From: Roseibaca sp. Y0-43
GTDB lineage: Bacteria > Pseudomonadota > Alphaproteobacteria > Rhodobacterales > Rhodobacteraceae
NCBI RefSeq assembly: GCF_020667835.1
Contig: NZ_JAFMPR010000003.1
Location: 124,001 to 188,000, forward strand
Direction of reading: 5' to 3'
DNA: 64,000 nucleotides
Numbering within the stretch: position 1 is the first letter of the stretch; every line of letters starts with the position of its first letter. Positions 1 through 64,000 of the stretch are shown here, one piece after another. The position numbers were made by a program, and so were the translations under genes. The notes under the pieces were generated by a model. That model did not search any database and was not told the DNA's origin. It saw nothing but the letters and a program-made list of their open reading frames with translations.

Positions 1-336
1 GATGGTCACGCCCGGTTGCGTATCCGGGTTGCCCGCCTTGCCGATGGCCGCGATCAGCCCGTCGCGCAAACCCACATCCGCCTTGTAGATGCCGGAATGG
101 TCCACGATCAGCGCGTTGGTGATGACCGTGTCCACCGCCCCCTCGGCGCGGCTGCGCTGGCTTTGGCCCATCCCGTCGCGGATGACCTTGCCACCGCCGA
201 ATTTCACTTCCTCGCCGTAAATCGTCAGATCGCGCTCGACCTCTATGATCAGGTCGGTATCGGCAAGCCGCACCTTGTCGCCCGTGGTGGGGCCGAACAT
301 GTCGGCATAGGTGCTGCGGTCTATGCTGGCTGGCAT
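1..336 (-). CDS. ureC: Urease subunit alpha, N-terminal part (truncated by window edge)
   Basis: Catalytic subunit of the nickel enzyme that hydrolyses urea to ammonia and carbamate in the cytoplasm. Only the first 112 codons lie in the window; the gene continues beyond the left edge. The ATG is at 336 and the product begins [20 protein letters not shown], followed by the family's [11 protein letters not shown] and [21 protein letters not shown]-type stretch, a classic UreC N-terminus. The nickel ligands (two His near residue 135, carbamylated Lys near 217) lie outside the window, so activity cannot be judged. The start is 2 bases from the stop of ureB, so translation is probably coupled. Confidence 0.95.
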
Positions 337-337
337 G

Positions 338-643
338 TCAAAGCGCCCCCATGATTTTCTGGTTGAACCCGTACACCACGCGATCCCCGCGCAGGGGCAC
401 AAGCTGCACCTCGCGCGTTTGGCCCGGCTCAAACCGCACGGCTGTGCCTGCGGCTATATCCAGCCGGTAGCCGGTGGCCGCGGCCCGGTCGAATTCCAAA
501 CCGGGGTTGGTTTCGGCGAAATGGTAATGGCTGCCCACCTGAATGGGCCGGTCGCCGGTATTGGCCACGGTGACGGTGATCGCTTCTTGCCCCTCGTTCA
601 GGGTTATCTTGCCGGGCGCGGGAAAGACCTCTCCGGGGATCAT
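338..643 (-). CDS. ureB: Urease subunit beta
   Basis: Structural beta subunit of urease, 101 residues, the usual size for the separate bacterial form. It begins [18 protein letters not shown], and the HYHFAETN motif near residues 39-46 and the [14 protein letters not shown] stretch are diagnostic. It lies between hupE/ureJ (3 bases after that stop) and ureC (1 base before its ATG) in one minus-strand operon. The accessory genes ureEFG are not visible and would be expected to the left of the window. Confidence 0.96.
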
Positions 644-646
644 GGG

Positions 647-1228
647 TCAGCCCCCCATGACCAGAACGGCCCCGCCCAGCGCGATCATGCCGCCGGCAAC
701 GCGCGCGGCTACCAGACCCAAGGGGCGCGCGGCCAGAACACCAAAGGCTACACCCAAGCCATGCAAAAGCGCCGTCGCTGTCGCGAACCCGGCGAGGTAG
801 CCCAGAGCGGTCGCGCTGGCCATTTCCGAGCCATGCGCATGACCATGGAACAGCGCCAAGACCCCCACGATGGCAGCGGCAACCGGCAGCGCAACCGGGC
901 GTGCCAGCGCGGTCAACCCGCCCAGGGCCAGGACCGAAGCAAGGATCATCGGTTCGACCAACGGCAGGGGCAGGCCCGCCAGCGACAGCAGGAAACCGAT
1001 CGCCATCGCGCCGACAAAGGCGGCAGGCAGCGCCCAAAGTGCGCGCCCGCCCAGCACTACGGCCCACAATCCCACTGCCAACATGGCAAGGATATGGTCC
1101 AACCCGAAGATCGGGTGTGTAAAGCCCGCCGCGAATGACCCATGTGCGGCAGGGTCCAGATGGGCGAAAGCGGGGCTGGCTGCGACCAAAGGCAAGGCAA
1201 GGGCGGTCAGGCGGAAAATCGGTTTCAT
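647..1228 (-). CDS. ureJ: HupE/UreJ family nickel permease
   Basis: Predicted inner-membrane nickel transporter serving urease. The 193-residue product has an N-terminal signal-like segment ending ASPAFA-H, then about six hydrophobic helices. The HupE/UreJ signature HPxxGxDH is present as HPIFGLDH near residues 38-45, and a His-rich HGHAHG lies near residue 128. These histidines are the presumed metal-binding positions in the family. A good ribosome site (AGGAG) precedes the ATG at 1228. Placement inside the urease operon, between ureA and ureB, argues for nickel supply to urease rather than to a hydrogenase. Confidence 0.9.
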   Translation of the reverse strand: MKPIFRLTALALPLVAASPAFAHLDPAAHGSFAAGFTHPIFGLDHILAMLAVGLWAVVLGGRALWALPAAFVGAMAIGFLLSLAGLPLPLVEPMILASVLALGGLTALARPVALPVAAAIVGVLALFHGHAHGSEMASATALGYLAGFATATALLHGLGVAFGVLAARPLGLVAARVAGGMIALGGAVLVMGG

Positions 1229-1244
1229 TTCGGGGCGCTCCTGT

Positions 1245-1547
1245 TCAGCGGATGGGGTGGTGAACGGTCACAAGCTTGGTGCCGTCGGGAAAGGTCGCTT
1301 CAACCTGGATGGAGTGGATCATCTCTGCGATCCCCTCCATGCAATCCTCGCGTTTGATGACATGCGCGCCCGCTTCCATCAGGTCGGCCACGGACCGGCC
1401 ATCGCGCGCGCCCTCGACCACGAAATCGGAAATCAGCGCCACCGCTTCGGGGTGGTTCAGCTTCACACCGCGCGCATGACGGTTGCGTGCAACCATCGCG
1501 GCCATGGAAATCAGCAGTTTGTCTTTTTCACGGGGGCTTAGGTTCAT
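1245..1547 (-). CDS. ureA: Urease subunit gamma
   Basis: Small structural urease subunit of exactly 100 residues, the normal family length. It starts [13 protein letters not shown] and ends in the conserved [11 protein letters not shown]-type terminus; the [17 protein letters not shown] stretch is a family hallmark. The ATG at 1547 has an AGGAG ribosome site about 6 bases upstream. It sits between ureD (15 bases upstream) and hupE/ureJ (16 bases downstream) in the urease operon. Confidence 0.97.
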
Positions 1548-1562
1548 CTCGCTCCTCTTGGG

Positions 1563-2393
1563 TTACATCTGCCAGACACGCGGCGGCGGGGCACCGCGCC
1601 GCAGGACATGCAGCAATCGCAGGATTTGGCGGCGCAACGGCCAGCCATCGGCGGCCAGCAGTCGGATAACCAGCTTGCCGTCATAAGCACTTGCCGCGCC
1701 CTGAACATCATCGCCCAGCGCGGCGCGCACGGGGCCAAGCGCATCTTCGGCCCCTTGGGCACACAAAACCAGCGTCGCGAAAGCGCGCGCTCCGCCCAGA
1801 AGCGCGGATTGTCCGGGGTGGGTCAGCGTGTCTGTGCCCAGCGCCATCGGTTCCAGAAACACGGGCACACCGCCGCGCGTGATGCGTCGATGGTCGCGAA
1901 GCACCAGCGCGCGCACCTCCTCGCCCATCGCGGCACGGCCAAGCACCACGCTTTCGAGCAACAGGCAACCGGCATCGGGGGCCAGACGAATATGCGTCTC
2001 GCGGTCCAGATCGCTGCGGTCGAACAGGATGGTTTCCTGCGGCAACCAATCCAGCCAGCAGCCTGCACCCACATCATGCGCCACCCGCACATGCGCAGGC
2101 CCGGCATTGGCACGATAGGCCCGCTCGGCGGTCTGGGTGGTGGCGGTCAGGCGCGCGGCATCCCGAAGTGTTACGGCATAGTCCAGCCGGTCGCCGCTGG
2201 TCAGCCCGCCAGAGGTGTTCAGAAACACCACTTCCGGCCCGCCCGCGATGCGTGGCAGCTGCGCCTTGGCGGACCCGGCCTGCCGCAACTGGCCAAGACG
2301 TGTGCCCGCAAAGCTGACATGAGCCTCGCCCATGCTGCGCTGCATCTTCACATGTTGACCGGAATCAAGCATCGCGCCCCCTTCGCTGGCCAT
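1563..2393 (-). CDS. ureD: Urease accessory protein UreD
   Basis: Chaperone that binds apo-urease and, with UreFG, directs nickel insertion into the active site. The 276-residue length fits. Conserved features include FLNTSGGLTSGDRL (about residues 57-70), the TTQTAERAYR stretch and the LPQETILFD motif. It is the first gene of the minus-strand urease operon. The start is uncertain: the ATG at 2393 has no clear ribosome site, while an in-frame ATG at 2372 (product starting MLDSGQHVKM) follows a GAAGGGGG run at good spacing and may be the real start. Confidence 0.93.
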   Translation of the reverse strand: MASEGGAMLDSGQHVKMQRSMGEAHVSFAGTRLGQLRQAGSAKAQLPRIAGGPEVVFLNTSGGLTSGDRLDYAVTLRDAARLTATTQTAERAYRANAGPAHVRVAHDVGAGCWLDWLPQETILFDRSDLDRETHIRLAPDAGCLLLESVVLGRAAMGEEVRALVLRDHRRITRGGVPVFLEPMALGTDTLTHPGQSALLGGARAFATLVLCAQGAEDALGPVRAALGDDVQGAASAYDGKLVIRLLAADGWPLRRQILRLLHVLRRGAPPPRVWQM

Positions 2394-2437
2394 TGATAGC
2401 CGGTGCGGCAGAGCGCGCAGGGCGCGGCCCCAAGGGC

Positions 2438-2478
2438 AAAAGAAAGCGCCGCCCGTTTGCCTATGAAACGGGCGGCGC
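2438..2478 (-). terminator. Rho-independent terminator after grpE
   Basis: A perfect 13-bp inverted repeat (2446-2458 and 2466-2478, arm GCGCCGCCCGTTT) encloses a 7-base loop. Read on the minus strand it is followed by TTTCTTTT (2445-2438). It lies about 40 bases past the grpE stop, so it most likely ends the hrcA-grpE transcript and separates it from the urease operon. Confidence 0.88.
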
Positions 2479-2515
2479 GAATCGTGTTTGCCTAAATATC
2501 AGGCGATCTGAAAAC

Positions 2516-3064
2516 CTAGGCCGGTGTAGAGGAAACACCCACCTGCGCAGGCCGCAACAGCTGGTCATGCAGCATGAACCCTTCGGCCATGACCTGAATG
2601 ATCTCGCCCGCCTTGGTGTTCGGCACAGGTGCCTCGAACATGGCCTGATGCGTGTGCGGGTCGAACTTGTCGCCCACTTCCGGGCAAATCCGCTGCACCC
2701 CGTGCTTTTGCAGGATCGCCGTCAACTCGCGCAGGGTCAGCTCGACCCCTTCGACCAGACCGGCAGCGGCCGCGCGGGTTTCGTCGGTCGCGGCATTCAG
2801 CGCGCGTGCCAAATTGTCATAAACTGGCAGCATGTCGCGCGTGATCTTCGCACCGCCGTAAAGCTGGGCGTCGCGGCGGTCCTTCTCTGCGCGTTTGCGG
2901 CTGTTCTCGGCATCGGCCAAGGCGCGCATCATGCGGTCGCGCATCTCTTCGCGCTCTGCTTCCACGGCTGCCAACCGCGCTTCCAGCTCTGCAATCGGGT
3001 CGGTCGCCTCTACAGCCTCTGCGGCTTCGGTTTCGTCTGTTTGGGTCTGTTCCGGCTCTGCCAT
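2516..3064 (-). CDS. grpE: Nucleotide exchange factor GrpE
   Basis: Co-chaperone that releases ADP from DnaK during the heat-shock refolding cycle. The product is 182 residues with an acidic N-terminus, a long coiled coil at about residues 20-75 (ELEARLAAVEAEREEMRDRM), and the C-terminal beta domain carrying GDKFDPHTHQAMFE and the typical HDQLLRPAQVGVS ending. I place the start at the ATG at 3064 (MAEPEQ), 9 bases after the hrcA stop with GAGG about 6 bases upstream; a TTG at 3076 is also open. It is the second gene of the hrcA-grpE operon. Confidence 0.95.
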   Translation of the reverse strand: MAEPEQTQTDETEAAEAVEATDPIAELEARLAAVEAEREEMRDRMMRALADAENSRKRAEKDRRDAQLYGGAKITRDMLPVYDNLARALNAATDETRAAAAGLVEGVELTLRELTAILQKHGVQRICPEVGDKFDPHTHQAMFEAPVPNTKAGEIIQVMAEGFMLHDQLLRPAQVGVSSTPA

Positions 3065-3072
3065 TGTCGTCC

Positions 3073-4152
3073 TCAATCTGCGCGGTGGGTGTCGGTCAGC
3101 AAGCGCCCCACCAGTTGCGCGGTGTAATCCACAATCGGCACGATTCGTCCATAGTTCAGCCGTTTCGGGCCGATCACGCCGACCGCACCAATAATTTTTC
3201 GCTCAGCGTTCATATAAGGAGAAACGACCAGAGTTGAACCCGTCAGCGAAAAAAGCCGGTTCTCTGCGCCGATGAAAATGCGCACCCCGTCGCCTTGTTC
3301 GGTCAGCTCCAGAAACTCGGTGATGTCGCGCTTGCGCTCCAGATCGTCGAACAGCGTGCGAATGCGCTCGAAATCCTCGGCCGCCGCGTCGTCCAGCAGG
3401 TTTGACCGCCCGCGCACGATCAGGCGCTCCTGCGGCTCGCCCTCGTTTTCCCAAACGGCCAAGCCCTGCTCGACCAGCGTTTGCGCCAGCGTGTCGATCT
3501 CGCGCCGATTCTGCGCCAGCTCTGCCCGGAACCGCGCCAATAATTGCGCGACGCTGGTGCCCTCGGCGATGGAATTCAGGTAATTCGCGGCCTCGCGCAT
3601 GGCCGAGGGCGTCATGCCCTTGGGCGGGGTGAAAATGCGGTTTTCCACATGCCCATCGGTGAATACCAACACCACCAGCGCCCGCTCGGGCGACAGGCTG
3701 ACAAAGTCGATATGCTTGACCGCCGCCTCGCGCTTGGGCGACAGAACCAGCGATGCGCCTTGCGTGACCCCGCTTAGCGCGCCGCCGATCTGCTCCAGCA
3801 TCGTGCCCATGTCACGCTCGTTGCTGCCCATGGTCTGGTCCAGTTTGGCGCGGTCGCTGTCATCCAAGGGAGACACTTCCAGCAGCGAATCCACGAACAG
3901 CCGCAGCCCCAGATTGGTCGGCACGCGGCCCGCAGACACGTGCGGGCTGTCCAACAATCCAAGATATTCAAGGTCTTGCATGACGTTTCTAACCGTCGCC
4001 GCAGACACTTTCTCGCTCAGCCCGCGCGTCAAGGTCCTAGAGCCGACCGGCCCGCCCGTGTCCAGATACGCCTCGACCACGCGCCGAAACACCTCGCGCG
4101 AGCGGTCGTTCATCTCTGCCAGCAATTTCGCGGTATCGCGTGGGTCGGACAT
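3073..4152 (-). CDS. hrcA: Heat-inducible transcription repressor HrcA
   Basis: DNA-binding repressor of class I heat-shock genes through CIRCE operators. The product is 359 residues from the ATG at 4152 ([18 protein letters not shown]). The N-terminal winged helix covers about residues 1-95 ([18 protein letters not shown], then [16 protein letters not shown]), followed by a GAF-like middle part and the conserved [17 protein letters not shown] and [21 protein letters not shown] segments. A GTG at 4188 would add 12 residues without support. It is divergent from rph. I see no CIRCE element in its own upstream region; targets such as groESL or dnaKJ must lie elsewhere. Confidence 0.95.
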
Positions 4153-4278
4153 ACCCTGAAACCTTTGTTTGGGGCCGCCAGAGAGCACTGCAAAAACACC
4201 GCCATTTCAAGCCCAAACAGCTTGCATTGCGGCGCGCGCGCCTTGTATCGGAGGACAACCCCCGTGAAAGGACATGCA
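4153..4278. promoter_or_regulatory. Divergent hrcA / rph intergenic region
   Basis: 126 bases between two divergent starts. On the minus strand a CTTGAAA hexamer-plus (complement of 4205-4211) matches the -35 element of heat-shock sigma-32 promoters and faces hrcA, but the -10 partner is not convincing. On the plus strand a ribosome site AAAGGA (4267-4272) precedes the rph ATG. No CIRCE repeat is visible. Confidence 0.3.
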
Positions 4279-4992
4279 ATGCGCCCCTCTGGCCGAGATT
4301 TAGACACACTCCGCGAAATTTCAATCGAAACCAATGTGACCATGCATGCCGAAGGATCGTGCCTGATCGCCATGGGCAACACCAAGGTGTTGTGCACGGC
4401 CTCTCTGGAAGATCGCACGCCGCCCTTCTTGCGCAATACCGGGCTGGGCTGGGTTACGGCGGAATACGGCATGTTGCCCCGTTCCACCGGCACGCGGATG
4501 CGGCGCGAGGCGGCTTCGGGAAAGCAACAAGGCCGCACCGTTGAAATTCAACGCCTTATCGGGCGTTCCTTGCGCGCTTGCGTGGACCGCTCGGCACTGG
4601 GCGAGCGTCAGATCACCATCGACTGCGACGTGCTGCAAGCCGATGGCGGCACCCGTTGCGCCGCTATTACCGGCGGTTGGGTAGCCCTGCGTCTGGCCGT
4701 GAACAAGCTGCTGAAAGCGGGCGACATCGTCAGTGATCCGATCACCGATCATCTGGCGGCGGTGTCTTGCGGCATCTATGCCGGCCAGCCCGTGCTGGAT
4801 CTGGATTATGCCGAGGACAGCACCGCCGGCGTGGACGGCAATTTCATCCTGCTCGGCTCGGGCCGCATGGTCGAGGTGCAGATGAGCGCCGAAGGCGCGA
4901 CCTTCAGCCGCGCCGAGATGGAACAGCTTTTGAACCTTGCCGAAAAGGGCGTGGGCGAATTGATCGCCGCGCAGAAAGCCGCGATTGCATGA
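4279..4992 (+). CDS. rph: Ribonuclease PH
   Basis: Phosphorolytic 3'-5' exoribonuclease that trims tRNA 3' ends; acts as a hexamer. The product is 237 residues, the usual size. It starts [19 protein letters not shown] and has the conserved [24 protein letters not shown] and RSLRACVD motifs, the [13 protein letters not shown] phosphate-site stretch and DLDYAEDS. The start at 4279 follows AAAGGA; an overlapping ATG at 4274 is out of frame. Its stop overlaps the rdgB start (ATGA), beginning the operon rph-rdgB-ridA-hemW. Confidence 0.96.
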
Positions 4993-5597
4993 GGCCGTTC
5001 ACGGAAAAGACCCTTCTGATCGCCACGCATAACGCGGGCAAGCTGGAAGAGTTTCGCCAGATCATGACGCCCTTAGGGATAACCGTGACCTCTGCGGCAG
5101 AGCACAACCTGCCAGAACCGGAAGAAACCGAAACCACTTTCGTGGGCAACGCCCGGATCAAGGCCCATGCCGCCGCCCGTGCGACCGGCCTGCCCGCGCT
5201 TTCGGACGATTCCGGGCTGGAAGTTATGGCGCTGGGTGGCGCGCCGGGTGTCTATACCGCCGATTGGGCCGAAACCCCGAATGGCCGCGATTTCGTCATG
5301 GCAATGGAGAAGACCCACGCCAAGCTGATCGAGGCGCAGGCGCCGCAGCCATGGCGCGCGCGCTTCTGCTGCACGCTGGTTCTGGCATGGCCAGATGGGC
5401 ATGATGAAGTGGTCGAAGGTCACGCCAATGGCCAACTGGTCTGGCCCCGGCGCGGGCAAGACGGGCATGGCTACGACCCCATGTTCCAGCCTGACGGCGA
5501 GGCCCGAACCTTCGCCGAAATGACGGCGGATGAGAAAAACGCCCTTTCCCACCGCGGCAAAGCCATCGCCGCCCTTATGAAAGCCTGTTTCACATGA
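4989..5597 (+). CDS. rdgB: Non-canonical purine NTP pyrophosphatase (RdgB/HAM1)
   Basis: House-cleaning enzyme that hydrolyses ITP, dITP and XTP to monophosphates, keeping deaminated purines out of nucleic acids. The product is 202 residues. Family motifs visible are [13 protein letters not shown] near the N-terminus, [32 protein letters not shown] and the C-terminal ALSHRGKA. It starts inside the rph stop (ATGA) and its own stop overlaps the ridA start in the same way, so translational coupling along the operon is likely. A parS-like sequence spans its last codons. Confidence 0.96.
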
Positions 5598-5601
5598 AAC
5601 G
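5586..5601. promoter_or_regulatory. parS: Degenerate parS-like site
   Basis: TGTTTCACATGAAACG matches the 16-bp bacterial parS palindrome TGTTTCACGTGAAACA at 14 of 16 positions. It spans the rdgB stop and ridA start, about 4 kb beyond the two perfect sites on the same side of the putative origin. It may be a weak ParB site or a coding coincidence. Confidence 0.4.
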
Positions 5602-5968
5602 CATCTCTACAGGTTCCCCGTTCGAGAAAACCATGGGCTACTCCCGCGCCGTCGTGAAAGGCGATTGGTGCTTCGTCAGCGGCGTGACGGGGTATGACTA
5701 CGCTACCATGACCATGCCCGAAAACGTGGCGGATCAAGCGCGCAACTGCTTTGCGACCATTTCCAAGGCTCTGTCCGAAGGTGGTTTTGCCATGGAGGAT
5801 GTGGTCCGCGTGCAATACACCCTGACCGACGCCGCGCTTCTGGACGACCTGCTGCCCGCCTTGGGCGAAGCGATGGGCGACATCCGCCCCGCCGCGACCA
5901 TGGTCATCGCAGGGCTGATAAAGCCGGAAATGCTGATCGAAATCGAAGTCACGGCCTTTAAGGGCTAA
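5594..5968 (+). CDS. RidA/YjgF family enamine/imine deaminase
   Basis: Small soluble protein of the RidA family, which hydrolyses reactive enamines and imines released by PLP enzymes. The 124 residues include the family's arginine in an RPAAT context (Arg98), matching the substrate carboxylate-binding Arg of active RidA members, and a C-terminal IEIEVTAF strand. The sequence starts [20 protein letters not shown], more like the RidA subgroups outside the archetype, so exact substrate is uncertain. It is coupled to rdgB upstream and sits 2 bases before hemW. Confidence 0.88.
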   Translation: MKRISTGSPFEKTMGYSRAVVKGDWCFVSGVTGYDYATMTMPENVADQARNCFATISKALSEGGFAMEDVVRVQYTLTDAALLDDLLPALGEAMGDIRPAATMVIAGLIKPEMLIEIEVTAFKG

Positions 5969-5970
5969 CC

Positions 5971-7125
5971 ATGGACGACTGGCAGAATGGCGGCTTCGGC
6001 CTGTATGTCCATTGGCCGTTTTGCCAAGCGAAGTGCCCCTATTGCGACTTCAACAGCCATGTCAGCGCCCAGGTGGACCAATCCGCCTGGGCGCGCGCCT
6101 ACCTGTCCGAAATTGACCGGATCGCCGCGGAAACCGGCCCGCGCGTGCTGAACACCATCTTTTTCGGCGGCGGCACGCCGTCGCTCATGGACCCCGAACT
6201 TGTCGCCACGATCATCGACCGCGCCCGCGCCCGCTGGCCCGCCGCAAACGATCTGGAGGTGACGCTAGAGGCCAATCCAACCTCTGTCGAAGCAGGACGT
6301 TTCCGGGCCTATGCGGCCGGGGGCGTGAACCGCATTTCCATGGGAATTCAGGCGCTTAACGATGCAGACTTAAAGCGCCTTGGCAGGATGCATTCGCTAT
6401 CCGAGGCCCGCGCGGCGTTTGACATCGCCCGCGCCACGTTCGACCGCGTCAGCTTCGATCTGATCTATGCGCGGCAATACCAAACCCTTGACGACTGGCA
6501 GGCGGAACTGACCGAAGCCCTGTCCATGGCCGTCGACCACCTGTCGCTTTACCAACTGACCATCGAGCCGGGCACCGCCTTTGGTGCCCGCGCCGCGAAG
6601 GGAGGCTTGCACGGTCTGCCCGACGACGACATCGCCGCCGATATGTATCTGGCAACGCAAGAAATTTGCGACCGTCACGGCCTGCCCGCCTACGAGGTGT
6701 CGAACCACGCCCGCCCCGGCGCGCAATCGCGCCACAACCTGATCTATTGGCGCTATGGCGATTACGCAGGTATCGGCCCCGGCGCGCATGGGCGGCTGAC
6801 GCTGAACGGCACCCGCTGGGCCGCGCAGACCCCGCTTATGCCGAACACATGGCTGAACCAGGTCACAACCCAAGGCCATGGCGAAACCCCGCGAGAGGCG
6901 ATTCCGCCCGAGGAACAGGCGCTAGAACACATCATGATGGGGTTGCGACTGGCCGAAGGCCTAGATATGGATCGCTTCGCCCGGCTGAACGGGGCACCCC
7001 TGCCCCAGGCGCGCGTAGACGGTCTGCTATCTCAGGGCTTGGTCACAACCAACGGCCCCCGCCTGACCGCCACCCCCGCCGGGCGCGCAGTGCTGAACGG
7101 CGTTTTGCGCGAATTACTTACCTAG
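5971..7125 (+). CDS. hemW: Radical SAM heme chaperone HemW (HemN-like)
   Basis: Radical S-adenosylmethionine protein of the HemW group, thought to bind heme and deliver it to client proteins; older annotation as coproporphyrinogen III oxidase is common. The 384-residue product has the cluster motif CxxxCxxC as Cys18, Cys22 and Cys25, then TIFFGGGTPSLM, a TLEANPTSVE stretch, and NRISMGIQALND. HemN itself is longer and has an extra N-terminal part, absent here. It is the last gene of the rph operon and overlaps parB by 8 bases tail to tail. Confidence 0.9.
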   Translation: MDDWQNGGFGLYVHWPFCQAKCPYCDFNSHVSAQVDQSAWARAYLSEIDRIAAETGPRVLNTIFFGGGTPSLMDPELVATIIDRARARWPAANDLEVTLEANPTSVEAGRFRAYAAGGVNRISMGIQALNDADLKRLGRMHSLSEARAAFDIARATFDRVSFDLIYARQYQTLDDWQAELTEALSMAVDHLSLYQLTIEPGTAFGARAAKGGLHGLPDDDIAADMYLATQEICDRHGLPAYEVSNHARPGAQSRHNLIYWRYGDYAGIGPGAHGRLTLNGTRWAAQTPLMPNTWLNQVTTQGHGETPREAIPPEEQALEHIMMGLRLAEGLDMDRFARLNGAPLPQARVDGLLSQGLVTTNGPRLTATPAGRAVLNGVLRELLT

Positions 7126-7993
7126 GCGTCCCAAGAATAGAGCACAGCTTGTCCAACTGCTCCATGCTCTTGTAAGCGACCGTGATCCGTCCCTTGCCGC
7201 CACCATCATATTCGATGGACACTTTCATCCCCAAGGCCGCGGACAGGTCATTTTCCAACGCCTGCGTGTCGCTATCCTTGCCCTTGGGGCGCGGCTTCGC
7301 GGTGGCACCTGTCGCGGGCCGCTTCATCAACGCCTCGACCTGCCGCACCGACAGCCCTTCGGCAACAACCTTGCGCGCCAAAGCCCCGGCATCATCGGCC
7401 GTCACCAGCGCGCGCGCATGGCCGGCGCTTAGTTTTCCATCGCGAACAAGGGCTTGCACATCATCCGGCAAGTTCAACAAGCGCAACGCATTGGCGATAT
7501 AGGACCGGCTTTTACCCAGAACCTCTGCCAGTTTTTCCTGCGTGTGGCCAAAGCGTTCGATCAGCGCGCGATAGCCCTGCGCTTCTTCCACCGCGTTCAG
7601 GTCGGCGCGCTGGATATTCTCGATGATCGCGATTTCCAGCACTTCGGTGTCGGTAAACTCGCGCACGACAACCGGCACTTCGTGCAACTGCGCGCGCTGC
7701 GCCGCGCGCCAGCGGCGCTCACCCGCGACGATTTCATAATCCGCGCCCTTGGCACGCACGACCAGCGGCTGGATCACACCCTTTTCGCGGATGGATGCGG
7801 CCAGCTCCGCCAGTGCCGTCTCGTCGAAATGGCGGCGCGGCTGATCCGGGTTCGGCACCAGCTTTTCAACCGGCAGTTTCACGATCGGCCCTTTTGGTGC
7901 GGCATCGCTCTGCTGCTCGATAGCCACATCTGCCATCAGGGCCGACAGGCCACGCCCCAAACCGCCGCGCTTTTCAGGCTTCCGCTCGCTCAT
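7118..7993 (-). CDS. parB: Chromosome partitioning protein ParB
   Basis: CTP-dependent clamp that loads on parS and organises the origin region for segregation. The product is 291 residues. The N-terminal KRGGLGRGLSALM peptide (the ParA-stimulating arm) is followed by the nuclease-like domain with QPRRHFDE, the GERRWRAAQ CTP-binding motif, the ENIQRADLNAVEEAQGY box, a helix-turn-helix (EKLAEVLGKSRSYIANALRL) and a C-terminal dimerisation domain. It overlaps parA by 4 bases and is the last gene of the hemJ-parB operon. Perfect parS sites lie 1.4 and 3.3 kb upstream. Confidence 0.97.
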   Translation of the reverse strand: MSERKPEKRGGLGRGLSALMADVAIEQQSDAAPKGPIVKLPVEKLVPNPDQPRRHFDETALAELAASIREKGVIQPLVVRAKGADYEIVAGERRWRAAQRAQLHEVPVVVREFTDTEVLEIAIIENIQRADLNAVEEAQGYRALIERFGHTQEKLAEVLGKSRSYIANALRLLNLPDDVQALVRDGKLSAGHARALVTADDAGALARKVVAEGLSVRQVEALMKRPATGATAKPRPKGKDSDTQALENDLSAALGMKVSIEYDGGGKGRITVAYKSMEQLDKLCSILGTPR

Positions 7994-8805
7994 GACGCCG
8001 CCCTTTCCGTGTGCTTCTTGCCATGTTTGGCCATCAATTCCGCCGCCAGATCCCGATAGGCCACCGCTCCTTTCGACTGCGAATCGTATTGCAGCACGGG
8101 CACGGCATAAGACGGCGCTTCCGACACGCGCACATTGCGCGGGATCACCGTCTGGAACACCAGATCGCCCAGGTTGTCACGCGCATCCGCCTCTACCTGC
8201 TGCGCAAGGTTGTTACGGCGGTCATACATGGTCAGCAAAATGCCCTCTATCCGCAGGCCCGGATTGGCGGTTTCGCGCAATTCACGGATGGACAGCATCA
8301 GTTGCGACAACCCTTCCAGCGCGAAGAACTCTGCCTGCAACGGCACCAGAACCGAATGCGCCGCGACCATGGCATTCACCGTCAGCAGGTTCAGCGACGG
8401 GGGGCAATCAATCAGGATGTAGTCGAACCCGGCCTGCATGATCGCGGGCTGGCGCAGCGCGTCTTGCAACAGGTAAGTGCGGCGCGCGCGCGACATCAGC
8501 TCTATATCAGCAGAGGACAGATCCGTCGTTGCCGGCACAACCCATAGCGACGATTCGCCCACTTGCCGCATGATGTCGGTCGCAGGCGCATCACCAAACA
8601 CCAGGTCATAGGTCGTGTGCTTGCGCGATTTCGTATCAATCCCCAGCCCGGTAGAGGCGTTGCCCTGCGGGTCGATGTCGATCAGCAGCGTCTTGTTGCC
8701 CTGCTCTGCCAAGGCTGCGGCCAAATTGATCGCGGTCGTGGTTTTGCCCACCCCGCCCTTTTGGTTCGCAACGGCAATAACCCGTGTTTTCGTCAAGCTA
8801 GACAC
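7990..8805 (-). CDS. parA: Chromosome partitioning ATPase ParA
   Basis: Walker-type ATPase that forms the gradient on the nucleoid along which ParB-parS complexes move. The 271 residues contain the deviant Walker A KGGVGKTT (about residues 16-23), the DIDPQGNAS Walker A' region and the ILIDCPPSLN Walker B motif. There is no N-terminal DNA-binding domain, as expected for chromosomal ParA (Soj). The start is a GTG at 8805 overlapping the rsmG stop, with AAGGAA 7 bases upstream. Confidence 0.97.
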   Translation of the reverse strand: MSSLTKTRVIAVANQKGGVGKTTTAINLAAALAEQGNKTLLIDIDPQGNASTGLGIDTKSRKHTTYDLVFGDAPATDIMRQVGESSLWVVPATTDLSSADIELMSRARRTYLLQDALRQPAIMQAGFDYILIDCPPSLNLLTVNAMVAAHSVLVPLQAEFFALEGLSQLMLSIRELRETANPGLRIEGILLTMYDRRNNLAQQVEADARDNLGDLVFQTVIPRNVRVSEAPSYAVPVLQYDSQSKGAVAYRDLAAELMAKHGKKHTERAAS

Positions 8806-9412
8806 GTTTGATTTCCTTCAAGGCCAAGATGCGGGCAGAGGCGTCCGTCATGCTGGGATGGACCGCCAGATCAAATTGCCACTCAGCGCGGGCTGCTTCA
8901 AGCTCTGCTTCATAAGATTTCCCTTTCGGCAAAAGCGCCACACCCTCTGGGTGCAGATGGCGCGCGACCATGGGCAAAAGCTGGGCCAAGGGGGCAAGCG
9001 CGCGAGCCGACACGGTGTCGGCATTGGCCGGGGTCAAAGCTTCGGCGCGGACGGGTTGAACCGTCATGTTCAGGCCCAGCTCTTGCTTGCAAACGGCCAG
9101 AAACGCCGCCTTGCGCTTGTCGCTTTCGACAAGGGTAAAGCGGGCATCGGGCGCTAGCTCCTTCGCTAGGACAGCGCAAACCACACCAGGCAATCCGCCG
9201 CCGGAACCAAGGTCAACCCAGTGGCGCACGGGCTGTTCACGCAGCGCAAAGACCTGCGCCGAATCGAGGATATGGCGTTCCCACAGATCGGCAAGGGTCG
9301 AGGGCGACACAAGGTTAATGCGGGGATTCCATTTGCGCAGAAGCGACTCGAACTTCTGAAGCGACTCGAATGTTTCACGTGAAACATCCAGCACAGTAAT
9401 ACGCTCGGTCAT
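8798..9412 (-). CDS. rsmG: 16S rRNA (guanine-N7) methyltransferase RsmG
   Basis: Methylates G527 in the 530 loop of 16S rRNA using S-adenosylmethionine; loss gives low-level streptomycin resistance in other bacteria. The product is 204 residues. The SAM-binding loop [11 protein letters not shown] lies near residues 66-76, preceded by [11 protein letters not shown] and the [10 protein letters not shown] motif. Codons 9-14 (V-S-R-E-T-F) are read from a perfect parS palindrome. It is coupled to mnmG upstream by an ATGA overlap, the order seen around alphaproteobacterial origins. Confidence 0.96.
9371..9386. promoter_or_regulatory. parS: parS centromere site 1
   Basis: TGTTTCACGTGAAACA, a perfect 16-bp palindrome identical to the consensus chromosomal parS. 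It lies within codons 9-14 of rsmG, about 5 kb from the putative oriC and 1.4 kb upstream of parB. Confidence 0.93.
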
Positions 9413-11280
9413 GCCTGCGCACGCTTATCCTGCTTTTGCAGGCGCGCGAGGATCAGCACCAAGGCCGCTGGCGTCATCCCCTCTATCCGCGCCGCTTGCG
9501 CCATGGTTTTCGGCTGCGCTGCCGCCAGTTTCGTAGCCAATTCGCGCGACAAACCGCTGATCGCACTGTAATCCAAACCCGCTGGAATTGCCTTTGCCTC
9601 ATCCGCCCGAAGCGCGGCAATCTGGCTTTCCTGCCGCCGCAGATACGCTGCATAAACCATTTCTTTGGAAAGCTGCGTTTTGATCGCGTCGGGTATCTCG
9701 GCAAAAGGCGGATGAAGGGTTTCCAGAACATCAAAGCCGAACCCGGTCAGGCCCAACAGCTCCAACCCATCGCGGCGCGTGCCGTCTTCGCTGATCTTGT
9801 GGCCCGCCGCTTGCAATTGCGCAGGCGTGAAGGTTTGGCTTCGCAGCGACGAGCGGGCGGCGTCAAGCGCGTTAACCTTGCTTTCGAACGCGTCCCGGCG
9901 CTCTTCCCCAACACACCCCCAGTCCAGACCCAAAGGCGTCAGGCGTTGGTCAGCGTTGTCGGCGCGCAGCGACAGGCGGTATTCGGCCCGAGAGGTGAAC
10001 ATGCGATACGGCTCTGACACACCGCGCGCAGTCAGATCGTCAATCATGACGCCGATATAGCTGTCGGATCGGCTAAAGCTGACCGGGCCTTCATCTGCCG
10101 CGAAACGCGCAGCGTTCAGGCCAGCGACCAGACCTTGCGCGCCCGCCTCCTCGTAACCCGTGGTGCCGTTGATCTGCCCGGCCAGGTAAAAGCCTTTCAG
10201 TGCAGATAGTTGCAGCGACAGGTCCAGCGCGCGCGGGTCGATGTAATCGTATTCGATCGCATAACCGGGCTGAGTGATTTCAACCTGCTCCAACCCGCGA
10301 ATGGTGCGGACATAGGCCTCTTGCACCTCTGCCGGCAAAGAGGTCGAGATACCATTCGGATAGACGATGTCATCGTCCAGCCCTTCGGGTTCCAAGAAAA
10401 CCTGGTGCGACTCCTTATCGGCGAACCGGCTGATCTTGTCCTCGATCGACGGGCAATAGCGCGGCCCGACACCTTCGATCTGGCCGCTATACATGGCCGA
10501 ACGGTCAAGATTCGCGCGCACAATTTCATGCGTCTCAGTGTTGGTGTGCGTGATAGCGCAAGAGACTTGCGGCGCGATGGTGCGATCGGTCAGGAAGGAC
10601 ATGTATTCTGGCGCATCATCGCCCGGTTGCTGTTCCAACGCGTCCCAGTCGATGCTGCTGCGCCGCAAGCGCGGGGGCGTGCCGGTTTTCAGCCGACCCA
10701 TGGGCAACCCTAGCCCGCGCAATTGTTGTGCCAGAATGGTAGAGGCCGCGTTGCCCATGCGCCCGGCGGGGAAAGTTTTATCGCCGATGAAGACCTTGCC
10801 ACCAAGGAAGGTTCCGGTCGTCAGCACCACGGCACGGGCCGAAAGCGTTGCATCCCCTGCGATCCGAACGCCGGTGACACGGTCGCCGGTGATGACAAGC
10901 GCGGTCACTTCAGCCTCTATCACCTGAACATTCGGGGCACTATCGACAACCCGAGAGATCGCCGCACGATAGCGGGCGCGGTCCGCTTGCACGCGCGGGC
11001 CTTGCACGGCTGGCCCTTTGGAGCGGTTCAGCAACCGATATTGAATTGCAGCATAGTCAGATGCGCGGCCCATCGCGCCATCAAGCGCGTCAATCTCGCG
11101 CACAAGGTGGCCTTTGCCCAAGCCACCGAAGGCGGGGTTGCAGGACATGACACCAAGGTCATCTTTGCGAAACGTCACCAGAGCGGTTTTAGCCCCCATG
11201 CGACCTGCTGCGAGTGCGGCTTCTACACCGGCATGGCCACCGCCAACGACGATTACATCGAATTGTTTCACGTGAAACAC
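9409..11280 (-). CDS. mnmG: tRNA uridine 5-carboxymethylaminomethyl modification enzyme MnmG (GidA)
   Basis: FAD-dependent subunit that works with MnmE to install the cmnm5 group on wobble U34 of several tRNAs. The product is 623 residues. The N-terminal FAD-binding GGGHAG motif lies at residues 13-18, with the [15 protein letters not shown] and GRMGNAAS family motifs and [12 protein letters not shown] further on. The start is the GTG at 11280; the first codons (M-F-H-V-K-Q) are read from a perfect parS site. It lies 2 bases after mnmE. Confidence 0.97.
11264..11279. promoter_or_regulatory. parS: parS centromere site 2
   Basis: A second perfect TGTTTCACGTGAAACA. It begins within the GTG start codon of mnmG and covers codons 1-6, about 3.2 kb from the putative origin. 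Any ParB bound here would sit on the mnmG translation start region of the DNA. Confidence 0.93.
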
Positions 11281-11282
11281 TC

Positions 11283-12569
11283 CTACTTGCCGATGCAGAA
11301 ACTGCTGAAAATATCGCCCAGAACGTCTTCCACATCTACCACACCGATCAGCGAATCGAGGGCTGTCATCGCGGTGCGAATATCTGCGGCTACAAGTTCG
11401 GCGATATAGTCATCTTGGCTGATTTTATCAATCGCGTCACTCAAGGCGGCTTCGGCCTGTTGCATTGCTTGCGCATGACGTTGACGGATCGTGACACCAT
11501 CGCGCGCTGTCATGGCGGACAGGCGAGAGGTGATTTCATCCAGCAGCCAATCCAAACCCTGCCCGGTCACGACAGAGATGCCGCCATCACCGCCCTGCCC
11601 CAGATCGGCCTTGCTTCGGACCACAATATCCTGTGGTCCAGCTTCAATACCTGTCGATATATCGTTCACAGGCTGCAAGATGATCCGCAAATCCGCCTGC
11701 TCTGCCCGCGCCTTGCCGCGCGCGATACCGATGGCTTCGACCTGCTCCGCCATGTCACGCAAGCCTGCGGTGTCCAGAAAGGTTACGGCATAGCCACCCA
11801 CATCCATGCGCACTTCCAGCACGTCGCGCGTTGTGCCCGCAATGTCAGAGGTGATCGCTGCTTCGCGTCCGGCAAGTGCGTTCAGCAGGCTGGATTTGCC
11901 CGCGTTGACGGGGCCGACAAGCGCCACTTCGAACCCGGTCTGAACGCGTTCGCGCGCACGCTGGCCCGCAAGTTCGGCGCGAAGGCCCGACTGCACGGCG
12001 CGCAGTTCATCCAGGATCATGTCGTCGAAATTGCCGACATCTTCCTCGACGAAATCAATCGCGGTTTCGACCAATGCCGCAGCCTTGATCAGATGCGCGC
12101 GCCACTGGGCGACAACCTTGCCGATGGCGCCATCCAGCACGCGCAGGGCTTGGCGGCGTTGGCTTTCGGTTTCAGCTTCCAGAAGGTCGCTGAGTGCTTC
12201 GACCTGGGTCAGGTCCATCTGGCCGTTATCCAGCGCGCGGCGGGTGAATTCGCCCGGCTGCGCCATGCGCAAGCCGTGGTCTTGGGCCAGACAGCGCTCT
12301 ATGGCAGCGACGGTCGCAAGGCTGCCATGAACCATCAGCTCTGCCACATCCTCACCCGTGAAGCTGGCCCCTTGCGCGAAACATAGCACGAGCGCAGAAT
12401 CCAGCCGCTCCCCCGCCCCATCGCGCAACATGCGCAACCCAGCTTCTCGCATGGGTGGCAGGCTGCCCGCCATGGCGCGCGCCACGGCATGCGCGCGCGG
12501 GCCAGAGATGCGGATAACAGCGACGCCCGATTTTCCACGGGCCGAGGCCAGTGCGAAAATAGTGTCCAT
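11283..12569 (-). CDS. mnmE: tRNA modification GTPase MnmE (TrmE)
   Basis: GTPase partner of MnmG in cmnm5-U34 modification; needs potassium and GTP hydrolysis. The product is 428 residues. Motifs: N-terminal folate-binding domain ([20 protein letters not shown]), [21 protein letters not shown]1 loop GPVNAGKSS, the switch [11 protein letters not shown]3 DTAGL, and the invariant C-terminal FCIGK with the catalytic cysteine. It lies 4 bases after rho and 2 before mnmG, so all are probably cotranscribed. Confidence 0.97.
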
Positions 12570-12573
12570 GGCC

Positions 12574-13863
12574 TTAGGCGTTCATCGAATCGAAGAAATC
12601 GCTATTCGTCTTGGTCTGTTTCAGCTTGGAAATCAGGAACTCGATCGCATCTGTCGTGCCCATCGGGTTCAAGATGCGGCGCAGGACGAAGGTCTTTTGC
12701 AGGTCGTTCTTGTCGATGAGAAGGTCTTCTTTCCGGGTGCCGGATTTCAGAATGTCCATGGCCGGGAAGACGCGCTTGTCGGCAACCTTGCGGTCCAGCA
12801 CGATTTCGCAGTTACCGGTGCCCTTGAATTCTTCGAAGATCACCTCGTCCATGCGCGAGCCGGTATCGATCAGCGCGGTTGCAATGATGGATAGCGAGCC
12901 GCCTTCTTCGATGTTCCGCGCAGCGCCAAAGAAACGCTTCGGGCGTTGCAGGGCGTTCGCGTCCACACCGCCGGTCAGCACCTTGCCGGAGGACGGCACA
13001 ACGGTGTTGAAGGCGCGGCCAAGGCGGGTGATCGAGTCGAGCAGGATGACCACGTCGCGCTTGTGCTCCACCAATCGCTTAGCTTTCTCGATCACCATTT
13101 CGGCCACAGCAACGTGGCGCGTGGCGGGTTCGTCAAAGGTCGAGGCGATCACCTCGCCCTTCACCGAGCGCTGCATGTCCGTCACCTCTTCGGGCCGCTC
13201 GTCGATCAGCAGCACGATCAGGTAACACTCCGGGTGGTTCTTGGCGATGCTATGCGCGATGTTCTGAAGCAGAACGGTTTTACCCGTGCGCGGCGGGGCC
13301 ACGATCAGCGCGCGCTGGCCTTTGCCAAGCGGCGAAACTAGGTCGATGATACGGGCCGAGCGGTCCTTGGTGGCGGGATCGTCGGTTTCCATCCACAGCC
13401 GTTCGTCCGGGTAAAGCGGCGTCAGGTTGTCGAAATGGACCTTGTGGCGCGACTTGGCCGGGTCGTCGAAATTGATCTGCGTAACCTTGGTGATCGCGAA
13501 ATACCGCTCGTTTTCGGCAGGTGCCTGGATCACGCCCTCGACCGTGTCGCCTGTGCGCAGCGAGTATTGGCGGATCACATCGGGCGAGACATAGATGTCA
13601 TCGGGACCGGGCAGGTAGTTCGCTTCCGGCGCGCGCAGAAAGCCGAAGCCGTCTTGCAGCACTTCCAGCACACCCTCGCCAGAGATTTCCCAGCCATCTT
13701 CGGCGCGCTCTTTCAGGATAGAGAACATCATCTCGCCCTTGCGCATGGACGGGGCGTTCTCGATCTCCAGCTCTTCGGCCAGCGCCAGCAGTTCAGCCGG
13801 GCTTTTGGCCTTCAACTCTGACAGGTTTAGGCGTTCGATTTGGTCGGTATCGGTGTCGAGCAT
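12574..13863 (-). CDS. rho: Transcription termination factor Rho
   Basis: Hexameric RNA helicase that ends transcription at Rho-dependent sites. The product is 429 residues, a normal length without a large insertion. The Rho N-domain ([21 protein letters not shown]) is followed by the RNA-binding cold-shock fold ([15 protein letters not shown]), Walker A APPRTGKT, Walker [12 protein letters not shown], and the Q and R loops. In this genome it precedes mnmE-mnmG-rsmG-parA-parB, the arrangement typical next to alphaproteobacterial origins. Confidence 0.97.
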
Positions 13864-13991
13864 GGGAAATCCACTTCGCCCGCAAGCGCTGCGGGGCTGT
13901 CAAAGGTCACGATGTGTTATCGGAGGCGCATTCCGCCGGACGGCAGAGCTGACCTGCGCTTAACCCAAAGGCGTGCCCAAGTCAATCTGGG
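13864..13991 (-). promoter_or_regulatory. rho leader region
   Basis: 128 bases between hemJ and rho, long for this otherwise tight operon. A small hairpin (CCCGCA 13879-13884 with TGCGGG 13890-13895) lies just before the rho ATG. A TTGACA hexamer (complement of 13898-13903) is present but lacks a good -10 partner. Rho leaders are autoregulated in many bacteria; nothing here proves it. Confidence 0.3.
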
Positions 13992-14429
13992 TCAGATTTT
14001 CACGATGACAGAGATCACGATGATGACCATCATCACGGTCGGGACTTCGTTCATCATGCGGTATTGGCGGCCGGTCAGGGTGTTGCCGTCAGCCTCGAAT
14101 ATGCGGCGGCGCTTGGCGCACCACATGTGAAACCATGTCATCCCGATAAGGGCCGCAAACTTGGAATAGGGCCAGATCGCACCCAGGTCCAAGACCCATG
14201 GCATGGCCGCCATGGTCAGGCCCGTGGCCCAAGCCGTTATCATCGCCGGGTTCATGATGACCCGCAGCAGCTTGTCTTCCATGACCTTGAAGGTCGCGCT
14301 CATCTCTGGGCTGGTGCCGCGTTCCACATGGTAAACGAACAGGCGGGGTAGGTAGAACAAGCCTGCCATCCAGCTTATCACAGCCATGATGTGCAGTGCC
14401 TTGATCCATGGGTAAAGCGTGATGAGCAT
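13992..14429 (-). CDS. hemJ: Protoporphyrinogen oxidase HemJ
   Basis: Membrane protein of the HemJ family, which converts protoporphyrinogen IX to protoporphyrin IX in heme synthesis of most alphaproteobacteria. The product is 145 residues with four hydrophobic segments. It starts MLITLYPWIKALHIMAVISWMAGLFYLPRL, where the conserved His in the first helix and the WMAGLFYLPRLFVYH stretch are family signatures; NEVPT near the C-terminus is also conserved. It borders the putative origin and is transcribed away from it. Confidence 0.9.
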   Translation of the reverse strand: MLITLYPWIKALHIMAVISWMAGLFYLPRLFVYHVERGTSPEMSATFKVMEDKLLRVIMNPAMITAWATGLTMAAMPWVLDLGAIWPYSKFAALIGMTWFHMWCAKRRRIFEADGNTLTGRQYRMMNEVPTVMMVIIVISVIVKI

Positions 14430-14803
14430 GATCGGTCCCTTCCCGGCTTTCTATAAATAAAGAAAAGAAAAAAGAAAATGATGATGTAGATAGGGGCTGT
14501 GGATATGGGGATTATTGGATTCTGCACAATTTTATCCACAGGGCTTCGTGTCGCGCGTTAGGAATTTTCACGGAGTTTTACTCATGTTTTCAATGGCATA
14601 AATTGGACCAAAAATAGAACATTAACCAAGATGAAGCTGCGTTAGGGAATTGTCCACATCGCGCCTTGGCCATTGCTCACAACGGGAAAACTGCCCTCGG
14701 GAACTTGCAAGCCATGTGGGAAAGTGGCAGCACCGGGTGAACGCTGGGGAGAAGGGCTGTTTCCTCCCGGTGTTATGGGTCTTTTGCTCACAAGGATATC
14801 CAC
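14430..14803. other. oriC: Putative chromosomal replication origin (oriC)
   Basis: 374 bases without a gene, between divergent hemJ and maf. An AT-rich, purine-rich tract (about 14451-14490) lies at the left. DnaA boxes: a perfect TTATCCACA at 14532-14540; one-mismatch boxes at 14498-14506 (minus, ATATCCACA), 14650-14658 (TTGTCCACA) and 14796-14804 (ATATCCACA, ending on the A of the maf start); a two-mismatch box at 14715-14723 (minus). A TTAACC sequence near 14622 resembles a CtrA half-site. Genes on both sides run outward, as for leading-strand genes. In Caulobacter the origin lies close to the same maf-aroE-coaE-dnaQ block. The promoters of hemJ and maf must also lie here. Confidence 0.85.
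14532..14540 (+). promoter_or_regulatory. Perfect DnaA box
   Basis: TTATCCACA, identical to the high-affinity DnaA box consensus, 26 bases from a one-mismatch box on the opposite strand (14498-14506) and close to the AT-rich tract that would unwind. Confidence 0.85.
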
Positions 14804-15394
14804 ATGGCGCTTGTTCTGGCATCGGCCTCTACCATCCGGGCAGAGATGTTGCGCCGCGCGGGTGTCATGGTCGACGTGCAGCCCGCCCGCATAGACGAAG
14901 CCGCGATCCGCGACGCGCTGCTGGCCGAAGATGCGCCGCCCCGCGATGTGGCCGATGCCTTGGCAGAGGGAAAGGCGCGCAAGATATCGGCCCGCCAGCC
15001 CGGTCTGGTTCTGGGCTGCGATCAGGTTCTGGCGCTGAAGGGCCGTTTGTTCGAAAAACCCACCACGCCAGAGCAGGCTCGCGACCATCTGACCGCGTTA
15101 CGGGGACAGACGCATCAGCTTTTGTCGGCGGCGGTTCTGTATGATGACGGCAAACCCGTCTGGCGGCATGTGGGTGTGGCGCGACTGACGATGCGCAATT
15201 TCTCGGACAGCTATCTGGATGACTATATCGCCCGCAACTGGCCCGGCATTGGCGAGTCGGTCGGCGCTTACAAGCTGGAAGAAGAAGGGGTGCGGTTGTT
15301 CGCGCAGGTGACGGGCGACTATTTCACCATTCTTGGCCTGCCGATGCTGGAGCTTTTGAACTACCTCAGCCTGCGTGGGGAGATTGCGGGATGA
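14804..15394 (+). CDS. maf: Maf-like nucleotide pyrophosphatase
   Basis: Maf/HAM1-fold nucleoside triphosphate pyrophosphatase, acting on dTTP, UTP or modified nucleotides; which one cannot be told from sequence. The product is 196 residues. It has the N-terminal LASASTIRAEMLRRAG motif, the catalytic VLGCDQVL stretch and the SVGAYKLEEEG motif. It is the first gene to the right of the putative origin and overlaps aroE by ATGA. Confidence 0.93.
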   Translation: MALVLASASTIRAEMLRRAGVMVDVQPARIDEAAIRDALLAEDAPPRDVADALAEGKARKISARQPGLVLGCDQVLALKGRLFEKPTTPEQARDHLTALRGQTHQLLSAAVLYDDGKPVWRHVGVARLTMRNFSDSYLDDYIARNWPGIGESVGAYKLEEEGVRLFAQVTGDYFTILGLPMLELLNYLSLRGEIAG

Positions 15395-16212
15395 AGATAC
15401 CCTTGGCCGGTGTTATTGGCTGCCCCGTGGGGCATAGCCGCTCGCCCGCGTTGCATGGCACATGGTTGCGGCAGTTGCGCATTCCCGGCCATTACGTGCC
15501 CCTGCATATAGAGGGCGAAGACCTGCCCCATATGCTGCATGCCCTGCCGCGTCTGGGTTTCGTGGGCGCGAATGTGACCATCCCGCATAAAGAGGCGGTG
15601 CTGAAGCTGGCGCATGACGTGACCGACACGGCGCGGCGCATAGGTGCAGCGAACACGCTGAGTTTTGGCGCGGATGGCAGCATTCATGCCGATAATACGG
15701 ACGCTTATGGCTTTATCGCCAACTTGCGGCAAAATGCTTCCGACTGGAACGCTGCGCGCGGCCCTGCGCTTGTTCTGGGTGCGGGCGGTGCCGCGAGGGC
15801 GATTGTCGTGGCGCTGCAAGATGCGGGTGTGCCCCGGATCTACATCGCCAACCGCACCTTGGCACGGGCAGAGGCTTTGGCGGCGGAATTCGGCGTCACG
15901 GCTTTGCCATGGGATGACCATGCGCAGGTATTGCCCGACCTTGGCACCTTGGTGAACACGACCTCTCTGGGGATGACGGGGCACCCGGCGCTAGAGATGG
16001 ATCTCAGCGCTTTACCGGCCTCTGCCTTGGTCACGGATATTGTCTATACGCCCTTGGAAACCCCTCTTTTGGCGCAGGCGCGCGCCAAGGGCTGCGCGGT
16101 GGTCGATGGTCTGGGAATGCTGTTGCACCAGGCCGTGCCGGGGTTCGAGCGCTGGTTTGGCCTACGGCCAGAGGTGACGGACGATTTGCGCCGTGCGGTG
16201 CTGGACGCATGA
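15391..16212 (+). CDS. aroE: Shikimate dehydrogenase (NADP+)
   Basis: Reduces 3-dehydroshikimate to shikimate in aromatic amino acid synthesis. The product is 273 residues. Visible are the substrate-binding [13 protein letters not shown], the catalytic Lys in [11 protein letters not shown], the INLRQ-type loop region and the NADP-binding GAGGAARA, with NRT following as usual for NADP preference. It is coupled to maf and coaE by 4-base overlaps. Confidence 0.95.
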
Positions 16213-16787
16213 CCTACCGTCTGGGGCTGACCGGGTCCATCGGGATGGGCAAATCCACCACGGCGCAGATGTTCCGCGATCTGGGTGTGCCGGTCTGGGA
16301 CGCCGATGCCGCAGTGCACCGTTTATACCAAGGGGCGGCGGTGGCACCCGTGGGCGCGTTGTGCCCCGAGGCCGTCCAAGATGGCCGCATAGACCGCGCG
16401 GCCTTGAAAGACTGGATCGCGCGCGACCCAAGTGCTTTGGCCAAGCTGGAAGCGGTGGTGCACCCGCTGGTGGCCGCCGACCGCGCCGCGTTCATCGCGC
16501 AGGCTGATGGGCCGCTGGTGGTGCTGGATATTCCGCTGCTGTTTGAAACGGGCGCGAATGTGGATGGCGTGCTGGTCGTGACCGCGCCGCCAGATGTGCA
16601 GCGCGCCCGCGTGCTGGCCCGGCCCGGCATGGATGCGGCGCAGTTGGAGCGCATCTTGGCGCGGCAGATGCCCGACGCGGAAAAGCGCGCCCGCGCCGAT
16701 TTCGTGATCGAAACACTCGATATGGACAGCACGCGCGCGGCTGTGCAAGATCTGGTGGTAAAGCTGGGGGGCACGGCCAATGCGTGA
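16209..16787 (+). CDS. coaE: Dephospho-CoA kinase
   Basis: Last step of coenzyme A synthesis: phosphorylates the 3'-hydroxyl of dephospho-CoA. The product is 192 residues with Walker [10 protein letters not shown] (about residues 8-16), the [11 protein letters not shown] lid motif and the DIPLLFETG stretch. The order maf-aroE-coaE-dnaQ is conserved beside alphaproteobacterial origins. It overlaps dnaQ by 8 bases. Confidence 0.95.
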
Positions 16788-17505
16788 GATCGTTCTGGAT
16801 ACCGAAACCACGGGGTTTGAACCCGAGCAAGGCGACCGGATTGTCGAGATCGGGGCGCTGGAGATTGTCAATCTGCGGCCCACGGGGCGGACCTATCACC
16901 AATATATCAACCCGGAACGCGACATGCCCGAAGGCGCGTTCGGCGTGCATGGCATTGGCCCCGACCTGCTGCCAGAGCCGCGCGCGCCTAAACCCGGAGA
17001 GGTCACGCTGCGGGACAAGCCAGTTTTTGCTGAGGTAGGGCAAGCCTTTGTCGATTTCGTGGGCGACGCGAAGCTGGTCATCCACAATGCTGCGTTCGAC
17101 ATGAAATTCCTGAATTTCGAGCTGAAGCGCATGGGGCTTGCGGAACTAGACTGGGCGCGCGCCGTGGATACGCTGGCGATCGCGCGCAAGAAGTTCCCCG
17201 GCTCGCCCGCGTCGCTGGATGCGCTGTGCCGCCGGTTCGGGATCGACAACTCGTCGCGCACATTGCACGGCGCGCTTCTGGACAGTGAAATTCTGGCCGA
17301 AGTGTATCTGGAACTTTTGGGCGGTGCGCAGCCCGATTTCGCGCTCTCGACCGGGCCTGTTTCCGTAGGTGGCACGACGCAAGCCGCACCCTTGCCCAAA
17401 CGCCCCGCGCCTTTGCCCTCGCGCCTGACAGAGGCAGAGGCCGCCGCCCATGCCGCTTTCGTGGCAAAACTGGGCGAGGGCGCGATCTGGGGCAAGTATA
17501 GCTAG
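16780..17505 (+). CDS. dnaQ: DNA polymerase III subunit epsilon (proofreading exonuclease)
   Basis: 3'-5' exonuclease that proofreads for the replicative polymerase. The product is 241 residues. Exonuclease motifs: Exo[11 protein letters not shown] (Asp and Glu metal ligands), Exo[12 protein letters not shown], ExoIII-epsilon [17 protein letters not shown]. The C-terminal tail, which binds the alpha subunit, is rich in Pro and Ala. It ends the maf operon and converges on secB. Confidence 0.95.
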
Positions 17506-17530
17506 CGGCGGGCGCAGGCGCCCCCGCCGC
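17505..17530. terminator. Hairpin between convergent dnaQ and secB
   Basis: An 8-bp GC-only stem (GCGGCGGG 17505-17512 with CCCGCCGC 17523-17530) begins at the last base of the dnaQ stop. There is no U tract on either side. It may act as a bidirectional block or 3' end stabiliser. Confidence 0.35.
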
Positions 17531-17537
17531 GAGCGTC

Positions 17538-18071
17538 TTAGTTCGCGACCGGCGCGGTACCTGCGGCCTGCATGGCCTGCTGGCGCTGAAGTTCCTGACG
17601 GTAGAGCGCGAGGAAATCGACCGTGTCCAGGTTCAGCGGCGGGAAGCCGCCATCGCGGGTGACATCGGAAATGATGCGGCGCGCGAAGGGGAAGATCATG
17701 CGCGGGCATTCGATGAGAAGGAACGGATGCAGCTGCTCTTGCGGCACGCCTTCGACATGGAACACGCCGACATAATCCAGCTCTATCAGGAACAGAACCT
17801 GATCGTCGGCCTTGTTCTTGGACGTGATCTTGAACTTGGTGGCGACGTCATACTGGTTTTCCGCGTCGCGCTTTTGCGCATCCAGGCTGACCTGCACCTG
17901 GATGTCGGGCTGTACATTTGCGCCTTGCAGCTTTTTCTGGGCGGCGACATTCTCAAACGACAGGTCGCGCATGTATTGCGCCAGAATGCGCATGTTGACT
18001 TTCGGGGCTTGCGGCTGTGCGCCATTGCCTTGGGCGGCGGTCTCGTTCTCGGTCATCTTGGTGCTTTCCAT
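17538..18071 (-). CDS. secB: Protein-export chaperone SecB
   Basis: Tetrameric cytosolic chaperone that keeps exported proteins unfolded and hands them to SecA. The product is 177 residues, or 172 if the second ATG at 18056 (MTENETA, preceded by GGAAAG) is used. Core motifs are QYMRDLSFENVAAQK, the conserved LFLIELDYVGVFHVEGVP region, and ECPRMIFPFARRIISDVTRDGGFPPL. It converges on dnaQ; this neighbourhood is common in alphaproteobacteria. Confidence 0.95.
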   Translation of the reverse strand: MESTKMTENETAAQGNGAQPQAPKVNMRILAQYMRDLSFENVAAQKKLQGANVQPDIQVQVSLDAQKRDAENQYDVATKFKITSKNKADDQVLFLIELDYVGVFHVEGVPQEQLHPFLLIECPRMIFPFARRIISDVTRDGGFPPLNLDTVDFLALYRQELQRQQAMQAAGTAPVAN

Positions 18072-18122
18072 CTGTGTGTATTTTCGAATTGCGAGGGTGT
18101 TTAGCAGCGCGGCCCCAGCGCC

Positions 18123-18566
18123 TCAATCCCGGTATTGGCGCGGGTCGGGGGGCAGGCGGTCGCGCTCGGGGTCTGGTTCCGCGGTGTAGTCGCCATCAAT
18201 GATGTCATCGCGCGCGCTGGGCCGGGTTTGCACCACCACCCGGCGCAGGGCCAACATGCGCACCACCGGGATCAGCAGCAATAGGCCGACCGCATCGGTC
18301 AGAAAGCCCGGAATGACCAGCAAAACCGCCGCGATCATGCGCAGCGCGGAATGCGCCATGGGGCTGGCGGGGCTGCGGTCTTGGGCCAACGCCGCGCGAA
18401 TGTCAGTGGCGTTGCGGTAGGGTTCCAGCCGCATCAGGAAGACGCCAAGCGCCCCGCTCGCGAAAATTTCAAGAAGCGTGCCCAGAACGCCCAGCGCCCC
18501 GCCCAGTTGAACGAAGAGCACGATTTCCAGCAGCGGAATCGCCAGAAAGGCCAGCAATATCGGCAT
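18123..18566 (-). CDS. fxsA: FxsA family membrane protein
   Basis: Small inner-membrane protein of the FxsA family; in E. coli overproduction relieves phage T7 exclusion by the F plasmid, but its physiological role is unknown. The 147 residues begin MPILLAFLAIPLLEIVLFVQLGG, contain a LLEIFASGALGVFLMR stretch, and a further membrane segment (IAAVLLVIPGFLTDAVGLLLLIP) with the family's PGFLTD motif. The C-terminal tail is charged. It lies 51 bases downstream of secB and is divergent from the Tim44-like gene. Confidence 0.88.
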   Translation of the reverse strand: MPILLAFLAIPLLEIVLFVQLGGALGVLGTLLEIFASGALGVFLMRLEPYRNATDIRAALAQDRSPASPMAHSALRMIAAVLLVIPGFLTDAVGLLLLIPVVRMLALRRVVVQTRPSARDDIIDGDYTAEPDPERDRLPPDPRQYRD

Positions 18567-18673
18567 GTCTACCCCTCTTTGACCAAGGATCGGGCCGCTT
18601 GTGGTGGACTTGCCCGTGTCGCCACCTTACATATGCACGAGTTAAGCCATACCAACCCTTGGCAGAGGTAACA

Positions 18674-19342
18674 ATGGACCCCGCCGTGATCCAACTACTC
18701 GTTCTTGCCGGCATCGCCGTGTTCCTGATCCTGCGGTTGCGCGCCGTGCTTGGCACGCGTGACGGGTTCGAAAAGCCGCCTGTGCCGCGCGATGCGCCGG
18801 CCTCGGCCATGGGCCGCAAGCCTGCGTTCGAGGTGATCGAGGGCGGCCCGGATACCGACATTACCGATCACGTGCCCGAAGGGTCCGACAGCGCCAAGGC
18901 GCTGGCCCGAATGAAAGCGGTCGATCCGCAATTCAACGTGGGCGATTTCCTTCAAGGGGCACGCGGCGCCTACGAGATGATCCTGATGGCGTTCGAATCC
19001 GCCGATATGGAATCGATCCTGCCCTTCCTGTCGCGTGACGTGTTCAACAGCTTTGACGAGGTTGTGCAGATGCGCGAGCGCGAGGGGCTGGTGGTGGATG
19101 CCACCTTCGTGGGCCTGCGCGAGATCGAGATCGTCGAAGCAAGTTTCGACGAGGCCACCAAGGAAGGCGAGATCACGATGCGCTTTGTGGGCGAGCTGAC
19201 GCAAGCGGTGCGCAAGGCTGACAGTGGTGAGCTGGTCGATGGCGATCCGAACGCGATCAAGCGCCAGAAAGACGTCTGGACCTTTGCGCGTGACATGACG
19301 TCGGACAGCCCGAACTGGAAACTGGTCGCCACGGGCGATTGA
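18674..19342 (+). CDS. Tim44/TimA family membrane-associated protein
   Basis: Bacterial relative of the mitochondrial import motor subunit Tim44, found beside secB and fxsA in many alphaproteobacteria. From the ATG at 18674 the product is 222 residues: one N-terminal membrane segment (IQLLVLAGIAVFLILRL), a Pro-rich linker, and the Tim44-like domain (about residues 80-222) with FLQGARGAYEMILMAFE and the C-terminal VWTFARDMTSDSPNWKLVAT. A role in envelope protein handling is inferred from the family and the neighbour secB. Confidence 0.88.
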   Translation: MDPAVIQLLVLAGIAVFLILRLRAVLGTRDGFEKPPVPRDAPASAMGRKPAFEVIEGGPDTDITDHVPEGSDSAKALARMKAVDPQFNVGDFLQGARGAYEMILMAFESADMESILPFLSRDVFNSFDEVVQMREREGLVVDATFVGLREIEIVEASFDEATKEGEITMRFVGELTQAVRKADSGELVDGDPNAIKRQKDVWTFARDMTSDSPNWKLVATGD

Positions 19343-19363
19343 TATCAGCCAAGGGAGGGGCGC

Positions 19364-19972
19364 ATGTCGCGCAAAAAGCGCAATGCGCTCAGCCCCGAGG
19401 ATCGCGAGCTATGGTCGCGGGTGGCCAAATCCGCCCGCCCCCTGAAAACCGATCTGGCCCATATTTTCGACCCGGTTCCGGATGTGCCTGCGCTCGACGC
19501 GCCGCGCGCACCGGGTTTGCCCGCAGCTCCTAAATCCCCACGCCGCTTGAAACCCACGGGCAGTGCTGCGGCCCCCGCGCATGATTTGGCCCGCCCCTTG
19601 TCCGAAGCTTTGGCCAGCGCCCCCGTTGCCATGGACAAACGCCGTTTCCAGCGCATGACGCGGGGCAAGCTGGACCCGGAAGCGCGGATTGACCTGCATG
19701 GCATGACCTTGGCGCAGGCCCATGCCGCGCTGAACGGGTTTATCCTACGCGCGCAGGCGCAAGGGCTGCGGCTGGTTCTGGTGATTACCGGCAAGGGACG
19801 ACAGGTCGAGGATGACGGACCGATCCCGCGCCGCCGAGGTGCGCTGAAACATGACGTGCCGCAATGGCTGCGCATGGCCCCCTTGGCGGGCGCGGTGCTG
19901 GAATTGCGCGAGGCGCATCTGCGGCATGGCGGGTCGGGGGCGTATTACGTCTACCTGCGGCGCTTGCGGTAG
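19364..19972 (+). CDS. Smr domain protein
   Basis: Protein with a C-terminal Smr (small MutS-related) domain, a nuclease-like fold. The 202-residue product has a basic, disordered N-terminal half (RKKRNALSPEDRELWSRVAKSARPL) and the Smr domain from about residue 100: DLHGMTLAQAHAALNGFI, then LVLVITGKGRQ and the HGGSGAYYVYLRR ending. Stand-alone Smr proteins have been linked to RNA or branched-DNA cleavage; no specific role can be assigned here. A strong AAGGGAGGGG ribosome site precedes the ATG. Confidence 0.88.
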   Translation: MSRKKRNALSPEDRELWSRVAKSARPLKTDLAHIFDPVPDVPALDAPRAPGLPAAPKSPRRLKPTGSAAAPAHDLARPLSEALASAPVAMDKRRFQRMTRGKLDPEARIDLHGMTLAQAHAALNGFILRAQAQGLRLVLVITGKGRQVEDDGPIPRRRGALKHDVPQWLRMAPLAGAVLELREAHLRHGGSGAYYVYLRRLR

Positions 19973-19978
19973 TCGCCG

Positions 19979-20039
19979 CCGGGGGCGCTGCCCCCGCGTG
20001 GCTGCGCCACGCTCCCCCGGGATATTTGGGCAAGATGAA
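19979..20039 (+). repeat. Dispersed two-hairpin repeat, copy A
   Basis: GGGGGC-GCT-GCCCCC (19981-19995) and GCGTGGC-TGC-GCCACGC (19996-20012) form two adjacent perfect hairpins, followed by TCCCCCGGGATATTTGGGCAAGATGAA-type sequence (20013-20039). The same arrangement recurs at 22847-22910 (inverted) and 46510-46571, with a tail-only copy at 36678-36696. It occupies most of the smr-tgt gap. Confidence 0.8.
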
Positions 20040-20092
20040 AGACACGCGCTTTCCCTTGGCAAAACACCGGATTTGCGGCAAAGCGTGGCGCC

Positions 20093-21217
20093 ATGAGATT
20101 TGCATTCCAGATAGAGGCCCGCGATGGCCGCGCGCGGCAAGGCCGCATCCAGACGCCGCGCGGCGACATCCGCACGCCGGCCTTCATGCCCGTGGGGACG
20201 GCCGCGACCGTGAAGGGCATGTTCCCCGAACAGGTGCGCGAAACCGGGGCCGATATTCTGCTGGGCAACACCTATCACCTGATGCTGCGCCCCAGCGCCG
20301 AGCGGATCGCGGCGCTAGGCGGGTTGCACAAGTTCATGAATTGGGATCGCCCCATCCTGACGGATTCGGGCGGGTTCCAGGTGATGAGCCTCGCCAATCT
20401 GCGCAAGCTGACGGAAGATGGCGTGCAGTTTGCCAGCCACATAGACGGGTCTCGTCATATGCTGACGCCCGAGCGCTCGATGGAGATCCAGCGCTTGCTT
20501 GGGTCGGATATCGTGATGGCCTTCGACGAATGCACGCCCTTTCCCGCGGATGAGGCCACGGCGCGCGCGTCGATGGAATTGTCGATGCGCTGGGCGCAGC
20601 GCTCGCGCGATGCTTTCGGCGCCCGGCCCGGATATGCGCTGTTCGGTATACAGCAAGGTTCGGTCTATCCGGACCTGCGCGCGCAAAGCGCCGAGGCGTT
20701 GCGCGGGATCGGTTTTGACGGCTACGCCATTGGCGGGCTGGCCGTGGGCGAAGGCCAAGAGCTGATGTTCAGCGTGCTGGATTACGCGCCCGGCCAGTTG
20801 CCCGAAGACAAGCCGCGCTACCTGATGGGTGTGGGCAAGCCCGATGACATTGTCGGCGCGGTGCAACGCGGTGTCGACATGTTCGACTGCGTTCTGCCCA
20901 CGCGCTCTGGCCGAACCGGGCAGGCGTGGACCGCGCGCGGCTCGGTCAACCTGCGCAACGCGCGCCACCGCGACGACCCGCGCCCCTTGGAAGAGGGCTG
21001 CGATTGTCCCGCCTGCACGAATTATAGCCGCGCCTATCTGCACCATGTGGTCCGGCTGGATGAAATGATCGCAGGCATGGCCCTGACATGGCATAACCTG
21101 CGCTATTACCAGCGCCTGATGGCGGGCCTGCGCGCGGCGATTGCCGACGGGCGGCTGGACGCATTCGTCACCGAGTTTCATGCCTTGCGCGCGCAGGGCG
21201 ACATAGATCCGATCTAG
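20093..21217 (+). CDS. tgt: tRNA-guanine transglycosylase
   Basis: Exchanges guanine-34 for the queuine precursor preQ1 in tRNAs for Asp, Asn, His and Tyr. The product is 374 residues. Asp91 in [12 protein letters not shown] and Asp in [12 protein letters not shown] are the catalytic pair, and the zinc site [16 protein letters not shown] is intact near the C-terminus. tRNA-Asp, one of its substrates, is encoded 1.5 kb downstream. Copy A of the dispersed repeat fills the space before the start. Confidence 0.97.
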
Positions 21218-21229
21218 GAAAGGCAAACC

Positions 21230-21928
21230 ATGGCCGCCGATATGCTCTCTACCGTCATCAAGCCCATCCACCGCGAAGGCCACAAGTTCCTGGCCATTTT
21301 CGGCGTGGTCACGGTGGCTTTGTTCATCATGTGGGAACCCTTGGGCTGGATTGGTCTGGGCCTGACGGTCTGGTGCTATTATTTCTTCCGCGACCCCGAC
21401 CGCCAGACGCCCCTGCGCGAAGGCCTGCTTGTCAGCCCCGCCGACGGTGTCATTTCCCTGATTGAACCCGCCGTGCCGCCCGCCGAGTTGGAGATGGGCG
21501 ACCAACCGCTGACCCGCGTGTCGGTGTTCATGAATGTCTTCAACTGCCATGTGAACCGCGTGCCGATCGCGGGGCGGATCACCAAGATTGCCTATCGTCC
21601 CGGTAAATTCCTGAACGCGTCGCTCGACAAGGCGTCCGTCGATAACGAGCGCAACGGGCTGGCGATAGAGATGGCGGACGGCCGCAAGATCGGCGTGGTG
21701 CAGATCGCGGGCCTCGTGGCGCGGCGCATCCTGTGCGAGGTGAAAGAGGGACAAGAGATGCAGACGGGCGAGCGTTTCGGGATGATTCGCTTCGGCTCTC
21801 GCGTCGATGTCTACCTGCCCGACGGGGTGGAGCCGCTGGTGGCGCTGGGGCAAACCATGATCTCTGCCGAAACCGTGATCGCGGACCTGACCAGTTCGGA
21901 ACCGCGCCGCATGGCAGGTGTGCGCTGA
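21230..21928 (+). CDS. psd: Phosphatidylserine decarboxylase
   Basis: Makes phosphatidylethanolamine from phosphatidylserine. The 232-residue product is the short, proteobacterial-archaeal type. It has two N-terminal membrane segments (about residues 18-52), YYFFRDP, SPADGVI, and [17 protein letters not shown]. The self-cleavage site that forms the pyruvoyl group is FGSR, with Ser190 as the precursor. It overlaps pssA by one base, so both ethanolamine phospholipid genes are cotranscribed. Confidence 0.95.
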
Positions 21929-22656
21929 TGCAACGTGACAGCCTCTCGCTTGTGCAGCTTGTGCCCAACGTGGTCACGATCCTTGGCATGTGCGCGGGGC
22001 TGAGCGCGATTCGCTATACTTTTGCCGAACGGTTCGAACTGGCGGCGGGCCTGATTATCCTCGCGGCCATCCTAGATGGGCTGGACGGGCTTCTGGCCCG
22101 CAAACTGAACGCGGCCAGTAGCTTCGGCGCGGAACTCGACAGCTTCGCCGACTTCGTCAGCTTCGGCGTCGCGCCGGGCATCCTGGTATATGGCTACGCG
22201 CTCGATGGGCTGACGGCGGGCTTTGGCTGGGTCTTCGTGCTGATCTTCGCAGTCTGTGGCTGCTTGCGCCTTGCCCGCTTCAACCTGTCGCGCGCCACGC
22301 CCGAAGGCGGCATGATCCGCCATTTCGTGGGCGTGCCCGCACCGGCCGGGGCGATGTTGGGGCTGCTGCCTGTTTACCTCGGGCTTGCGGGCTGGATCGA
22401 CGCGGCGGCGCTCGCAATCCCTGTAGCGCTTTACCTCGGCGGCGTGGGTCTACTGATGATCTCGCGGCTTCCCACCCCCTCGCTCAAGGCCATCCGTATC
22501 GCGCGCCGCCACGCCATCTGGGTGCTGGTGGGCGCCAGCGCCTTTGTCGGGCTTTTGTTCCTGCACACATGGGTCACGCTTGTTGTGGCCGATCTTGTCT
22601 ACCTCGCGGTTCTGGCCGGGCTGACCCTGCGCCGCAGCTTCCCGCGCAAATCGTAA
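21928..22656 (+). CDS. pssA: CDP-diacylglycerol-serine O-phosphatidyltransferase
   Basis: Membrane enzyme that makes phosphatidylserine from CDP-diacylglycerol and serine. The ATG at 21928 overlaps the psd stop, giving 242 residues. The CDP-alcohol phosphatidyltransferase signature DG-x2-AR-x8-G-x3-D-x3-D is complete (DGLDGLLARKLN...GAELDSFAD, about residues 50-72). About six to eight membrane helices follow. It directly feeds Psd, the gene before it. Confidence 0.95.
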   Translation: MQRDSLSLVQLVPNVVTILGMCAGLSAIRYTFAERFELAAGLIILAAILDGLDGLLARKLNAASSFGAELDSFADFVSFGVAPGILVYGYALDGLTAGFGWVFVLIFAVCGCLRLARFNLSRATPEGGMIRHFVGVPAPAGAMLGLLPVYLGLAGWIDAAALAIPVALYLGGVGLLMISRLPTPSLKAIRIARRHAIWVLVGASAFVGLLFLHTWVTLVVADLVYLAVLAGLTLRRSFPRKS

Positions 22657-22686
22657 CGCGAGCGTAAAAAACCCGCGGCTTTGCGC

Positions 22687-22715
22687 TTGACGCCGCCCGC
22701 CCTATTGCGTAATTG
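22687..22715 (+). promoter_or_regulatory. Candidate promoter of tRNA-Asp
   Basis: TTGACG (22687-22692), a 5/6 match to the -35 consensus, is followed after 17 bases by TAATTG (22710-22715), a weak -10. Transcription would start just before the tRNA 5' end at 22727. Confidence 0.45.
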
Positions 22716-22726
22716 CCCCCTATCGC

Positions 22727-22803
22727 GCGGTTGTAGCTCAGTTGGTTAGAGTACCGGCCTGTCACGCCGGGGGTCGCGGGTTCGAGCCCCGTCAACCGCG
22801 CCA
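22727..22803 (+). tRNA. tRNA-Asp (GTC)
   Basis: 77 bases with an encoded CCA (22801-22803). The acceptor stem GCGGTTG pairs with CAACCGC and the discriminator is G. The D arm GCTC...GAGT, the anticodon stem CCGGC/GCCGG and the T arm GCGGG-TTCGAGC-CCCGT are complete (with one G-T pair). The anticodon GTC is at 22761-22763. Confidence 0.97.
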
Positions 22804-22808
22804 CTTTC

Positions 22809-22841
22809 AAAACCCCTCGCCCCCCGGGCCGGGGTTTTTTT
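22809..22841 (+). terminator. Terminator after tRNA-Asp
   Basis: An AAACCCC...GGGGTTT inverted repeat with internal GC pairing is followed by a run of seven T (22835-22841), 6 bases past the tRNA end. It is a typical intrinsic terminator. Confidence 0.88.
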
Positions 22842-22846
22842 CATGC

Positions 22847-22910
22847 TTTCATCCTTGCACAAATATCCTGGGGGAGTCGCGCGGCAGCGCGACGGGGGCA
22901 AAGCCCCCTG
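22847..22910 (-). repeat. Dispersed two-hairpin repeat, copy B
   Basis: The same element as at 19979-20039 in inverse orientation: a CATCCTTGCACAAATATCCTGG head, then GTCGCGC-GGCA-GCGCGAC and GGGGGC-AAA-GCCCCC hairpins. It lies between the tRNA terminator and the ABC1 gene. Confidence 0.78.
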
Positions 22911-22984
22911 AACGCATCTCTTGCGCAGCGCAATTTGAAAACAGCCTGCTCGACATTCGGGCGGGCCGCGCCATCTTCCAGCGC

Positions 22985-24283
22985 ATGACAGACCGCGCGC
23001 GCTCCGTTCCTGCCTCTGCCTTCGCCCGCTCGCTGCGGGTGGGTGGTGTCGCCACCGGGTTCGCCGGGGCGACCGTCATGGGCTTGGCCGGTCAGGTGTT
23101 GCGCGGGCAGGGGGCCGATCTGGGCCGCGCGGCTCTTACCCCCGCGAATGCGCTGCGGGTCGCGGGCGGGCTGTCGGCCCTGCGCGGGGCGGCGATGAAG
23201 CTGGGGCAGATGTTATCCATGGATAGCGGGCTGGCGCTGCCGCCCGAATTCAGCGCGCCCTTGGCGCAGCTTCAGGCCAATGCGCCCGCCATGCCGCCCG
23301 GGCAGCTTAAACAGGTCTTGGCCCGTGCATGGGGGCCGGATTGGCCCAAGCGCTTCCAGCGGTTCGATGTGCGGCCCTTGGCGGCGGCGTCCATCGGGCA
23401 AGTGCACCGCGCCGTCACCCGCGACGGGCGCGATCTGGCGATCAAGGTTCAGTTCTCCGGCATTGCGCGCAGCATCGATAGCGACATCGCCACATTGGGG
23501 CGCCTGATGCGGCTGCCCGGTGTCTTGCCGCGCGACGTCGATGTCACGCCGTTCCTGACCGCCGCCCGCGCCCAACTGCATGACGAGGCCGACTATCAGC
23601 GCGAAGCCCGCGCGCTGTCGCAATTCCGGGCGGCCTTGGGCGATGCCTTCATCGTGCCCAAGGTCTGGGATGATCTGACCACGCCGCAGGTGCTGGCCAT
23701 GGATTATATCGACAGCCAGCCTATCGACACCTTGGCGGGTCAGCCGCAAGCCGCGCGCGATGCCGCCATGGAGCAGTTGATTACCCTGACCCTGCGCGAG
23801 CTGTTCGATCTGGGCCAGATGCAGACCGACCCCAATTTCGCCAATTACCGTTTGGCCCCCGATGGCCGGATCGTGCTTCTGGATTTCGGCGCGACCCGCG
23901 ACATTGCCCCGCTGGATGCACAGGCTTACCGCGAGTTGTTGCGCGCGATCCTTGCGCAGGACCGGGGCCGCATGGCCATGTTGATGGAGCGGATCGGCTA
24001 TTTCCGGGGCGATGTGCCCAAGGCCCGCCGCGACCTGATCCTTGATCTGGCCGAAAAGGCGAGCGCACCCTTGCGGCAAGACAGCCCCTATGATTTCGGC
24101 AATGCCACGCTGGTCGAGGACATCCTGCGCGAGGGGGCCGAACTGGGGCAAGCACGCGATTTCTGGCATGTTCCCCCGGCAGAGATGTTGTTCCTGCATC
24201 GCAAGATCGCGGGCATGTATCTGCTGGGGCAGCGATTGCGGGCGCGGGTGGCCTTGCGTCCGCTTGTCGTGCGCTGGTCATAG
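22985..24283 (+). CDS. ABC1/UbiB (AarF) family atypical kinase
   Basis: Member of the ABC1/COQ8 family of atypical kinases or ATPases, usually linked to ubiquinone synthesis. From the ATG at 22985 the product is 432 residues. It has an N-terminal hydrophobic, Gly-rich segment, the family's KxGQ motif (AAMKLGQMLSMDSG), SIGQVHRAVT with the Ala-rich loop in place of a P loop, the catalytic DYQREARALSQF and the LLDFGATRDI metal site. It is not beside other ubi genes here, so the pathway link is by family only. Confidence 0.87.
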   Translation: MTDRARSVPASAFARSLRVGGVATGFAGATVMGLAGQVLRGQGADLGRAALTPANALRVAGGLSALRGAAMKLGQMLSMDSGLALPPEFSAPLAQLQANAPAMPPGQLKQVLARAWGPDWPKRFQRFDVRPLAAASIGQVHRAVTRDGRDLAIKVQFSGIARSIDSDIATLGRLMRLPGVLPRDVDVTPFLTAARAQLHDEADYQREARALSQFRAALGDAFIVPKVWDDLTTPQVLAMDYIDSQPIDTLAGQPQAARDAAMEQLITLTLRELFDLGQMQTDPNFANYRLAPDGRIVLLDFGATRDIAPLDAQAYRELLRAILAQDRGRMAMLMERIGYFRGDVPKARRDLILDLAEKASAPLRQDSPYDFGNATLVEDILREGAELGQARDFWHVPPAEMLFLHRKIAGMYLLGQRLRARVALRPLVVRWS

Positions 24284-24306
24284 ATCGCGCCCGGCCTGTT
24301 ACAAAA

Positions 24307-24340
24307 CTGTCATGTAACTGTCGTAGAAGCGTAGCAGAAT
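24307..24340 (+). promoter_or_regulatory. Pho box and -10 element of the pst operon
   Basis: Two direct 7-mers CTGTCAT (24307-24313) and CTGTCGT (24318-24324) separated by GTAA form a near-consensus PhoB box. A -10-like CAGAAT (24335-24340) follows after 10 bases, the spacing of E. coli pstS. The pstS ATG is 60 bases further on. Phosphate-starvation induction is therefore expected. Confidence 0.85.
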
Positions 24341-24400
24341 CGGATTACTCGCAAATCCGAGATCGGATGACCGGTCCAAAGCGAATGCTAAGGAGTTACC

Positions 24401-25441
24401 ATGTCCAAGCTGACCATCACCACCTCCGCCGCCGCCATTCTGGCACTGACCGCTGGCGCCGCCGTTGCGCGCGACAACGTGCAGATCGCAGGGTCGTCCA
24501 CCGTGCTGCCCTATGCCTCGATCGTGGCAGAGCTGTTCGGCGACAACACCGACTTCCCGACCCCGGTTGTCGAATCGGGCGGTTCGTCCTCGGGTCTGGC
24601 CCGTTTCTGCGAGGGTGTCGGCGAGAACACCATCGACATCGCGAACGCTTCGCGCGCCATTCGCGAGCGCGAGATCGAGACCTGTGCCGCGAACGGCGTG
24701 ACCGACATCATCGAAGTGCGCATCGGCTATGACGGCATCGTGTTCGCAAGCCAGATCGACGGTCCGGCCTTTACCGCCTTCACCCCGTCCGACTGGTTCC
24801 TGGCGCTGGCCGAGAACATCGTCGTTGACGGTGCCATCGTTGCCAACCCCAACATCACTTGGGCCGACGTGAATGCCGATCTTCCCGCGGTAGAGATCGC
24901 CGCCTTCATCCCCGGCACCAAGCACGGCACCCGCGAAGTGTTCGAAGAAAACGTGTTGCTGCAAGGCTGCGAAGACACCGGCCAGATGGCGGCCATGATG
25001 GAAGCCGGCCTGTCGGAAGATGACGCAGAAGCCGCTTGCATGGCTGTGCGCACCGATGGCAAATCGGTCGATATTGACGGCGACTACACCGAAACGCTGG
25101 CCCGCATCGACGCGAATACCAACGGCATCGGTGTGTTCGGCCTGGCGTTCTACGAGAACAACACCGACAAGCTGAAAGTGGCCACCATGGGCGGCGTTGC
25201 GCCGTCGACCGCGACCATCGCGTCGGGTGACTACCCGGTTTCGCGCCCGCTGTTCTTCTACATCAAGAAGGCGCATATCGGCGTGATCCCCGGCCTGAAG
25301 GAATACGCCCAGTTCTTCATGGCCGATGAAATCGCCGGCCCGAACGGCCCGCTGGCCAATTACGGCCTGGTGTCCGACCCCGAGCTGGCAGAGGTTCAGG
25401 CCACTATCGAGAATGAAACCGTCATGGGCGGTGGCATGTAA
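24401..25441 (+). CDS. pstS: Phosphate ABC transporter, substrate-binding protein PstS
   Basis: Periplasmic phosphate-binding protein of the high-affinity Pst system. The product is 346 residues with a signal peptide cleaved about residue 23 (GAAVA-RDN). Phosphate-binding motifs are AGSSTVLPYA, ESGGSSSGLARFC and ANASRAIRE; the protein resembles the PstS-like subgroup in which TKHGTREVF follows. It is first behind a Pho box and is separated from pstC by a hairpin with a T tract, which fits higher expression than the membrane subunits. Confidence 0.95.
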   Translation: MSKLTITTSAAAILALTAGAAVARDNVQIAGSSTVLPYASIVAELFGDNTDFPTPVVESGGSSSGLARFCEGVGENTIDIANASRAIREREIETCAANGVTDIIEVRIGYDGIVFASQIDGPAFTAFTPSDWFLALAENIVVDGAIVANPNITWADVNADLPAVEIAAFIPGTKHGTREVFEENVLLQGCEDTGQMAAMMEAGLSEDDAEAACMAVRTDGKSVDIDGDYTETLARIDANTNGIGVFGLAFYENNTDKLKVATMGGVAPSTATIASGDYPVSRPLFFYIKKAHIGVIPGLKEYAQFFMADEIAGPNGPLANYGLVSDPELAEVQATIENETVMGGGM

Positions 25442-25463
25442 TCTGCGACCCTGTGCGCATGGT

Positions 25464-25498
25464 CGGGGCGGCATATTCCGCCGCCCCGTTTTCCTTTT
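25464..25498 (+). terminator. Terminator or attenuator between pstS and pstC
   Basis: A 9-bp stem (25464-25472 with 25480-25488, CGGGGCGGC/GCCGCCCCG) with a 7-base loop is followed by TTTTCCTTTT. Partial termination here would set a high ratio of binding protein to permease. Confidence 0.75.
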
Positions 25499-25565
25499 AG
25501 GATATTTCGGTTAAGGCCTGCCTCGCTTTCAGAAGGCAAAGACGGAACCAAGGATCGGGGGGCTT

Positions 25566-27029
25566 ATGCCTGTAATTTGGCTTGTTCTGATCGTGCTGGC
25601 GCTGGGCGCAGGCGGTTATGTCCTTGGCCGCAGCCGCGCGCTGGGGTCTGCCGGGGGCGACAGCCGCAAGCTGCATTCCTTGCCGAATTATTACGGCAGC
25701 AATGTCGCCATCAAGACGCTGGTTCCGTCCTTCCTGGTTCTGGCCATCTGGCTGATCGCGCAGCCGATCTTTGTCTCGTCGCAGATTTCCGGGCAACTGC
25801 CCGACGGCATCGTGCCCGAGGGCAGTTCCGTCGGTCTGGTCATGGCCGAAGTGCGCCGCACGGCGGACGGGATCGGCGCGCTTGTCGCCAACGGGACGAT
25901 GTCGGCGGATATGGCCGCCAGCGCGCAGGTGGACCCCGTCGACCTGACCGCGCGGTTGCAAGAGGCGGGTCAGGTCGTCACCTCTGCGATCACGCAACCC
26001 ATCTTGCAGGCCGCGCAATCCTACCGCGCGATGAACGCGACCGGCGGCATGGCGATGACCGCCCTTGTGCTGCTGATCGCCTTGGGCGGTCTGGTCTATG
26101 GCCTGCGCGAGACCGCGCCACAGTTTCGCGCGCGCAACGTGGTGGAGGGGTCTGTCCGGGTGCTGCTGATCGCCGCCGCGTCTCTGGCCATCCTGACCAC
26201 GATCGGGATCGTGCTGTCGCTCTTGTTCAACACGGTCGAATTCTTCCGCATCTACCCCGCGTCCGACTTCTTTGGCTCGTTGACATGGTCGCCCAGTTTC
26301 CAGGGCAATTCGCAGCTGGGCATCTGGCCGCTTCTGTGGGGCACGCTTTATATCTCGATCATCGCGCTGACGGTCGCGGTGCCGATTGGCCTTTTCGCGG
26401 CGATCTACCTGTCGGAATACGCCAGCAAGGCGGTGCGCAGCACGGCGAAACCGCTGTTGGAAATCCTCGCCGGTATTCCGACCATCGTCTACGGCCTGTT
26501 CGCGCTGCTGACGGTCGGGCCGATGCTGATGCGGGTCTTTGGCGACGAGGGTATCGGCTGGATGCAGTCGGGCACCGCGGTGATGACGGCGGGGCTGGTC
26601 ATGGGCATCATGCTGATCCCTTTCGTCAGTTCGCTGTCGGATGACATTATCAACGCGGTCCCGCAGGCCATGCGCGACGGGTCGCTGGGGCTGGGCGCGA
26701 CCAAGTCCGAAACCATTCGCCAGGTCGTGCTGCCCGCCGCGCTGCCGGGGATCGTGGGCGCGATCCTGCTGGCCGCCTCTCGCGCGATTGGAGAGACGAT
26801 GATCGTCGTGCTGGGGGCAGGGGCCGCGGCGCGCCTGTCGATGAACCCATTCGACGCCATGACGACCGTGACCGCAAAGATCGTGTCGCAGCTGACGGGC
26901 GATAGCGATTTCGCCTCGCCCGAAGCGCTGGTCGCCTTCGCTCTGGGCATGACGTTGTTCGTCATCACACTGGGGCTGAACGTGTTCGCCTTGTATATCG
27001 TGCGCAAATACCGGGAGCAGTACGAATGA
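25566..27029 (+). CDS. pstC: Phosphate ABC transporter permease PstC
   Basis: Inner-membrane subunit of the Pst importer. The 487-residue product is long because it has an extra N-terminal part (two membrane segments and a periplasmic region, about residues 1-190), common in alphaproteobacterial PstC. The binding-protein-dependent permease domain (about residues 250-480) carries IPTIVYGLFAL and the EAA-like GATKSETIRQVVLPAALPGI loop that contacts PstB. Its stop overlaps the pstA start. Confidence 0.94.
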   Translation: MPVIWLVLIVLALGAGGYVLGRSRALGSAGGDSRKLHSLPNYYGSNVAIKTLVPSFLVLAIWLIAQPIFVSSQISGQLPDGIVPEGSSVGLVMAEVRRTADGIGALVANGTMSADMAASAQVDPVDLTARLQEAGQVVTSAITQPILQAAQSYRAMNATGGMAMTALVLLIALGGLVYGLRETAPQFRARNVVEGSVRVLLIAAASLAILTTIGIVLSLLFNTVEFFRIYPASDFFGSLTWSPSFQGNSQLGIWPLLWGTLYISIIALTVAVPIGLFAAIYLSEYASKAVRSTAKPLLEILAGIPTIVYGLFALLTVGPMLMRVFGDEGIGWMQSGTAVMTAGLVMGIMLIPFVSSLSDDIINAVPQAMRDGSLGLGATKSETIRQVVLPAALPGIVGAILLAASRAIGETMIVVLGAGAAARLSMNPFDAMTTVTAKIVSQLTGDSDFASPEALVAFALGMTLFVITLGLNVFALYIVRKYREQYE

Positions 27030-28348
27030 CCGACGCCACGCATGAAGGTGCCAAGCGCCATCGTTCCTTGCTGACGGTCGATGCGCAGACCAAGAAGCGC
27101 AACGCCGCCGAAGCCCGATTCAAGGTTTACGGCATGGTCGCCATTCTGGCGGGCCTGACCTTTCTGGTTGTGCTGGCCGTGTCGATCATCCGCTCCGGCT
27201 TGCCGGCATTCTCGGCCAACATGGTGCAGGTTGAGCTGACGCTCAGCCAAGAGCAATATGCCGAGGCCGAGGGCCAGTTGTTCAAGACCCGCGCCTATGC
27301 CGATATTTTCAACGCGGCCTTCACCGCAGAGCTGCGCGAGCGTGGGCTGACGACAGAGTTCGACCCCGAGAGCATCGAGCGTATCATCGGCCAGCCCGGT
27401 GCCACCATCCGCAGCTTTTACCGCGCGAACGAGGACCAGCTTGGTCAGCCCGTGACCTTCAACCTGCCCACCGCCTCGCGGATTGACGGATATTTCAAGG
27501 GGCGGCTTCTGCGCGAGAACGTGACCGATTCGCGCTTTCTGACCTTGGCCGACCTGGACCTGGCGGACGAGTTGAAAGAGGCCGGGATCATCCAATCCCA
27601 GTTCAACTGGACCTTCATCACCGGCAAGGATTCGAGCGTGGACAACCCCGGCGGCGCGGGCCTTGGGGCAAGCGTGATCGGGTCATTCGCCATGATGCTG
27701 GTGGTGCTGTTCCTGTCGCTGCCGATTGGCGTCGCCGCGTCCATCTACCTGGAAGAATTCGCGCCCAAGAACCGCATTACCGACCTGATCGAGGTGAATA
27801 TCTCCAACCTCGCTGCCGTGCCGTCCATCGTGTTCGGCATTCTGGGACTGGCGGTGTTCATCCAGTTCGCGCATCTGCCGCAATCGGCGCCGCTGGTGGG
27901 CGGTCTGGTGCTGACGCTGATGACGCTGCCGACCATCATCATCTCGACCCGCGCGTCGCTGAAATCGGTGCCGCCGTCCATTCGCGATGCGGCGCTGGGC
28001 GTGGGCGCGTCGAAAATGCAGGCGGTGTTCCACCATGTTCTGCCGTTGGCCATGCCCGGCATTCTGACCGGCACCATCATCGGGCTGGCACAGGCCTTGG
28101 GCGAAACCGCACCCTTGTTGCTGATCGGCATGGTGGGGTTCGTGGCCCGCGAATACCCCGATGGGCTGGTCTCCGCCTTCATGGACCCGAATTCGGCCAT
28201 GCCCGCGCAGATCTACACATGGGCCGCGCGCTCTGACGATGCCTTTTACGAAAAGGCCTGGGGCGGTATCATCATCTTGCTGGTTTTCCTTCTGGCCATG
28301 AACCTGCTTGCCATCCTCTTGCGCCGCCGGTTCGAGCGCCGCTGGTAA
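27026..28348 (+). CDS. pstA: Phosphate ABC transporter permease PstA
   Basis: Second membrane subunit of the Pst importer, 440 residues. An N-terminal extension with one membrane segment and a large periplasmic part (about residues 1-205) precedes the permease domain, as usual in this group. The permease domain has AAVPSIVFGILGLAVF and the ATPase-contacting GASKMQAVFHHVLPLAMPGI. It overlaps pstC by ATGA; pstB starts 45 bases downstream. Confidence 0.94.
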   Translation: MTDATHEGAKRHRSLLTVDAQTKKRNAAEARFKVYGMVAILAGLTFLVVLAVSIIRSGLPAFSANMVQVELTLSQEQYAEAEGQLFKTRAYADIFNAAFTAELRERGLTTEFDPESIERIIGQPGATIRSFYRANEDQLGQPVTFNLPTASRIDGYFKGRLLRENVTDSRFLTLADLDLADELKEAGIIQSQFNWTFITGKDSSVDNPGGAGLGASVIGSFAMMLVVLFLSLPIGVAASIYLEEFAPKNRITDLIEVNISNLAAVPSIVFGILGLAVFIQFAHLPQSAPLVGGLVLTLMTLPTIIISTRASLKSVPPSIRDAALGVGASKMQAVFHHVLPLAMPGILTGTIIGLAQALGETAPLLLIGMVGFVAREYPDGLVSAFMDPNSAMPAQIYTWAARSDDAFYEKAWGGIIILLVFLLAMNLLAILLRRRFERRW

Positions 28349-28393
28349 ACCCCTGTCGCCTGACCCGATCACGGCACCCAAAGGAACAAAGTC

Positions 28394-29191
28394 ATGTATG
28401 ACGCCCCGACCCAAGCATCGAAACTGGACCAGACCGACATCAAGATCACGGCCAATAACGTGCAAGTCTACTACGGCGACACCCACGCCATCAAGGATGT
28501 GAGTGTCGATATCGTGGACCGCGCCGTGACCGCCTTTATCGGTCCGTCCGGCTGCGGGAAATCCACCTTCCTGCGCTGCCTGAACCGCATGAATGACACG
28601 ATCGACATCTGCCGCGTGGAAGGTCAGATCAAGATCGACGGCGAGGATATTTACGACCGCCGCATCGACCCGGTGCAGCTGCGCGCCAAGGTTGGCATGG
28701 TGTTCCAAAAGCCGAACCCTTTTCCCAAGTCGATCTATGACAACGTGGCCTATGGCCCGAAAATCCACGGTATGACCCGCAACAAGGCAGAGCTGGACGA
28801 GGTGGTGGAAACCGCCCTGCGTGGCGCCGCGCTGTGGGACGAGGTGAAGGACCGCCTGCACACCCCCGGCACCGGCCTGTCGGGCGGGCAGCAGCAGCGT
28901 TTGTGCATTGCCCGCGCCGTGGCCACCAAGCCCGAAGTGCTTCTGATGGACGAGCCGTGCTCGGCGCTGGACCCGATTGCGACCGCGCAGGTGGAAGACC
29001 TGATCGAAAGCCTGAAAGAGCAATTCTCGGTCGTGATCGTGACGCACTCCATGCAGCAGGCGGCGCGGATCAGCCAGAAAACCGCGTTCTTCCACTTGGG
29101 CAACCTTGTGGAATATGACGACACGAACACGATTTTCACCAACCCCAGCGACCCGCGCACGGAAAGCTATATCACCGGCCGGATTGGCTAA
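28394..29191 (+). CDS. pstB: Phosphate ABC transporter ATP-binding protein PstB
   Basis: ATPase of the Pst importer, 265 residues. Walker [10 protein letters not shown], the Q loop [20 protein letters not shown] (a PstB signature), the ABC signature LSGGQQQR, Walker [13 protein letters not shown] and the switch His in [12 protein letters not shown] are all present. It precedes phoU by 5 bases. Confidence 0.96.
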
Positions 29192-29196
29192 GCGCC

Positions 29197-29907
29197 ATGG
29201 CCGCGCAGCACATCGTTTCGTCCTTCGACCAAGACCTTGAAGGGGTGCAGATGCGGCTGATGCGGATGGCGGGGCTGGTCGAAACCGCCATCACGGACGC
29301 GTTGCGCGCGCTGGAAACCCGCGATCTGTCGCTGAGCGAGAAGGTGCGCACCGGCGACCGCGCGATTGATGCGATGGATGCCGCGATCAAGGAAGAGACC
29401 GCGCGCATTCTGGCGCTGCGTGCCCCTGCCGCGCGCGATTTGCGCATGGTGCTGGCGGTCATGGCCATGAGCACCCATCTGGAACGCTGCGGCGATTATG
29501 CCAAGAACATCGCCAAGCGCCATGCCGCGCTGGCCGATGCAGCGCCGATAGAGCATTCGGTGCTGGCGTTGCGGCGGATGGGGCGGATTGTCGTGTCCAT
29601 GCTGTCGGACGCGCTGGATGCGACGATTCGCAAGGATGCGGACCTAGCAGAGGCCGCGCGCGCCCGTGATCTGGACGTGGACCAAGACTATAACGCGCTG
29701 TTCCGGTCGCTGCTGACCTACATGATGGAAAACCCGCGCAACATCACGACCTGTATGCACCTGCATTTCATTGCCAAGAATATCGAACGCATGGGCGATC
29801 ACGCGACATCGGTGGCCGAACAGGTGATTTACCTGATCCGGGGCGAACGCCCGGACGAGGACCGGCCCAAGGGCGACACCACGCCCTTTGTTGCCCCTGA
29901 AGGTTAG
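29197..29907 (+). CDS. phoU: Phosphate transport system regulator PhoU
   Basis: Peripheral protein that restrains the PhoR-PhoB response and Pst activity when phosphate is plentiful. The 236 residues are made of two PhoU three-helix repeats: METAITDALRALETRD... with the metal-site ExxxD pattern in RAIDAMDAAIKEE, and the second ending HLHFIAKNIERMGDHATSVAEQV. No phoB-phoR genes are in the window. Its stop overlaps the convergent ABC ATPase gene by 4 bases. Confidence 0.94.
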   Translation: MAAQHIVSSFDQDLEGVQMRLMRMAGLVETAITDALRALETRDLSLSEKVRTGDRAIDAMDAAIKEETARILALRAPAARDLRMVLAVMAMSTHLERCGDYAKNIAKRHAALADAAPIEHSVLALRRMGRIVVSMLSDALDATIRKDADLAEAARARDLDVDQDYNALFRSLLTYMMENPRNITTCMHLHFIAKNIERMGDHATSVAEQVIYLIRGERPDEDRPKGDTTPFVAPEG

Positions 29908-30959
29908 CGCACGCGCCGCCCGGTTTCCGCGTCGAACAGATAGAGCGCGCTTGCGTCCGGGGTCAGGCCCACGCGCGCGCCGGGGCGCTCGACATGGGTG
30001 CCGCGCGCCTCTAGCACCAGCTTCGCTTGGCCGGGAGCCGCGCAATGGATGTAGGACACGCCGCCCAGCGCCTCTGTCATCTCGACCGTGTGGCTGTCGC
30101 CTTCGGTGATGGCAATGTCTTGGGGGCGGAAGCCTGCGATCAGCTTGTCGGGTGCGTGGCCGGGGATGGGCGCGGCGATGGTCGCGCCGCCCAGCGCGGG
30201 CACCGACAGACCGCCCTCGGTGCGGGTGGCGGGCAACAGGTTCATCGCGGGCGACCCGATAAAGCCCGCGACAAACAGGTTGTCGGGGTCGCGATACAGG
30301 TCCAGCGGTGCGCCGACCTGTTCCACGCGCCCAGCGCGCAACACAACGATCTTGTCGGCCAACGTCATCGCTTCGACCTGGTCATGGGTGACGTAGATCA
30401 TGGTTGCGCCCAGTTCGCGGTGCAGTCGGGCGATTTCCACGCGCATTTCGACCCGCAATTCGGCATCAAGGTTCGAGAGCGGCTCATCGAACAAGAACAC
30501 CTCCGGCCCGCGCACGATGGCGCGCCCGATGGCCACGCGCTGCCGCTGGCCGCCTGACAGCGCCTTGGGCTTGCGGGTCAGATAGTCGTCAAGGCGCAGG
30601 ATTTCGCTGGCGCGGGCGACTTTTTCGGCAATCTCTGCCTTGGGGTGGCCGTTCATTTTCAGGCCAAAGCCCATGTTTTCCGCCACTGTCATATGCGGGT
30701 AAAGCGCGTAGGTCTGGAACACCATCGCCACGCCGCGCTGCGCCGGGTCCAGCCGTGTGACATCGCGCGCACCGATCTGGATCTGGCCGCTGGTGGTTTC
30801 CTCCAGCCCCGCGATCATGCGCAGCAGGGTGGACTTGCCACAGCCCGAGGGGCCGACGAAGACGCAGAATTCGCCCGGATCAATTTGCAGGTTCACCCCG
30901 TGGATGACCTGCGTTTCGCCGTATTTCTTGATGACATTCGACAGTTCGACGCCGGACAT
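29904..30959 (-). CDS. Sugar ABC transporter ATP-binding protein (MalK/UgpC type)
   Basis: ATPase of a carbohydrate importer, 351 residues. The nucleotide-binding domain (1-235) has Walker [10 protein letters not shown], the ABC signature LSGGQRQR, Walker B FLFDEPLSNLD and the H-loop VTHDQVEAMTLAD. The C-terminal TOBE/regulatory domain is about residues 240-351. It lies 3 bases after the IclR gene and is divergent from the binding protein and permease genes, which lack their own ATPase; it almost certainly powers that galactoside importer. Confidence 0.93.
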   Translation of the reverse strand: MSGVELSNVIKKYGETQVIHGVNLQIDPGEFCVFVGPSGCGKSTLLRMIAGLEETTSGQIQIGARDVTRLDPAQRGVAMVFQTYALYPHMTVAENMGFGLKMNGHPKAEIAEKVARASEILRLDDYLTRKPKALSGGQRQRVAIGRAIVRGPEVFLFDEPLSNLDAELRVEMRVEIARLHRELGATMIYVTHDQVEAMTLADKIVVLRAGRVEQVGAPLDLYRDPDNLFVAGFIGSPAMNLLPATRTEGGLSVPALGGATIAAPIPGHAPDKLIAGFRPQDIAITEGDSHTVEMTEALGGVSYIHCAAPGQAKLVLEARGTHVERPGARVGLTPDASALYLFDAETGRRVR

Positions 30960-30962
30960 GGA

Positions 30963-31769
30963 TCAGGCCCTCTTGCGGTTGGGATGGGCGGTTTCCTCTG
31001 GAAAGCGCCAATTCGTGGTTTCCTGCCCGATGGTGCGGGCGATCTGGGTGATGCGCGGGGCAAGCTGGGCCAGATTGTCCAGCGTGGTGCGCGCCGTGGT
31101 CGAGGTGACGGAGAGCGCGCCAAGCACCGCGCCGCCCGTGGACAGGATGGGCACGGCGACACAGATGATGCCGGGTTCGTGTTCCTCGTCATCAAAGGCG
31201 AAACCGCGCGCGCGGATCGTGGCCAGTTCCTGCATCATGGCGGCGGTGCTGGTCACGGTTTTGGGCGTGAACGGGTGCCAGCTTTGTTGCGACAGGATGC
31301 CGGGCAGGTCGCGCTCTGGCAGATAGGCCAGCATCGCCTTGCCGACGCCCGTGCAATAGGCCGGACCGACCTTGCCCGCTTGGGAATACATCGGGATCGG
31401 ATCGCGGGCATTGCGTTTGTCGACATACAGCACCTGCGCGTGGTCCATCTGCGCCAGATGCACGGTTTCACCCACTTCGGCGGACAGCACGTCCAGATGC
31501 GGCCGCGCGATGGGGGCAAGCGCGCTTTGGTCCCACGCGGCATGGGCCAGACGCACAAGGCGCAAGCCAAGCGTGTAGGTGCTGCGGTCTGGGTCGAAGG
31601 ACAACATGCGCTGGGCGACCAGCGTTTGCAGCAACCGGTAAAGCGTGGCCTTGGGGTAGGGGCTGTGGTCCAGCAGGTCGGAGAAGCGCACCGGGTGGCC
31701 GAACCCGGCCACAAGGTCCAGCACCTCCAGCGCCTTGGCCACGGTGCCGTCGCCCGCTGCTGCCGTCAT
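30963..31769 (-). CDS. IclR family transcriptional regulator
   Basis: Likely local regulator of the divergent galactoside operon. I place the start at the ATG at 31769 (MTAAAGDGTVAKALEVLD), directly behind GGGAGGGGGAC, giving 268 residues; the frame is open to 31865 but without a better signal. The N-terminal winged helix (about 10-70) has PYPKATLYRLLQTLVAQ as recognition helix, and the C-terminal effector domain has KVGPAYCTGVGKAMLAYLP and ARGFAFDDEEHEPGIICVAVPI. The ligand is probably a galactose-pathway intermediate, by context only. Confidence 0.9.
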   Translation of the reverse strand: MTAAAGDGTVAKALEVLDLVAGFGHPVRFSDLLDHSPYPKATLYRLLQTLVAQRMLSFDPDRSTYTLGLRLVRLAHAAWDQSALAPIARPHLDVLSAEVGETVHLAQMDHAQVLYVDKRNARDPIPMYSQAGKVGPAYCTGVGKAMLAYLPERDLPGILSQQSWHPFTPKTVTSTAAMMQELATIRARGFAFDDEEHEPGIICVAVPILSTGGAVLGALSVTSTTARTTLDNLAQLAPRITQIARTIGQETTNWRFPEETAHPNRKRA

Positions 31770-31793
31770 GTCCCCCTCCCGTGCAACTACTGC

Positions 31794-31859
31794 TTGACAA
31801 AGGCTAGCCGCGCCTGCCATCTTTTTCAATATGTAAAAACAAGTTTCAAATAATGGAAC
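31794..31859 (+). promoter_or_regulatory. Divergent promoter region of the galactoside island
   Basis: The region between the IclR gene and the binding-protein gene. A consensus TTGACA (31794-31799) faces the plus-strand operon, with a poor -10 (CATCTT). An imperfect inverted repeat GTTTC (31843-31847) and GGAAC (31855-31859) around an AT-rich centre resembles IclR-family operators. AGGGAGGA precedes the downstream ATG at 31877. Confidence 0.4.
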
Positions 31860-31876
31860 CTGCAAGGGAGGAAAAC

Positions 31877-33124
31877 ATGCAGTCCATCTTCAAGGGCATG
31901 GCCGCTGGTCTTGCCATGACCACGCTTCTGGCGGGTGCCGCCAGCGCCGAGTTGACCGGCGATCTGCGCATCTTCTTCAACGACCAGAACCCCGCGCCCA
32001 AGGCCGCGATGGAAGGCATGGTCGAACGCTTCCAGCAAATGCACCCCGATCTGAACATCGAGCTGACGCTGATCGACCGCGAGGCGAACAAGACCCAGAT
32101 CCGTAACTACCTGACCGCCAACGCCCCCGATGTGAACGGCTGGTATGCAGGCAACCGGATGCGCCCCTATGTCGAAGCGGGCCTGTTCGAGGATGTGTCC
32201 GACCTGTGGGCTGGTCCGATGGGTGAAGAACTGGCCTCGACCCGCCCCGCGCTTACGCTGGACGGCAAGCAATGGGGCGTGCCCTATAGCTACTACCAGT
32301 GGGGTATCTATTACCGTCAGGACATTTACGACGAACTGGGCCTGACGCCTGCGACCACTTGGGACGAAGAAAAGGCCAACTGTCAGGCGATCCTTGATTC
32401 GGGGCGCAAGTGCTACACCATCGGCACGCGCTTTCTGTGGACGGCTGGCGGCTGGTTCGATTACCTGAACCTGCGCACCCACGGGTATGATTTCCACATG
32501 GCGCTGACGGCGGGCGAAATTCCGTGGACCGATGACCGCGTGCGCCAGACCTTTGCCAATTGGCGTGAGCTGCTGGACATGGGCGCGTTCATCGACGACC
32601 ACACCGCCTATAGCTGGCAGGAAGCGCAGCCCTTCATGGTCAATGGCGAAGCCGTGGCCTACCTGATGGGCAATTTCGTGGTGGCGCCCATGCGCGAGGC
32701 GGGGCTGACCGATGAGCAGCTGGGCTTCTACCAGTTCCCCGAAATCACCCCCGGCATTCCGAAAGCCGAAGATGCGCCGACCGATATTTTCACCATCCCG
32801 GCGCAAGCGCAGAACAAGGACAATGCCCGTGCCTTCCTGCAATACGTCGCCAGCGCGGAAAACCAGACCATCGTGAATGATACGCTGGGCCAGTTGCCGA
32901 TCAACCGCAACGCAACCGTGGCCGATGACAAGTTCATTCAGGCCGGGTTCGAGATGCTGTCGAATGCTACGGGCGGGATCGCGCAGTTCTTCGACCGCGA
33001 TACCGACGCCGAAATGGCCTCGGCGGCGATGCAGGGCTTTCAGGAATTCATGGTCCTGCCCGACAATCTGGACGGCATTCTGGACCGGCTGGAGCAACTG
33101 CGCCAGCGCATGAACGCAGAGTAA
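31877..33124 (+). CDS. Carbohydrate ABC transporter substrate-binding protein (family 1)
   Basis: Periplasmic binding protein of a CUT1-type oligosaccharide importer, 415 residues from the ATG at 31877, preceded by AGGGAGGA. The signal peptide is cleaved after about residue 24 (AGAASA-ELTG). The mature part has the family's MVERFQQMHPDLNIEL opening and a EAVAYLMGNFV stretch. The neighbouring alpha- and beta-galactosidases suggest the ligand is a galactoside such as a raffinose- or lactose-type sugar; this is inference. A strong hairpin follows the stop. Confidence 0.92.
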   Translation: MQSIFKGMAAGLAMTTLLAGAASAELTGDLRIFFNDQNPAPKAAMEGMVERFQQMHPDLNIELTLIDREANKTQIRNYLTANAPDVNGWYAGNRMRPYVEAGLFEDVSDLWAGPMGEELASTRPALTLDGKQWGVPYSYYQWGIYYRQDIYDELGLTPATTWDEEKANCQAILDSGRKCYTIGTRFLWTAGGWFDYLNLRTHGYDFHMALTAGEIPWTDDRVRQTFANWRELLDMGAFIDDHTAYSWQEAQPFMVNGEAVAYLMGNFVVAPMREAGLTDEQLGFYQFPEITPGIPKAEDAPTDIFTIPAQAQNKDNARAFLQYVASAENQTIVNDTLGQLPINRNATVADDKFIQAGFEMLSNATGGIAQFFDRDTDAEMASAAMQGFQEFMVLPDNLDGILDRLEQLRQRMNAE

Positions 33125-33133
33125 CCCCATCTT

Positions 33134-33162
33134 CCCAAGGGCGGTGTCGCGCCGCCCTTGGG
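33134..33162 (+). other. Intercistronic hairpin after the binding-protein gene
   Basis: A perfect 11-bp stem (CCCAAGGGCGG 33134-33144 with CCGCCCTTGGG 33152-33162) and a 7-base loop, without a T tract, start 9 bases past the stop codon. Such hairpins protect the upstream mRNA from 3' exonucleases and raise binding protein over permease, as in malE-malF. Confidence 0.7.
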
Positions 33163-33188
33163 CCTGCAACGGCAAGGGCGGTTTCACG

Positions 33189-34100
33189 ATGACGGCAGAC
33201 CCCGATATTCAGTCCAAAAGCTGGTGGGCCCGTAACCAGATGCGCGCAGCCCCGTGGCTATTCCTGGCCCCCGGCATCGCGTTTTTCGCGGTCTATGTCA
33301 TCTTCCCGATTTTCCAAAGCTTCCAGATCAGCCTGTATCGCTGGGACGGTCTAGGCGAGGCCCGCTATATCGGCGTGGCCAATTACGAGCAGTTGTTCGA
33401 CGATCCGGCCTTTTACACCTCGTTGATGAATAACGTGAAATGGCTGGTCCTGTATCTGCTGGCCATTCCCGGCGGGCTGTTCATCGCGCTGTTCCTGAAC
33501 CAGCAGGTGCGCGGCATTCGGCTGTATAAGTCGCTGTTCTTCTTTCCCTTCGTGATCTCTCAGGTCGTTGTGGGCCTTGTTTTCGCGTGGTTCTACAACC
33601 CGTCCATCGGGCTTTTGAACCCTATGCTGGACCTCGTCGGCCTTGGCCCGATGAACGTGTTGGGCAACCCCAATACCGTGACCTATGGTATTATCGCCGC
33701 CGGTCTTTGGCCGCAGATCGCCTATTGCATGATCTTGTATCTGACCGGGCTGAACGCGGTGGACCCCGAACAGGTCGAAGCGGCGCGGCTGGACGGTGCC
33801 AAGGGTTGGAAAATGCTGTGGTATGTCATCCTGCCGCAACTGCGCCCGGCAACCTTTATCGCGGTCGTGGTCACGGTCATCGGCGCGCTGCGCAGCTTCG
33901 ACATGATTTCGGTCATGACCAATGGCGGGCCGTTCGGGTCGTCGCGCGTGCTGGCCTATTACATGTTCGAGGTCAGCTTGTCCGAATACGGCTTCCGCAT
34001 GGGGTATGGCGCAGCGATTGCCGTGGTGCTGTTCCTGATCATGCTGGTCTATATCGCATTCTTCCTGTGGCGCATGTGGCGCGAAGAGCGGGAGGGTTAG
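33189..34100 (+). CDS. Sugar ABC transporter permease (MalF-like)
   Basis: First membrane subunit of the galactoside importer. From the ATG at 33189 (MTADPDIQSK) it has 303 residues and six predicted helices. The ATPase-contacting EAA loop is EAARLDGAKGWKMLWYVILPQLRP (about residues 198-221). The frame is open further upstream, but that extension would run into the intercistronic hairpin. The gene ends 3 bases before the YjbR-like gene. Confidence 0.92.
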   Translation: MTADPDIQSKSWWARNQMRAAPWLFLAPGIAFFAVYVIFPIFQSFQISLYRWDGLGEARYIGVANYEQLFDDPAFYTSLMNNVKWLVLYLLAIPGGLFIALFLNQQVRGIRLYKSLFFFPFVISQVVVGLVFAWFYNPSIGLLNPMLDLVGLGPMNVLGNPNTVTYGIIAAGLWPQIAYCMILYLTGLNAVDPEQVEAARLDGAKGWKMLWYVILPQLRPATFIAVVVTVIGALRSFDMISVMTNGGPFGSSRVLAYYMFEVSLSEYGFRMGYGAAIAVVLFLIMLVYIAFFLWRMWREEREG

Positions 34101-34103
34101 AGC

Positions 34104-34463
34104 ATGGCCGTGACCCGCGAACAGATCGACGCCATTTGCGCCGCCCTGCCCGGTGCAACCTTGGCGCACCCGCCAGAGCTGGTGAGCTGGAAAGTCGGCG
34201 GCAAGATGTTTGCCTGCTTCGGCGGCGATGGCGAGATGAGCGGCGTCTCTGTCAAATGCGCCGATGTCGATACCGCGCGCATGTTGATTGATGCGGGCGT
34301 GGCGCAGCGAGCCCCCTATTTCCACGCATCTTGGGTGCGCTTGGTTTTTGACAGCGCCAGGCTGGACGATGCCCGCCACCGTCTGACCGCTTCCTACGAC
34401 CTTGTCCGCGCCAGCCTGAAAAAGGCGCAGCGTGACGCACTGCCTGCCAGAGGGGAAAGCTGA
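34104..34463 (+). CDS. MmcQ/YjbR family protein
   Basis: Small cytosolic protein of 119 residues with the MmcQ/YjbR fold, which is related to DNA-binding CyaY-like folds; the function of the family is not settled. Recognisable parts are the N-terminal DAICAALPGATLAHPPE, the WKVGGKMFACFGG strand pair, SVKCAD, and the PYFHASWVRLVFDS segment. Odd placement: it is inserted between the two permease genes, 3 bases after one and overlapping the other by one base, so it is cotranscribed with the importer. Confidence 0.85.
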   Translation: MAVTREQIDAICAALPGATLAHPPELVSWKVGGKMFACFGGDGEMSGVSVKCADVDTARMLIDAGVAQRAPYFHASWVRLVFDSARLDDARHRLTASYDLVRASLKKAQRDALPARGES

Positions 34464-35311
34464 TGTTCCCGACCCCGGTTCAACAACGCTCTGCTGCATG
34501 GCAAAGCACCTATGCAGCGCTCTTGCCGCTTGCACTTGTCCTGTGGCTGTTGCCGCTGCTGATGGTGGCGCTCTTTTCCATCAAGCCCGACGCCGATTTT
34601 ACCCAAGGCAACCTGTGGGGCCTGCCATCGAGCTTTGCAGGGTTTGAAAACTACACCCGCGTTTTCACTGACAGCGCCATGCCGCGCTACCTGCTGAATT
34701 CGGTTTTCATCACGGTGCCCACGGTTATCGGCGCGGTGGCCTTGTCTTGCATGACCGGCTTTGCGCTGGGCGTGTATCGCTTCCGCGGTAATATCTGGCT
34801 GTTCTTCATGTTTGTGGCGGGCAATTTCGTGCCCTTCCAGATCCTGATGGTGCCGGTGCGTGACCTGACGCTGGAGATGGGCCTCTATGACACGCGGCTG
34901 GGGCTGGTCCTGTTCCATATCGCGTTCCAGACAGGGTTCTGCACGCTCTTTATGCGCAACTTCATCCGTGCGCTGCCGCGCGAATTGATCGAAGCGGCGC
35001 GGGTCGAAGGCGTGTCGGAAATCCGCATCTTCTGGTATGTCGTGCTGCCGCTGATGCGCCCGGCCATCGCCGCGCTGAGCGTGCTGATCTTCACCTTCAT
35101 CTGGAACGATTACTTCTGGGCCGTGGTGCTGACCCAAGGGGTCGACACGCAGCCCGTGACCGCCGGGATCACGGCGTTCAACAGCCAATTCCGCGCCGCC
35201 TATCACATGATGAGCGCGGGCAGCATCATCGCGGCGCTGCCGCCGGTGCTGATGTTCTTCCTGATGCAGAAACACTTCATTGCAGGCCTGACACTGGGCG
35301 CGGTGAAATAG
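34463..35311 (+). CDS. Sugar ABC transporter permease (MalG-like)
   Basis: Second membrane subunit of the galactoside importer, 282 residues, six helices. The EAA loop is EAARVEGVSEIRIFWYVVLPLMRP (about residues 177-200), and the MalG-type first periplasmic loop with FAGFENYTRVFTDS is present. It starts on the stop of the YjbR-like gene and is followed after 11 bases by the GH4 gene. Confidence 0.92.
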   Translation: MFPTPVQQRSAAWQSTYAALLPLALVLWLLPLLMVALFSIKPDADFTQGNLWGLPSSFAGFENYTRVFTDSAMPRYLLNSVFITVPTVIGAVALSCMTGFALGVYRFRGNIWLFFMFVAGNFVPFQILMVPVRDLTLEMGLYDTRLGLVLFHIAFQTGFCTLFMRNFIRALPRELIEAARVEGVSEIRIFWYVVLPLMRPAIAALSVLIFTFIWNDYFWAVVLTQGVDTQPVTAGITAFNSQFRAAYHMMSAGSIIAALPPVLMFFLMQKHFIAGLTLGAVK

Positions 35312-35322
35312 GGAGCCGTCAA

Positions 35323-36675
35323 ATGACCAAAATCGCTTTCATCGGGGCGGGATCGACCGTCTTCATGAAAAACCTGATCGGCGATGCGCTGCTGCGTCCC
35401 GCCTTGGCCGATGCGCATATCGCGCTGATGGATATCGACCGCGCGCGGCTGGACGAAAGTGCGCTTGTGGCGCGCAAGCTTGTGGCGTCGCTGGGCACGG
35501 GTGCCAGCGTGACCGCCACCACCGACCGGCGCGCGGCGCTGGATGGGGCGGATTTCGTGATCCTTGCCTTCCAAATCGGCGGCTACAAGCCCTGCACGGT
35601 CACGGATTTCGACATTCCCAAGTCTTACGGCCTGCGCCAGACCATTGCCGATACCTTGGGCATTGGCGGCATCATGCGCGGTCTGCGCACCGTGCCGCAT
35701 ATCTGGGCCGTGGCCGAAGACATGCGCCAGCTTTGCCCGAATGCGCTTTTGATGAATTACGTCAACCCCATGGCCATCAACACATGGGCGCTGACCGCGC
35801 GCTACCCTGACATTGCCCAAGTGGGCCTGTGCCATTCGGTGCAAGGCACGGCGTTCGAGCTTGCGCGCGATCTGGGGCTGGACGTGGCCGATTTGCGCTA
35901 TCGCGCGGCGGGCATCAACCACATGGCCTTTTACCTGTCGCTGGAGGCGCGCGAGGGCGACGGCTGGCGCGACCTTTATCCCGCCTTGCGCGAAGGCTAT
36001 CAAGCGGGCCGTATACCGCTCGAAAGCCATTGGAACCCGCGTTGTCCGAACCTTGTGCGCTACGAAGTGATGCAACATTTCGGGCATTTCGTGACCGAAA
36101 GCTCTGAGCATTTTGCCGAATACGTTCCGTGGTTCATCAAATCGCACCGCCCCGACCTGATAGAGCAGTTCCGCATCCCGCTGGATGAATACCCCAAACG
36201 CTGCGAGGAACAGATCGCCGCTTGGGGCGCGCAGGCCGAGGCGCTGAAAACCGCGCCCCGGATCGAGCACAAGGCATCGAACGAATATGCCGCGACGATC
36301 ATGGACAGTATCGTGACCGGCACGCCCTCGGTGATCTATGGCAACGTGGCCAATGACGGTTTTATCCCGCAACTGCCCCAAGGTGCAGCGGTCGAAGTGC
36401 CCACGCTGGTCGATGCCAACGGCTTGCAGCCCACCGTGGTCAGCGGTCTGCCGCCGCATCTGGTGGCGCTGATGCGTACGAACCTGAACGTGCAGGAACT
36501 GACCGTGCAGGCGCTGCTGCATCAGAACCGCGAGCACATTTACCACGCCGCCTATCTGGACCCGCACACCGCCGCCGAATTGGACCTGCGCCAGATCCGC
36601 GCGCTGGTCGATGACCTGCTGGCCGCCCATGGCGACTGGATGCCAGACTGGTGCCGCACAAAGCGCGCGGCCTGA
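35323..36675 (+). CDS. melA: Glycoside hydrolase family 4, probable alpha-galactosidase
   Basis: NAD+- and Mn2+-dependent glycosidase working through a redox elimination mechanism. The product is 450 residues with no signal peptide, so it acts on imported sugar in the cytoplasm. The Rossmann motif FIGAGSTVF is at residues 6-14, and the metal ligands are probably Cys170 (LCHSVQGT) and His200 (GINHMAF). CHSVQGT is typical of the alpha-galactosidase/alpha-glucosidase branch. A galactoside is preferred from the neighbouring genes; alpha-glucosides or galacturonides cannot be excluded. Confidence 0.85.
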   Translation: MTKIAFIGAGSTVFMKNLIGDALLRPALADAHIALMDIDRARLDESALVARKLVASLGTGASVTATTDRRAALDGADFVILAFQIGGYKPCTVTDFDIPKSYGLRQTIADTLGIGGIMRGLRTVPHIWAVAEDMRQLCPNALLMNYVNPMAINTWALTARYPDIAQVGLCHSVQGTAFELARDLGLDVADLRYRAAGINHMAFYLSLEAREGDGWRDLYPALREGYQAGRIPLESHWNPRCPNLVRYEVMQHFGHFVTESSEHFAEYVPWFIKSHRPDLIEQFRIPLDEYPKRCEEQIAAWGAQAEALKTAPRIEHKASNEYAATIMDSIVTGTPSVIYGNVANDGFIPQLPQGAAVEVPTLVDANGLQPTVVSGLPPHLVALMRTNLNVQELTVQALLHQNREHIYHAAYLDPHTAAELDLRQIRALVDDLLAAHGDWMPDWCRTKRAA

Positions 36676-36677
36676 TC

Positions 36678-36696
36678 TTCATCTTGCCAAAAATAC
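36678..36696 (-). repeat. Dispersed repeat, tail-only copy D
   Basis: TTCATCTTGCCAAAAATAC is the complement of the conserved tail (GATATTT...CAAGATGAA) of the repeat at 19979, 22847 and 46510, without its two hairpins. It lies directly after the GH4 stop. Confidence 0.55.
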
Positions 36697-36735
36697 TCTC
36701 AATCCAACACAGGCCCCGAAGGACCACCGCCCGAC

Positions 36736-38445
36736 ATGAAGAAACCCCGCCGCTCTGCCGCCTGGTATGGCAAACTGGACAAGGACGGCTTCATCCACCG
36801 TTCCTGGATGAAGAACCAGGGCTTTCCCGACCACGCGTTCGATGGCCGCCCGATTATCGGCATCTGCAACACATGGTCGGAACTGACGCCCTGCAATAGC
36901 GGGCTGCGGGTGTTGGCCGAAGCGGTCAAACGAGGGGTCTGGGAAGCGGGGGGCTTTCCGGTCGAATTTCCTGTCACGTCCTTGGGCGAAACGCAGATGA
37001 AGCCCACGGCGATGCTTTTTCGCAACCTGCTTGCGATGGATGTGGAAGAATGCATCCGCGCTTACGGCATTGACGGGGTCGTGTTGCTGGGCGGCTGCGA
37101 CAAGACCACGCCGGGGCAGGTGATGGGCGCGGCCTCTGTCGATATTCCCAGCATTGTTGTCAGCTCCGGCCCCATGCTGAACGGCAAATGGCGCGGGCGC
37201 GACATTGGGTCGGGCACCGATGTGTGGAAGTTTTCCGAAGCGGTGCGCGCGGGCGACATGACGCTGCAGGATTTCATGGCGGCGGAATCGGGCATGTCAC
37301 GCTCGGCGGGCGTGTGCATGACCATGGGCACCGCCAGCACGATGGCGTCACTGGTCGAGGCGATGGGGCTCGCCCTGCCCACCAACGCAGCCCTGCCCGC
37401 GGTCGATGCGCGACGCACGGCGCTGGCGCATCACACGGGCCGCCGCATTGTCGAGATGGTCGAGGAAGACCTGAAGCCGTCCGACATTCTGACGCGCGAG
37501 AGCTTCGAGAACGCCATCCTGACCAACGCTGCCGTGGGCGGGTCCACCAATGCCGTGGTGCACTTGCTGGCGATTGCGGGGCGTGTGGGGGTGGACCTGT
37601 CGCTGTCGGACATCGAACTGGGGCGCGATATTCCTCTGTTGGTCAACTGTATGCCCTCGGGCAAATACCTGATGGAGGATTTCGCCTATGCGGGCGGTGT
37701 GCCTGCGGTTCTGGCGCAAATCCGTGACCATCTGCGACCCGCGCAGACCGTTCTGGGCCGCGATATTGCCACCTATGCCGAAGGGGCAGAGATCTTCAAC
37801 GAGGACGTCATCCGCCCGCTGTCGAACCCGGTGAAACCTGCGGCGGGCCTGCGGGTGCTGCGCGGCAACCTTGCGCCCGATGGGGCCATCGTGAAGCCAT
37901 CCGCCGCGACCGATGCGCTGCTGGAACACGAAGGCCCGGCCTATGTGTTCGAGACGATCGAGCAGCTAAAGGCCGAAATCGACCGCGATGACCTGCCCGT
38001 GACGCCCGACACCGTGCTGGTGCTGAAAGGCTGCGGCCCGAAGGGCTATCCGGGTATGCCAGAGGTCGGCAACATGCCGATCCCGGCCAAGCTGGTCCGT
38101 GAAGGCGTGCGCGATATGGTCCGCGTGTCGGACGCGCGCATGTCGGGCACAGCGTTCGGCACCGTGGTTCTGCATGTCGCACCAGAGGCGCAGGCGGGCG
38201 GCCCCTTGGCCTTGGTCAAAACCGGCGACCGCATTCGCGTGTCGGCCAGCCGGGGCGAGTTGACGCTGCTGGTGGATGACGCGGAACTGGCCGCGCGCCG
38301 TGCCACATGGGCACCTGAGCCGCCGCATTACACGCGCGGCTATGCGAAGCTTTATGTCGACCATGTGCTGCAAGCCGACAAAGGCGCCGATCTGGATTTC
38401 CTTGTCGGCAAGGACACGCGGCCCGTTACCCGAGAGAGCCATTGA
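36736..38445 (+). CDS. IlvD/Edd family sugar-acid dehydratase (galactonate/arabinonate type)
   Basis: Iron-sulfur dehydratase that converts a sugar acid to its 2-keto-3-deoxy form. The product is 569 residues. The cluster cysteines are Cys53 (ELTPCN), Cys121 (GGCDKTTP) and Cys194 (CMTMGTAST), the three-Cys pattern of the [2Fe-2S] branch. The Rhizobium L-arabinonate dehydratase of this branch also uses D-galactonate. Since dgoK and dgoA follow, D-galactonate is the likely substrate, replacing the unrelated enolase-family DgoD. It is not the branched-chain amino acid enzyme IlvD. It overlaps the SDR gene by 4 bases. Confidence 0.85.
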   Translation: MKKPRRSAAWYGKLDKDGFIHRSWMKNQGFPDHAFDGRPIIGICNTWSELTPCNSGLRVLAEAVKRGVWEAGGFPVEFPVTSLGETQMKPTAMLFRNLLAMDVEECIRAYGIDGVVLLGGCDKTTPGQVMGAASVDIPSIVVSSGPMLNGKWRGRDIGSGTDVWKFSEAVRAGDMTLQDFMAAESGMSRSAGVCMTMGTASTMASLVEAMGLALPTNAALPAVDARRTALAHHTGRRIVEMVEEDLKPSDILTRESFENAILTNAAVGGSTNAVVHLLAIAGRVGVDLSLSDIELGRDIPLLVNCMPSGKYLMEDFAYAGGVPAVLAQIRDHLRPAQTVLGRDIATYAEGAEIFNEDVIRPLSNPVKPAAGLRVLRGNLAPDGAIVKPSAATDALLEHEGPAYVFETIEQLKAEIDRDDLPVTPDTVLVLKGCGPKGYPGMPEVGNMPIPAKLVREGVRDMVRVSDARMSGTAFGTVVLHVAPEAQAGGPLALVKTGDRIRVSASRGELTLLVDDAELAARRATWAPEPPHYTRGYAKLYVDHVLQADKGADLDFLVGKDTRPVTRESH

Positions 38446-39212
38446 TGACCCTACCCACCTATCCCGACCTAAACGGCGCGTCCGTTTTCATCACCGGCGG
38501 CGGGTCCGGCATTGGCGCGGGGCTGACCGAGGCCTTTCTGCGCCAAGGCGCGCGGGTGGCGTTTGTCCAACGCTCGGACGCCACCGCCTTTTGTGAAGAG
38601 ATGCAGCAAAAAACCGGCAACCGACCGTTGTTCCTGCCCTGTGACATTACCGACCGCACGGCGCTTGTGGCTGCGATTGCGCAGGCGGCAGAAGCGCATG
38701 GCCCGGTGTCGGTGCTGGTGAACAATGCCGCCAATGACCAGCGCCACAAGTTGGAGGATGTGACCGAAGACTTCCTCGATTGGTCGCTGGCGATCAATTT
38801 CAAAGCCTATATCTACGCCACGCAAGCCGTGGTGCCGGCCATGCGCGCGGCGGGGCGGGGGTCGATCATCAACATCACCTCGATCAGCTACATGATGGGG
38901 AACGCGGGCTACCCGGTCTATACCGCCGCCAATTCGGCGCTGAACGGGCTGACCCGCAGCTTGGCGCGCGAATTCGGCCCCGACCGCATTCGCGTGAACG
39001 CGCTGGCACCCGGTTGGGTGATGACGCCCAAACAATTGGAGCGATGGGTCACGCCCGAAGGGCTGGCAGAGCATATGAAACGCCAATGCCTGCCCGACAC
39101 GCTCTCGCCCGAGGACATTGCCGGGGGCGTGTTGTTCCTTGCATCCGACAGCAGCCGCGCGATGACAGGCCAAGCGCTGGTCATTGACGGCGGTGTGGTG
39201 GTGACGGGATGA
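38442..39212 (+). CDS. SDR sugar dehydrogenase, probable D-galactose 1-dehydrogenase, with altered active site
   Basis: Short-chain dehydrogenase of 256 residues, similar in sequence to Caulobacter D-xylose 1-dehydrogenase (shared TGGGSGIGAGL cofactor loop and NNAxNDxRHKLxDVT stretch). In this operon it would oxidise D-galactose to galactonolactone. Catalytic Asn119, Ser147 and Tyr160 are in place, but the usual YxxxK lysine is Asn164 (codon AAT at 38931-38933). That lysine normally lowers the Tyr pKa, so activity may be reduced, altered or supported by another residue. It overlaps its neighbours on both sides by 4 bases. Confidence 0.8.
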   Translation: MMTLPTYPDLNGASVFITGGGSGIGAGLTEAFLRQGARVAFVQRSDATAFCEEMQQKTGNRPLFLPCDITDRTALVAAIAQAAEAHGPVSVLVNNAANDQRHKLEDVTEDFLDWSLAINFKAYIYATQAVVPAMRAAGRGSIINITSISYMMGNAGYPVYTAANSALNGLTRSLAREFGPDRIRVNALAPGWVMTPKQLERWVTPEGLAEHMKRQCLPDTLSPEDIAGGVLFLASDSSRAMTGQALVIDGGVVVTG

Positions 39213-40129
39213 GCGGGCTTGCAGAAACCCCGGACTGGATCGCGCTGGATTGGGGCGGCACGCATTTGCGCGCTTGGGCGATGGTGGGCGACAAGCCCGT
39301 CGCGCATCTGGCCAATGATTGCGGCACAGGTGGGTTGTCGCGCGACGGGTTCGGCCCTGCGCTGGTCGCGCTGGTGGGTGACTGGCTGAAAGATGACCGC
39401 TGCATTCCCGCCTATGCCTGCGGGATGCTGGGCAGCCGCCAAGGCTGGGTCGAGGCACCCTATCGCGCCGTGCCCTGCGCGCCCTTGGGCGGCGGTCTTG
39501 TGACCGCCCCGCAGAGCGACCCGCGCCTGTCTGTGCATGTCGTGCCGGGCCTGAAACAGGCCCGCCCCGCCGATGTCATGCGCGGCGAGGAAACGCAGAT
39601 CGCGGGCTTTCTGGCGCTGAACCCCGGTTGGGACGGCGTCATCTGCCTGCCCGGCACCCATAGCAAATGGGTGCATGTCAGCGCGGGCGAGGTGGTCAGT
39701 TTCCAGACCTTCCTGACGGGTGAGAGCTTCGCGCTTTTGTCGGAACACTCGGTGCTGCGGCATGGCATGTCGGGCTGGGACGAAGCTGGTTTCGATGCGG
39801 GTTTGGCGCAAGGACTGGACCGCCCGGACCGCTTGCTGGCCCGCCTTTTCACCCTGCGCGCCGAGGGGTTGCTGGAGGGCTTGGACCCCGCCACCGCCCG
39901 CGCGCGCCTGTCGGGGCTGCTGATCGGGGCCGAGTTGGCGGCGGCGAAACCCTATTGGCTGGGCCAGCGCGTGGCGGTCTTGGGTGCGGGCGATCTGGCC
40001 GCGCTTTACGCCCGCGCGCTGGACGGGCTGTCGGTGCCCGTATCCGCCCACACGGCAGATGCCGCGACCTTGGCCGGGTTGGCCGCGGCGCGTGCCGCCC
40101 ATGTAACGGAGGCACCATGCGCGAAATAA
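39209..40129 (+). CDS. dgoK: 2-dehydro-3-deoxygalactonokinase
   Basis: Phosphorylates 2-keto-3-deoxygalactonate to the 6-phosphate, the fourth step of the De Ley-Doudoroff pathway. The product is 306 residues of the DgoK family: N-terminal [12 protein letters not shown] phosphate loop, [21 protein letters not shown], and LPGTHSKWV. It overlaps the SDR gene by 4 bases and dgoA by 13, so the pathway genes are tightly coupled. Confidence 0.93.
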
Positions 40130-40716
40130 TCGCCATCCTGCGCGGCATCACCCCGCCAGAGGCTTTGGCCGTGACCGAAGCCCTGATCGACGCAGGCATC
40201 ACCAAGATAGAGGTTCCGCTGAACTCTCCAGACCCGTTGGACAGCATTGCAGCGATGGTCGATGCCTTCGGCGCGCAGGCGCAGATCGGCGCGGGCACGG
40301 TGCTGGAAGTGGCGCAGGTTGCCCAAGTGGCCGCGACCGGCGCGCGGCTGGTCGTGTCACCCGATTGCCATGCACCCGTCATCGCGGCGACCAAGGCAGC
40401 GGGGATGTTGTCTTATCCCGGTATCTTCACCCCGTCCGAAGCCTTTGCCGCGATCCGCGCGGGCGCATCGGGGCTAAAGCTGTTCCCGGCCTTCAAGATG
40501 GGCACGGACGGGTTGCGCGCCATGCGCGCGGTGCTGCCGCCCGATATGCCGGTCTATGCCGTGGGCGGCGTTGGCCCGGATGACTTCGCCCAGTGGCGCG
40601 CGGCAGGGGCGGCGGGCTTTGGCCTTGGCACGGCGCTTTATGCACCGGGGATGTCGGCCGCAGTGGTCGGCGCGCGGGCGCGTGACGCGGTCGCAGCGTG
40701 GGACGCCAGCGCATGA
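40117..40716 (+). CDS. dgoA: 2-dehydro-3-deoxy-6-phosphogalactonate aldolase
   Basis: Splits 2-keto-3-deoxy-6-phosphogalactonate into pyruvate and glyceraldehyde-3-phosphate. From the ATG at 40117 the product is 199 residues, a class I aldolase of the KDPG/KDPGal family: catalytic Glu32 (KIEVPLNSP), the GAGTVL motif, and Schiff-base Lys121 (GLKLFPAFK). VPLNSP rather than the TLRTP-type sequence of KDPG aldolases supports the galactonate specificity. It starts inside dgoK. Confidence 0.93.
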
Positions 40717-41549
40717 CGCCCATCAACGCTATTCGATGCGAGCTGGGCGAAGGTGCCTTTTGGCACCCCGAGCGGCAGGAGTTTTTCTGGTTCGACATCA
40801 CAGGCCGCAAGCTGCATTCGCTGGGCCGGTCCTGGGCGTTCGACGAAATGTCCTCTGCCATGGGTTGGGTCAGCCGCGACGAAGTGGTGATCGCCACGGA
40901 AACCCGGCTGATGCTGTTCGACCTTGCCACAGGCGAGGGCCGCACGCTGTGTGCTTTGGAGGCGGATAACCCCGTCACCCGCTCGAATGACGGGCGCGCG
41001 GACCCGCAGGGCGGGTTCTGGATCGGCACGATGGGGAAGCGGGCCGAAAAGGGCGCGGGCGCGATCTGGCGCTATTACAAGGGCGAATTGCGGTGCCTGT
41101 TTCCCGGCATCACCATCCCGAACGCGATCTGTTTCGCGCCCGATGGGCAAAGCGCGTGCTTTACAGATACACCCACCCGCCGCGTGATGCGCGTGGCGCT
41201 GGGCGCGGATGGCTGGCCGGATGCCGAGCCACAAGTCTGGCTGGACCTGAATGCGGATGGCTTGAACCCCGATGGCGCGGTCTTTGCCGCCGATGGCAGC
41301 TTCTGGGTCGCGCAATGGGGGGCCGGGCGCGTGGCGGGTTATGGGCCGGATGGTAGTTTTCTGGGTGCTGTCGAATTTCCCGCGCCGCATACGTCCTGCC
41401 CGGCCTTTGGCGGCGCGGGGCTGGACCGGCTGTTTTGTACCACGGCGCGCGAGGGGCGGCAAAACCCCCATGATCTGGACGGTGCAGCCTTCGCCACGCC
41501 CGCACCCGTGCGGGGACTGGCAGAGCACAAGGTGCGCCTTGACCATTGA
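40713..41549 (+). CDS. SMP-30/gluconolactonase family lactonase, probable galactonolactonase
   Basis: Six-bladed beta-propeller lactonase that would open D-galactonolactone to galactonate. From the ATG at 40713, overlapping the dgoA stop, it has 278 residues. Metal-ligand regions typical of the family are visible: the Glu in [11 protein letters not shown], the [16 protein letters not shown] loop, [13 protein letters not shown], and [16 protein letters not shown]. Most SMP-30 members share these, so the galactose role comes from the operon. Confidence 0.88.
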
Positions 41550-42531
41550 GCCTTGGGGCCAGATGCCCGACGGGCAGTTGGTGCACCGCCTGCACCTGTC
41601 GGGCGGGGGTATAACCGCGCATGTGCTGACGCTGGGCGCAATCGTGCAGGATTTGCGGTTGGATGGTGTGGCCTATCCGCTGGTGCTGGGGGCAGGCCAG
41701 CTTGCGCCCTATCTGGGGCCGATGCGGTATTTCGGGGCCACCGTGGGGCGGTTCGCCAACCGTATCGCGGGCGGGCGCTTCACGTTGAACGGGGTAACGC
41801 ATGATCTTTCGCGCAACACGCCCGGTGGCCACTGCCTGCATGGCGGCACGCGTGGGGCGTCCGATCGTATTTGGGCGATCGAGGATCATGCGCCGGATCG
41901 TGCCACGCTTAGCCTGACCCTTCCCGACGGCGACATGGGCTTTCCGGGGCGGATGGAGGTGGTGTTGCAGGTAGCACTGGCCGAGGGCGCGATCAGTTTC
42001 GACTACAGCGCGACGACCGATGCCGACACCCCGTGCAGCCTGTCGCATCATGGCTATTTCGTGCTGGATGACAGCGGGTCGATTGCCGAGCATCGCTTGC
42101 GGGTGGCCGCAGAGCGGTATCTGCCCGTCGACGCCAGCACGCTGCCCACCGGCGAAATCGCCCCTGTGGCCGATACGCCTTTCGACTTTCGCAGCCCCCG
42201 CAGCTTGAGCGGCGTGGCGCTGGACCACAACTTTTGCCTGACGGGCAAGCGCGTCCCGCTGCGCCCGGTGGCATGGCTGGACAGCCCGCGCAGCGGTCTG
42301 GCAATGCAGGTTGCCACCACCGAATCGGGCCTGCAGGTTTACACCGCCAACCACCTGCCAGAGCAGGGCGTGACCGACCACAAGGGGCGCCCTTACGCGC
42401 GCCATGCCGGGATCGCGCTGGAGGCGCAGGCCTGGCCCGACGCCCCGAACCGCCCCGATTTTCCCGATGCCACCCTGCGCGTGGGCGAGACCTATCGCCA
42501 TGTCACGCGCTACAGTTTCCACCGCCTATGA
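41539..42531 (+). CDS. galM: Aldose 1-epimerase (galactose mutarotase)
   Basis: Interconverts alpha and beta anomers of galactose after glycosidase release, supplying the anomer the dehydrogenase needs. The likely start is the TTG at 41539 with AAGG 6 bases upstream (330 residues, [12 protein letters not shown]); an ATG at 41563 would give 322. Motifs: VGRFANRIAGGRF, NTPGGHCLHGG (catalytic His region), the LSHHGYFVLDDSG His, and the late Glu region HAGIALEAQAWPDAPN. It overlaps the lactonase by 11 bases. Confidence 0.9.
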   Translation: MTIEPWGQMPDGQLVHRLHLSGGGITAHVLTLGAIVQDLRLDGVAYPLVLGAGQLAPYLGPMRYFGATVGRFANRIAGGRFTLNGVTHDLSRNTPGGHCLHGGTRGASDRIWAIEDHAPDRATLSLTLPDGDMGFPGRMEVVLQVALAEGAISFDYSATTDADTPCSLSHHGYFVLDDSGSIAEHRLRVAAERYLPVDASTLPTGEIAPVADTPFDFRSPRSLSGVALDHNFCLTGKRVPLRPVAWLDSPRSGLAMQVATTESGLQVYTANHLPEQGVTDHKGRPYARHAGIALEAQAWPDAPNRPDFPDATLRVGETYRHVTRYSFHRL

Positions 42532-42542
42532 CGGAGCTGACC

Positions 42543-44447
42543 ATGACCCGCAGCCTTGGTGTCTGCTACTACCCCGAACACTGGCCTGAAGCACAATGGC
42601 CCGAGGACGCCGCGCGTATGGTGGCGAGCGGTCTGACATGGGTGCGCATCGGCGAATTCGCGTGGTCGCGGCTGGAACCGGAACCGGGCAAGCTACAATT
42701 CGACTGGCTGGACCGCGCGATAGACGTGTTGGGCGGCGCGGGGCTGAAGGTCGTCCTTGGCACCCCCACCGCCACACCCCCGCGCTGGATGCTGGACCGC
42801 CACCCCGACATGCTGGCGGTGGATGCCTTGGGAAACCCGCGCAAATTCGGCTCGCGCCGGCATTACTGCTTCAGCCACCCCGGCTATCTGGCCGAGTGCA
42901 AGCGCATCGTCACGCTTCTGGCAGAGCGCTACGGCGCGCACCCGAATGTGGCCGCGTGGCAGACGGATAATGAATATGGGTGTCACGACACGATCCTTAG
43001 CTATTCCGACGCCGCGCGCGCGGCGTTCCGCGATTGGCTGGCGCAGACATACCAAAGCCCCGATGCGCTGAACCGCGCGTGGGGCAATGTGTTCTGGTCG
43101 ATGGACTATGCCAGTTTCGACCAGATCGACCTGCCGAACCTGACCGTGACCGAACCGAACCCCGCGCATGTCATGGCGTTCCGGCGCTTTTCGTCCGATC
43201 AGGTCGTGGCGTTCAACCGCGCGCAAGTGGACATCCTGCGCCGCCATACGCGCGCCCCGATTGCGCATAACTACATGGGCCGGACTACGGAATTCGACCA
43301 TTACGCGGTGGGCGCCGATCTGGATATCGCGTCTTGGGACAGCTACCCGATCGGCTTTCTGTCCGACCGGCTGGAAGCGTCGGACGCGCATAAGGCGGCG
43401 TTCCTGCGCCAAGGCGATCCCGATTTTCAGGCGTTCCATCATGACTTGTATCGCGCGGTCGGGCGCGGGCGCTGGTGGGTTATGGAACAACAACCCGGCC
43501 CGGTGAATTGGGCGCCCTACAACCCCGCGCCCTTGCCGGGCATGGTGCGGCTCTGGACGTGGGAGGCCTTTGCCCATGGGGCAGAGGCGGTTCTTTATTT
43601 CCGCTGGCGGCAAGCGCCGTTCGGGCAGGAACAAATGCACGCAGGCCTTCTGCGCCCCGACAGCGCCCCCGCGCCGGGGCTGGCAGAGGCCACGGCGGTT
43701 GCCCGCGAATTGGCCGATGCGCCCTGCACGCAATCCGCCCCCGCCGATGTGGCGCTTGTCTTCGATTATGCCAGCGCATGGGCGTGGGACACGCAACCCC
43801 AAGGCGCGGATTTCGATTATTTCCGTCTGTGTTTCGCGTGGTATCGGGCGTTGCGGCGGCTGGGGCTGAATATCGACATTCTGCCGCCTGACACGGCCGA
43901 TCTGTCGGGGCGCAAGCTGGTGCTGGCACCGGGGCTGTTTACCTTGCCCGATGTCTTGCGCGCGGCGCTGCCAAGCTGTCCCGGCACCGTGGTGCTTGGC
44001 CCACGGACCAATTCGCGGCGGCCCGATTTCAGCATTCCGCCCGATCTGGGGCCATCTCTGCCGGGGCTGGATATTCGTGTCGCGCGCGCCGAAAGCCTGC
44101 CGCCGGGCTGCCGGGTGCCCTTGGCGAATGGCGGCCATTTCGTGCATTGGGCCGAAGAGCTGGAGGGTAGCGCAGAGGTCGCGCTGGCCCGCGCGGACGG
44201 GCGCGCGGCGATGGTGCACGCAGGCGGGCTGCACTATTTGGGGGGCTGGCCAGAGGATGACACGCTTGTCGCGCTGTTGCGCGATCTGTGCCACGCGCAG
44301 GGGGTCGCGACGCTTGATCTGCCGCCCGCCTTGCGCACTCGGTCAGACGGAGAGTCGCGCTTCTGGTTCAACCACGGGGCGGTGCCGTTGGACTGGGATG
44401 GACAGGTTCTGCCGCCTGCATCCGTCACCCGCGTGCCAAGCGTTTGA
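42543..44447 (+). CDS. Beta-galactosidase, glycoside hydrolase family 42
   Basis: Retaining beta-galactosidase, 634 residues, no signal peptide, hence cytoplasmic. The start chosen is the ATG at 42543 (MTRSLGVCYYPEHWP), with GGAG 6 bases upstream; an ATG at 42528 overlapping the galM stop adds 5 residues. The acid/base is Glu144 (QTDNEYGC) and the nucleophile Glu315 (VMEQQPGPVNW), very near the positions in the Thermus enzyme. A beta-galactosidase trimerisation domain and a small C-terminal domain follow. It broadens the operon to beta-galactosides. Confidence 0.94.
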   Translation: MTRSLGVCYYPEHWPEAQWPEDAARMVASGLTWVRIGEFAWSRLEPEPGKLQFDWLDRAIDVLGGAGLKVVLGTPTATPPRWMLDRHPDMLAVDALGNPRKFGSRRHYCFSHPGYLAECKRIVTLLAERYGAHPNVAAWQTDNEYGCHDTILSYSDAARAAFRDWLAQTYQSPDALNRAWGNVFWSMDYASFDQIDLPNLTVTEPNPAHVMAFRRFSSDQVVAFNRAQVDILRRHTRAPIAHNYMGRTTEFDHYAVGADLDIASWDSYPIGFLSDRLEASDAHKAAFLRQGDPDFQAFHHDLYRAVGRGRWWVMEQQPGPVNWAPYNPAPLPGMVRLWTWEAFAHGAEAVLYFRWRQAPFGQEQMHAGLLRPDSAPAPGLAEATAVARELADAPCTQSAPADVALVFDYASAWAWDTQPQGADFDYFRLCFAWYRALRRLGLNIDILPPDTADLSGRKLVLAPGLFTLPDVLRAALPSCPGTVVLGPRTNSRRPDFSIPPDLGPSLPGLDIRVARAESLPPGCRVPLANGGHFVHWAEELEGSAEVALARADGRAAMVHAGGLHYLGGWPEDDTLVALLRDLCHAQGVATLDLPPALRTRSDGESRFWFNHGAVPLDWDGQVLPPASVTRVPSV

Positions 44448-44498
44448 CAAGCCCGCGCGAAGGCGGTTTTGATGCGCGTCACATCAGGGGGGGATGAG

Positions 44499-45245
44499 AT
44501 GACGGACAGCAAGATCGTTCTGATTACGGGTGCCAGCCAAGGCATTGGCCGCGCTTGCGCATTGGCCTTTCTGGAGGCGGGCCATAACGTGATCCTTGCC
44601 GCGCGCGGGCGCGAGAAGCTGGAGGCGGTCGCCAGCGCCGCCCCCGAGCGCGCGCTGGTCCACCCTTGCGACGTGTCCGACCCCGAACAGGTCGATGCCC
44701 TTTTCGCCGCGATCCAAAAGCGCTTCGGGCGGCTGGACGTGGTGTTCAACAATGCAGGCATTGGCCTGCCCGCCACAGAAATTGCCGATATTTCATGGGA
44801 GGATTGGCGGCGCGTTGCCTCGGTCAATCTGGATGGGGCGTTCCTGATCGCGCGCGGGGCCTTCGCGATGATGCGCGCGCAAGACCCCAAGGGCGGGCGG
44901 ATCATCAATAACGGCTCGATCTCGGCGCATGTGCCGCGCGTGGGGTCGGTGCCCTACACGGCCACCAAACACGCGATTACCGGGCTGACGCGCACGCTGT
45001 CGCTGGATGGGCGCAAGCATAACATCGCCTGCGGGCAGATCGACATCGGGAATGCCGCGTCCGAGATGACCGATGCCTTTGCCCGTGGAATGCCGCAGGC
45101 CGATGGGTCTATGCGGCCAGAGCCGCTTATGGATGTGGCGCATGTCGCGTCTTCGGTGCTGCACATGGCCAGCCTGCCCTTGGATGCCAATGTGCAGTTC
45201 ATGACGGTGATGGCCACGACCATGCCCTATATCGGGCGCGGCTAG
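44499..45245 (+). CDS. SDR family oxidoreductase
   Basis: Second short-chain dehydrogenase of the operon, 248 residues from the ATG at 44499 (MTDSKIVLITGASQGIGRA), behind a G-rich ribosome site. The cofactor loop GASQGIG, NNAGIGLP, the catalytic Ser in NNGSISAH and an intact YTATK motif are present, so this one looks fully active. Its substrate is unknown; it could be a further sugar dehydrogenase. It is the last gene of the galactoside operon and overlaps the convergent arsJ by 4 bases. Confidence 0.85.
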   Translation: MTDSKIVLITGASQGIGRACALAFLEAGHNVILAARGREKLEAVASAAPERALVHPCDVSDPEQVDALFAAIQKRFGRLDVVFNNAGIGLPATEIADISWEDWRRVASVNLDGAFLIARGAFAMMRAQDPKGGRIINNGSISAHVPRVGSVPYTATKHAITGLTRTLSLDGRKHNIACGQIDIGNAASEMTDAFARGMPQADGSMRPEPLMDVAHVASSVLHMASLPLDANVQFMTVMATTMPYIGRG

Positions 45246-46483
45246 GCCAATCTGCGCGCGGCCAGCCAGCTGGCCAGCGCCATTGCCCCCGCCGTGGCAA
45301 GGCACAGGGCCAGCCCGCCCAATTGGTAGCTGGCCCCCGACAGCGCCGTGCCGATCAGCCGTCCGCTGGCATTGGCCATGTAGTAGAACCCCACATCGCG
45401 GGTGATCCGGTCCGCCGCGCCGAAGGCGAGGATAAGATAGGAATGCACCGAGGAATTGACGGCAAAGACGAAGCCAAAGAGCAGGAGGCCCACGACCAAA
45501 AGGGCCGTCAGCCACGGCGCGGGGCTGCCTGCCAGCCACACGGCCAAGGCAAGGGCGAAGGGGATGGGCACCAGCAAACCCGCCCAAGTGATGGCCTTGG
45601 CGGTGATCGCTTCTTCGCTTTGCGCAGGACCGCCCAGCAGTCTGGGCGCAAAGGCCTGAACAGCACCATAGCCGATGATCCACAGCGCCATGAAACCGCC
45701 AACAAGGAAAAACGCCTCGCGCCGCCCCTCGGCGGTTCCGTCCGACAAAACCGCCTGAAAATAAATCGGGATGCCCACGACAAACCACACATCGCGCGCG
45801 CCGAACAGGAACATGCGCGCCAAGGACAGCTTGTTGACGCGCGCGTCTTTCGACCGCCAACCCGACCAGCCTTCGGAGGATTTCATCCGCCCCGGCAGGC
45901 CCGCAGGCAGGAACAGGATGATGGCGGCCAAGATGACCGCCAGCACCGCCGCCATGGCCCAGATCGCGGTCTGGAAGCCTGCGAGCGCCAGCAGCGCCGC
46001 GCCAAGGAAAAAGCCAAGGCCCTTGACGGCGTTCTTGGACCCGGTCAGGGCTGCGACCCAGCGAAAGAGGCCGTTGTTTTCCGTGGGCGCCAGCAGCTTG
46101 ACCGCCGATTTCGACGACATCTTCGACAGATCCTTGGCCACGCCCGACGCGCCTTGGACCAGCATGACGAAGATGACCGAAACGGTGATCGTCCAGTTCG
46201 GGTCAAGCTGCGCCAAGGCCGCGAGCGCCACGATCTGCAAACCCAAGCCCTCATAGAGCGTGGCCGCCAGCCCGAAGCGCGCGGCGAGCCAGCCGGCGGC
46301 CAGGTTGGTGACGATGCCGGCGACCTCGTAGAGCAGGAAAAGCCATGCGAGTTGCACGGGCGAAAACCCCAGCCCGTTGAAATGCAGAAGCACCAACATG
46401 CGCAACGCGCCATCGGACAGCATGAAGGCCCAATAGGCGGCGGTGACGGCAGCATAGGCGCGAAGCGGGTTCGGTGTGGTCAT
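45242..46483 (-). CDS. arsJ: Organoarsenical efflux MFS transporter ArsJ
   Basis: Major-facilitator exporter that removes 1-arseno-3-phosphoglycerate, the arsenate ester made by GAPDH. From the ATG at 46483 (MTTPNPLRAYAAVTAAYWAF) it has 413 residues and about 12 helices; a TTG at 46501 is less likely. Recognisable stretches are SDGALRMLVLLHFNGLGFSP, GASGVAKDLSKMSSKSAVKLL and LFRWVAALTGSKNAVKG, characteristic of ArsJ. It lies downstream of the GAPDH and ArsR-ArsC genes, completing the arsenate pathway. Confidence 0.92.
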   Translation of the reverse strand: MTTPNPLRAYAAVTAAYWAFMLSDGALRMLVLLHFNGLGFSPVQLAWLFLLYEVAGIVTNLAAGWLAARFGLAATLYEGLGLQIVALAALAQLDPNWTITVSVIFVMLVQGASGVAKDLSKMSSKSAVKLLAPTENNGLFRWVAALTGSKNAVKGLGFFLGAALLALAGFQTAIWAMAAVLAVILAAIILFLPAGLPGRMKSSEGWSGWRSKDARVNKLSLARMFLFGARDVWFVVGIPIYFQAVLSDGTAEGRREAFFLVGGFMALWIIGYGAVQAFAPRLLGGPAQSEEAITAKAITWAGLLVPIPFALALAVWLAGSPAPWLTALLVVGLLLFGFVFAVNSSVHSYLILAFGAADRITRDVGFYYMANASGRLIGTALSGASYQLGGLALCLATAGAMALASWLAARRLA

Positions 46484-46509
46484 GGCGCTGCTTCTTGGCA
46501 AGTGGGGTA

Positions 46510-46571
46510 GGGGGGCTTTGCCCCCGTCGCGGCGGTGCCGCGACTCCCCCAGGATATTTTTTCAAGGATGA
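46510..46571 (+). repeat. Dispersed two-hairpin repeat, copy C
   Basis: GGGGGC-TTT-GCCCCC and GTCGCGGC-GGT-GCCGCGAC hairpins are followed by TCCCCCAGGATATTTTTTCAAGGATGAA-type sequence. It has the same order and orientation as copy A at 19979. It fills the space between the GAPDH gene and arsJ, where it might reduce arsJ expression. Confidence 0.8.
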
Positions 46572-46576
46572 ATGGG

Positions 46577-47587
46577 TCAGAGGCTTTGGGCGACCATGCG
46601 GGTGATGTCGGCAAGGCGGCAGGCATAGCCCCATTCATTGTCATACCATGCGTAGAGTTTCACCTGCGTGCCGTTCACAACCATGGTGGATGCCGCGTCG
46701 ACAATGGAAGAGCGCGGGTCGTTGAGGTAGTCGGACGAGACGAGGGGGCGCGATTCATAGCCGAGGATGCCGTTCAGGGGGCCATCGGCGGCGGCTTTGA
46801 GCAGGCTGTTCACCTCTTCGACCGTGGTGGGGCGTTCGAGTTCGAACACGCAATCGGTGAGCGAGGCGTTCAACAGGGGCACGCGCACGGCATGGCCGTT
46901 CAGCCGACCCTTGAGTTCGGGGTAGATGAGCGTGATCGCGGTCGCGCTGCCGGTGGTCGTGGGGATGAGGTTCGTCAGCGCCGAGCGCGCGCGGCGCATG
47001 TCCTTGGCGGGGCGGTCGACCATGGTCTGGGTATTGGTCACGTCATGGATGGTGGTGATCGAGCCGTGCTTGATGCCTAGCGCTTCGTGGATGACCTTGA
47101 CCACGGGGGCGAGGCAATTGGTGGTGCAGCTTGCCGCCGTGATGATGCGGTGCTCTGCCGGGTCGTAGAGGTGCTGGTTCACGCCATAGACAAGGTTGAG
47201 CGCGCCGCCATCCTTGACGGGGGCGCTGACCACGACCTTCTGCACGCCCGCGTTGAAATAGGGGGCAAGCTTGGCGTCGGTCTTGAAGACGCCGGTGCAG
47301 TCGATGACCAGATCGACGCCAAGCTCTGCCAGCGGTAGCGCGTCGATTGTTTTCTCATGCGTCAGGCGGATGGTTTTGTCGCCCAAGGTCAGGCTGTCCG
47401 CGCCATGGCTGACCGGGGTGGGCCAGCGACCGTGCACGCTGTCGAATTCCACCAGAAGCGCGTGTTGTTCGGCGCAGCCTTCCGGGTCGTTCAGGAGGAC
47501 GATCTCGCCACCCGCGCCCGTGTCGATCAGGTCGCGCAGCGCGAGTTTGCCGATGCGGCCAAGGCCGTTCAGGGCGATACTGGTCAT
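46577..47587 (-). CDS. ArsJ-associated glyceraldehyde-3-phosphate dehydrogenase
   Basis: GAPDH homologue of 336 residues that, in ars operons, converts glyceraldehyde-3-phosphate and arsenate to 1-arseno-3-phosphoglycerate, the ArsJ substrate. NAD-binding [12 protein letters not shown] is at residues 7-18, the nucleophile is Cys154 ([11 protein letters not shown]), the general base His181, and the C-terminal [11 protein letters not shown] is intact. A dedicated resistance role rather than glycolysis follows from its place between arsRC (ATGA overlap) and arsJ. Confidence 0.92.
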
Positions 47588-48423
47588 TGGGCTTGGTCCT
47601 TTTGGTCTGCGGTCTGGCCGATCTGGTCGAGGCGGGTTTGAAGTGACAGGCGCGACAGGCTGGCGAAGGGCAATTCGACAAAAGCCGCGATCCGGCGGCG
47701 CAGCGCGCCATAGGTGCGGGCGAAGACGAGGGCCTTTTCGGCATCGGTGCCGGTCGCCTTGACCGGGTCAGGCAGACCCCAATGGCCGGTCAGGGGTTGG
47801 CCGGGCCATGGCGGGCATTCCTCTGCTGCGGACGTGTCGCAAACGGTAAAGACGAAATCCATAACCGGGGCGTCGGGCGTCTGGAATTCCGAGATGTGCT
47901 TGGAGCGCATCCTGTCCGTGGCATGGCCGTTGCGCGCCAGCACATCGAGCGCGAAGGGGTTGAGCCGCGAATTGGGGTGCAGGCCTGCCGAATGGGCGAT
48001 GAAGCGGCCCTGGCCCAGATCGCGCAAGAGCGCTTCGGCAAAGATGGAGCGGGCGGAATTGCCCGAGCAGATGAAAAGCACGTGGAAAGGTGTATCGGTC
48101 ATGGGCAAGCTGGCTTTGTGATCGGGCAGAAGATCCGGGCGGGCGCGGCCCAGATCGAGCGTGAGGTAGTCGATGAGCTGGCGGGCGCGCGTGATGTCGA
48201 CCGCGTAGTATAGCGAGCGACCTTCGCGGGTCTGACTGACAAGCCCGCAGGCGGTCAGGTCGGACAGGTAATGCGACAGCGTGTTGGGCTTGAGCGCAAG
48301 CGCCTGCGCGATTTCCGTCGGGCGCACCCCTTGGGGCGCAAAGCGCATGAGCAGGCGAAAGACCGACAGACGGCCGGTCTGGCCAAGGGTTGCAAAGGCG
48401 CGGATCGCATCAAACTGTTCCAT
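47584..48423 (-). CDS. ArsR-ArsC fusion: ArsR/SmtB regulator joined to thioredoxin-type arsenate reductase
   Basis: Two-domain protein of 279 residues. Residues 1-100 are a winged-helix ArsR domain ([29 protein letters not shown]). Residues 110-245 are a low-molecular-weight phosphatase-like arsenate reductase: P loop CSGNSARS with nucleophile Cys119, the resolving pair Cys195 and Cys203, and HWGLPDP with the general acid Asp219. This matches the thioredoxin-coupled class. The ArsR part has only one cysteine (Cys59) and no CxC arsenite site. A perfect palindrome overlaps the start codon, indicating autoregulation. Confidence 0.92.
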
Positions 48424-48445
48424 ATTTCCTGAATGCAGGAAATAT
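48422..48445. promoter_or_regulatory. Perfect palindrome, probable ArsR operator
   Basis: ATATTTCCTG (48422-48431) and CAGGAAATAT (48436-48445) are a perfect 10-bp inverted repeat around AATG. On the minus strand it contains the AGGAA ribosome site and the first two bases of the start codon of the ArsR-ArsC fusion, so bound repressor would cover the start of the operon. Confidence 0.8.
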
Positions 48446-48480
48446 CTGGCCCAGTCCAGTGAAGGTTTTATGACATTGGC

Positions 48481-48990
48481 TTAGTCGGCCAAGCTGTCTG
48501 GAACGATCAGCCGGGTTTGATACCGGATGCGCGGCGCAATGGCCCGCAGGTCGGCGCGCGACAGGCCGATGCAGCCAGCCGTGGGCTGCCCCGGTCCGCG
48601 CCATTGGTGGATGAAAATGGCAGAGCCGCGCCCGCGTTCAGCACGCGGCCAGTTCCAGTCGGTGATGATGACAAGGTCATACATCGGGTCAGCGCGGCGC
48701 AATCGCTCGTGGCTGTGGGGGTAGGGCGCGCGCACCATGAGGTTGTAATCCTCGTGTCTCGGGTCATCCGACCACAGGTCGCGCGGGCCGATGGGCAGCG
48801 CCCAATCGGCGGGCCGGGCCATGCGGTCGGGACGGTAGAGCATACCGACCAGACGGTGCACACCCACGGGCGTGGCCCCGTCGCCCTCGCGCTTGTCGCT
48901 GCGCACCCCGCCGCGCCCGATGGTGCAGGGGTAAAGCCGCCCCATGAAGCGCAGGCCTTGGCGGGTCAGGACCATGTCGAAGCGGGTCAC
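48481..48990 (-). CDS. L,D-transpeptidase (YkuD) family protein
   Basis: Protein of 169 residues that is almost entirely a YkuD catalytic domain. The active-site motif is complete: His128 in IFIHQW and Cys140 in PTAGCIGLS. The family forms 3-3 peptidoglycan crosslinks or attaches lipoprotein. There is no signal peptide, as in the compact YafK/ErfK-unlike group of alphaproteobacteria, so export or a cytosolic role is open. It is coupled to ribA by an ATGA overlap. Confidence 0.87.
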
Positions 48991-50063
48991 AGCAAGTGCC
49001 CCGATTTCGCGGCTTTGGTGGCCAGATAGGCCGCGTTTTGCGCGGTTTCGCCCACGCGCAGGGGCACGCGTTCGACCACGTTCAGGCCGTGGGCGTTCAG
49101 CATATCGACCTTGCGGGGGTTGTTGGTCAGCAGGCGCACATCTCTGAACCCCATCTGCCGCAACAGCCCCGCGCCGATGCGGAAATCGCGCTCGTCATCC
49201 TCGAACCCTAGGCGGTGGTTTGCCTCGACGGTATCGAAGCCTTGGTCTTGCAGCGAATAGGCGCGCATCTTGTTGGCAAGGCCAATGCCGCGCCCTTCCT
49301 GGTTCAGGTAGAGCAGCACGCCCGCGCCCTCTGCCCCCATCTGCGCCAAAGCCGCGTTCAGTTGCGGGCCGCAATCGCATTTCAGGCTACCCAGCACATC
49401 GCCCGTAAAGCAGGCCGAATGCAGCCGCGCCAGCACGGGTTTCGCGCGGTCGGGCTGGCCGATCTCGATCGCGTAATGTTCCTCGCCTCCGTCACGGGGT
49501 CGGAAGATATGCACGCGGCCCGCCTCTGACGCGACCATGGGCAGGCGCGCGTTGATGACCGGGGCCATGGTGCTGGCGCGGGCAAGCTCTGCGGCCAGCG
49601 GTTCCAGCGGCAGGTTTGTCAGGCCCAAGCTGTCGGGCAGGTCGGGCGCATCCAGAACCAGCGCGGCGGGCAAAAGCTGCGCGGTTTTCACAAGCGCCAG
49701 CGCCGTGCGGTGAAGATCGGCTGACCCTTCGCGCATGGATTGGAACGGCCCTTTCATAGGGTGGCGCAGGTCATCGGCCGGGTCGGCCATGGCGCGCAGC
49801 CATGCCAGATCGGCATCTTTGGGCACCACGATCCGGGCCAGATCGCCGTCATAGGGGCGGGCTTTCAGCGTCTCTGCCCGGTGGCGGGTCAGGGCCAGAA
49901 CAAGGCCGGGGGCGCGCATGGCGTCCAGCCGTTCGGGCGTAGCGGTCTCAGCCGCCATGACCAGCGCGCGGCCCTCTGGCCCGGTCAGAACAATCGGCAC
50001 GCCCAGCCGCAAATCGGCCCGCGCGCGGTTGATCCGTTCCACCAATGTCAGCCCGAATGCCAT
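48987..50063 (-). CDS. ribA: GTP cyclohydrolase II (RibA) with degenerate N-terminal domain
   Basis: First step of riboflavin synthesis, opening GTP to the diaminopyrimidine. From the ATG at 50063 ([18 protein letters not shown]) it has 358 residues. The C-terminal half (about 165-358) is the cyclohydrolase: zinc cysteines in [28 protein letters not shown], and [12 protein letters not shown]. The N-terminal 160 residues resemble a 3,4-dihydroxy-2-butanone-4-phosphate synthase (RibB) fold but lack its acidic DRENEGD-type motif, so only GTP cyclohydrolase activity is expected. The frame is open further upstream but runs into the divergent regulator gene. Confidence 0.9.
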
Positions 50064-50226
50064 GCCAGACCCGTTTTCCTTTCCCGACACATAGTCGCTG
50101 CGTGGCGAGATTTGAAACAAAACCTGCGCTGGCGACACATCCGCGTGACCTGGCTGTAGCAATTGTTGCAGCCCCGCGCCTGCGCCCGACATGCGCAATA
50201 AGCACACGCGAAAAGGAGTTTTGTCC

Positions 50227-50913
50227 ATGCCCAAGCTGAACCGCATTCTACTGGTGGATGACGACGACGATCTGCGCGAAGCACTGGCCGAGCAATTGCT
50301 GGCCACAGAGGAATTCGACGTGTTCGAAGCCGCAGACGGCGCCGCCGCGATGGAACAGGTGCGCGCGGGCCAGTTCGACCTGGCCGTGCTGGATGTGGGC
50401 CTGCCCGACACCGATGGGCGCGAGCTGTGCAAGCGGATGCGCAAGGCCGGGTTCAAATCGCCCGTGGTCATGCTGACGGGGCATGATTCGGATGCCGACA
50501 CCATCCTCGGGCTGGATTCGGGTGCGAATGACTACATCACCAAGCCGTTCAAGCTGCCCATTCTGCTGGCCCGCCTGCGCGCCCAGCTGCGCCAGCACGA
50601 GCAGTCGGAGAACGCGGTGTTCCAGCTTGGGCCGTATATGTTCAAGCCCGCGCAGAAAATGCTGGTCGATGAGAAGGACCGCAAGATCCGTCTGACCGAG
50701 AAAGAGACCAACATCCTGAAATTCCTGTATCGCGCGCCCGAAGGCGTGGTGCCGCGCGATGTGCTGCTGCACGAGGTCTGGGGCTATAACGCGGGCGTCA
50801 CGACCCATACGCTGGAGACGCATATCTACCGTTTGCGCCAGAAGATAGAGCCGGACCCCTCGAACGTGTCGCTGCTGCTGACGGAATCGGGCGGGTATCG
50901 TCTGGCTTCGTGA
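50227..50913 (+). CDS. OmpR family response regulator (CenR-like)
   Basis: Two-component DNA-binding regulator of 228 residues. The receiver domain has the acidic pocket VDDDDDL, the phosphorylated Asp near residue 56 ([13 protein letters not shown]), the Thr in MLTGHD and Lys in YITKPFKLP. The winged-helix output domain has [14 protein letters not shown] and the recognition region [18 protein letters not shown]. This resembles CenR, the essential envelope regulator of alphaproteobacteria, but that identity needs comparison. No histidine kinase gene is adjacent. A GGAG site precedes the ATG; a terminator and possible small RNA follow. Confidence 0.9.
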
Positions 50914-50964
50914 CGGGGCTGTGACAGTCTTATTGTTGCCCGAATCGTGAATAATGATAGGCTA

Positions 50965-51062
50965 ATCGGGCGATTGTTCTTCAAATCCCTCCTGCGCCGG
51001 GGTCATGGCGCAGAGTTCCTCCCTGTTGGACTGGTCCGGGCATGATCTGCCCGGACTTTTTT
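50965..51062 (+). ncRNA. Candidate small RNA with anti-Shine-Dalgarno motifs
   Basis: Downstream of the response regulator gene, CCCTCCT (50987-50993) and CCTCCC (51018-51023) flank a perfect hairpin TGCGCC/GGCGCA (50993-50998, 51007-51012), and a strong terminator ends the segment. CU-rich unpaired motifs of this kind mark trans-acting small RNAs of alphaproteobacteria. The 5' end is not defined: the sequence upstream is AT-rich (ATAATGATAGG) but no clear promoter is seen. It may be processed from the regulator's 3' UTR. Confidence 0.45.
51034..51062 (+). terminator. Rho-independent terminator
   Basis: A 9-bp stem GTCCGGGCA (51034-51042) / TGCCCGGAC (51048-51056) with a 5-base loop is followed by TTTTTT. 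It ends transcription of the response regulator and/or the candidate small RNA, just before the convergent Nudix gene. Confidence 0.92.
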
Positions 51063-51073
51063 CGTCCAACGGC

Positions 51074-51742
51074 TCAGGCAATCCGCCGAAACGCCGAAAC
51101 ACCCGTCGAATTGTCGTAGAAGGGCACCGCGTCAGGGCGGTCCTTGCCCGTGGCGATGGCCTGCACTTCGGCCAGCACCACCTCTGTGATGAAGGGCAGG
51201 TTCAGCTTGCGCGCGTCGGCAAGTGGCACCCAGTGCAGGTGCGACAGCTCCTCGCAAGCGGCCGAGAAATCGTCCAGATCGCCCATGATCGCGCCCGCAT
51301 CGGCCAGGAAGAAGCGGGCATCGAAACGCCGGGGGCGGCCCGGTGGCGTGATTGCGCGAAAGATGAAGCGCAAGCCGCCCGCGTTCGGGCGCAGCCCATG
51401 CGCGGCGAAGCCCGCCCAATCGGCGGGCGGGTTGGGCCAGTCACCGGGCAGGCCCATCATCAGCCCGGTTTCTTCCCACATTTCACGAATGGCGGCGGCG
51501 GCCAAAGCGTCGGGGTTCGCGTGCCCTTGGGCCATGCGCGCGCGGCACGGTTCCGGCATGGTGATCGGCACCTCGGCATCGGTCGCATCGAGCGCGCCGC
51601 CGGGAAAGACGAACTTGTCGGGCATGAACGCGGCAGTCGCGCCGCGCTGGCCCATCAGAACCGACGGCCCATCAGCCCCCTGCCGCAGCAAGATGATCGT
51701 GGCCGCGTCGCGGATGGCTGTTTTGTCAATGATCGCGCTCAT
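51074..51742 (-). CDS. Nudix hydrolase
   Basis: Predicted pyrophosphohydrolase of 222 residues from the ATG at 51742 (MSAIIDKTAIRDAATIILL). The Nudix core REMWEETGLMMG (Glu residues for metal binding) is near residues 96-107, preceded by FVFPGGALD, where the metal-binding helix is spaced further than in the classical box. The shape resembles NUDT7/NUDT19-like CoA or acyl-CoA hydrolases, but the substrate cannot be set. It overlaps the DUF983 gene by 17 bases. Confidence 0.87.
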   Translation of the reverse strand: MSAIIDKTAIRDAATIILLRQGADGPSVLMGQRGATAAFMPDKFVFPGGALDATDAEVPITMPEPCRARMAQGHANPDALAAAAIREMWEETGLMMGLPGDWPNPPADWAGFAAHGLRPNAGGLRFIFRAITPPGRPRRFDARFFLADAGAIMGDLDDFSAACEELSHLHWVPLADARKLNLPFITEVVLAEVQAIATGKDRPDAVPFYDNSTGVSAFRRIA

Positions 51743-52127
51743 CCCCGAACCCGTGCATACGTTTCGCCCATTGGAACGCAACGATCATGCCCTTGAACCG
51801 GGGAAGAAGAAAGAGGGTCATCGCCACCAGCAACAGCGCCGACAATGAAAACAGAAGCGTTGGGTTCATGTCATAGTTAAACATGACATAGACCATCAGC
51901 GGCACCACGGTTTTCAGCGTGATGAGCATGGTCAGATAGGCGGGGCCGTCATCGGCGCGCTGATGGCTCAGATCCTCGCCGCAGGCGGGGCAGCAATCGC
52001 GCACCGACAGATACGCGCGCAGCATGGGCGCGGCACCACAAGCCGGGCATTTGCAGCGAATACCGCGCAGCAAGGCTTGGCCAAGCGGGCGGTCTTCTTC
52101 GATTGTGTCGATCTGCGAAAGGGTCAT
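51726..52127 (-). CDS. DUF983 family membrane protein
   Basis: Protein of 133 residues from the ATG at 52127 (MTLSQIDTIEEDRPL), preceded by CAGGAG. An N-terminal zinc-ribbon-like part has two CxxC pairs (CPACG near residue 28 and CPACGEDLSH near 47), followed by two membrane helices (YLTMLITLKTVVPLMVYVMF and LLFSLSALLLVAMTLFLLP). The domain has no known function; in many alphaproteobacteria it lies near Nudix genes, as here. Confidence 0.85.
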   Translation of the reverse strand: MTLSQIDTIEEDRPLGQALLRGIRCKCPACGAAPMLRAYLSVRDCCPACGEDLSHQRADDGPAYLTMLITLKTVVPLMVYVMFNYDMNPTLLFSLSALLLVAMTLFLLPRFKGMIVAFQWAKRMHGFGDERDH

Positions 52128-52319
52128 GGGCGCGCTCCTGTGCGATTTACCTGACATAGAGCCGTTGGTCTAAAAAAGCACCTGCAATACCGATTTTGCG
52201 GCAGCGTGTCGCAAGAATGCACCGATCCCCTGCCCGTTTTTGCGACGGAACCGCCCGGCTGCCGCGTTCAACAGATACAAGGCGGCACAAGAGGCCGCGA
52301 TCGCAAACGGAGACCGACC

Positions 52320-52712
52320 ATGAAAAAGACCATTCTTTCCGCCCTGGCCCTGACCATCGCGCTGGGCGCGGGTGCGGCCTATGCCCGTGGCAATGGCGAT
52401 ATGGGTCCGCGTGCCCTGCCCAGTTTCGAAGAGCTGGACCGCGACGGTAACGGGCAGGTGACGCTGGAAGACCTGCAAGCCTTCGCCGAGGCGCGCCGCG
52501 CCGAGATGGAAGCCAAACGCGCCGAACGTATGGCCGAGCGCGCCGCCCAAATGGGCGAACGCGGGCAACGCATGTTCGACCGGGTTGACGCCAATGACGA
52601 TGGTGTGGTCGATGCCGAGGAATACGCGGCCTTCACCGACCAGATGGCCGAGCGGATGCAAAAGCGCGGCAAAGGTGGCGAGCGCGGTGAACGCGGTTGG
52701 GGCCGCCACTAA
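52320..52712 (+). CDS. Exported EF-hand protein
   Basis: Small periplasmic protein of 130 residues with a signal peptide (MKKTILSALALTIALGAGAAYA) cleaved near residue 22. Two EF-hand loops are visible: residues 40-51 (DRDGNGQVTLED) and 90-101 (DANDDGVVDAEE), separated by a charged, Met- and Arg-rich helix (EARRAEMEAKRAERMAERA). The C-terminus is Gly/Arg rich. Calcium binding is likely. It lies 52 bases before the ECF sigma gene and may be a target of that sigma factor. AACGGAG precedes the ATG. Confidence 0.85.
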   Translation: MKKTILSALALTIALGAGAAYARGNGDMGPRALPSFEELDRDGNGQVTLEDLQAFAEARRAEMEAKRAERMAERAAQMGERGQRMFDRVDANDDGVVDAEEYAAFTDQMAERMQKRGKGGERGERGWGRH

Positions 52713-52764
52713 ACATGGACCATGCGGGCGGGGCGTTTCGCCTCGCCCGGTGAAAGGGTGACAG

Positions 52765-53334
52765 GTGCTGTCGGAACAGGACGAGGCCGAGTTGTTGGCG
52801 CGCTTTGCGCAAGGCGACCTGCGCGCGGCGCAGGCGCTGACCGACCTGTTGGCCCCGCGCCTGTTGCGTTTCGCCACCCGGATGCTGGCCGACCGGTCCG
52901 AGGCCGAGGACGTGACCCAAGACACGATGCTTCGGCTTTGGCGGATCGCGCCGGACTGGGACGCGGGCCATGCCAAGCCCTCGACCTGGGCCTTCCGGGT
53001 GGCGCGCAACCTGTGCACCGACCGGCTGCGGCGGCGCAGACCGACAGAGCCGGAGATGCCCGATCTGCCCGATGGTGCCCTTGGCGCAGATGCCCGGCTG
53101 ATGCAGGACGCCCGCGCGCGGGCCTTGGATGCAGCCCTTGCGCAACTGCCAGAGCGGCAGCGCGAGGCGGTGATCCTGCGGCATATAGAGGGGCTGTCGA
53201 ACCCGGAAATTGCCGCCATCCTGATGGTGGGTGTGGAAGCGGTCGAAAGCCTGACCGCACGGGGCAAACGCAAGTTGACCGCGCTTCTGAGCGGCCGAAA
53301 AGAGGAGTTGGGATATGACGCGGACGACATCTGA
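52765..53334 (+). CDS. ECF-type RNA polymerase sigma factor
   Basis: Sigma-70 family factor of 189 residues containing only regions 2 and 4. Region 2 (about 25-95) has RSEAEDVTQDTMLRLWRIAP and STWAFRVARNLCTDRLRRR; region 4 (about 125-180) has LPERQREAVILRHIEGLSNPEIAAILMVGVEAVESLTARGKRKL. The start is the GTG at 52765. It overlaps the next gene by 20 bases, which is usual for sigma and anti-sigma pairs. Confidence 0.92.
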   Translation: MLSEQDEAELLARFAQGDLRAAQALTDLLAPRLLRFATRMLADRSEAEDVTQDTMLRLWRIAPDWDAGHAKPSTWAFRVARNLCTDRLRRRRPTEPEMPDLPDGALGADARLMQDARARALDAALAQLPERQREAVILRHIEGLSNPEIAAILMVGVEAVESLTARGKRKLTALLSGRKEELGYDADDI

Positions 53335-53659
53335 CGACGATCTGGACCTGTTCTTTGCCGCCGGGCAAGACAGCGACCTGCCCGACGCCTTGCGCGCGCG
53401 TATCCTGGCCGATGCTGCATCCGCGCTGCCCAAGCCCGCGCCGGGCTGGGGTGCCCGGATCAAGGCATGGACTGCTGGCTGGGCCATGCCGTCGGTTGCC
53501 GGCGGTCTGGGGGCGGCGTTGGCTGGCGTCTATATCGGCATGGTCATGCCGCTGTCACTATATGATGTGCCGGTCTGGATGGACGGTGCGCTTAGCGTGT
53601 TCGACCAGGTGACGACCCCGCTTCTGGGCGTGGGCGATCCGTTGGAAATGGGGTTCTAG
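53315..53659 (+). CDS. Small membrane protein, probable anti-sigma factor
   Basis: Protein of 114 residues overlapping the sigma gene by 20 bases and preceded by AGAGGAG. A short acidic cytosolic part (about 1-50, DDDLDLFFAAGQDSDLPDALRARI) is followed by one membrane helix (about 58-80) and a short periplasmic tail. The size, topology and position match CnrY-like or other short membrane anti-sigma factors, but no zinc (ZAS) motif is present. The assignment rests on context. Confidence 0.65.
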   Translation: MTRTTSDDDLDLFFAAGQDSDLPDALRARILADAASALPKPAPGWGARIKAWTAGWAMPSVAGGLGAALAGVYIGMVMPLSLYDVPVWMDGALSVFDQVTTPLLGVGDPLEMGF

Positions 53660-53661
53660 GA

Positions 53662-54114
53662 ATGACGGAAGCAGCGAAAAAGCCGGGCCGTTGGAAGACA
53701 TGGGCGCTGGTCGGATCGGTCACGCTGAACCTTGTGATGGTGGGCATGATCGGCGGCATGGTCCTGCGCGGCACGCCCGATGGCAGCCTTATGCGGGCCG
53801 CGATCGGTGCATTGCCGGACGATGCCCGCCGTGACATGCGCCGCGACGGGCGCGAGGCGTTTCGCGGCAGCCGTGGCCATGCCGAGCTGCGCGCCGCCCG
53901 CGCCGATCTGCTGGAAGCATTGCGCGCCGAGACCTTCGACGCGGACCGCTTCCGCGCCGGGCTGGACGTGGCGCAAGCGCGCCTTCTGGACATGGGCGAC
54001 CGGCTGGAGGGCCAGCTTGTCACCCGGCTGGAGCGGTTGGATCATCCGGCACGGCTAGAGGTGGCCGACCGGCTGGAATCGCGCACCGAGCGGTTGTCGC
54101 GGGCGCGTGACTAG
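53662..54114 (+). CDS. Periplasmic heavy-metal-sensor-like membrane protein
   Basis: Protein of 150 residues with one N-terminal membrane helix (about 13-35) and a helical periplasmic domain of the CpxP/ZraP/CnrX type (IGALPDDARRDMRRDGREAFRGSRGHAELRAARADLLEAL). It has only two histidines (73 and 128) and no cysteine in the periplasmic part, so a metal site like that of CnrX is doubtful. It is 2 bases after the presumed anti-sigma gene and would be the signal input. It converges on the Fur gene with a 4-base overlap. Confidence 0.78.
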   Translation: MTEAAKKPGRWKTWALVGSVTLNLVMVGMIGGMVLRGTPDGSLMRAAIGALPDDARRDMRRDGREAFRGSRGHAELRAARADLLEALRAETFDADRFRAGLDVAQARLLDMGDRLEGQLVTRLERLDHPARLEVADRLESRTERLSRARD

Positions 54115-54521
54115 TCCTTGATCTTGCGGCCCAGCAATTCCAGCCGGTGCCCTTCCAGCCTATAGCCAAGGCGGCGGGCGATCTTTTCTTGCAGCGCCTC
54201 GATCTCTGGGTCGATGAATTCGATCACCTCGCCCGTGTCCATGTCGATCAGGTGGTCATGATGGGCGCGCTGGCTGTCCTCGAACCGGGCGCGGCCATCG
54301 CCGAATTCCACGCGATCCAGAATGCCCGCTTCTTCAAACAGTTTGACGGTGCGATACACGGTCGCCAGCGAAATACGCGCATCGCGGGCATTGGCGCGGG
54401 CGTGCAGTTCCTCGACATCGGGGTGGTCGTCGGCATCTTCCAGAACGGCGGCAATGGTGCGGCGCTGGTCGGTCAGGCGCACGCCCTGCGCCTGCAATCG
54501 CTGCATGATCGGTTTTGCCAT
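54111..54521 (-). CDS. Fur family transcriptional regulator (Fur/Mur type)
   Basis: Metal-responsive regulator of 136 residues from the ATG at 54521 (MAKPIMQRLQAQGVRLTDQR). The winged helix has ARISLATVYRTVKLFEEAGI, and the metal site region is AHHDHLIDMDTGEVIEF (His87-His90). There are no cysteines, hence no structural zinc. This is the alphaproteobacterial Fur/Mur pattern, which often responds to manganese and iron. It is not Irr, which would carry a heme regulatory motif. Regulation of the neighbouring genes is not shown by sequence. Confidence 0.9.
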   Translation of the reverse strand: MAKPIMQRLQAQGVRLTDQRRTIAAVLEDADDHPDVEELHARANARDARISLATVYRTVKLFEEAGILDRVEFGDGRARFEDSQRAHHDHLIDMDTGEVIEFIDPEIEALQEKIARRLGYRLEGHRLELLGRKIKD

Positions 54522-54595
54522 CCTGATGTTCCTGACTTCGGCCCGTTGGGCCAAAGTCTAAGGCTTTCGCGCGGCGCTGAAAACCGCCAATCGGA

Positions 54596-55033
54596 TCAGA
54601 GTTTGCCCTTCAGGAACCCGCCCAGCATGGATTGCAGCGACCCGAAATCCATGTCCTGCGCCTGCCCCTGCGGGCTAAGCTTGTCGATCATGGCGGGCAG
54701 GGCTTGCGACAGCACGCTCGATGCTTCGGACGGGGCCATGTTCGCCTGATCGGCCAGTTGTTGCAGCACATCGCCGCCCAGCGCCTGTTCGATGTCGGAC
54801 CCGGCCACGGGTTTGTTCGCGCCATCGCCCAACCAGCTTTGCACCGCATCGCCCAAGCCAGCCTGCTGGAACTGCGCAAGCAAGCCTTGCATTCCGCCCA
54901 CTTGGCTGTCTTTCGACAACAGGCCCATGACGCCTTCCATCAGCTTGGGGTTTTGCATGACCTGTTCCAGCAGCCCGGCCTTTTGGCCGGCGGCGTTCAG
55001 AACGGTGTCGGTCAGGGATTTCAGAAGGCTCAT
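54596..55033 (-). CDS. yidB: YidB family protein (DUF937)
   Basis: Protein of 145 residues with the YidB/DUF937 pattern: MSLLKSLTDTVLNAAGQ, then QAGLGDAVQSWLGDGANKPVAGSDIEQALGGDVLQQLADQANMAPSEASSVLSQALPAMIDKLSPQG. The function of the family is unknown. The start at 55033 is set by AAGGAG 8 bases upstream; the open frame extends further but into soeC. It lies 58 bases downstream of soeC. Confidence 0.85.
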   Translation of the reverse strand: MSLLKSLTDTVLNAAGQKAGLLEQVMQNPKLMEGVMGLLSKDSQVGGMQGLLAQFQQAGLGDAVQSWLGDGANKPVAGSDIEQALGGDVLQQLADQANMAPSEASSVLSQALPAMIDKLSPQGQAQDMDFGSLQSMLGGFLKGKL

Positions 55034-55091
55034 GTCGCTTACTCCTTGCGCACTCGTTTGGGGCGAAGGGTAACACGCAAGGGCCATCCTG

Positions 55092-55961
55092 TCATCGCCC
55101 GTAGTAAAGGCCCACGACATGTTCCGCTTCGGCAAAGAACAGCCAGCGCTGGGCCAGCATTCCGGTCATGTGCAGAACCAGCGCCAGAAGCGCGGTCAGG
55201 TAGCTGGCGGGCAGCATCAACAGAAACGCGGGGCCGAGCGCCCCAAGGCCCAACGCGATCAGCCGCAGCTTGTGCGCGTGTTTGCGGCCCACGACATGCA
55301 CCATCTCGCGCAGCAGGTAGTTGCGGCCGGAATGGGGTGGTTCCAACAGGCGCACCTTGCCGATCTTGCCAAGGCCCGTGGCCGTGCCCGCGTCGCTGCC
55401 GGACCCTGCGAAGCGCCGGTCGCCTGCAACCCAATGCGCGACCATGGCGAGCGACAAGGCCAGCATCAGCCACAGAGCAGCCGTCAGTTTCGCGGCCAAA
55501 AGCGCGCCACCCGCCAGCGCCGCCAGCAGGAACACCGGCGGGGTGGACCAATGGTGCCAGCGCGGCACGGCGCGGATTTGCGCGTAGATCATCGCGGTGG
55601 CAAGGATCGTGGCCAGTGCCAGCAGACCGCCCAGCCAACCCAGCACGGGCAGCGGCGTGCCCCAAAATGCCGATGCGGCGGCATGGGGGGCCATGACGGC
55701 CAGCGTGGCGGCGGACAAAACCGCCTCTCGTGACAGCCAAGAACTGCGCCATTGCGTAAACGCCAGAAGCGCGCGTTCGGGGTGGCCAAGGTGAAAGGCG
55801 GCGGCGAGCAGCCCAATGCCTGCCAGCGCGTAGCCCAAGCCAAAGAAAACGATGGCGGCAAAGCCCGTGGGGGCTTTCAGCCCAAAGCCCAGCCACGCCA
55901 GCAGGCCGAAGCCAAGACCAGAGAGCGTGGTGAAGAGGATCAGCGACGGGGCGGGATGCAT
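55092..55961 (-). CDS. soeC: Sulfite dehydrogenase membrane anchor subunit SoeC (DmsC/NrfD-like)
   Basis: Membrane quinone-reducing anchor of a three-subunit molybdoenzyme, 289 residues with about eight hydrophobic helices. It resembles DmsC (opening MHPAPSLILFTTLSGLGFGLLAWLGF, and HLGHPERALLAFTQWRSSWLSREAVL). It begins one base after the stop of the iron-sulfur subunit. Electrons from sulfite would enter the quinone pool through it. DMSO reductase and related anchors are similar, so the name depends on the catalytic subunit. Confidence 0.82.
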   Translation of the reverse strand: MHPAPSLILFTTLSGLGFGLLAWLGFGLKAPTGFAAIVFFGLGYALAGIGLLAAAFHLGHPERALLAFTQWRSSWLSREAVLSAATLAVMAPHAAASAFWGTPLPVLGWLGGLLALATILATAMIYAQIRAVPRWHHWSTPPVFLLAALAGGALLAAKLTAALWLMLALSLAMVAHWVAGDRRFAGSGSDAGTATGLGKIGKVRLLEPPHSGRNYLLREMVHVVGRKHAHKLRLIALGLGALGPAFLLMLPASYLTALLALVLHMTGMLAQRWLFFAEAEHVVGLYYGR

Positions 55962-56702
55962 TCAGAGCTTCTCCAACGCGCGGTCCAGCCAGCCGAGGAA
56001 GCCTGTCGCCTCTGGCGCGGGGTCGCACAGGCTGGCAAGGTCGGGCATATCAAGGCTGTCGCGGGCGCGCGGCGGCAGGTATTTGTTCACGGGCTGGGTG
56101 CCTTGTTCCGGCATCAGGTCGAAGCCCTCGCGCGCGGCCACGAGTTGTGACACATCGCTGTCGGGGTCCGACAGGTCGCCAAAGTGGCGCGCGCCCGCCG
56201 GGCAGGTGCGCACGCAAGCGGGTTCGCGGTCTTCCTCTGGCAGGTTCTCGTTATAAATGCGGTCCACGCAGAGGGTGCATTTCTTCATCACCTTTTCCGC
56301 GCCATCCATCTCGCGCGCGCCGTAGGGACAGGCCCAGGCGCATAGCCCACAGCCGATACAGGCGCTTTCATTGACCAGAACGATCCCGTCCTCGGTGCGT
56401 TTGTAGCTGGCCCCCGTGGGGCAGACGGTGACGCAAGGCGCGTTGTCGCAATGCAGGCAGGATTTCGGGAAATGCACCACCATCGGCGGCGCTTGCTCGC
56501 GCGTCACCTCGAAACTGTGAACGCGGTTCAGGAAGGTGCCTTCGGGCTCCGCGCCATAGGCATCCATGTCGGATAGCGGCGCGCCATAATTCTGCGTGTT
56601 CCAGCCCTTGCAGGAAATGACGCAAGCATGACAGCCGACGCAGGTATCGAGGTCGATGACAAGCCCCAGCTTGCGGTCTGTCTTGGTGGGAAGCGTGGTC
56701 AT
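55962..56702 (-). CDS. soeB: Sulfite dehydrogenase iron-sulfur subunit SoeB (DmsB-like)
   Basis: Ferredoxin-like electron-transfer subunit of 246 residues carrying four [4Fe-4S] motifs: CVGCHACVISCKGWN, CLHCDNAPCVTVCPTGASYK, CIGCGLCAWACPYG and CTLCVDR...CVRTCPAGARHFG. No Tat signal. The ending GTQPVNKYLPPR is typical of the SoeB group. It lies between soeA (9 bases) and soeC. Confidence 0.85.
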   Translation of the reverse strand: MTTLPTKTDRKLGLVIDLDTCVGCHACVISCKGWNTQNYGAPLSDMDAYGAEPEGTFLNRVHSFEVTREQAPPMVVHFPKSCLHCDNAPCVTVCPTGASYKRTEDGIVLVNESACIGCGLCAWACPYGAREMDGAEKVMKKCTLCVDRIYNENLPEEDREPACVRTCPAGARHFGDLSDPDSDVSQLVAAREGFDLMPEQGTQPVNKYLPPRARDSLDMPDLASLCDPAPEATGFLGWLDRALEKL

Positions 56703-56711
56703 GTCCTGCCC

Positions 56712-59525
56712 CTAAACCTGATGTGCCAGATTGCGCGGCGCGGGCGGCACGGGGCTGTCTTGCTGGCCCGTGTCGGGATAGGCCAGCGATTGCCCCGCCG
56801 GTGCCTTTTCGATCCGCACGCGCAGGTCATACCAGGCGGCTTGTCCCGTGACCGGGTCGGAATTGGCCCAGCGCAGCCCGTCGCCCTTGGGCGGCAGAAG
56901 CTCATGAATCAGATGGTTCAGAAGCTGTGACTTGGTGGCCTCTGGCGCTTGTTCATCCAGCGCCCAAGCGCCGCGCCGTTTGGCGACGGCGTTCCATGTC
57001 CAGACGGTGCGCCCGTTCAGCGCATCCATCCGCAACACTGGCAGGGTAATGCGGCCATGGGGCGATGTGAGGATGGCCCAATCGCCCGGTTGGAACCCAT
57101 GCTTTGCCCAAATCTCGCCCGAGACATAAAGCGGCGTGTGCCCATGGATCTGGCGCAGCCACGCATTCTGGCTGCCCCATGAATGGTAATGCGCCATGGG
57201 GCGTTGGGTCAGGGCGTGCAGGGGAAATTCATCCGGGTCAGTGGCCGCATCTGTGAAGGTCGGATACCAGATTGGCAGCGGGTCCATCGTTTCGCGCAGG
57301 CGTGCGCGCAGATGGTCGGGTGGCTGACGGTCGCCATGCCCCTCGGCGGCCAGTTGGAATTTGCGCATGGGTTCGGAATATAGGTTGAACACATAAGGCT
57401 GCGGGCTGTCATAGATACCGCGCTCCACGGCCCAATCCTGATAGGCGGCGTTCCAAGGCTTATAGAACTGCGCCTCTGCCGGGATATGGTCGATCCAGAA
57501 ACCGCCGTTTTCGATATAGCGCGCGATCTGGTCGGGGTTGGGCGCGCCACGCCCCTTGCCGTCGCCATTCCCGCGAAACCCCGCCAGCGGCCCCACACCG
57601 GGGCGGCGTTCGTGGGTCGTGATGTAATCGGCGTAGTCCTTGTATGCAGCGCTGCCATCCTCGCGGACCATGCCGGGCAGGCCGAGCCGTGCGCCAAGCT
57701 CCAGCAGCGTGGTCTGGAAGGGGCGCACGTCGCGGTCAGGCGCAACCACGGGCCAGCGGATGGAATCCGCCAGCGCATCGGCTTCGCAAATCGGGCGGTC
57801 GAGGAGGGAGATACAATCGTGCCGTTCCAGATAGGTCGTGTCGGGCAGGACCAGATCGGCAAAGGCGACCATTTCGGAACTATAGGCATCGGAATAGATG
57901 ATACGCGGGATTTTATAGCTGCCGTCCTCGTTCTGGTCGGTCAGCATGTCCATGACCGCGCTTGTGTTCATGGACGAGTTCCACGCCATGTTCGCCATAT
58001 ACAGGAACAGCGTGTCGATGGGGTAGGGATCGCCCGCATGGGCATTCGAGATGACCATGTGCATCAGCCCATGGGCGGACATGGGCGCGTCCCACGAAAA
58101 CGCCTTGTCAATTCGCTTGGGCTGGCCCGCGTCATCCAGCAGCAGATGCTCCGGCCCCAGCGGATAGCCCAAATGCGGCCCGTCCAGCGGTTGGCCGGGG
58201 TTGTGGCCCGCATGGGGGCGGGGGTGCGCCTCTGGCGGTTTGGGGTAGGGCGGTTTGAAGCGGAAACCGCCCGGCGTTTCGACCGACCCGATCAGGATTT
58301 GCAGCATATGCAGCGCGCGGGCGGTCTGGAAGCCGTTGGAATGGGCCGAAATTCCGCGCATGGCGTGCATGGTCACGGGGCGGCCGACCATCTTGTCATG
58401 CTTCACCCCGCGAAAATCGGTCCATGGCTGGTCGATGGTGATCTCTTCGTCAAACGCGACACGTGCGATTTCGGCGGCAATGGCGCGGATACGGACGGCG
58501 GGGACGCCGCAGCGGTCCGACACCTGTTCCGGCGCATATTCGGGCGCAAGGTAGCGGTCGGCCAAATGGCGAAAGACGGGCAGGTGGCTGACGCCGCCGA
58601 TTTCGACTCCCGCGCCAAGGTCGGGCGAGATGCCGGGCGTGTCCCAAGCCACCGCCTGTCCCGTGGCACGGTCGCGCACCATGGGTTTGCCCGCGTCATC
58701 GCGCAGAAACAGCCCTTTTTCCGGCCCGTCAGCCGCGTTCACCAAGTAGGGTGCGTTCGTGTATCGCACCAGATACCCAAGGTCGATCTTGCCCGCGCGC
58801 AACAGCTCATGCACCAGCGACAGGATGAACAGCCCGTCCGTGCCCGGAGTGATGCTGACCCAGTCATCGGCAATCGCGTTATAGCCCGACCGGATGGGGT
58901 TCACGCCAATGACCCGCGCGCCGCGCGCCTTCAGCTTGCCCAGACCCATCTTGATTGGGTTGCTGTCATGGTCTTCGGCCACGCCGAACAGGATGAACAG
59001 CTTGGTGCGGTCCCAATCGGGCTGGCCGAATTCCCAGAACGCGCCGCCCATCGTGTAGATGCCCGCCGCCGCCATGTTGACGCTGCAAAAGCCCCCATGC
59101 GCGGCCCAGTTGGGCGTGCCAAAGGCTTGCGCCCACCACCCGGTAAAGCTTTGCGACTGGTCGCGCCCTGTGAAGAAGGCCAGCTTTTCGGGCGCGGTAT
59201 CGCGCAGGGGTTTCAGCCAGTCGACCGCGGTTTGCAGCGCCTCTTCCCAGGTGATTTCGCGAAACTTGCCCGACCCGCGCGGGCCGACCCGCTTTAGCGG
59301 TGCACGCAGCCGCGCGGGGGAATTGTGCTGCATGATCCCGGCGCTGCCTTTGGCGCATAGAACGCCCCTGTTCACCGGGTGGTCGCGGTTGCCTTCGATA
59401 TAGGCCACGCGCCCGCCTTTCATATGCACGTTGATCCCGCAGCGGCAGGCGCACATGTAGCAGGTGGTTTTGCGGACCTCGTCCGAGACCTGCGGCGACA
59501 GGTCTGGGGTTGGCTGGCTTGGCAT
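56712..59525 (-). CDS. soeA: Sulfite dehydrogenase molybdopterin subunit SoeA (DMSO reductase superfamily)
   Basis: Large molybdenum bis-MGD subunit of 937 residues. The N-terminal [4Fe-4S] motif is Cys22-x2-Cys25-x3-Cys29-x27-Cys57 (CYMCACRCG...VLCAKGS). There is no twin-arginine signal, so the enzyme is cytoplasmic, as known for SoeABC of Allochromatium and Ruegeria, which oxidise sulfite to sulfate. That, the NRDHPVNRGVLCAKGSAGIMQHNSPARLRAPLKRVGPRGSG-type opening and the partner subunits favour SoeA over DMSO, thiosulfate or polysulfide reductases, which are exported. Confidence 0.82.
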   Translation of the reverse strand: MPSQPTPDLSPQVSDEVRKTTCYMCACRCGINVHMKGGRVAYIEGNRDHPVNRGVLCAKGSAGIMQHNSPARLRAPLKRVGPRGSGKFREITWEEALQTAVDWLKPLRDTAPEKLAFFTGRDQSQSFTGWWAQAFGTPNWAAHGGFCSVNMAAAGIYTMGGAFWEFGQPDWDRTKLFILFGVAEDHDSNPIKMGLGKLKARGARVIGVNPIRSGYNAIADDWVSITPGTDGLFILSLVHELLRAGKIDLGYLVRYTNAPYLVNAADGPEKGLFLRDDAGKPMVRDRATGQAVAWDTPGISPDLGAGVEIGGVSHLPVFRHLADRYLAPEYAPEQVSDRCGVPAVRIRAIAAEIARVAFDEEITIDQPWTDFRGVKHDKMVGRPVTMHAMRGISAHSNGFQTARALHMLQILIGSVETPGGFRFKPPYPKPPEAHPRPHAGHNPGQPLDGPHLGYPLGPEHLLLDDAGQPKRIDKAFSWDAPMSAHGLMHMVISNAHAGDPYPIDTLFLYMANMAWNSSMNTSAVMDMLTDQNEDGSYKIPRIIYSDAYSSEMVAFADLVLPDTTYLERHDCISLLDRPICEADALADSIRWPVVAPDRDVRPFQTTLLELGARLGLPGMVREDGSAAYKDYADYITTHERRPGVGPLAGFRGNGDGKGRGAPNPDQIARYIENGGFWIDHIPAEAQFYKPWNAAYQDWAVERGIYDSPQPYVFNLYSEPMRKFQLAAEGHGDRQPPDHLRARLRETMDPLPIWYPTFTDAATDPDEFPLHALTQRPMAHYHSWGSQNAWLRQIHGHTPLYVSGEIWAKHGFQPGDWAILTSPHGRITLPVLRMDALNGRTVWTWNAVAKRRGAWALDEQAPEATKSQLLNHLIHELLPPKGDGLRWANSDPVTGQAAWYDLRVRIEKAPAGQSLAYPDTGQQDSPVPPAPRNLAHQV

Positions 59526-59685
59526 CCCGTTCCTCCCTTATCGCATTTCGCGCGGGTGCCATGGCGCGAAACCGTTGCCGCGATCAAACCAGAAACGGGC
59601 CGCGCTTGTCCAGATGTATCAATCCGTGCCCTTGCCGCCTTGGGCGCGGGCGTGCATGTAAGGGCCAGACCAAGGAGAGACCCGG

Positions 59686-60474
59686 ATGCCCTTCACGCTT
59701 GCCACATGGAATATCAACTCTGTCCGCCTGCGCGCGGGGCTGGTGCAGAAACTGCTGGCCGAAGAAGCGCCCGATGTGTTGTGCCTGCAAGAGTGCAAAT
59801 CCCCGGTCGAGAAGATCCCGTTCGATCTGTTCGCCGCCATGGGCTACGGCCATTGGGCCGCGCGCGGGCAAAAGGGGTATAACGGCGTGGCGATCCTGTC
59901 GCGCATCCCGTTGCAGGATGCGGGCCACATAGACTGGTGCGGCAAGGGGGATGCGCGCCATGTCGCGGCCACGCTGGAAAATGGCGTGACCATTCACAAC
60001 TGCTACATTCCGGCGGGCGGCGATGTGCCTGACCGCGAGGTGAACGAGAAATTCGGCCACAAGCTGGATACGCTGACAGAGATGCGCGACTATTTCGGCG
60101 CGAACCGGCCAGAGCGGTCGATCCTTGTGGGCGATCTGAACATCGCCCCGCGCGAGGATGATGTCTGGTCGCACAAGCAGCTTCTGAAAGTCGTCTCGCA
60201 CACGCCGATAGAGGTTGAGCATCTGGGCAACGCCCAAGAGGCGGGCGGCTGGGTGGATGTGACCCGCGCCGATATTCCCGAGGGCCAGCTTTATTCGTGG
60301 TGGTCCTACCGCGCCCGCGACTGGGATGCCGCCGACAAGGGCCGCCGTCTAGACCATATCTGGGCCAGCGGCGATATTGCGGCGGCGGGCCACGGCTCTC
60401 GGATCTTGCGCGACGCGCGCGGGTGGGATCAGCCATCCGATCACGCGCCGGTTTTTGCCAGTTTCGACCTGTAA
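59686..60474 (+). CDS. xth: Exodeoxyribonuclease III
   Basis: AP endonuclease and 3' exonuclease of base-excision repair, 262 residues. The endonuclease/exonuclease/phosphatase fold is shown by TLATWNINSVRLR, CLQECKSP (metal Glu), GYNGVAILSR, VGDLNIAPREDDVW, the RRLDHIWAS motif and the catalytic His in SDHAPVFASF. AAGGAGAG precedes the ATG. It is divergent from soeA. Confidence 0.95.
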   Translation: MPFTLATWNINSVRLRAGLVQKLLAEEAPDVLCLQECKSPVEKIPFDLFAAMGYGHWAARGQKGYNGVAILSRIPLQDAGHIDWCGKGDARHVAATLENGVTIHNCYIPAGGDVPDREVNEKFGHKLDTLTEMRDYFGANRPERSILVGDLNIAPREDDVWSHKQLLKVVSHTPIEVEHLGNAQEAGGWVDVTRADIPEGQLYSWWSYRARDWDAADKGRRLDHIWASGDIAAAGHGSRILRDARGWDQPSDHAPVFASFDL

Positions 60475-60546
60475 GCGCCCTTTCGTTTCGGGCCGGGCGC
60501 GCCCATATATGCACAAACGCAGATTTATCGGACCAAGAGGACCAAG

Positions 60547-61452
60547 ATGCTGGAATTTGGGCAAGGCGCCAGCGGCGCGGGTGACGACATCATCAAGGAC
60601 ACGACCGACCAGAATTTCATGGCCGATGTGATCGAGGCCAGCCGGGACGTGCCGGTCATCGTCGACTTCTGGGCACCGTGGTGCGGGCCATGCAAGCAGC
60701 TTGGCCCGGCGCTGGAAGCAGAGGTCAAGGCCGCACGCGGCAAGGTGCGCATGGTCAAGGTCAACGTGGATGAAAACCAGGCCGTGGCCGGGCAGTTGCG
60801 GGTGCAATCCATCCCGACCGTCTACGCCTTCTTTCAGGGCCAGCCGGTTGACGGGTTCCAAGGCGCGCAGCCTGCGTCTGCGCTGAAGGAATTCGTTGGC
60901 AAGCTGGCCGCCATGGCCGGCGATGACGGTCTGGGCGCGGCGCTGGACGAAGCCGATACCATGCTGGACGAAGGGGCCGCCGCCGATGCCGCGCAGGTTT
61001 TCGCCGCCGTGCTGGCGGAAGAACCCGAAAACGCCCGCGCCTTTGGCGGGCTGGCCCGCGCGCAGATCGCGGCGGGCAATCTGGATCAGGCAGAGGCGCT
61101 GCTTGCCAATGTCCCCGCCGCGATTGCAAGCGCCCCCGAGGTGGATGCCGCACGCGCCAAGCTGGCGCTGGCCCAGCAAGCGCAAAGCGCCGGGCCGGTC
61201 GATGATCTGCGGGCGGCTGTAGAAGCGGACCCCGACAACCATCAGGCCCGTTTCGATCTGGCGCAGGCGCTCTATGCCAGCGGCAAGGTCGAGGACGCGA
61301 TCGACACCCTGCTGGAACTGTTCCGCCGCGACCGCGAGTGGAATGACGGGGCGGCGAAAGCGCAGCTTTTCACCATTTTCGACGCGCTGAAACCGAATGA
61401 TCCACTGGCCGCGAAAGGGCGGCGCAAGCTGTCGTCGATGATATTTGCCTGA
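60547..61452 (+). CDS. cnoX: Thioredoxin-TPR co-chaperone, CnoX/YbbN-like
   Basis: Protein of 301 residues: a thioredoxin domain (about 15-115) with an intact WCGPC site (Cys46, Cys49) and the cis-Pro motif QSIPTVYAF, then a C-terminal TPR-like helical region (about 120-301) with repeated Ala-rich helices and the family's ARFDLAQALYASGKVEDAIDTLLELFRRDREWNDGAA block. YbbN/CnoX binds stressed proteins and passes them to GroEL or DnaK. The full CxxC makes this one redox-competent, unlike the E. coli protein (SxxC). Confidence 0.9.
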   Translation: MLEFGQGASGAGDDIIKDTTDQNFMADVIEASRDVPVIVDFWAPWCGPCKQLGPALEAEVKAARGKVRMVKVNVDENQAVAGQLRVQSIPTVYAFFQGQPVDGFQGAQPASALKEFVGKLAAMAGDDGLGAALDEADTMLDEGAAADAAQVFAAVLAEEPENARAFGGLARAQIAAGNLDQAEALLANVPAAIASAPEVDAARAKLALAQQAQSAGPVDDLRAAVEADPDNHQARFDLAQALYASGKVEDAIDTLLELFRRDREWNDGAAKAQLFTIFDALKPNDPLAAKGRRKLSSMIFA

Positions 61453-61479
61453 GGGCTGGATCGGGTTAGTTTACCGCAC

Positions 61480-62118
61480 ATGACGCGGATCAAAGATTTT
61501 CCCGACCTTATACCGGTCTTTCCCCTGCCGGGTGCGCTGCTTTTGCCGCGCGCCCGTCTGCCCCTGCATATCTTCGAGCCGCGCTATATCGCCATGCTGG
61601 AAGACGCGATGAAAACGCCACACCGGCTGATCGGGATGGTCCAGCCACGCAGCGCGCCCGACGGGGCCGACCGGTGGCACATGATCGGCTGCGCCGGGCG
61701 GCTGACCGCGTTTTCCGAAACCGAAGACGGGCGCTACATGATTACCCTGACCGGCATATCTCGGTTCCGCATCCGGCAAGAGGTGGCTGGGTTCACCCCC
61801 TACCGTCGTGCAGAGGTGGACTGGTCCGATTTCGCCCGCGATTGCGGCGTGGCAGAGCAGGACAAGGGGTTCGACCGCGGCGCGTTTTTCGACCTGCTGG
61901 AGCGGTTTTTCCAGCATCATGCGCTGTCCACGGATTGGAGCAGCCTGAAAGAGGCAGAGGATGAAATGCTGATAAATTCGCTGTCCATGCTCTGCCCCTT
62001 CGACCCGCATGAAAAGCAGGCGCTTCTGGAAGCGCCGTCGCTTGCCACGCGGCGGGAAACGCTGATTACCTTGATGGAATTCGCCCTGCATGGCGGCGAG
62101 GGCGAGGCTATTCAATGA
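61480..62118 (+). CDS. Lon N-terminal (LON substrate-binding) domain protein
   Basis: Stand-alone LON domain protein of 212 residues, with no ATPase or protease domain. It starts [36 protein letters not shown], the typical opening, and has [11 protein letters not shown] and the C-terminal [22 protein letters not shown]. The function of the group is unclear. It overlaps the UPF0434 gene by ATGA; the pair is conserved in alphaproteobacteria. Confidence 0.9.
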
Positions 62119-62312
62119 GTGATGCCCCGGCAGAGCGCGGCCATGGCTTCGACCGGCATATGCTGGAAGCGCTTGTCTGCCCCGTGACCAAGGCGCAATT
62201 GCGCTATGACGCGGCGGCGCAGGAATTGATCTCGCGCCCCGCGCATCTGGCCTTTCCCATCCGCAACGGCATTCCCATCATGCTGGTGGATGAAGCGCGC
62301 GAAATCGACTGA
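62115..62312 (+). CDS. UPF0434/Trm112-like small protein
   Basis: Protein of 65 residues of the YcaR/Trm112 type: [39 protein letters not shown] and VDEAREI. Only one cysteine remains, so no zinc knuckle like that of Trm112. It is coupled to the LON-domain gene and followed by a strong hairpin. Confidence 0.88.
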
Positions 62313-62325
62313 CGGTCTGGAAGTG

Positions 62326-62359
62326 ATAAGGCCCTGGCCGTTTCCGGTCAGGGCCTTAT
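62326..62359. terminator. Strong hairpin between convergent genes
   Basis: ATAAGGCCCTG (62326-62336) and CAGGGCCTTAT (62349-62359) pair perfectly, extended inward by one G-T and two G-C pairs, around a short loop. The 14-bp stem has no T tract on either strand. It probably marks the 3' end of the UPF0434 operon and of the small minus-strand ORF. Confidence 0.6.
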
Positions 62360-62382
62360 GAGTAGAAACCGCGCGGCGGTGT

Positions 62383-62520
62383 TCAGGCGACGCGCTTGGA
62401 GATCGGGCGACCAGCCAACACCTTCTGGCCGACCCGAATAACGATCATCCCGTTTCCCAACCGTTTCACAATCGGCCCCTGGGCCTGGATGTGTTTCCCG
62501 ATGCGGATGGTGGCGAGCAT
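62383..62520 (-). CDS. Hypothetical 45-residue basic protein
   Basis: A short ORF (ATG at 62520, stop at 62383) whose product begins MLATIRIGKHIQAQGPIVKR and ends AGRPISKRVA. It is basic, without cysteine, and has an alternating pattern (IRIGKHI, MIVIRVGQKV) that suggests beta strands. A weak GGGG precedes the start by about 7 bases. It fills the gap between the UPF0434 hairpin and mutT. I do not recognise it; it could be a real small gene or a chance frame. Confidence 0.45.
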   Translation of the reverse strand: MLATIRIGKHIQAQGPIVKRLGNGMIVIRVGQKVLAGRPISKRVA

Positions 62521-62693
62521 GATTAACCCCGTGTGATTGAGCCAAGACTACCAATCCTTCGGCTCAAACCAAGCGTGCAAAGCCCGTTTCTGACAAATTC
62601 GTGCCACTTTATCATGGCAGGCGGGCAGGCATTGACGCGAATTTGGATCAATCCTTCTCAACTGGTGGTATTGTTTCCACCAGCTGCGCAAAA
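62521..62693. other. Intergenic region upstream of the small ORF, after mutT
   Basis: 173 bases of relatively AT-rich sequence. It holds a 7-bp inverted repeat CTGGTGG (62662-62668) / CCACCAG (62677-62683), just past the mutT stop on the minus strand, without a T tract, and a TGAGCC...GGCTCA repeat near 62538-62566. These may be the mutT transcript end and part of a promoter region for the small ORF. Confidence 0.35.
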
Positions 62694-63092
62694 TCACAGC
62701 CAGTCACGTAGAATTGGGATCAGCGGCAGGTCGGCGGCGGGCATGGGATAGTCGCGCAGATGCTCGGGCCGGACCCATTTCAGCGCCTGTGATTCGCGCG
62801 ATTGCGGCTGTCCCGCCCATTTGCGGCAAGCGAACAAAGGCATCAGCAGGTGAAAGTCGTCATAGCTGTGGCTGGCGAAGGTCAGGGGTGCCAGACAGGA
62901 ATCCCATGTCTCGATCCCCAACTCTTCATGCAGCTCGCGGATCAACGCGGCTTCGGGGGTTTCGCCCGGTTCGACCTTGCCGCCGGGAAACTCCCACAGA
63001 CCGGCCATGGATTTGCCTTCGGGTCGCTGCGCCAGAAGCACCCGCCCGTCAGCATCAATCAGCGCCACGGCAGAGACGAGAACCACTTTCAC
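62694..63092 (-). CDS. mutT: 8-oxo-dGTP diphosphatase MutT
   Basis: Removes oxidised dGTP from the nucleotide pool and prevents A-C transversions. The 132 residues contain a full Nudix box GGKVEPGETPEAALIRELHEELGI (about residues 37-60), the N-terminal VSAVALIDADGRVLLAQRPEGKSMAGLWEFPGG-type stretch and LKWVRPEHL. It overlaps argJ by ATGA, an arrangement seen in other alphaproteobacteria. Confidence 0.93.
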   Translation of the reverse strand: MKVVLVSAVALIDADGRVLLAQRPEGKSMAGLWEFPGGKVEPGETPEAALIRELHEELGIETWDSCLAPLTFASHSYDDFHLLMPLFACRKWAGQPQSRESQALKWVRPEHLRDYPMPAADLPLIPILRDWL

Positions 63093-64000
63093 GAGCGGTA
63101 ATCCGCGTTGATCTCTATGTAGCGGTTGGTCAGGTCGCAGGTCCAGATTTTCGCAGCCCCGACGCCAAGGCGCAGGTCAACCCCGATGACAAGCTCTTGC
63201 CCCTTCATGTAGGCGGCACCGATTTCCTCGGTATAGCTGGGCGCGACTTGGCCCTTATAGGCCACCAAATGCGGGCCAAAGCGGATGGACAGGCGGTCGC
63301 GATCAGCCTCGGCCCCGGATTTGCCGATGGCCATGACCACGCGGCCCCAATTCGGGTCTTCGCCCGCGATGGCGGTTTTCACCAGGGGCGAGTTGGCGAT
63401 GGACAGGGCCACGCGGCGGGCGTCTGCGTCCGAGCGCGCGCCGGTCACGGCAACCTCGACGAACTTGGTCGCCCCTTCGCCATCGCGCACGACCTGATGG
63501 GCCAGATCCAGCATGACGGCGTCCAGCGCCTGCGCGAATTCGCGCGCTTCCCAGCTTGTCACGTCGTCGATCAGCGGCGCATCGCTTGCGCCCGTGGCGG
63601 CAACCAGCAGCATGTCCGAGGTCGACGTGTCGCTATCGACCGTGATGCAGTTGAAGCTGGCATCGCACCCGCGCGAAACGATGGATTGTAGTGCCGCCCG
63701 CGTAATCCGCGCATCGGTGAAGATATAGACCAGCATGGTCGCCATATCGGGCGCGATCATGCCGGACCCTTTGGCAATGCCCGCGATCTGCACAGGCTGG
63801 CCACCGATTTCGACGGTCGCGGTCGCGCCCTTGGGGTAGGTGTCGGTGGTCATGATGGCGCGGGCCGCATCTGGCAGCGCGTCTTCGGAAAGCGCCCCCG
63901 TCAGGCTGTCGATTGCAGCGGTGATACGCTCATGCGGCAGCGGCTCTCCGATCACCCCGGTAGAAGCAGTGAAGACCCGCGACACTGGCAGGTCCAACCG
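63089..64000 (-). CDS. argJ: Glutamate N-acetyltransferase / amino-acid acetyltransferase ArgJ, C-terminal part (truncated by window edge)
   Basis: Bifunctional arginine-biosynthesis enzyme that transfers acetyl groups from N-acetylornithine to glutamate. 304 codons are in the window; the N-terminal part lies beyond the right edge. The self-cleavage site is present as KGSGMIAPDMATML, where the Thr becomes the nucleophile of the beta chain. Other motifs are TVDSDTSTSDM, GEGATKFVEV, SPLVKTAIAGEDPNWGR and the conserved C-terminal region TCDLTNRYIEINADYRS. It is coupled to mutT. Confidence 0.95.
   Translation of the reverse strand, partial: RLDLPVSRVFTASTGVIGEPLPHERITAAIDSLTGALSEDALPDAARAIMTTDTYPKGATATVEIGGQPVQIAGIAKGSGMIAPDMATMLVYIFTDARITRAALQSIVSRGCDASFNCITVDSDTSTSDMLLVAATGASDAPLIDDVTSWEAREFAQALDAVMLDLAHQVVRDGEGATKFVEVAVTGARSDADARRVALSIANSPLVKTAIAGEDPNWGRVVMAIGKSGAEADRDRLSIRFGPHLVAYKGQVAPSYTEEIGAAYMKGQELVIGVDLRLGVGAAKIWTCDLTNRYIEINADYRS

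Follow-up and report, generated by a model that had tools for sequence, protein, structure and literature searches.

The DNA analyzed here is a window of 64 kb (positions 124001 to 188000 of contig C33) from the genome of a Rhodobacteraceae bacterium, the family to which the nearest named relatives belong; its assembly consists of 54 unordered contigs. In the window, hemJ (UPF0093, Pfam PF03653; 13992 to 14429, minus strand) and maf (assigned from Pfam PF02545 and its neighbors; 14804 to 15394, plus strand) are separated by a gap of 374 bases (14430 to 14803). The genes rho, mnmE, mnmG, rsmG, parA, and parB read leftward on the left of the gap, and on its right maf heads the rightward block maf-aroE-coaE-dnaQ. 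By Pfam, parB and parA occupy 7118 to 8805 (minus strand). Two perfect palindromic parS sites (9371 to 9386 and 11264 to 11279) lie 3-5 kb from the gap, and the genome has no other match to TGTTNCNCGTGNAACA. A sequence-only reading had taken the gap for the probable chromosomal origin and had cited outward transcription on both sides as well as nearby parS sites and parAB, and these observations hold.

Other features of the window were also recorded. A third parS-like site with two mismatches (5586 to 5601) is found about 1.5 kb from parB. The stretch 62313 to 62693, ahead of a NUDIX gene, spans about 380 bases with only ORFs shorter than 75 aa and matches the hemJ-maf gap in length, so that the description of the gap as the longest gene-free stretch could not be confirmed. 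Rfam matches were obtained for SorX (singlet oxygen resistance RNA X, RF02784; 50985 to 51062, plus strand), directly after a response-regulator gene, and for 5' ureB sRNA (RF02514; 1 to 183, plus strand), which is cut by the window edge. Because a urease accessory gene lies nearby (1563 to 2393), the latter match may stem from a urease coding region and not from an RNA gene.

DnaA boxes and GC skew at the hemJ-maf gap

We scanned the gap for DnaA boxes. One perfect box, TTATCCACA, is located at 14532 to 14540 on the plus strand. Three boxes carry one mismatch: ATATCCACA at 14498 to 14506 (minus strand), TTGTCCACA at 14650 to 14658 (plus strand), and a second copy of ATATCCACA at the right end (14796 to 14804, plus strand). 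The perfect box and the three one-mismatch boxes agree with the sequence-only reading, which had counted a single box with two mismatches; the gap in fact holds five of these, at 14485, 14506, 14520, 14715, and 14745. Among them, TAATCCCCA (14506 to 14514, minus strand) is replaced by TAATCCACA in many relatives, and TTCTGCACA (14520 to 14528, plus strand) stands 12 bp ahead of the perfect box. Since the whole window contains 94 boxes at two mismatches or fewer against 73.9 expected, single weak boxes carry little meaning. The extent of 14430 to 14803 given in that reading is right for the gap itself, but the rightmost box overruns it by one base, into maf.

The cluster of stronger boxes clearly exceeds chance. 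The gap together with the maf ATG (377 bases) holds four boxes with at most one mismatch, compared with 0.145 in shuffled sequences, and none of 200 shuffles reached four. It is also the sole 400-bp stretch with at least three such boxes in the 351,145-bp contig, and the 3.03-Mb genome has only seven perfect boxes. That the gap has no more than four boxes at this threshold counts against an origin, as does the degradation in the window of a mid-gap box that is frequent in aligned relatives.

An A-rich tract at 14448 to 14476 (plus strand), which from its AT content and its place in the family-wide element described below is probably the duplex-unwinding region, lies at the left end. The AT-rich tract previously marked at 14451 to 14490 is indeed 80% AT, whereas the window as a whole has 36.5%. 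AT content peaks at 82.5%, in 40-mers that start at 14448 to 14453, and one other place in the window, 31819, reaches 80%. The region thus qualifies by its AT-richness, and unwinding itself is putative.

Cumulative GC skew and the presence of the boxes in relatives had been named as checks of the origin assignment, and both, as far as they could be carried out, came out in its favor. Over the whole contig, cumulative skew is lowest at window position 12448, which is 2.0 kb away from the gap. Skew averages −0.022 on the left side of the gap and +0.019 on its right side; in 10-kb bins it is negative for 11 of 13 to the left and positive for 19 of 21 to the right. Skew was also measured in four relatives with single-contig genomes, using 20 or 21 sampled 20-kb stretches per genome, mostly about 5-7% of the chromosome apart and closer together near maf in G079 and G100. 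The sampled minimum fell 0.0%, 5.6%, 6.8%, and 9.4% of the chromosome away from maf in G100, G116, G079, and G048, respectively, and the maximum 49.9%, 49.5%, 43.1%, and 49.5% away. Given this coarse spacing, the relatives' skew agrees with an origin at maf but is sharp in G100 only; the minima lying 5.6-9.4% off maf in the other three count against the assignment to the extent that such sampling allows. In G079 the sampled skew has no sharp minimum. The hemJ-maf gap of this genome (L085) is widened to 1415 bp and its score for the left element described below is low (6.3), which also counts against the assignment; it is possible that the origin of G079 is rearranged.

To place the gap among its relatives, we compared 38 loci found in a Maf-relative scan, from which a Clostridium locus (L038) was excluded throughout. 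The order rho, (hemJ), maf, and downstream genes is kept in the remaining 37 loci as far as the contigs reach, although AroE found no match in L030; hemJ stands between rho and maf in 30 of them and is missing there from L005, L006, L007, L009, L015, L020, and L033. Boxes with at most one mismatch were counted in 48 gaps, namely those of the 37 loci, the window, nine further genomes, and G100, omitting L055 (same genome as L069) and L085. These gaps hold 159 boxes, compared with 6.1 in shuffles; at least one occurs in 48 of 48, at least two in 46, and at least three in 33.

Taken together, the region 14430 to 14803 is almost certainly the replication origin (oriC) of the main chromosome, as predicted from the clustered boxes, the AT-rich tract, the reversal of both skew and gene direction, the adjoining ParABS system, and conservation across the family. 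The genome's DnaA, in addition, carries the usual N-terminal, ATPase, and DNA-binding domains (PF11638, PF00308, and PF08299). Two other locations were weighed. The boxes might instead belong to a DnaA-controlled divergent hemJ/maf promoter, with the true origin elsewhere, for example near dnaA; one box does sit on the maf start codon, and the divergent genes suggest that the gap holds both promoters. Yet the skew turns at the gap, and the 40 kb around dnaA, which sits on a different contig (C11), show neither a skew change nor a box cluster. The left element, moreover, persists in eight of nine loci without hemJ between rho and maf, and we consider this explanation very unlikely. An origin close by but outside the gap, for example in mnmE/rho, is less probable still and can practically be dismissed: the exact skew minimum falls there, but 2 kb probably lies within the noise of the skew curve, the stretch is coding and lacks a cluster of boxes with at most one mismatch, and it is the gap's boxes that recur family-wide.

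A conserved element beside the A-rich tract

The A-rich tract is followed by AATGATGATGTAGATAGGGG (14477 to 14496, plus strand), which has a RATGATG-like core and a G-rich end and precedes the first minus-strand box. It was recognized from the alignment and a leave-one-out profile and is one of the most highly conserved parts of the gap in the family. The family consensus for this interval is approximately AAGATGATG followed by GTAGGG, and the interval is conserved at least as well as the boxes. The order of the left element is thus A-rich tract, RATGATG-like core, GTAGGG, and minus-strand box.

We examined this element in 109 family regions. The 60 further genera added for this purpose represent 60 of 199 genomes, mostly the best Maf matches among those listed, so the family counts lean to closer relatives. 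Some loci and genomes come from one species or from sister species, and filtering by k-mers reduced the 109 regions to just 103; L055 was dropped from the counts of the left element and of the start-codon box as well. Of the 109 regions, 65 contain an exact RATGATG within their last 600 bp, compared with 8.1 expected; 59 matches lie at −400 to −315, and a few are far upstream, probably within hemJ. A 46-column profile exceeded all but the highest shuffled control in 107 of 109 regions, versus 2 of 109 on the reverse strand. In its leave-one-out form, which still holds relatives of the region left out, it outscored all shuffled controls in 100 of the 103 regions kept as non-redundant, failing in G050, G014, and L074. 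The absence of the element upstream of maf in the family members G050 and G014 counts against the origin assignment, and in these two genomes maf or the origin may have moved. Their loci (L175 in G014 and L171 in G050) also have no start-codon box at two mismatches or fewer.

In 62 of 103 regions the element is followed by a minus-strand box at one mismatch or fewer; 41 regions have none. Relative to hemJ, the core is positioned about 48-67 bp upstream of the start, where a promoter could lie, and the gap could therefore be oriC with a left element that is the hemJ promoter rather than an unwinding element. Against this, the distance from element to minus-strand box is confined to 16-32 bp and is 20-21 or 29-30 bp in 51 of the 62 regions, which suggests two tandem box positions. 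The retention of the element in eight of the nine loci lacking an adjoining hemJ (gaps of 501-529 bp) likewise argues against a mere hemJ promoter: L009 has the exact word, the others score 14.3-33.0, and L074 fails at 0.7. We regard a promoter role in place of unwinding as unlikely, and favor an opening element.

Outside the family, we scored the 30 best-scoring loci of 80 genomes with COG1806, among 115 searched. The best of these alphaproteobacterial outgroup genomes scored 21.3 and the rest at most 10.1, versus a family median of 33.8; with both strands scanned, 15 of 30 scored above the top family shuffle, 2.3. An element that is related but less specific may therefore exist outside the family.

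The arrangement resembles the basal unwinding system (BUS) of Bacillus subtilis type in its order of AT-rich tract, triplets, G-rich spacer, and DnaA box. In the relevant passages of PMC8287927 and PMC10316083, the BUS has 5'-TAG-3'-type triplets, a GC-rich spacer, and a DnaA box, and a relaxed pattern needs three or more A-centered triplets and a spacer no longer than 16 nt. The window has ten consecutive triplets of this relaxed type (.A.) and a spacer of 12 nt, a match that is weakly specific in an A-rich tract. A DnaA-trio in the strict TAG sense was looked for in the window and not found: unlike the published triplets, those adjoining the spacer are 5'-GAT-3'. Across relatives, A frequencies in the three phases are 0.686, 0.691, and 0.675, as in an A tract without a 3-nt phase. 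Because of the GAT triplets and the lack of phase, we term the left element BUS-like, a putative assignment made from sequence.

A DnaA box fused to the maf start codon

The rightmost box (ATATCCACA, 14796 to 14804), seen in the box scan and in relatives, is fused to maf: its final A, one base past the gap end, is the A of the maf ATG. It fills the spacer between AAGGA (14792 to 14796) and ATG (14804 to 14806). An in-frame ATG-fused box is present in 33 of the 60 genera at one mismatch or fewer and in 37 at two or fewer. When reading frame is ignored, 62 of 103 non-redundant regions have a fused box with at most one mismatch, versus none of 515 control stretches taken 700-1003 bp upstream of maf, which are mostly coding. 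None of the 30 outgroup genomes with COG1806 has a start-codon-fused box at this threshold; in 15 of them a plus-strand box stands 25-75 bp ahead of the COG1806 domain match. An old right-end box may thus have landed on the maf start when COG1806 left that place.

Based on this anatomy, we propose how the origin might work. DnaA-ATP would bind the perfect box at 14532 and its neighbors, and the DnaA oligomer would grow towards the minus-strand boxes at 14498-14514. The duplex would then be opened through the GATGATG/GTAGATAGGGG core and on into the A-rich tract at 14448-14476, where the helicase would be loaded, and two forks would depart, one through hemJ-rho-parAB and the other through maf-dnaQ. 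Only the relatives point to an IHF bend, which would lie between the left boxes and the middle ones. DnaA bound at the right-hand box would sit over the stretch that separates the ribosome-binding site of maf from its start codon; it may, in addition, block maf operon transcription or set its timing.

Relation to known origins

The Caulobacter origin is not beside dnaA; the maf-aroE-coaE-dnaQ block presumably lies next to it, as stated in the sequence-only reading. The gap resembles this origin, Cori, in its AT-rich tract, its DnaA boxes, and its position away from dnaA, here on another contig. A further possible likeness, the IHF position, is suggested for the window by the relatives only. 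At 14588 to 14600 (plus strand) we read a degenerate IHF-like sequence, TTTCAATGGCATA, with two mismatches to WATCAANNNNTTR, which we take to be the IHF motif; the aligned family consensus at this position is TCAANNNNTTA. Among the 109 family regions, 65 have IHF-like sites at one mismatch or fewer, compared with 33.4 expected, and these sites cluster about 220-280 bp before maf; the window has none, and this degraded position counts against the assignment. As to flanks and CtrA, Caulobacter crescentus Cori is flanked by hemE and COG1806 and contains five CtrA sites according to the relevant part of PMC1914354, and the window differs in having neither these flanks nor such sites. hemE is on another contig than the gap, and COG1806 found no match in this genome or in one other family member among the genomes listed. 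The CtrA site TTAA-N7-TTAA at one mismatch or fewer was absent from the 64-kb window, compared with 2.07 expected by chance, and 10 of 109 family regions carry full CtrA sites within their last 400 bp.

The gap fits the predicted origins of its own family (DoriC/Ori-Finder) closely. These lie directly upstream of maf, as in the window, with parAB close by. PMC4793288, in the passage concerned, places the predicted oriC of Ketogulonicigenium vulgare next to maf and cites DoriC for conservation in Rhodobacteraceae, and PMC6699656, likewise in part, assigns oriC in 101 family chromosomes from boxes, skew, and parAB, all of which the window shares. The passages of both papers indicate no difference in principle and do not give the internal anatomy. 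Because they already place or assign Rhodobacteraceae oriC, our finding is correct and ordinary, and the location beside maf is not new. What the comparison adds is the start-codon-fused DnaA box and the family-wide left motif beside the probable opening site. We found neither described for Rhodobacteraceae in the openly accessible papers searched, most of which were covered at the level of listings.

A more speculative reading, less likely than not, is that Rhodobacteraceae origins combine two features. One would be a lineage-typical opening element that replaces TAG DnaA-trios and is made of the A-rich tract, GATGATG-type triplets, GTAGGG, and then minus-strand DnaA boxes in tandem. The other would be a coupling of initiation to maf-aroE-coaE-dnaQ expression through the maf-start DnaA box, which fills the space between the ribosome-binding site and the start codon.

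For this organism, the analysis narrows the origin of a draft genome to 374 bp. For the family, the shared anatomy bears on which bases DnaA opens where few origins have a full CtrA site, and on whether DnaA controls the first gene of the right arm. The left-element profile could also flag origins in draft Rhodobacteraceae genomes.
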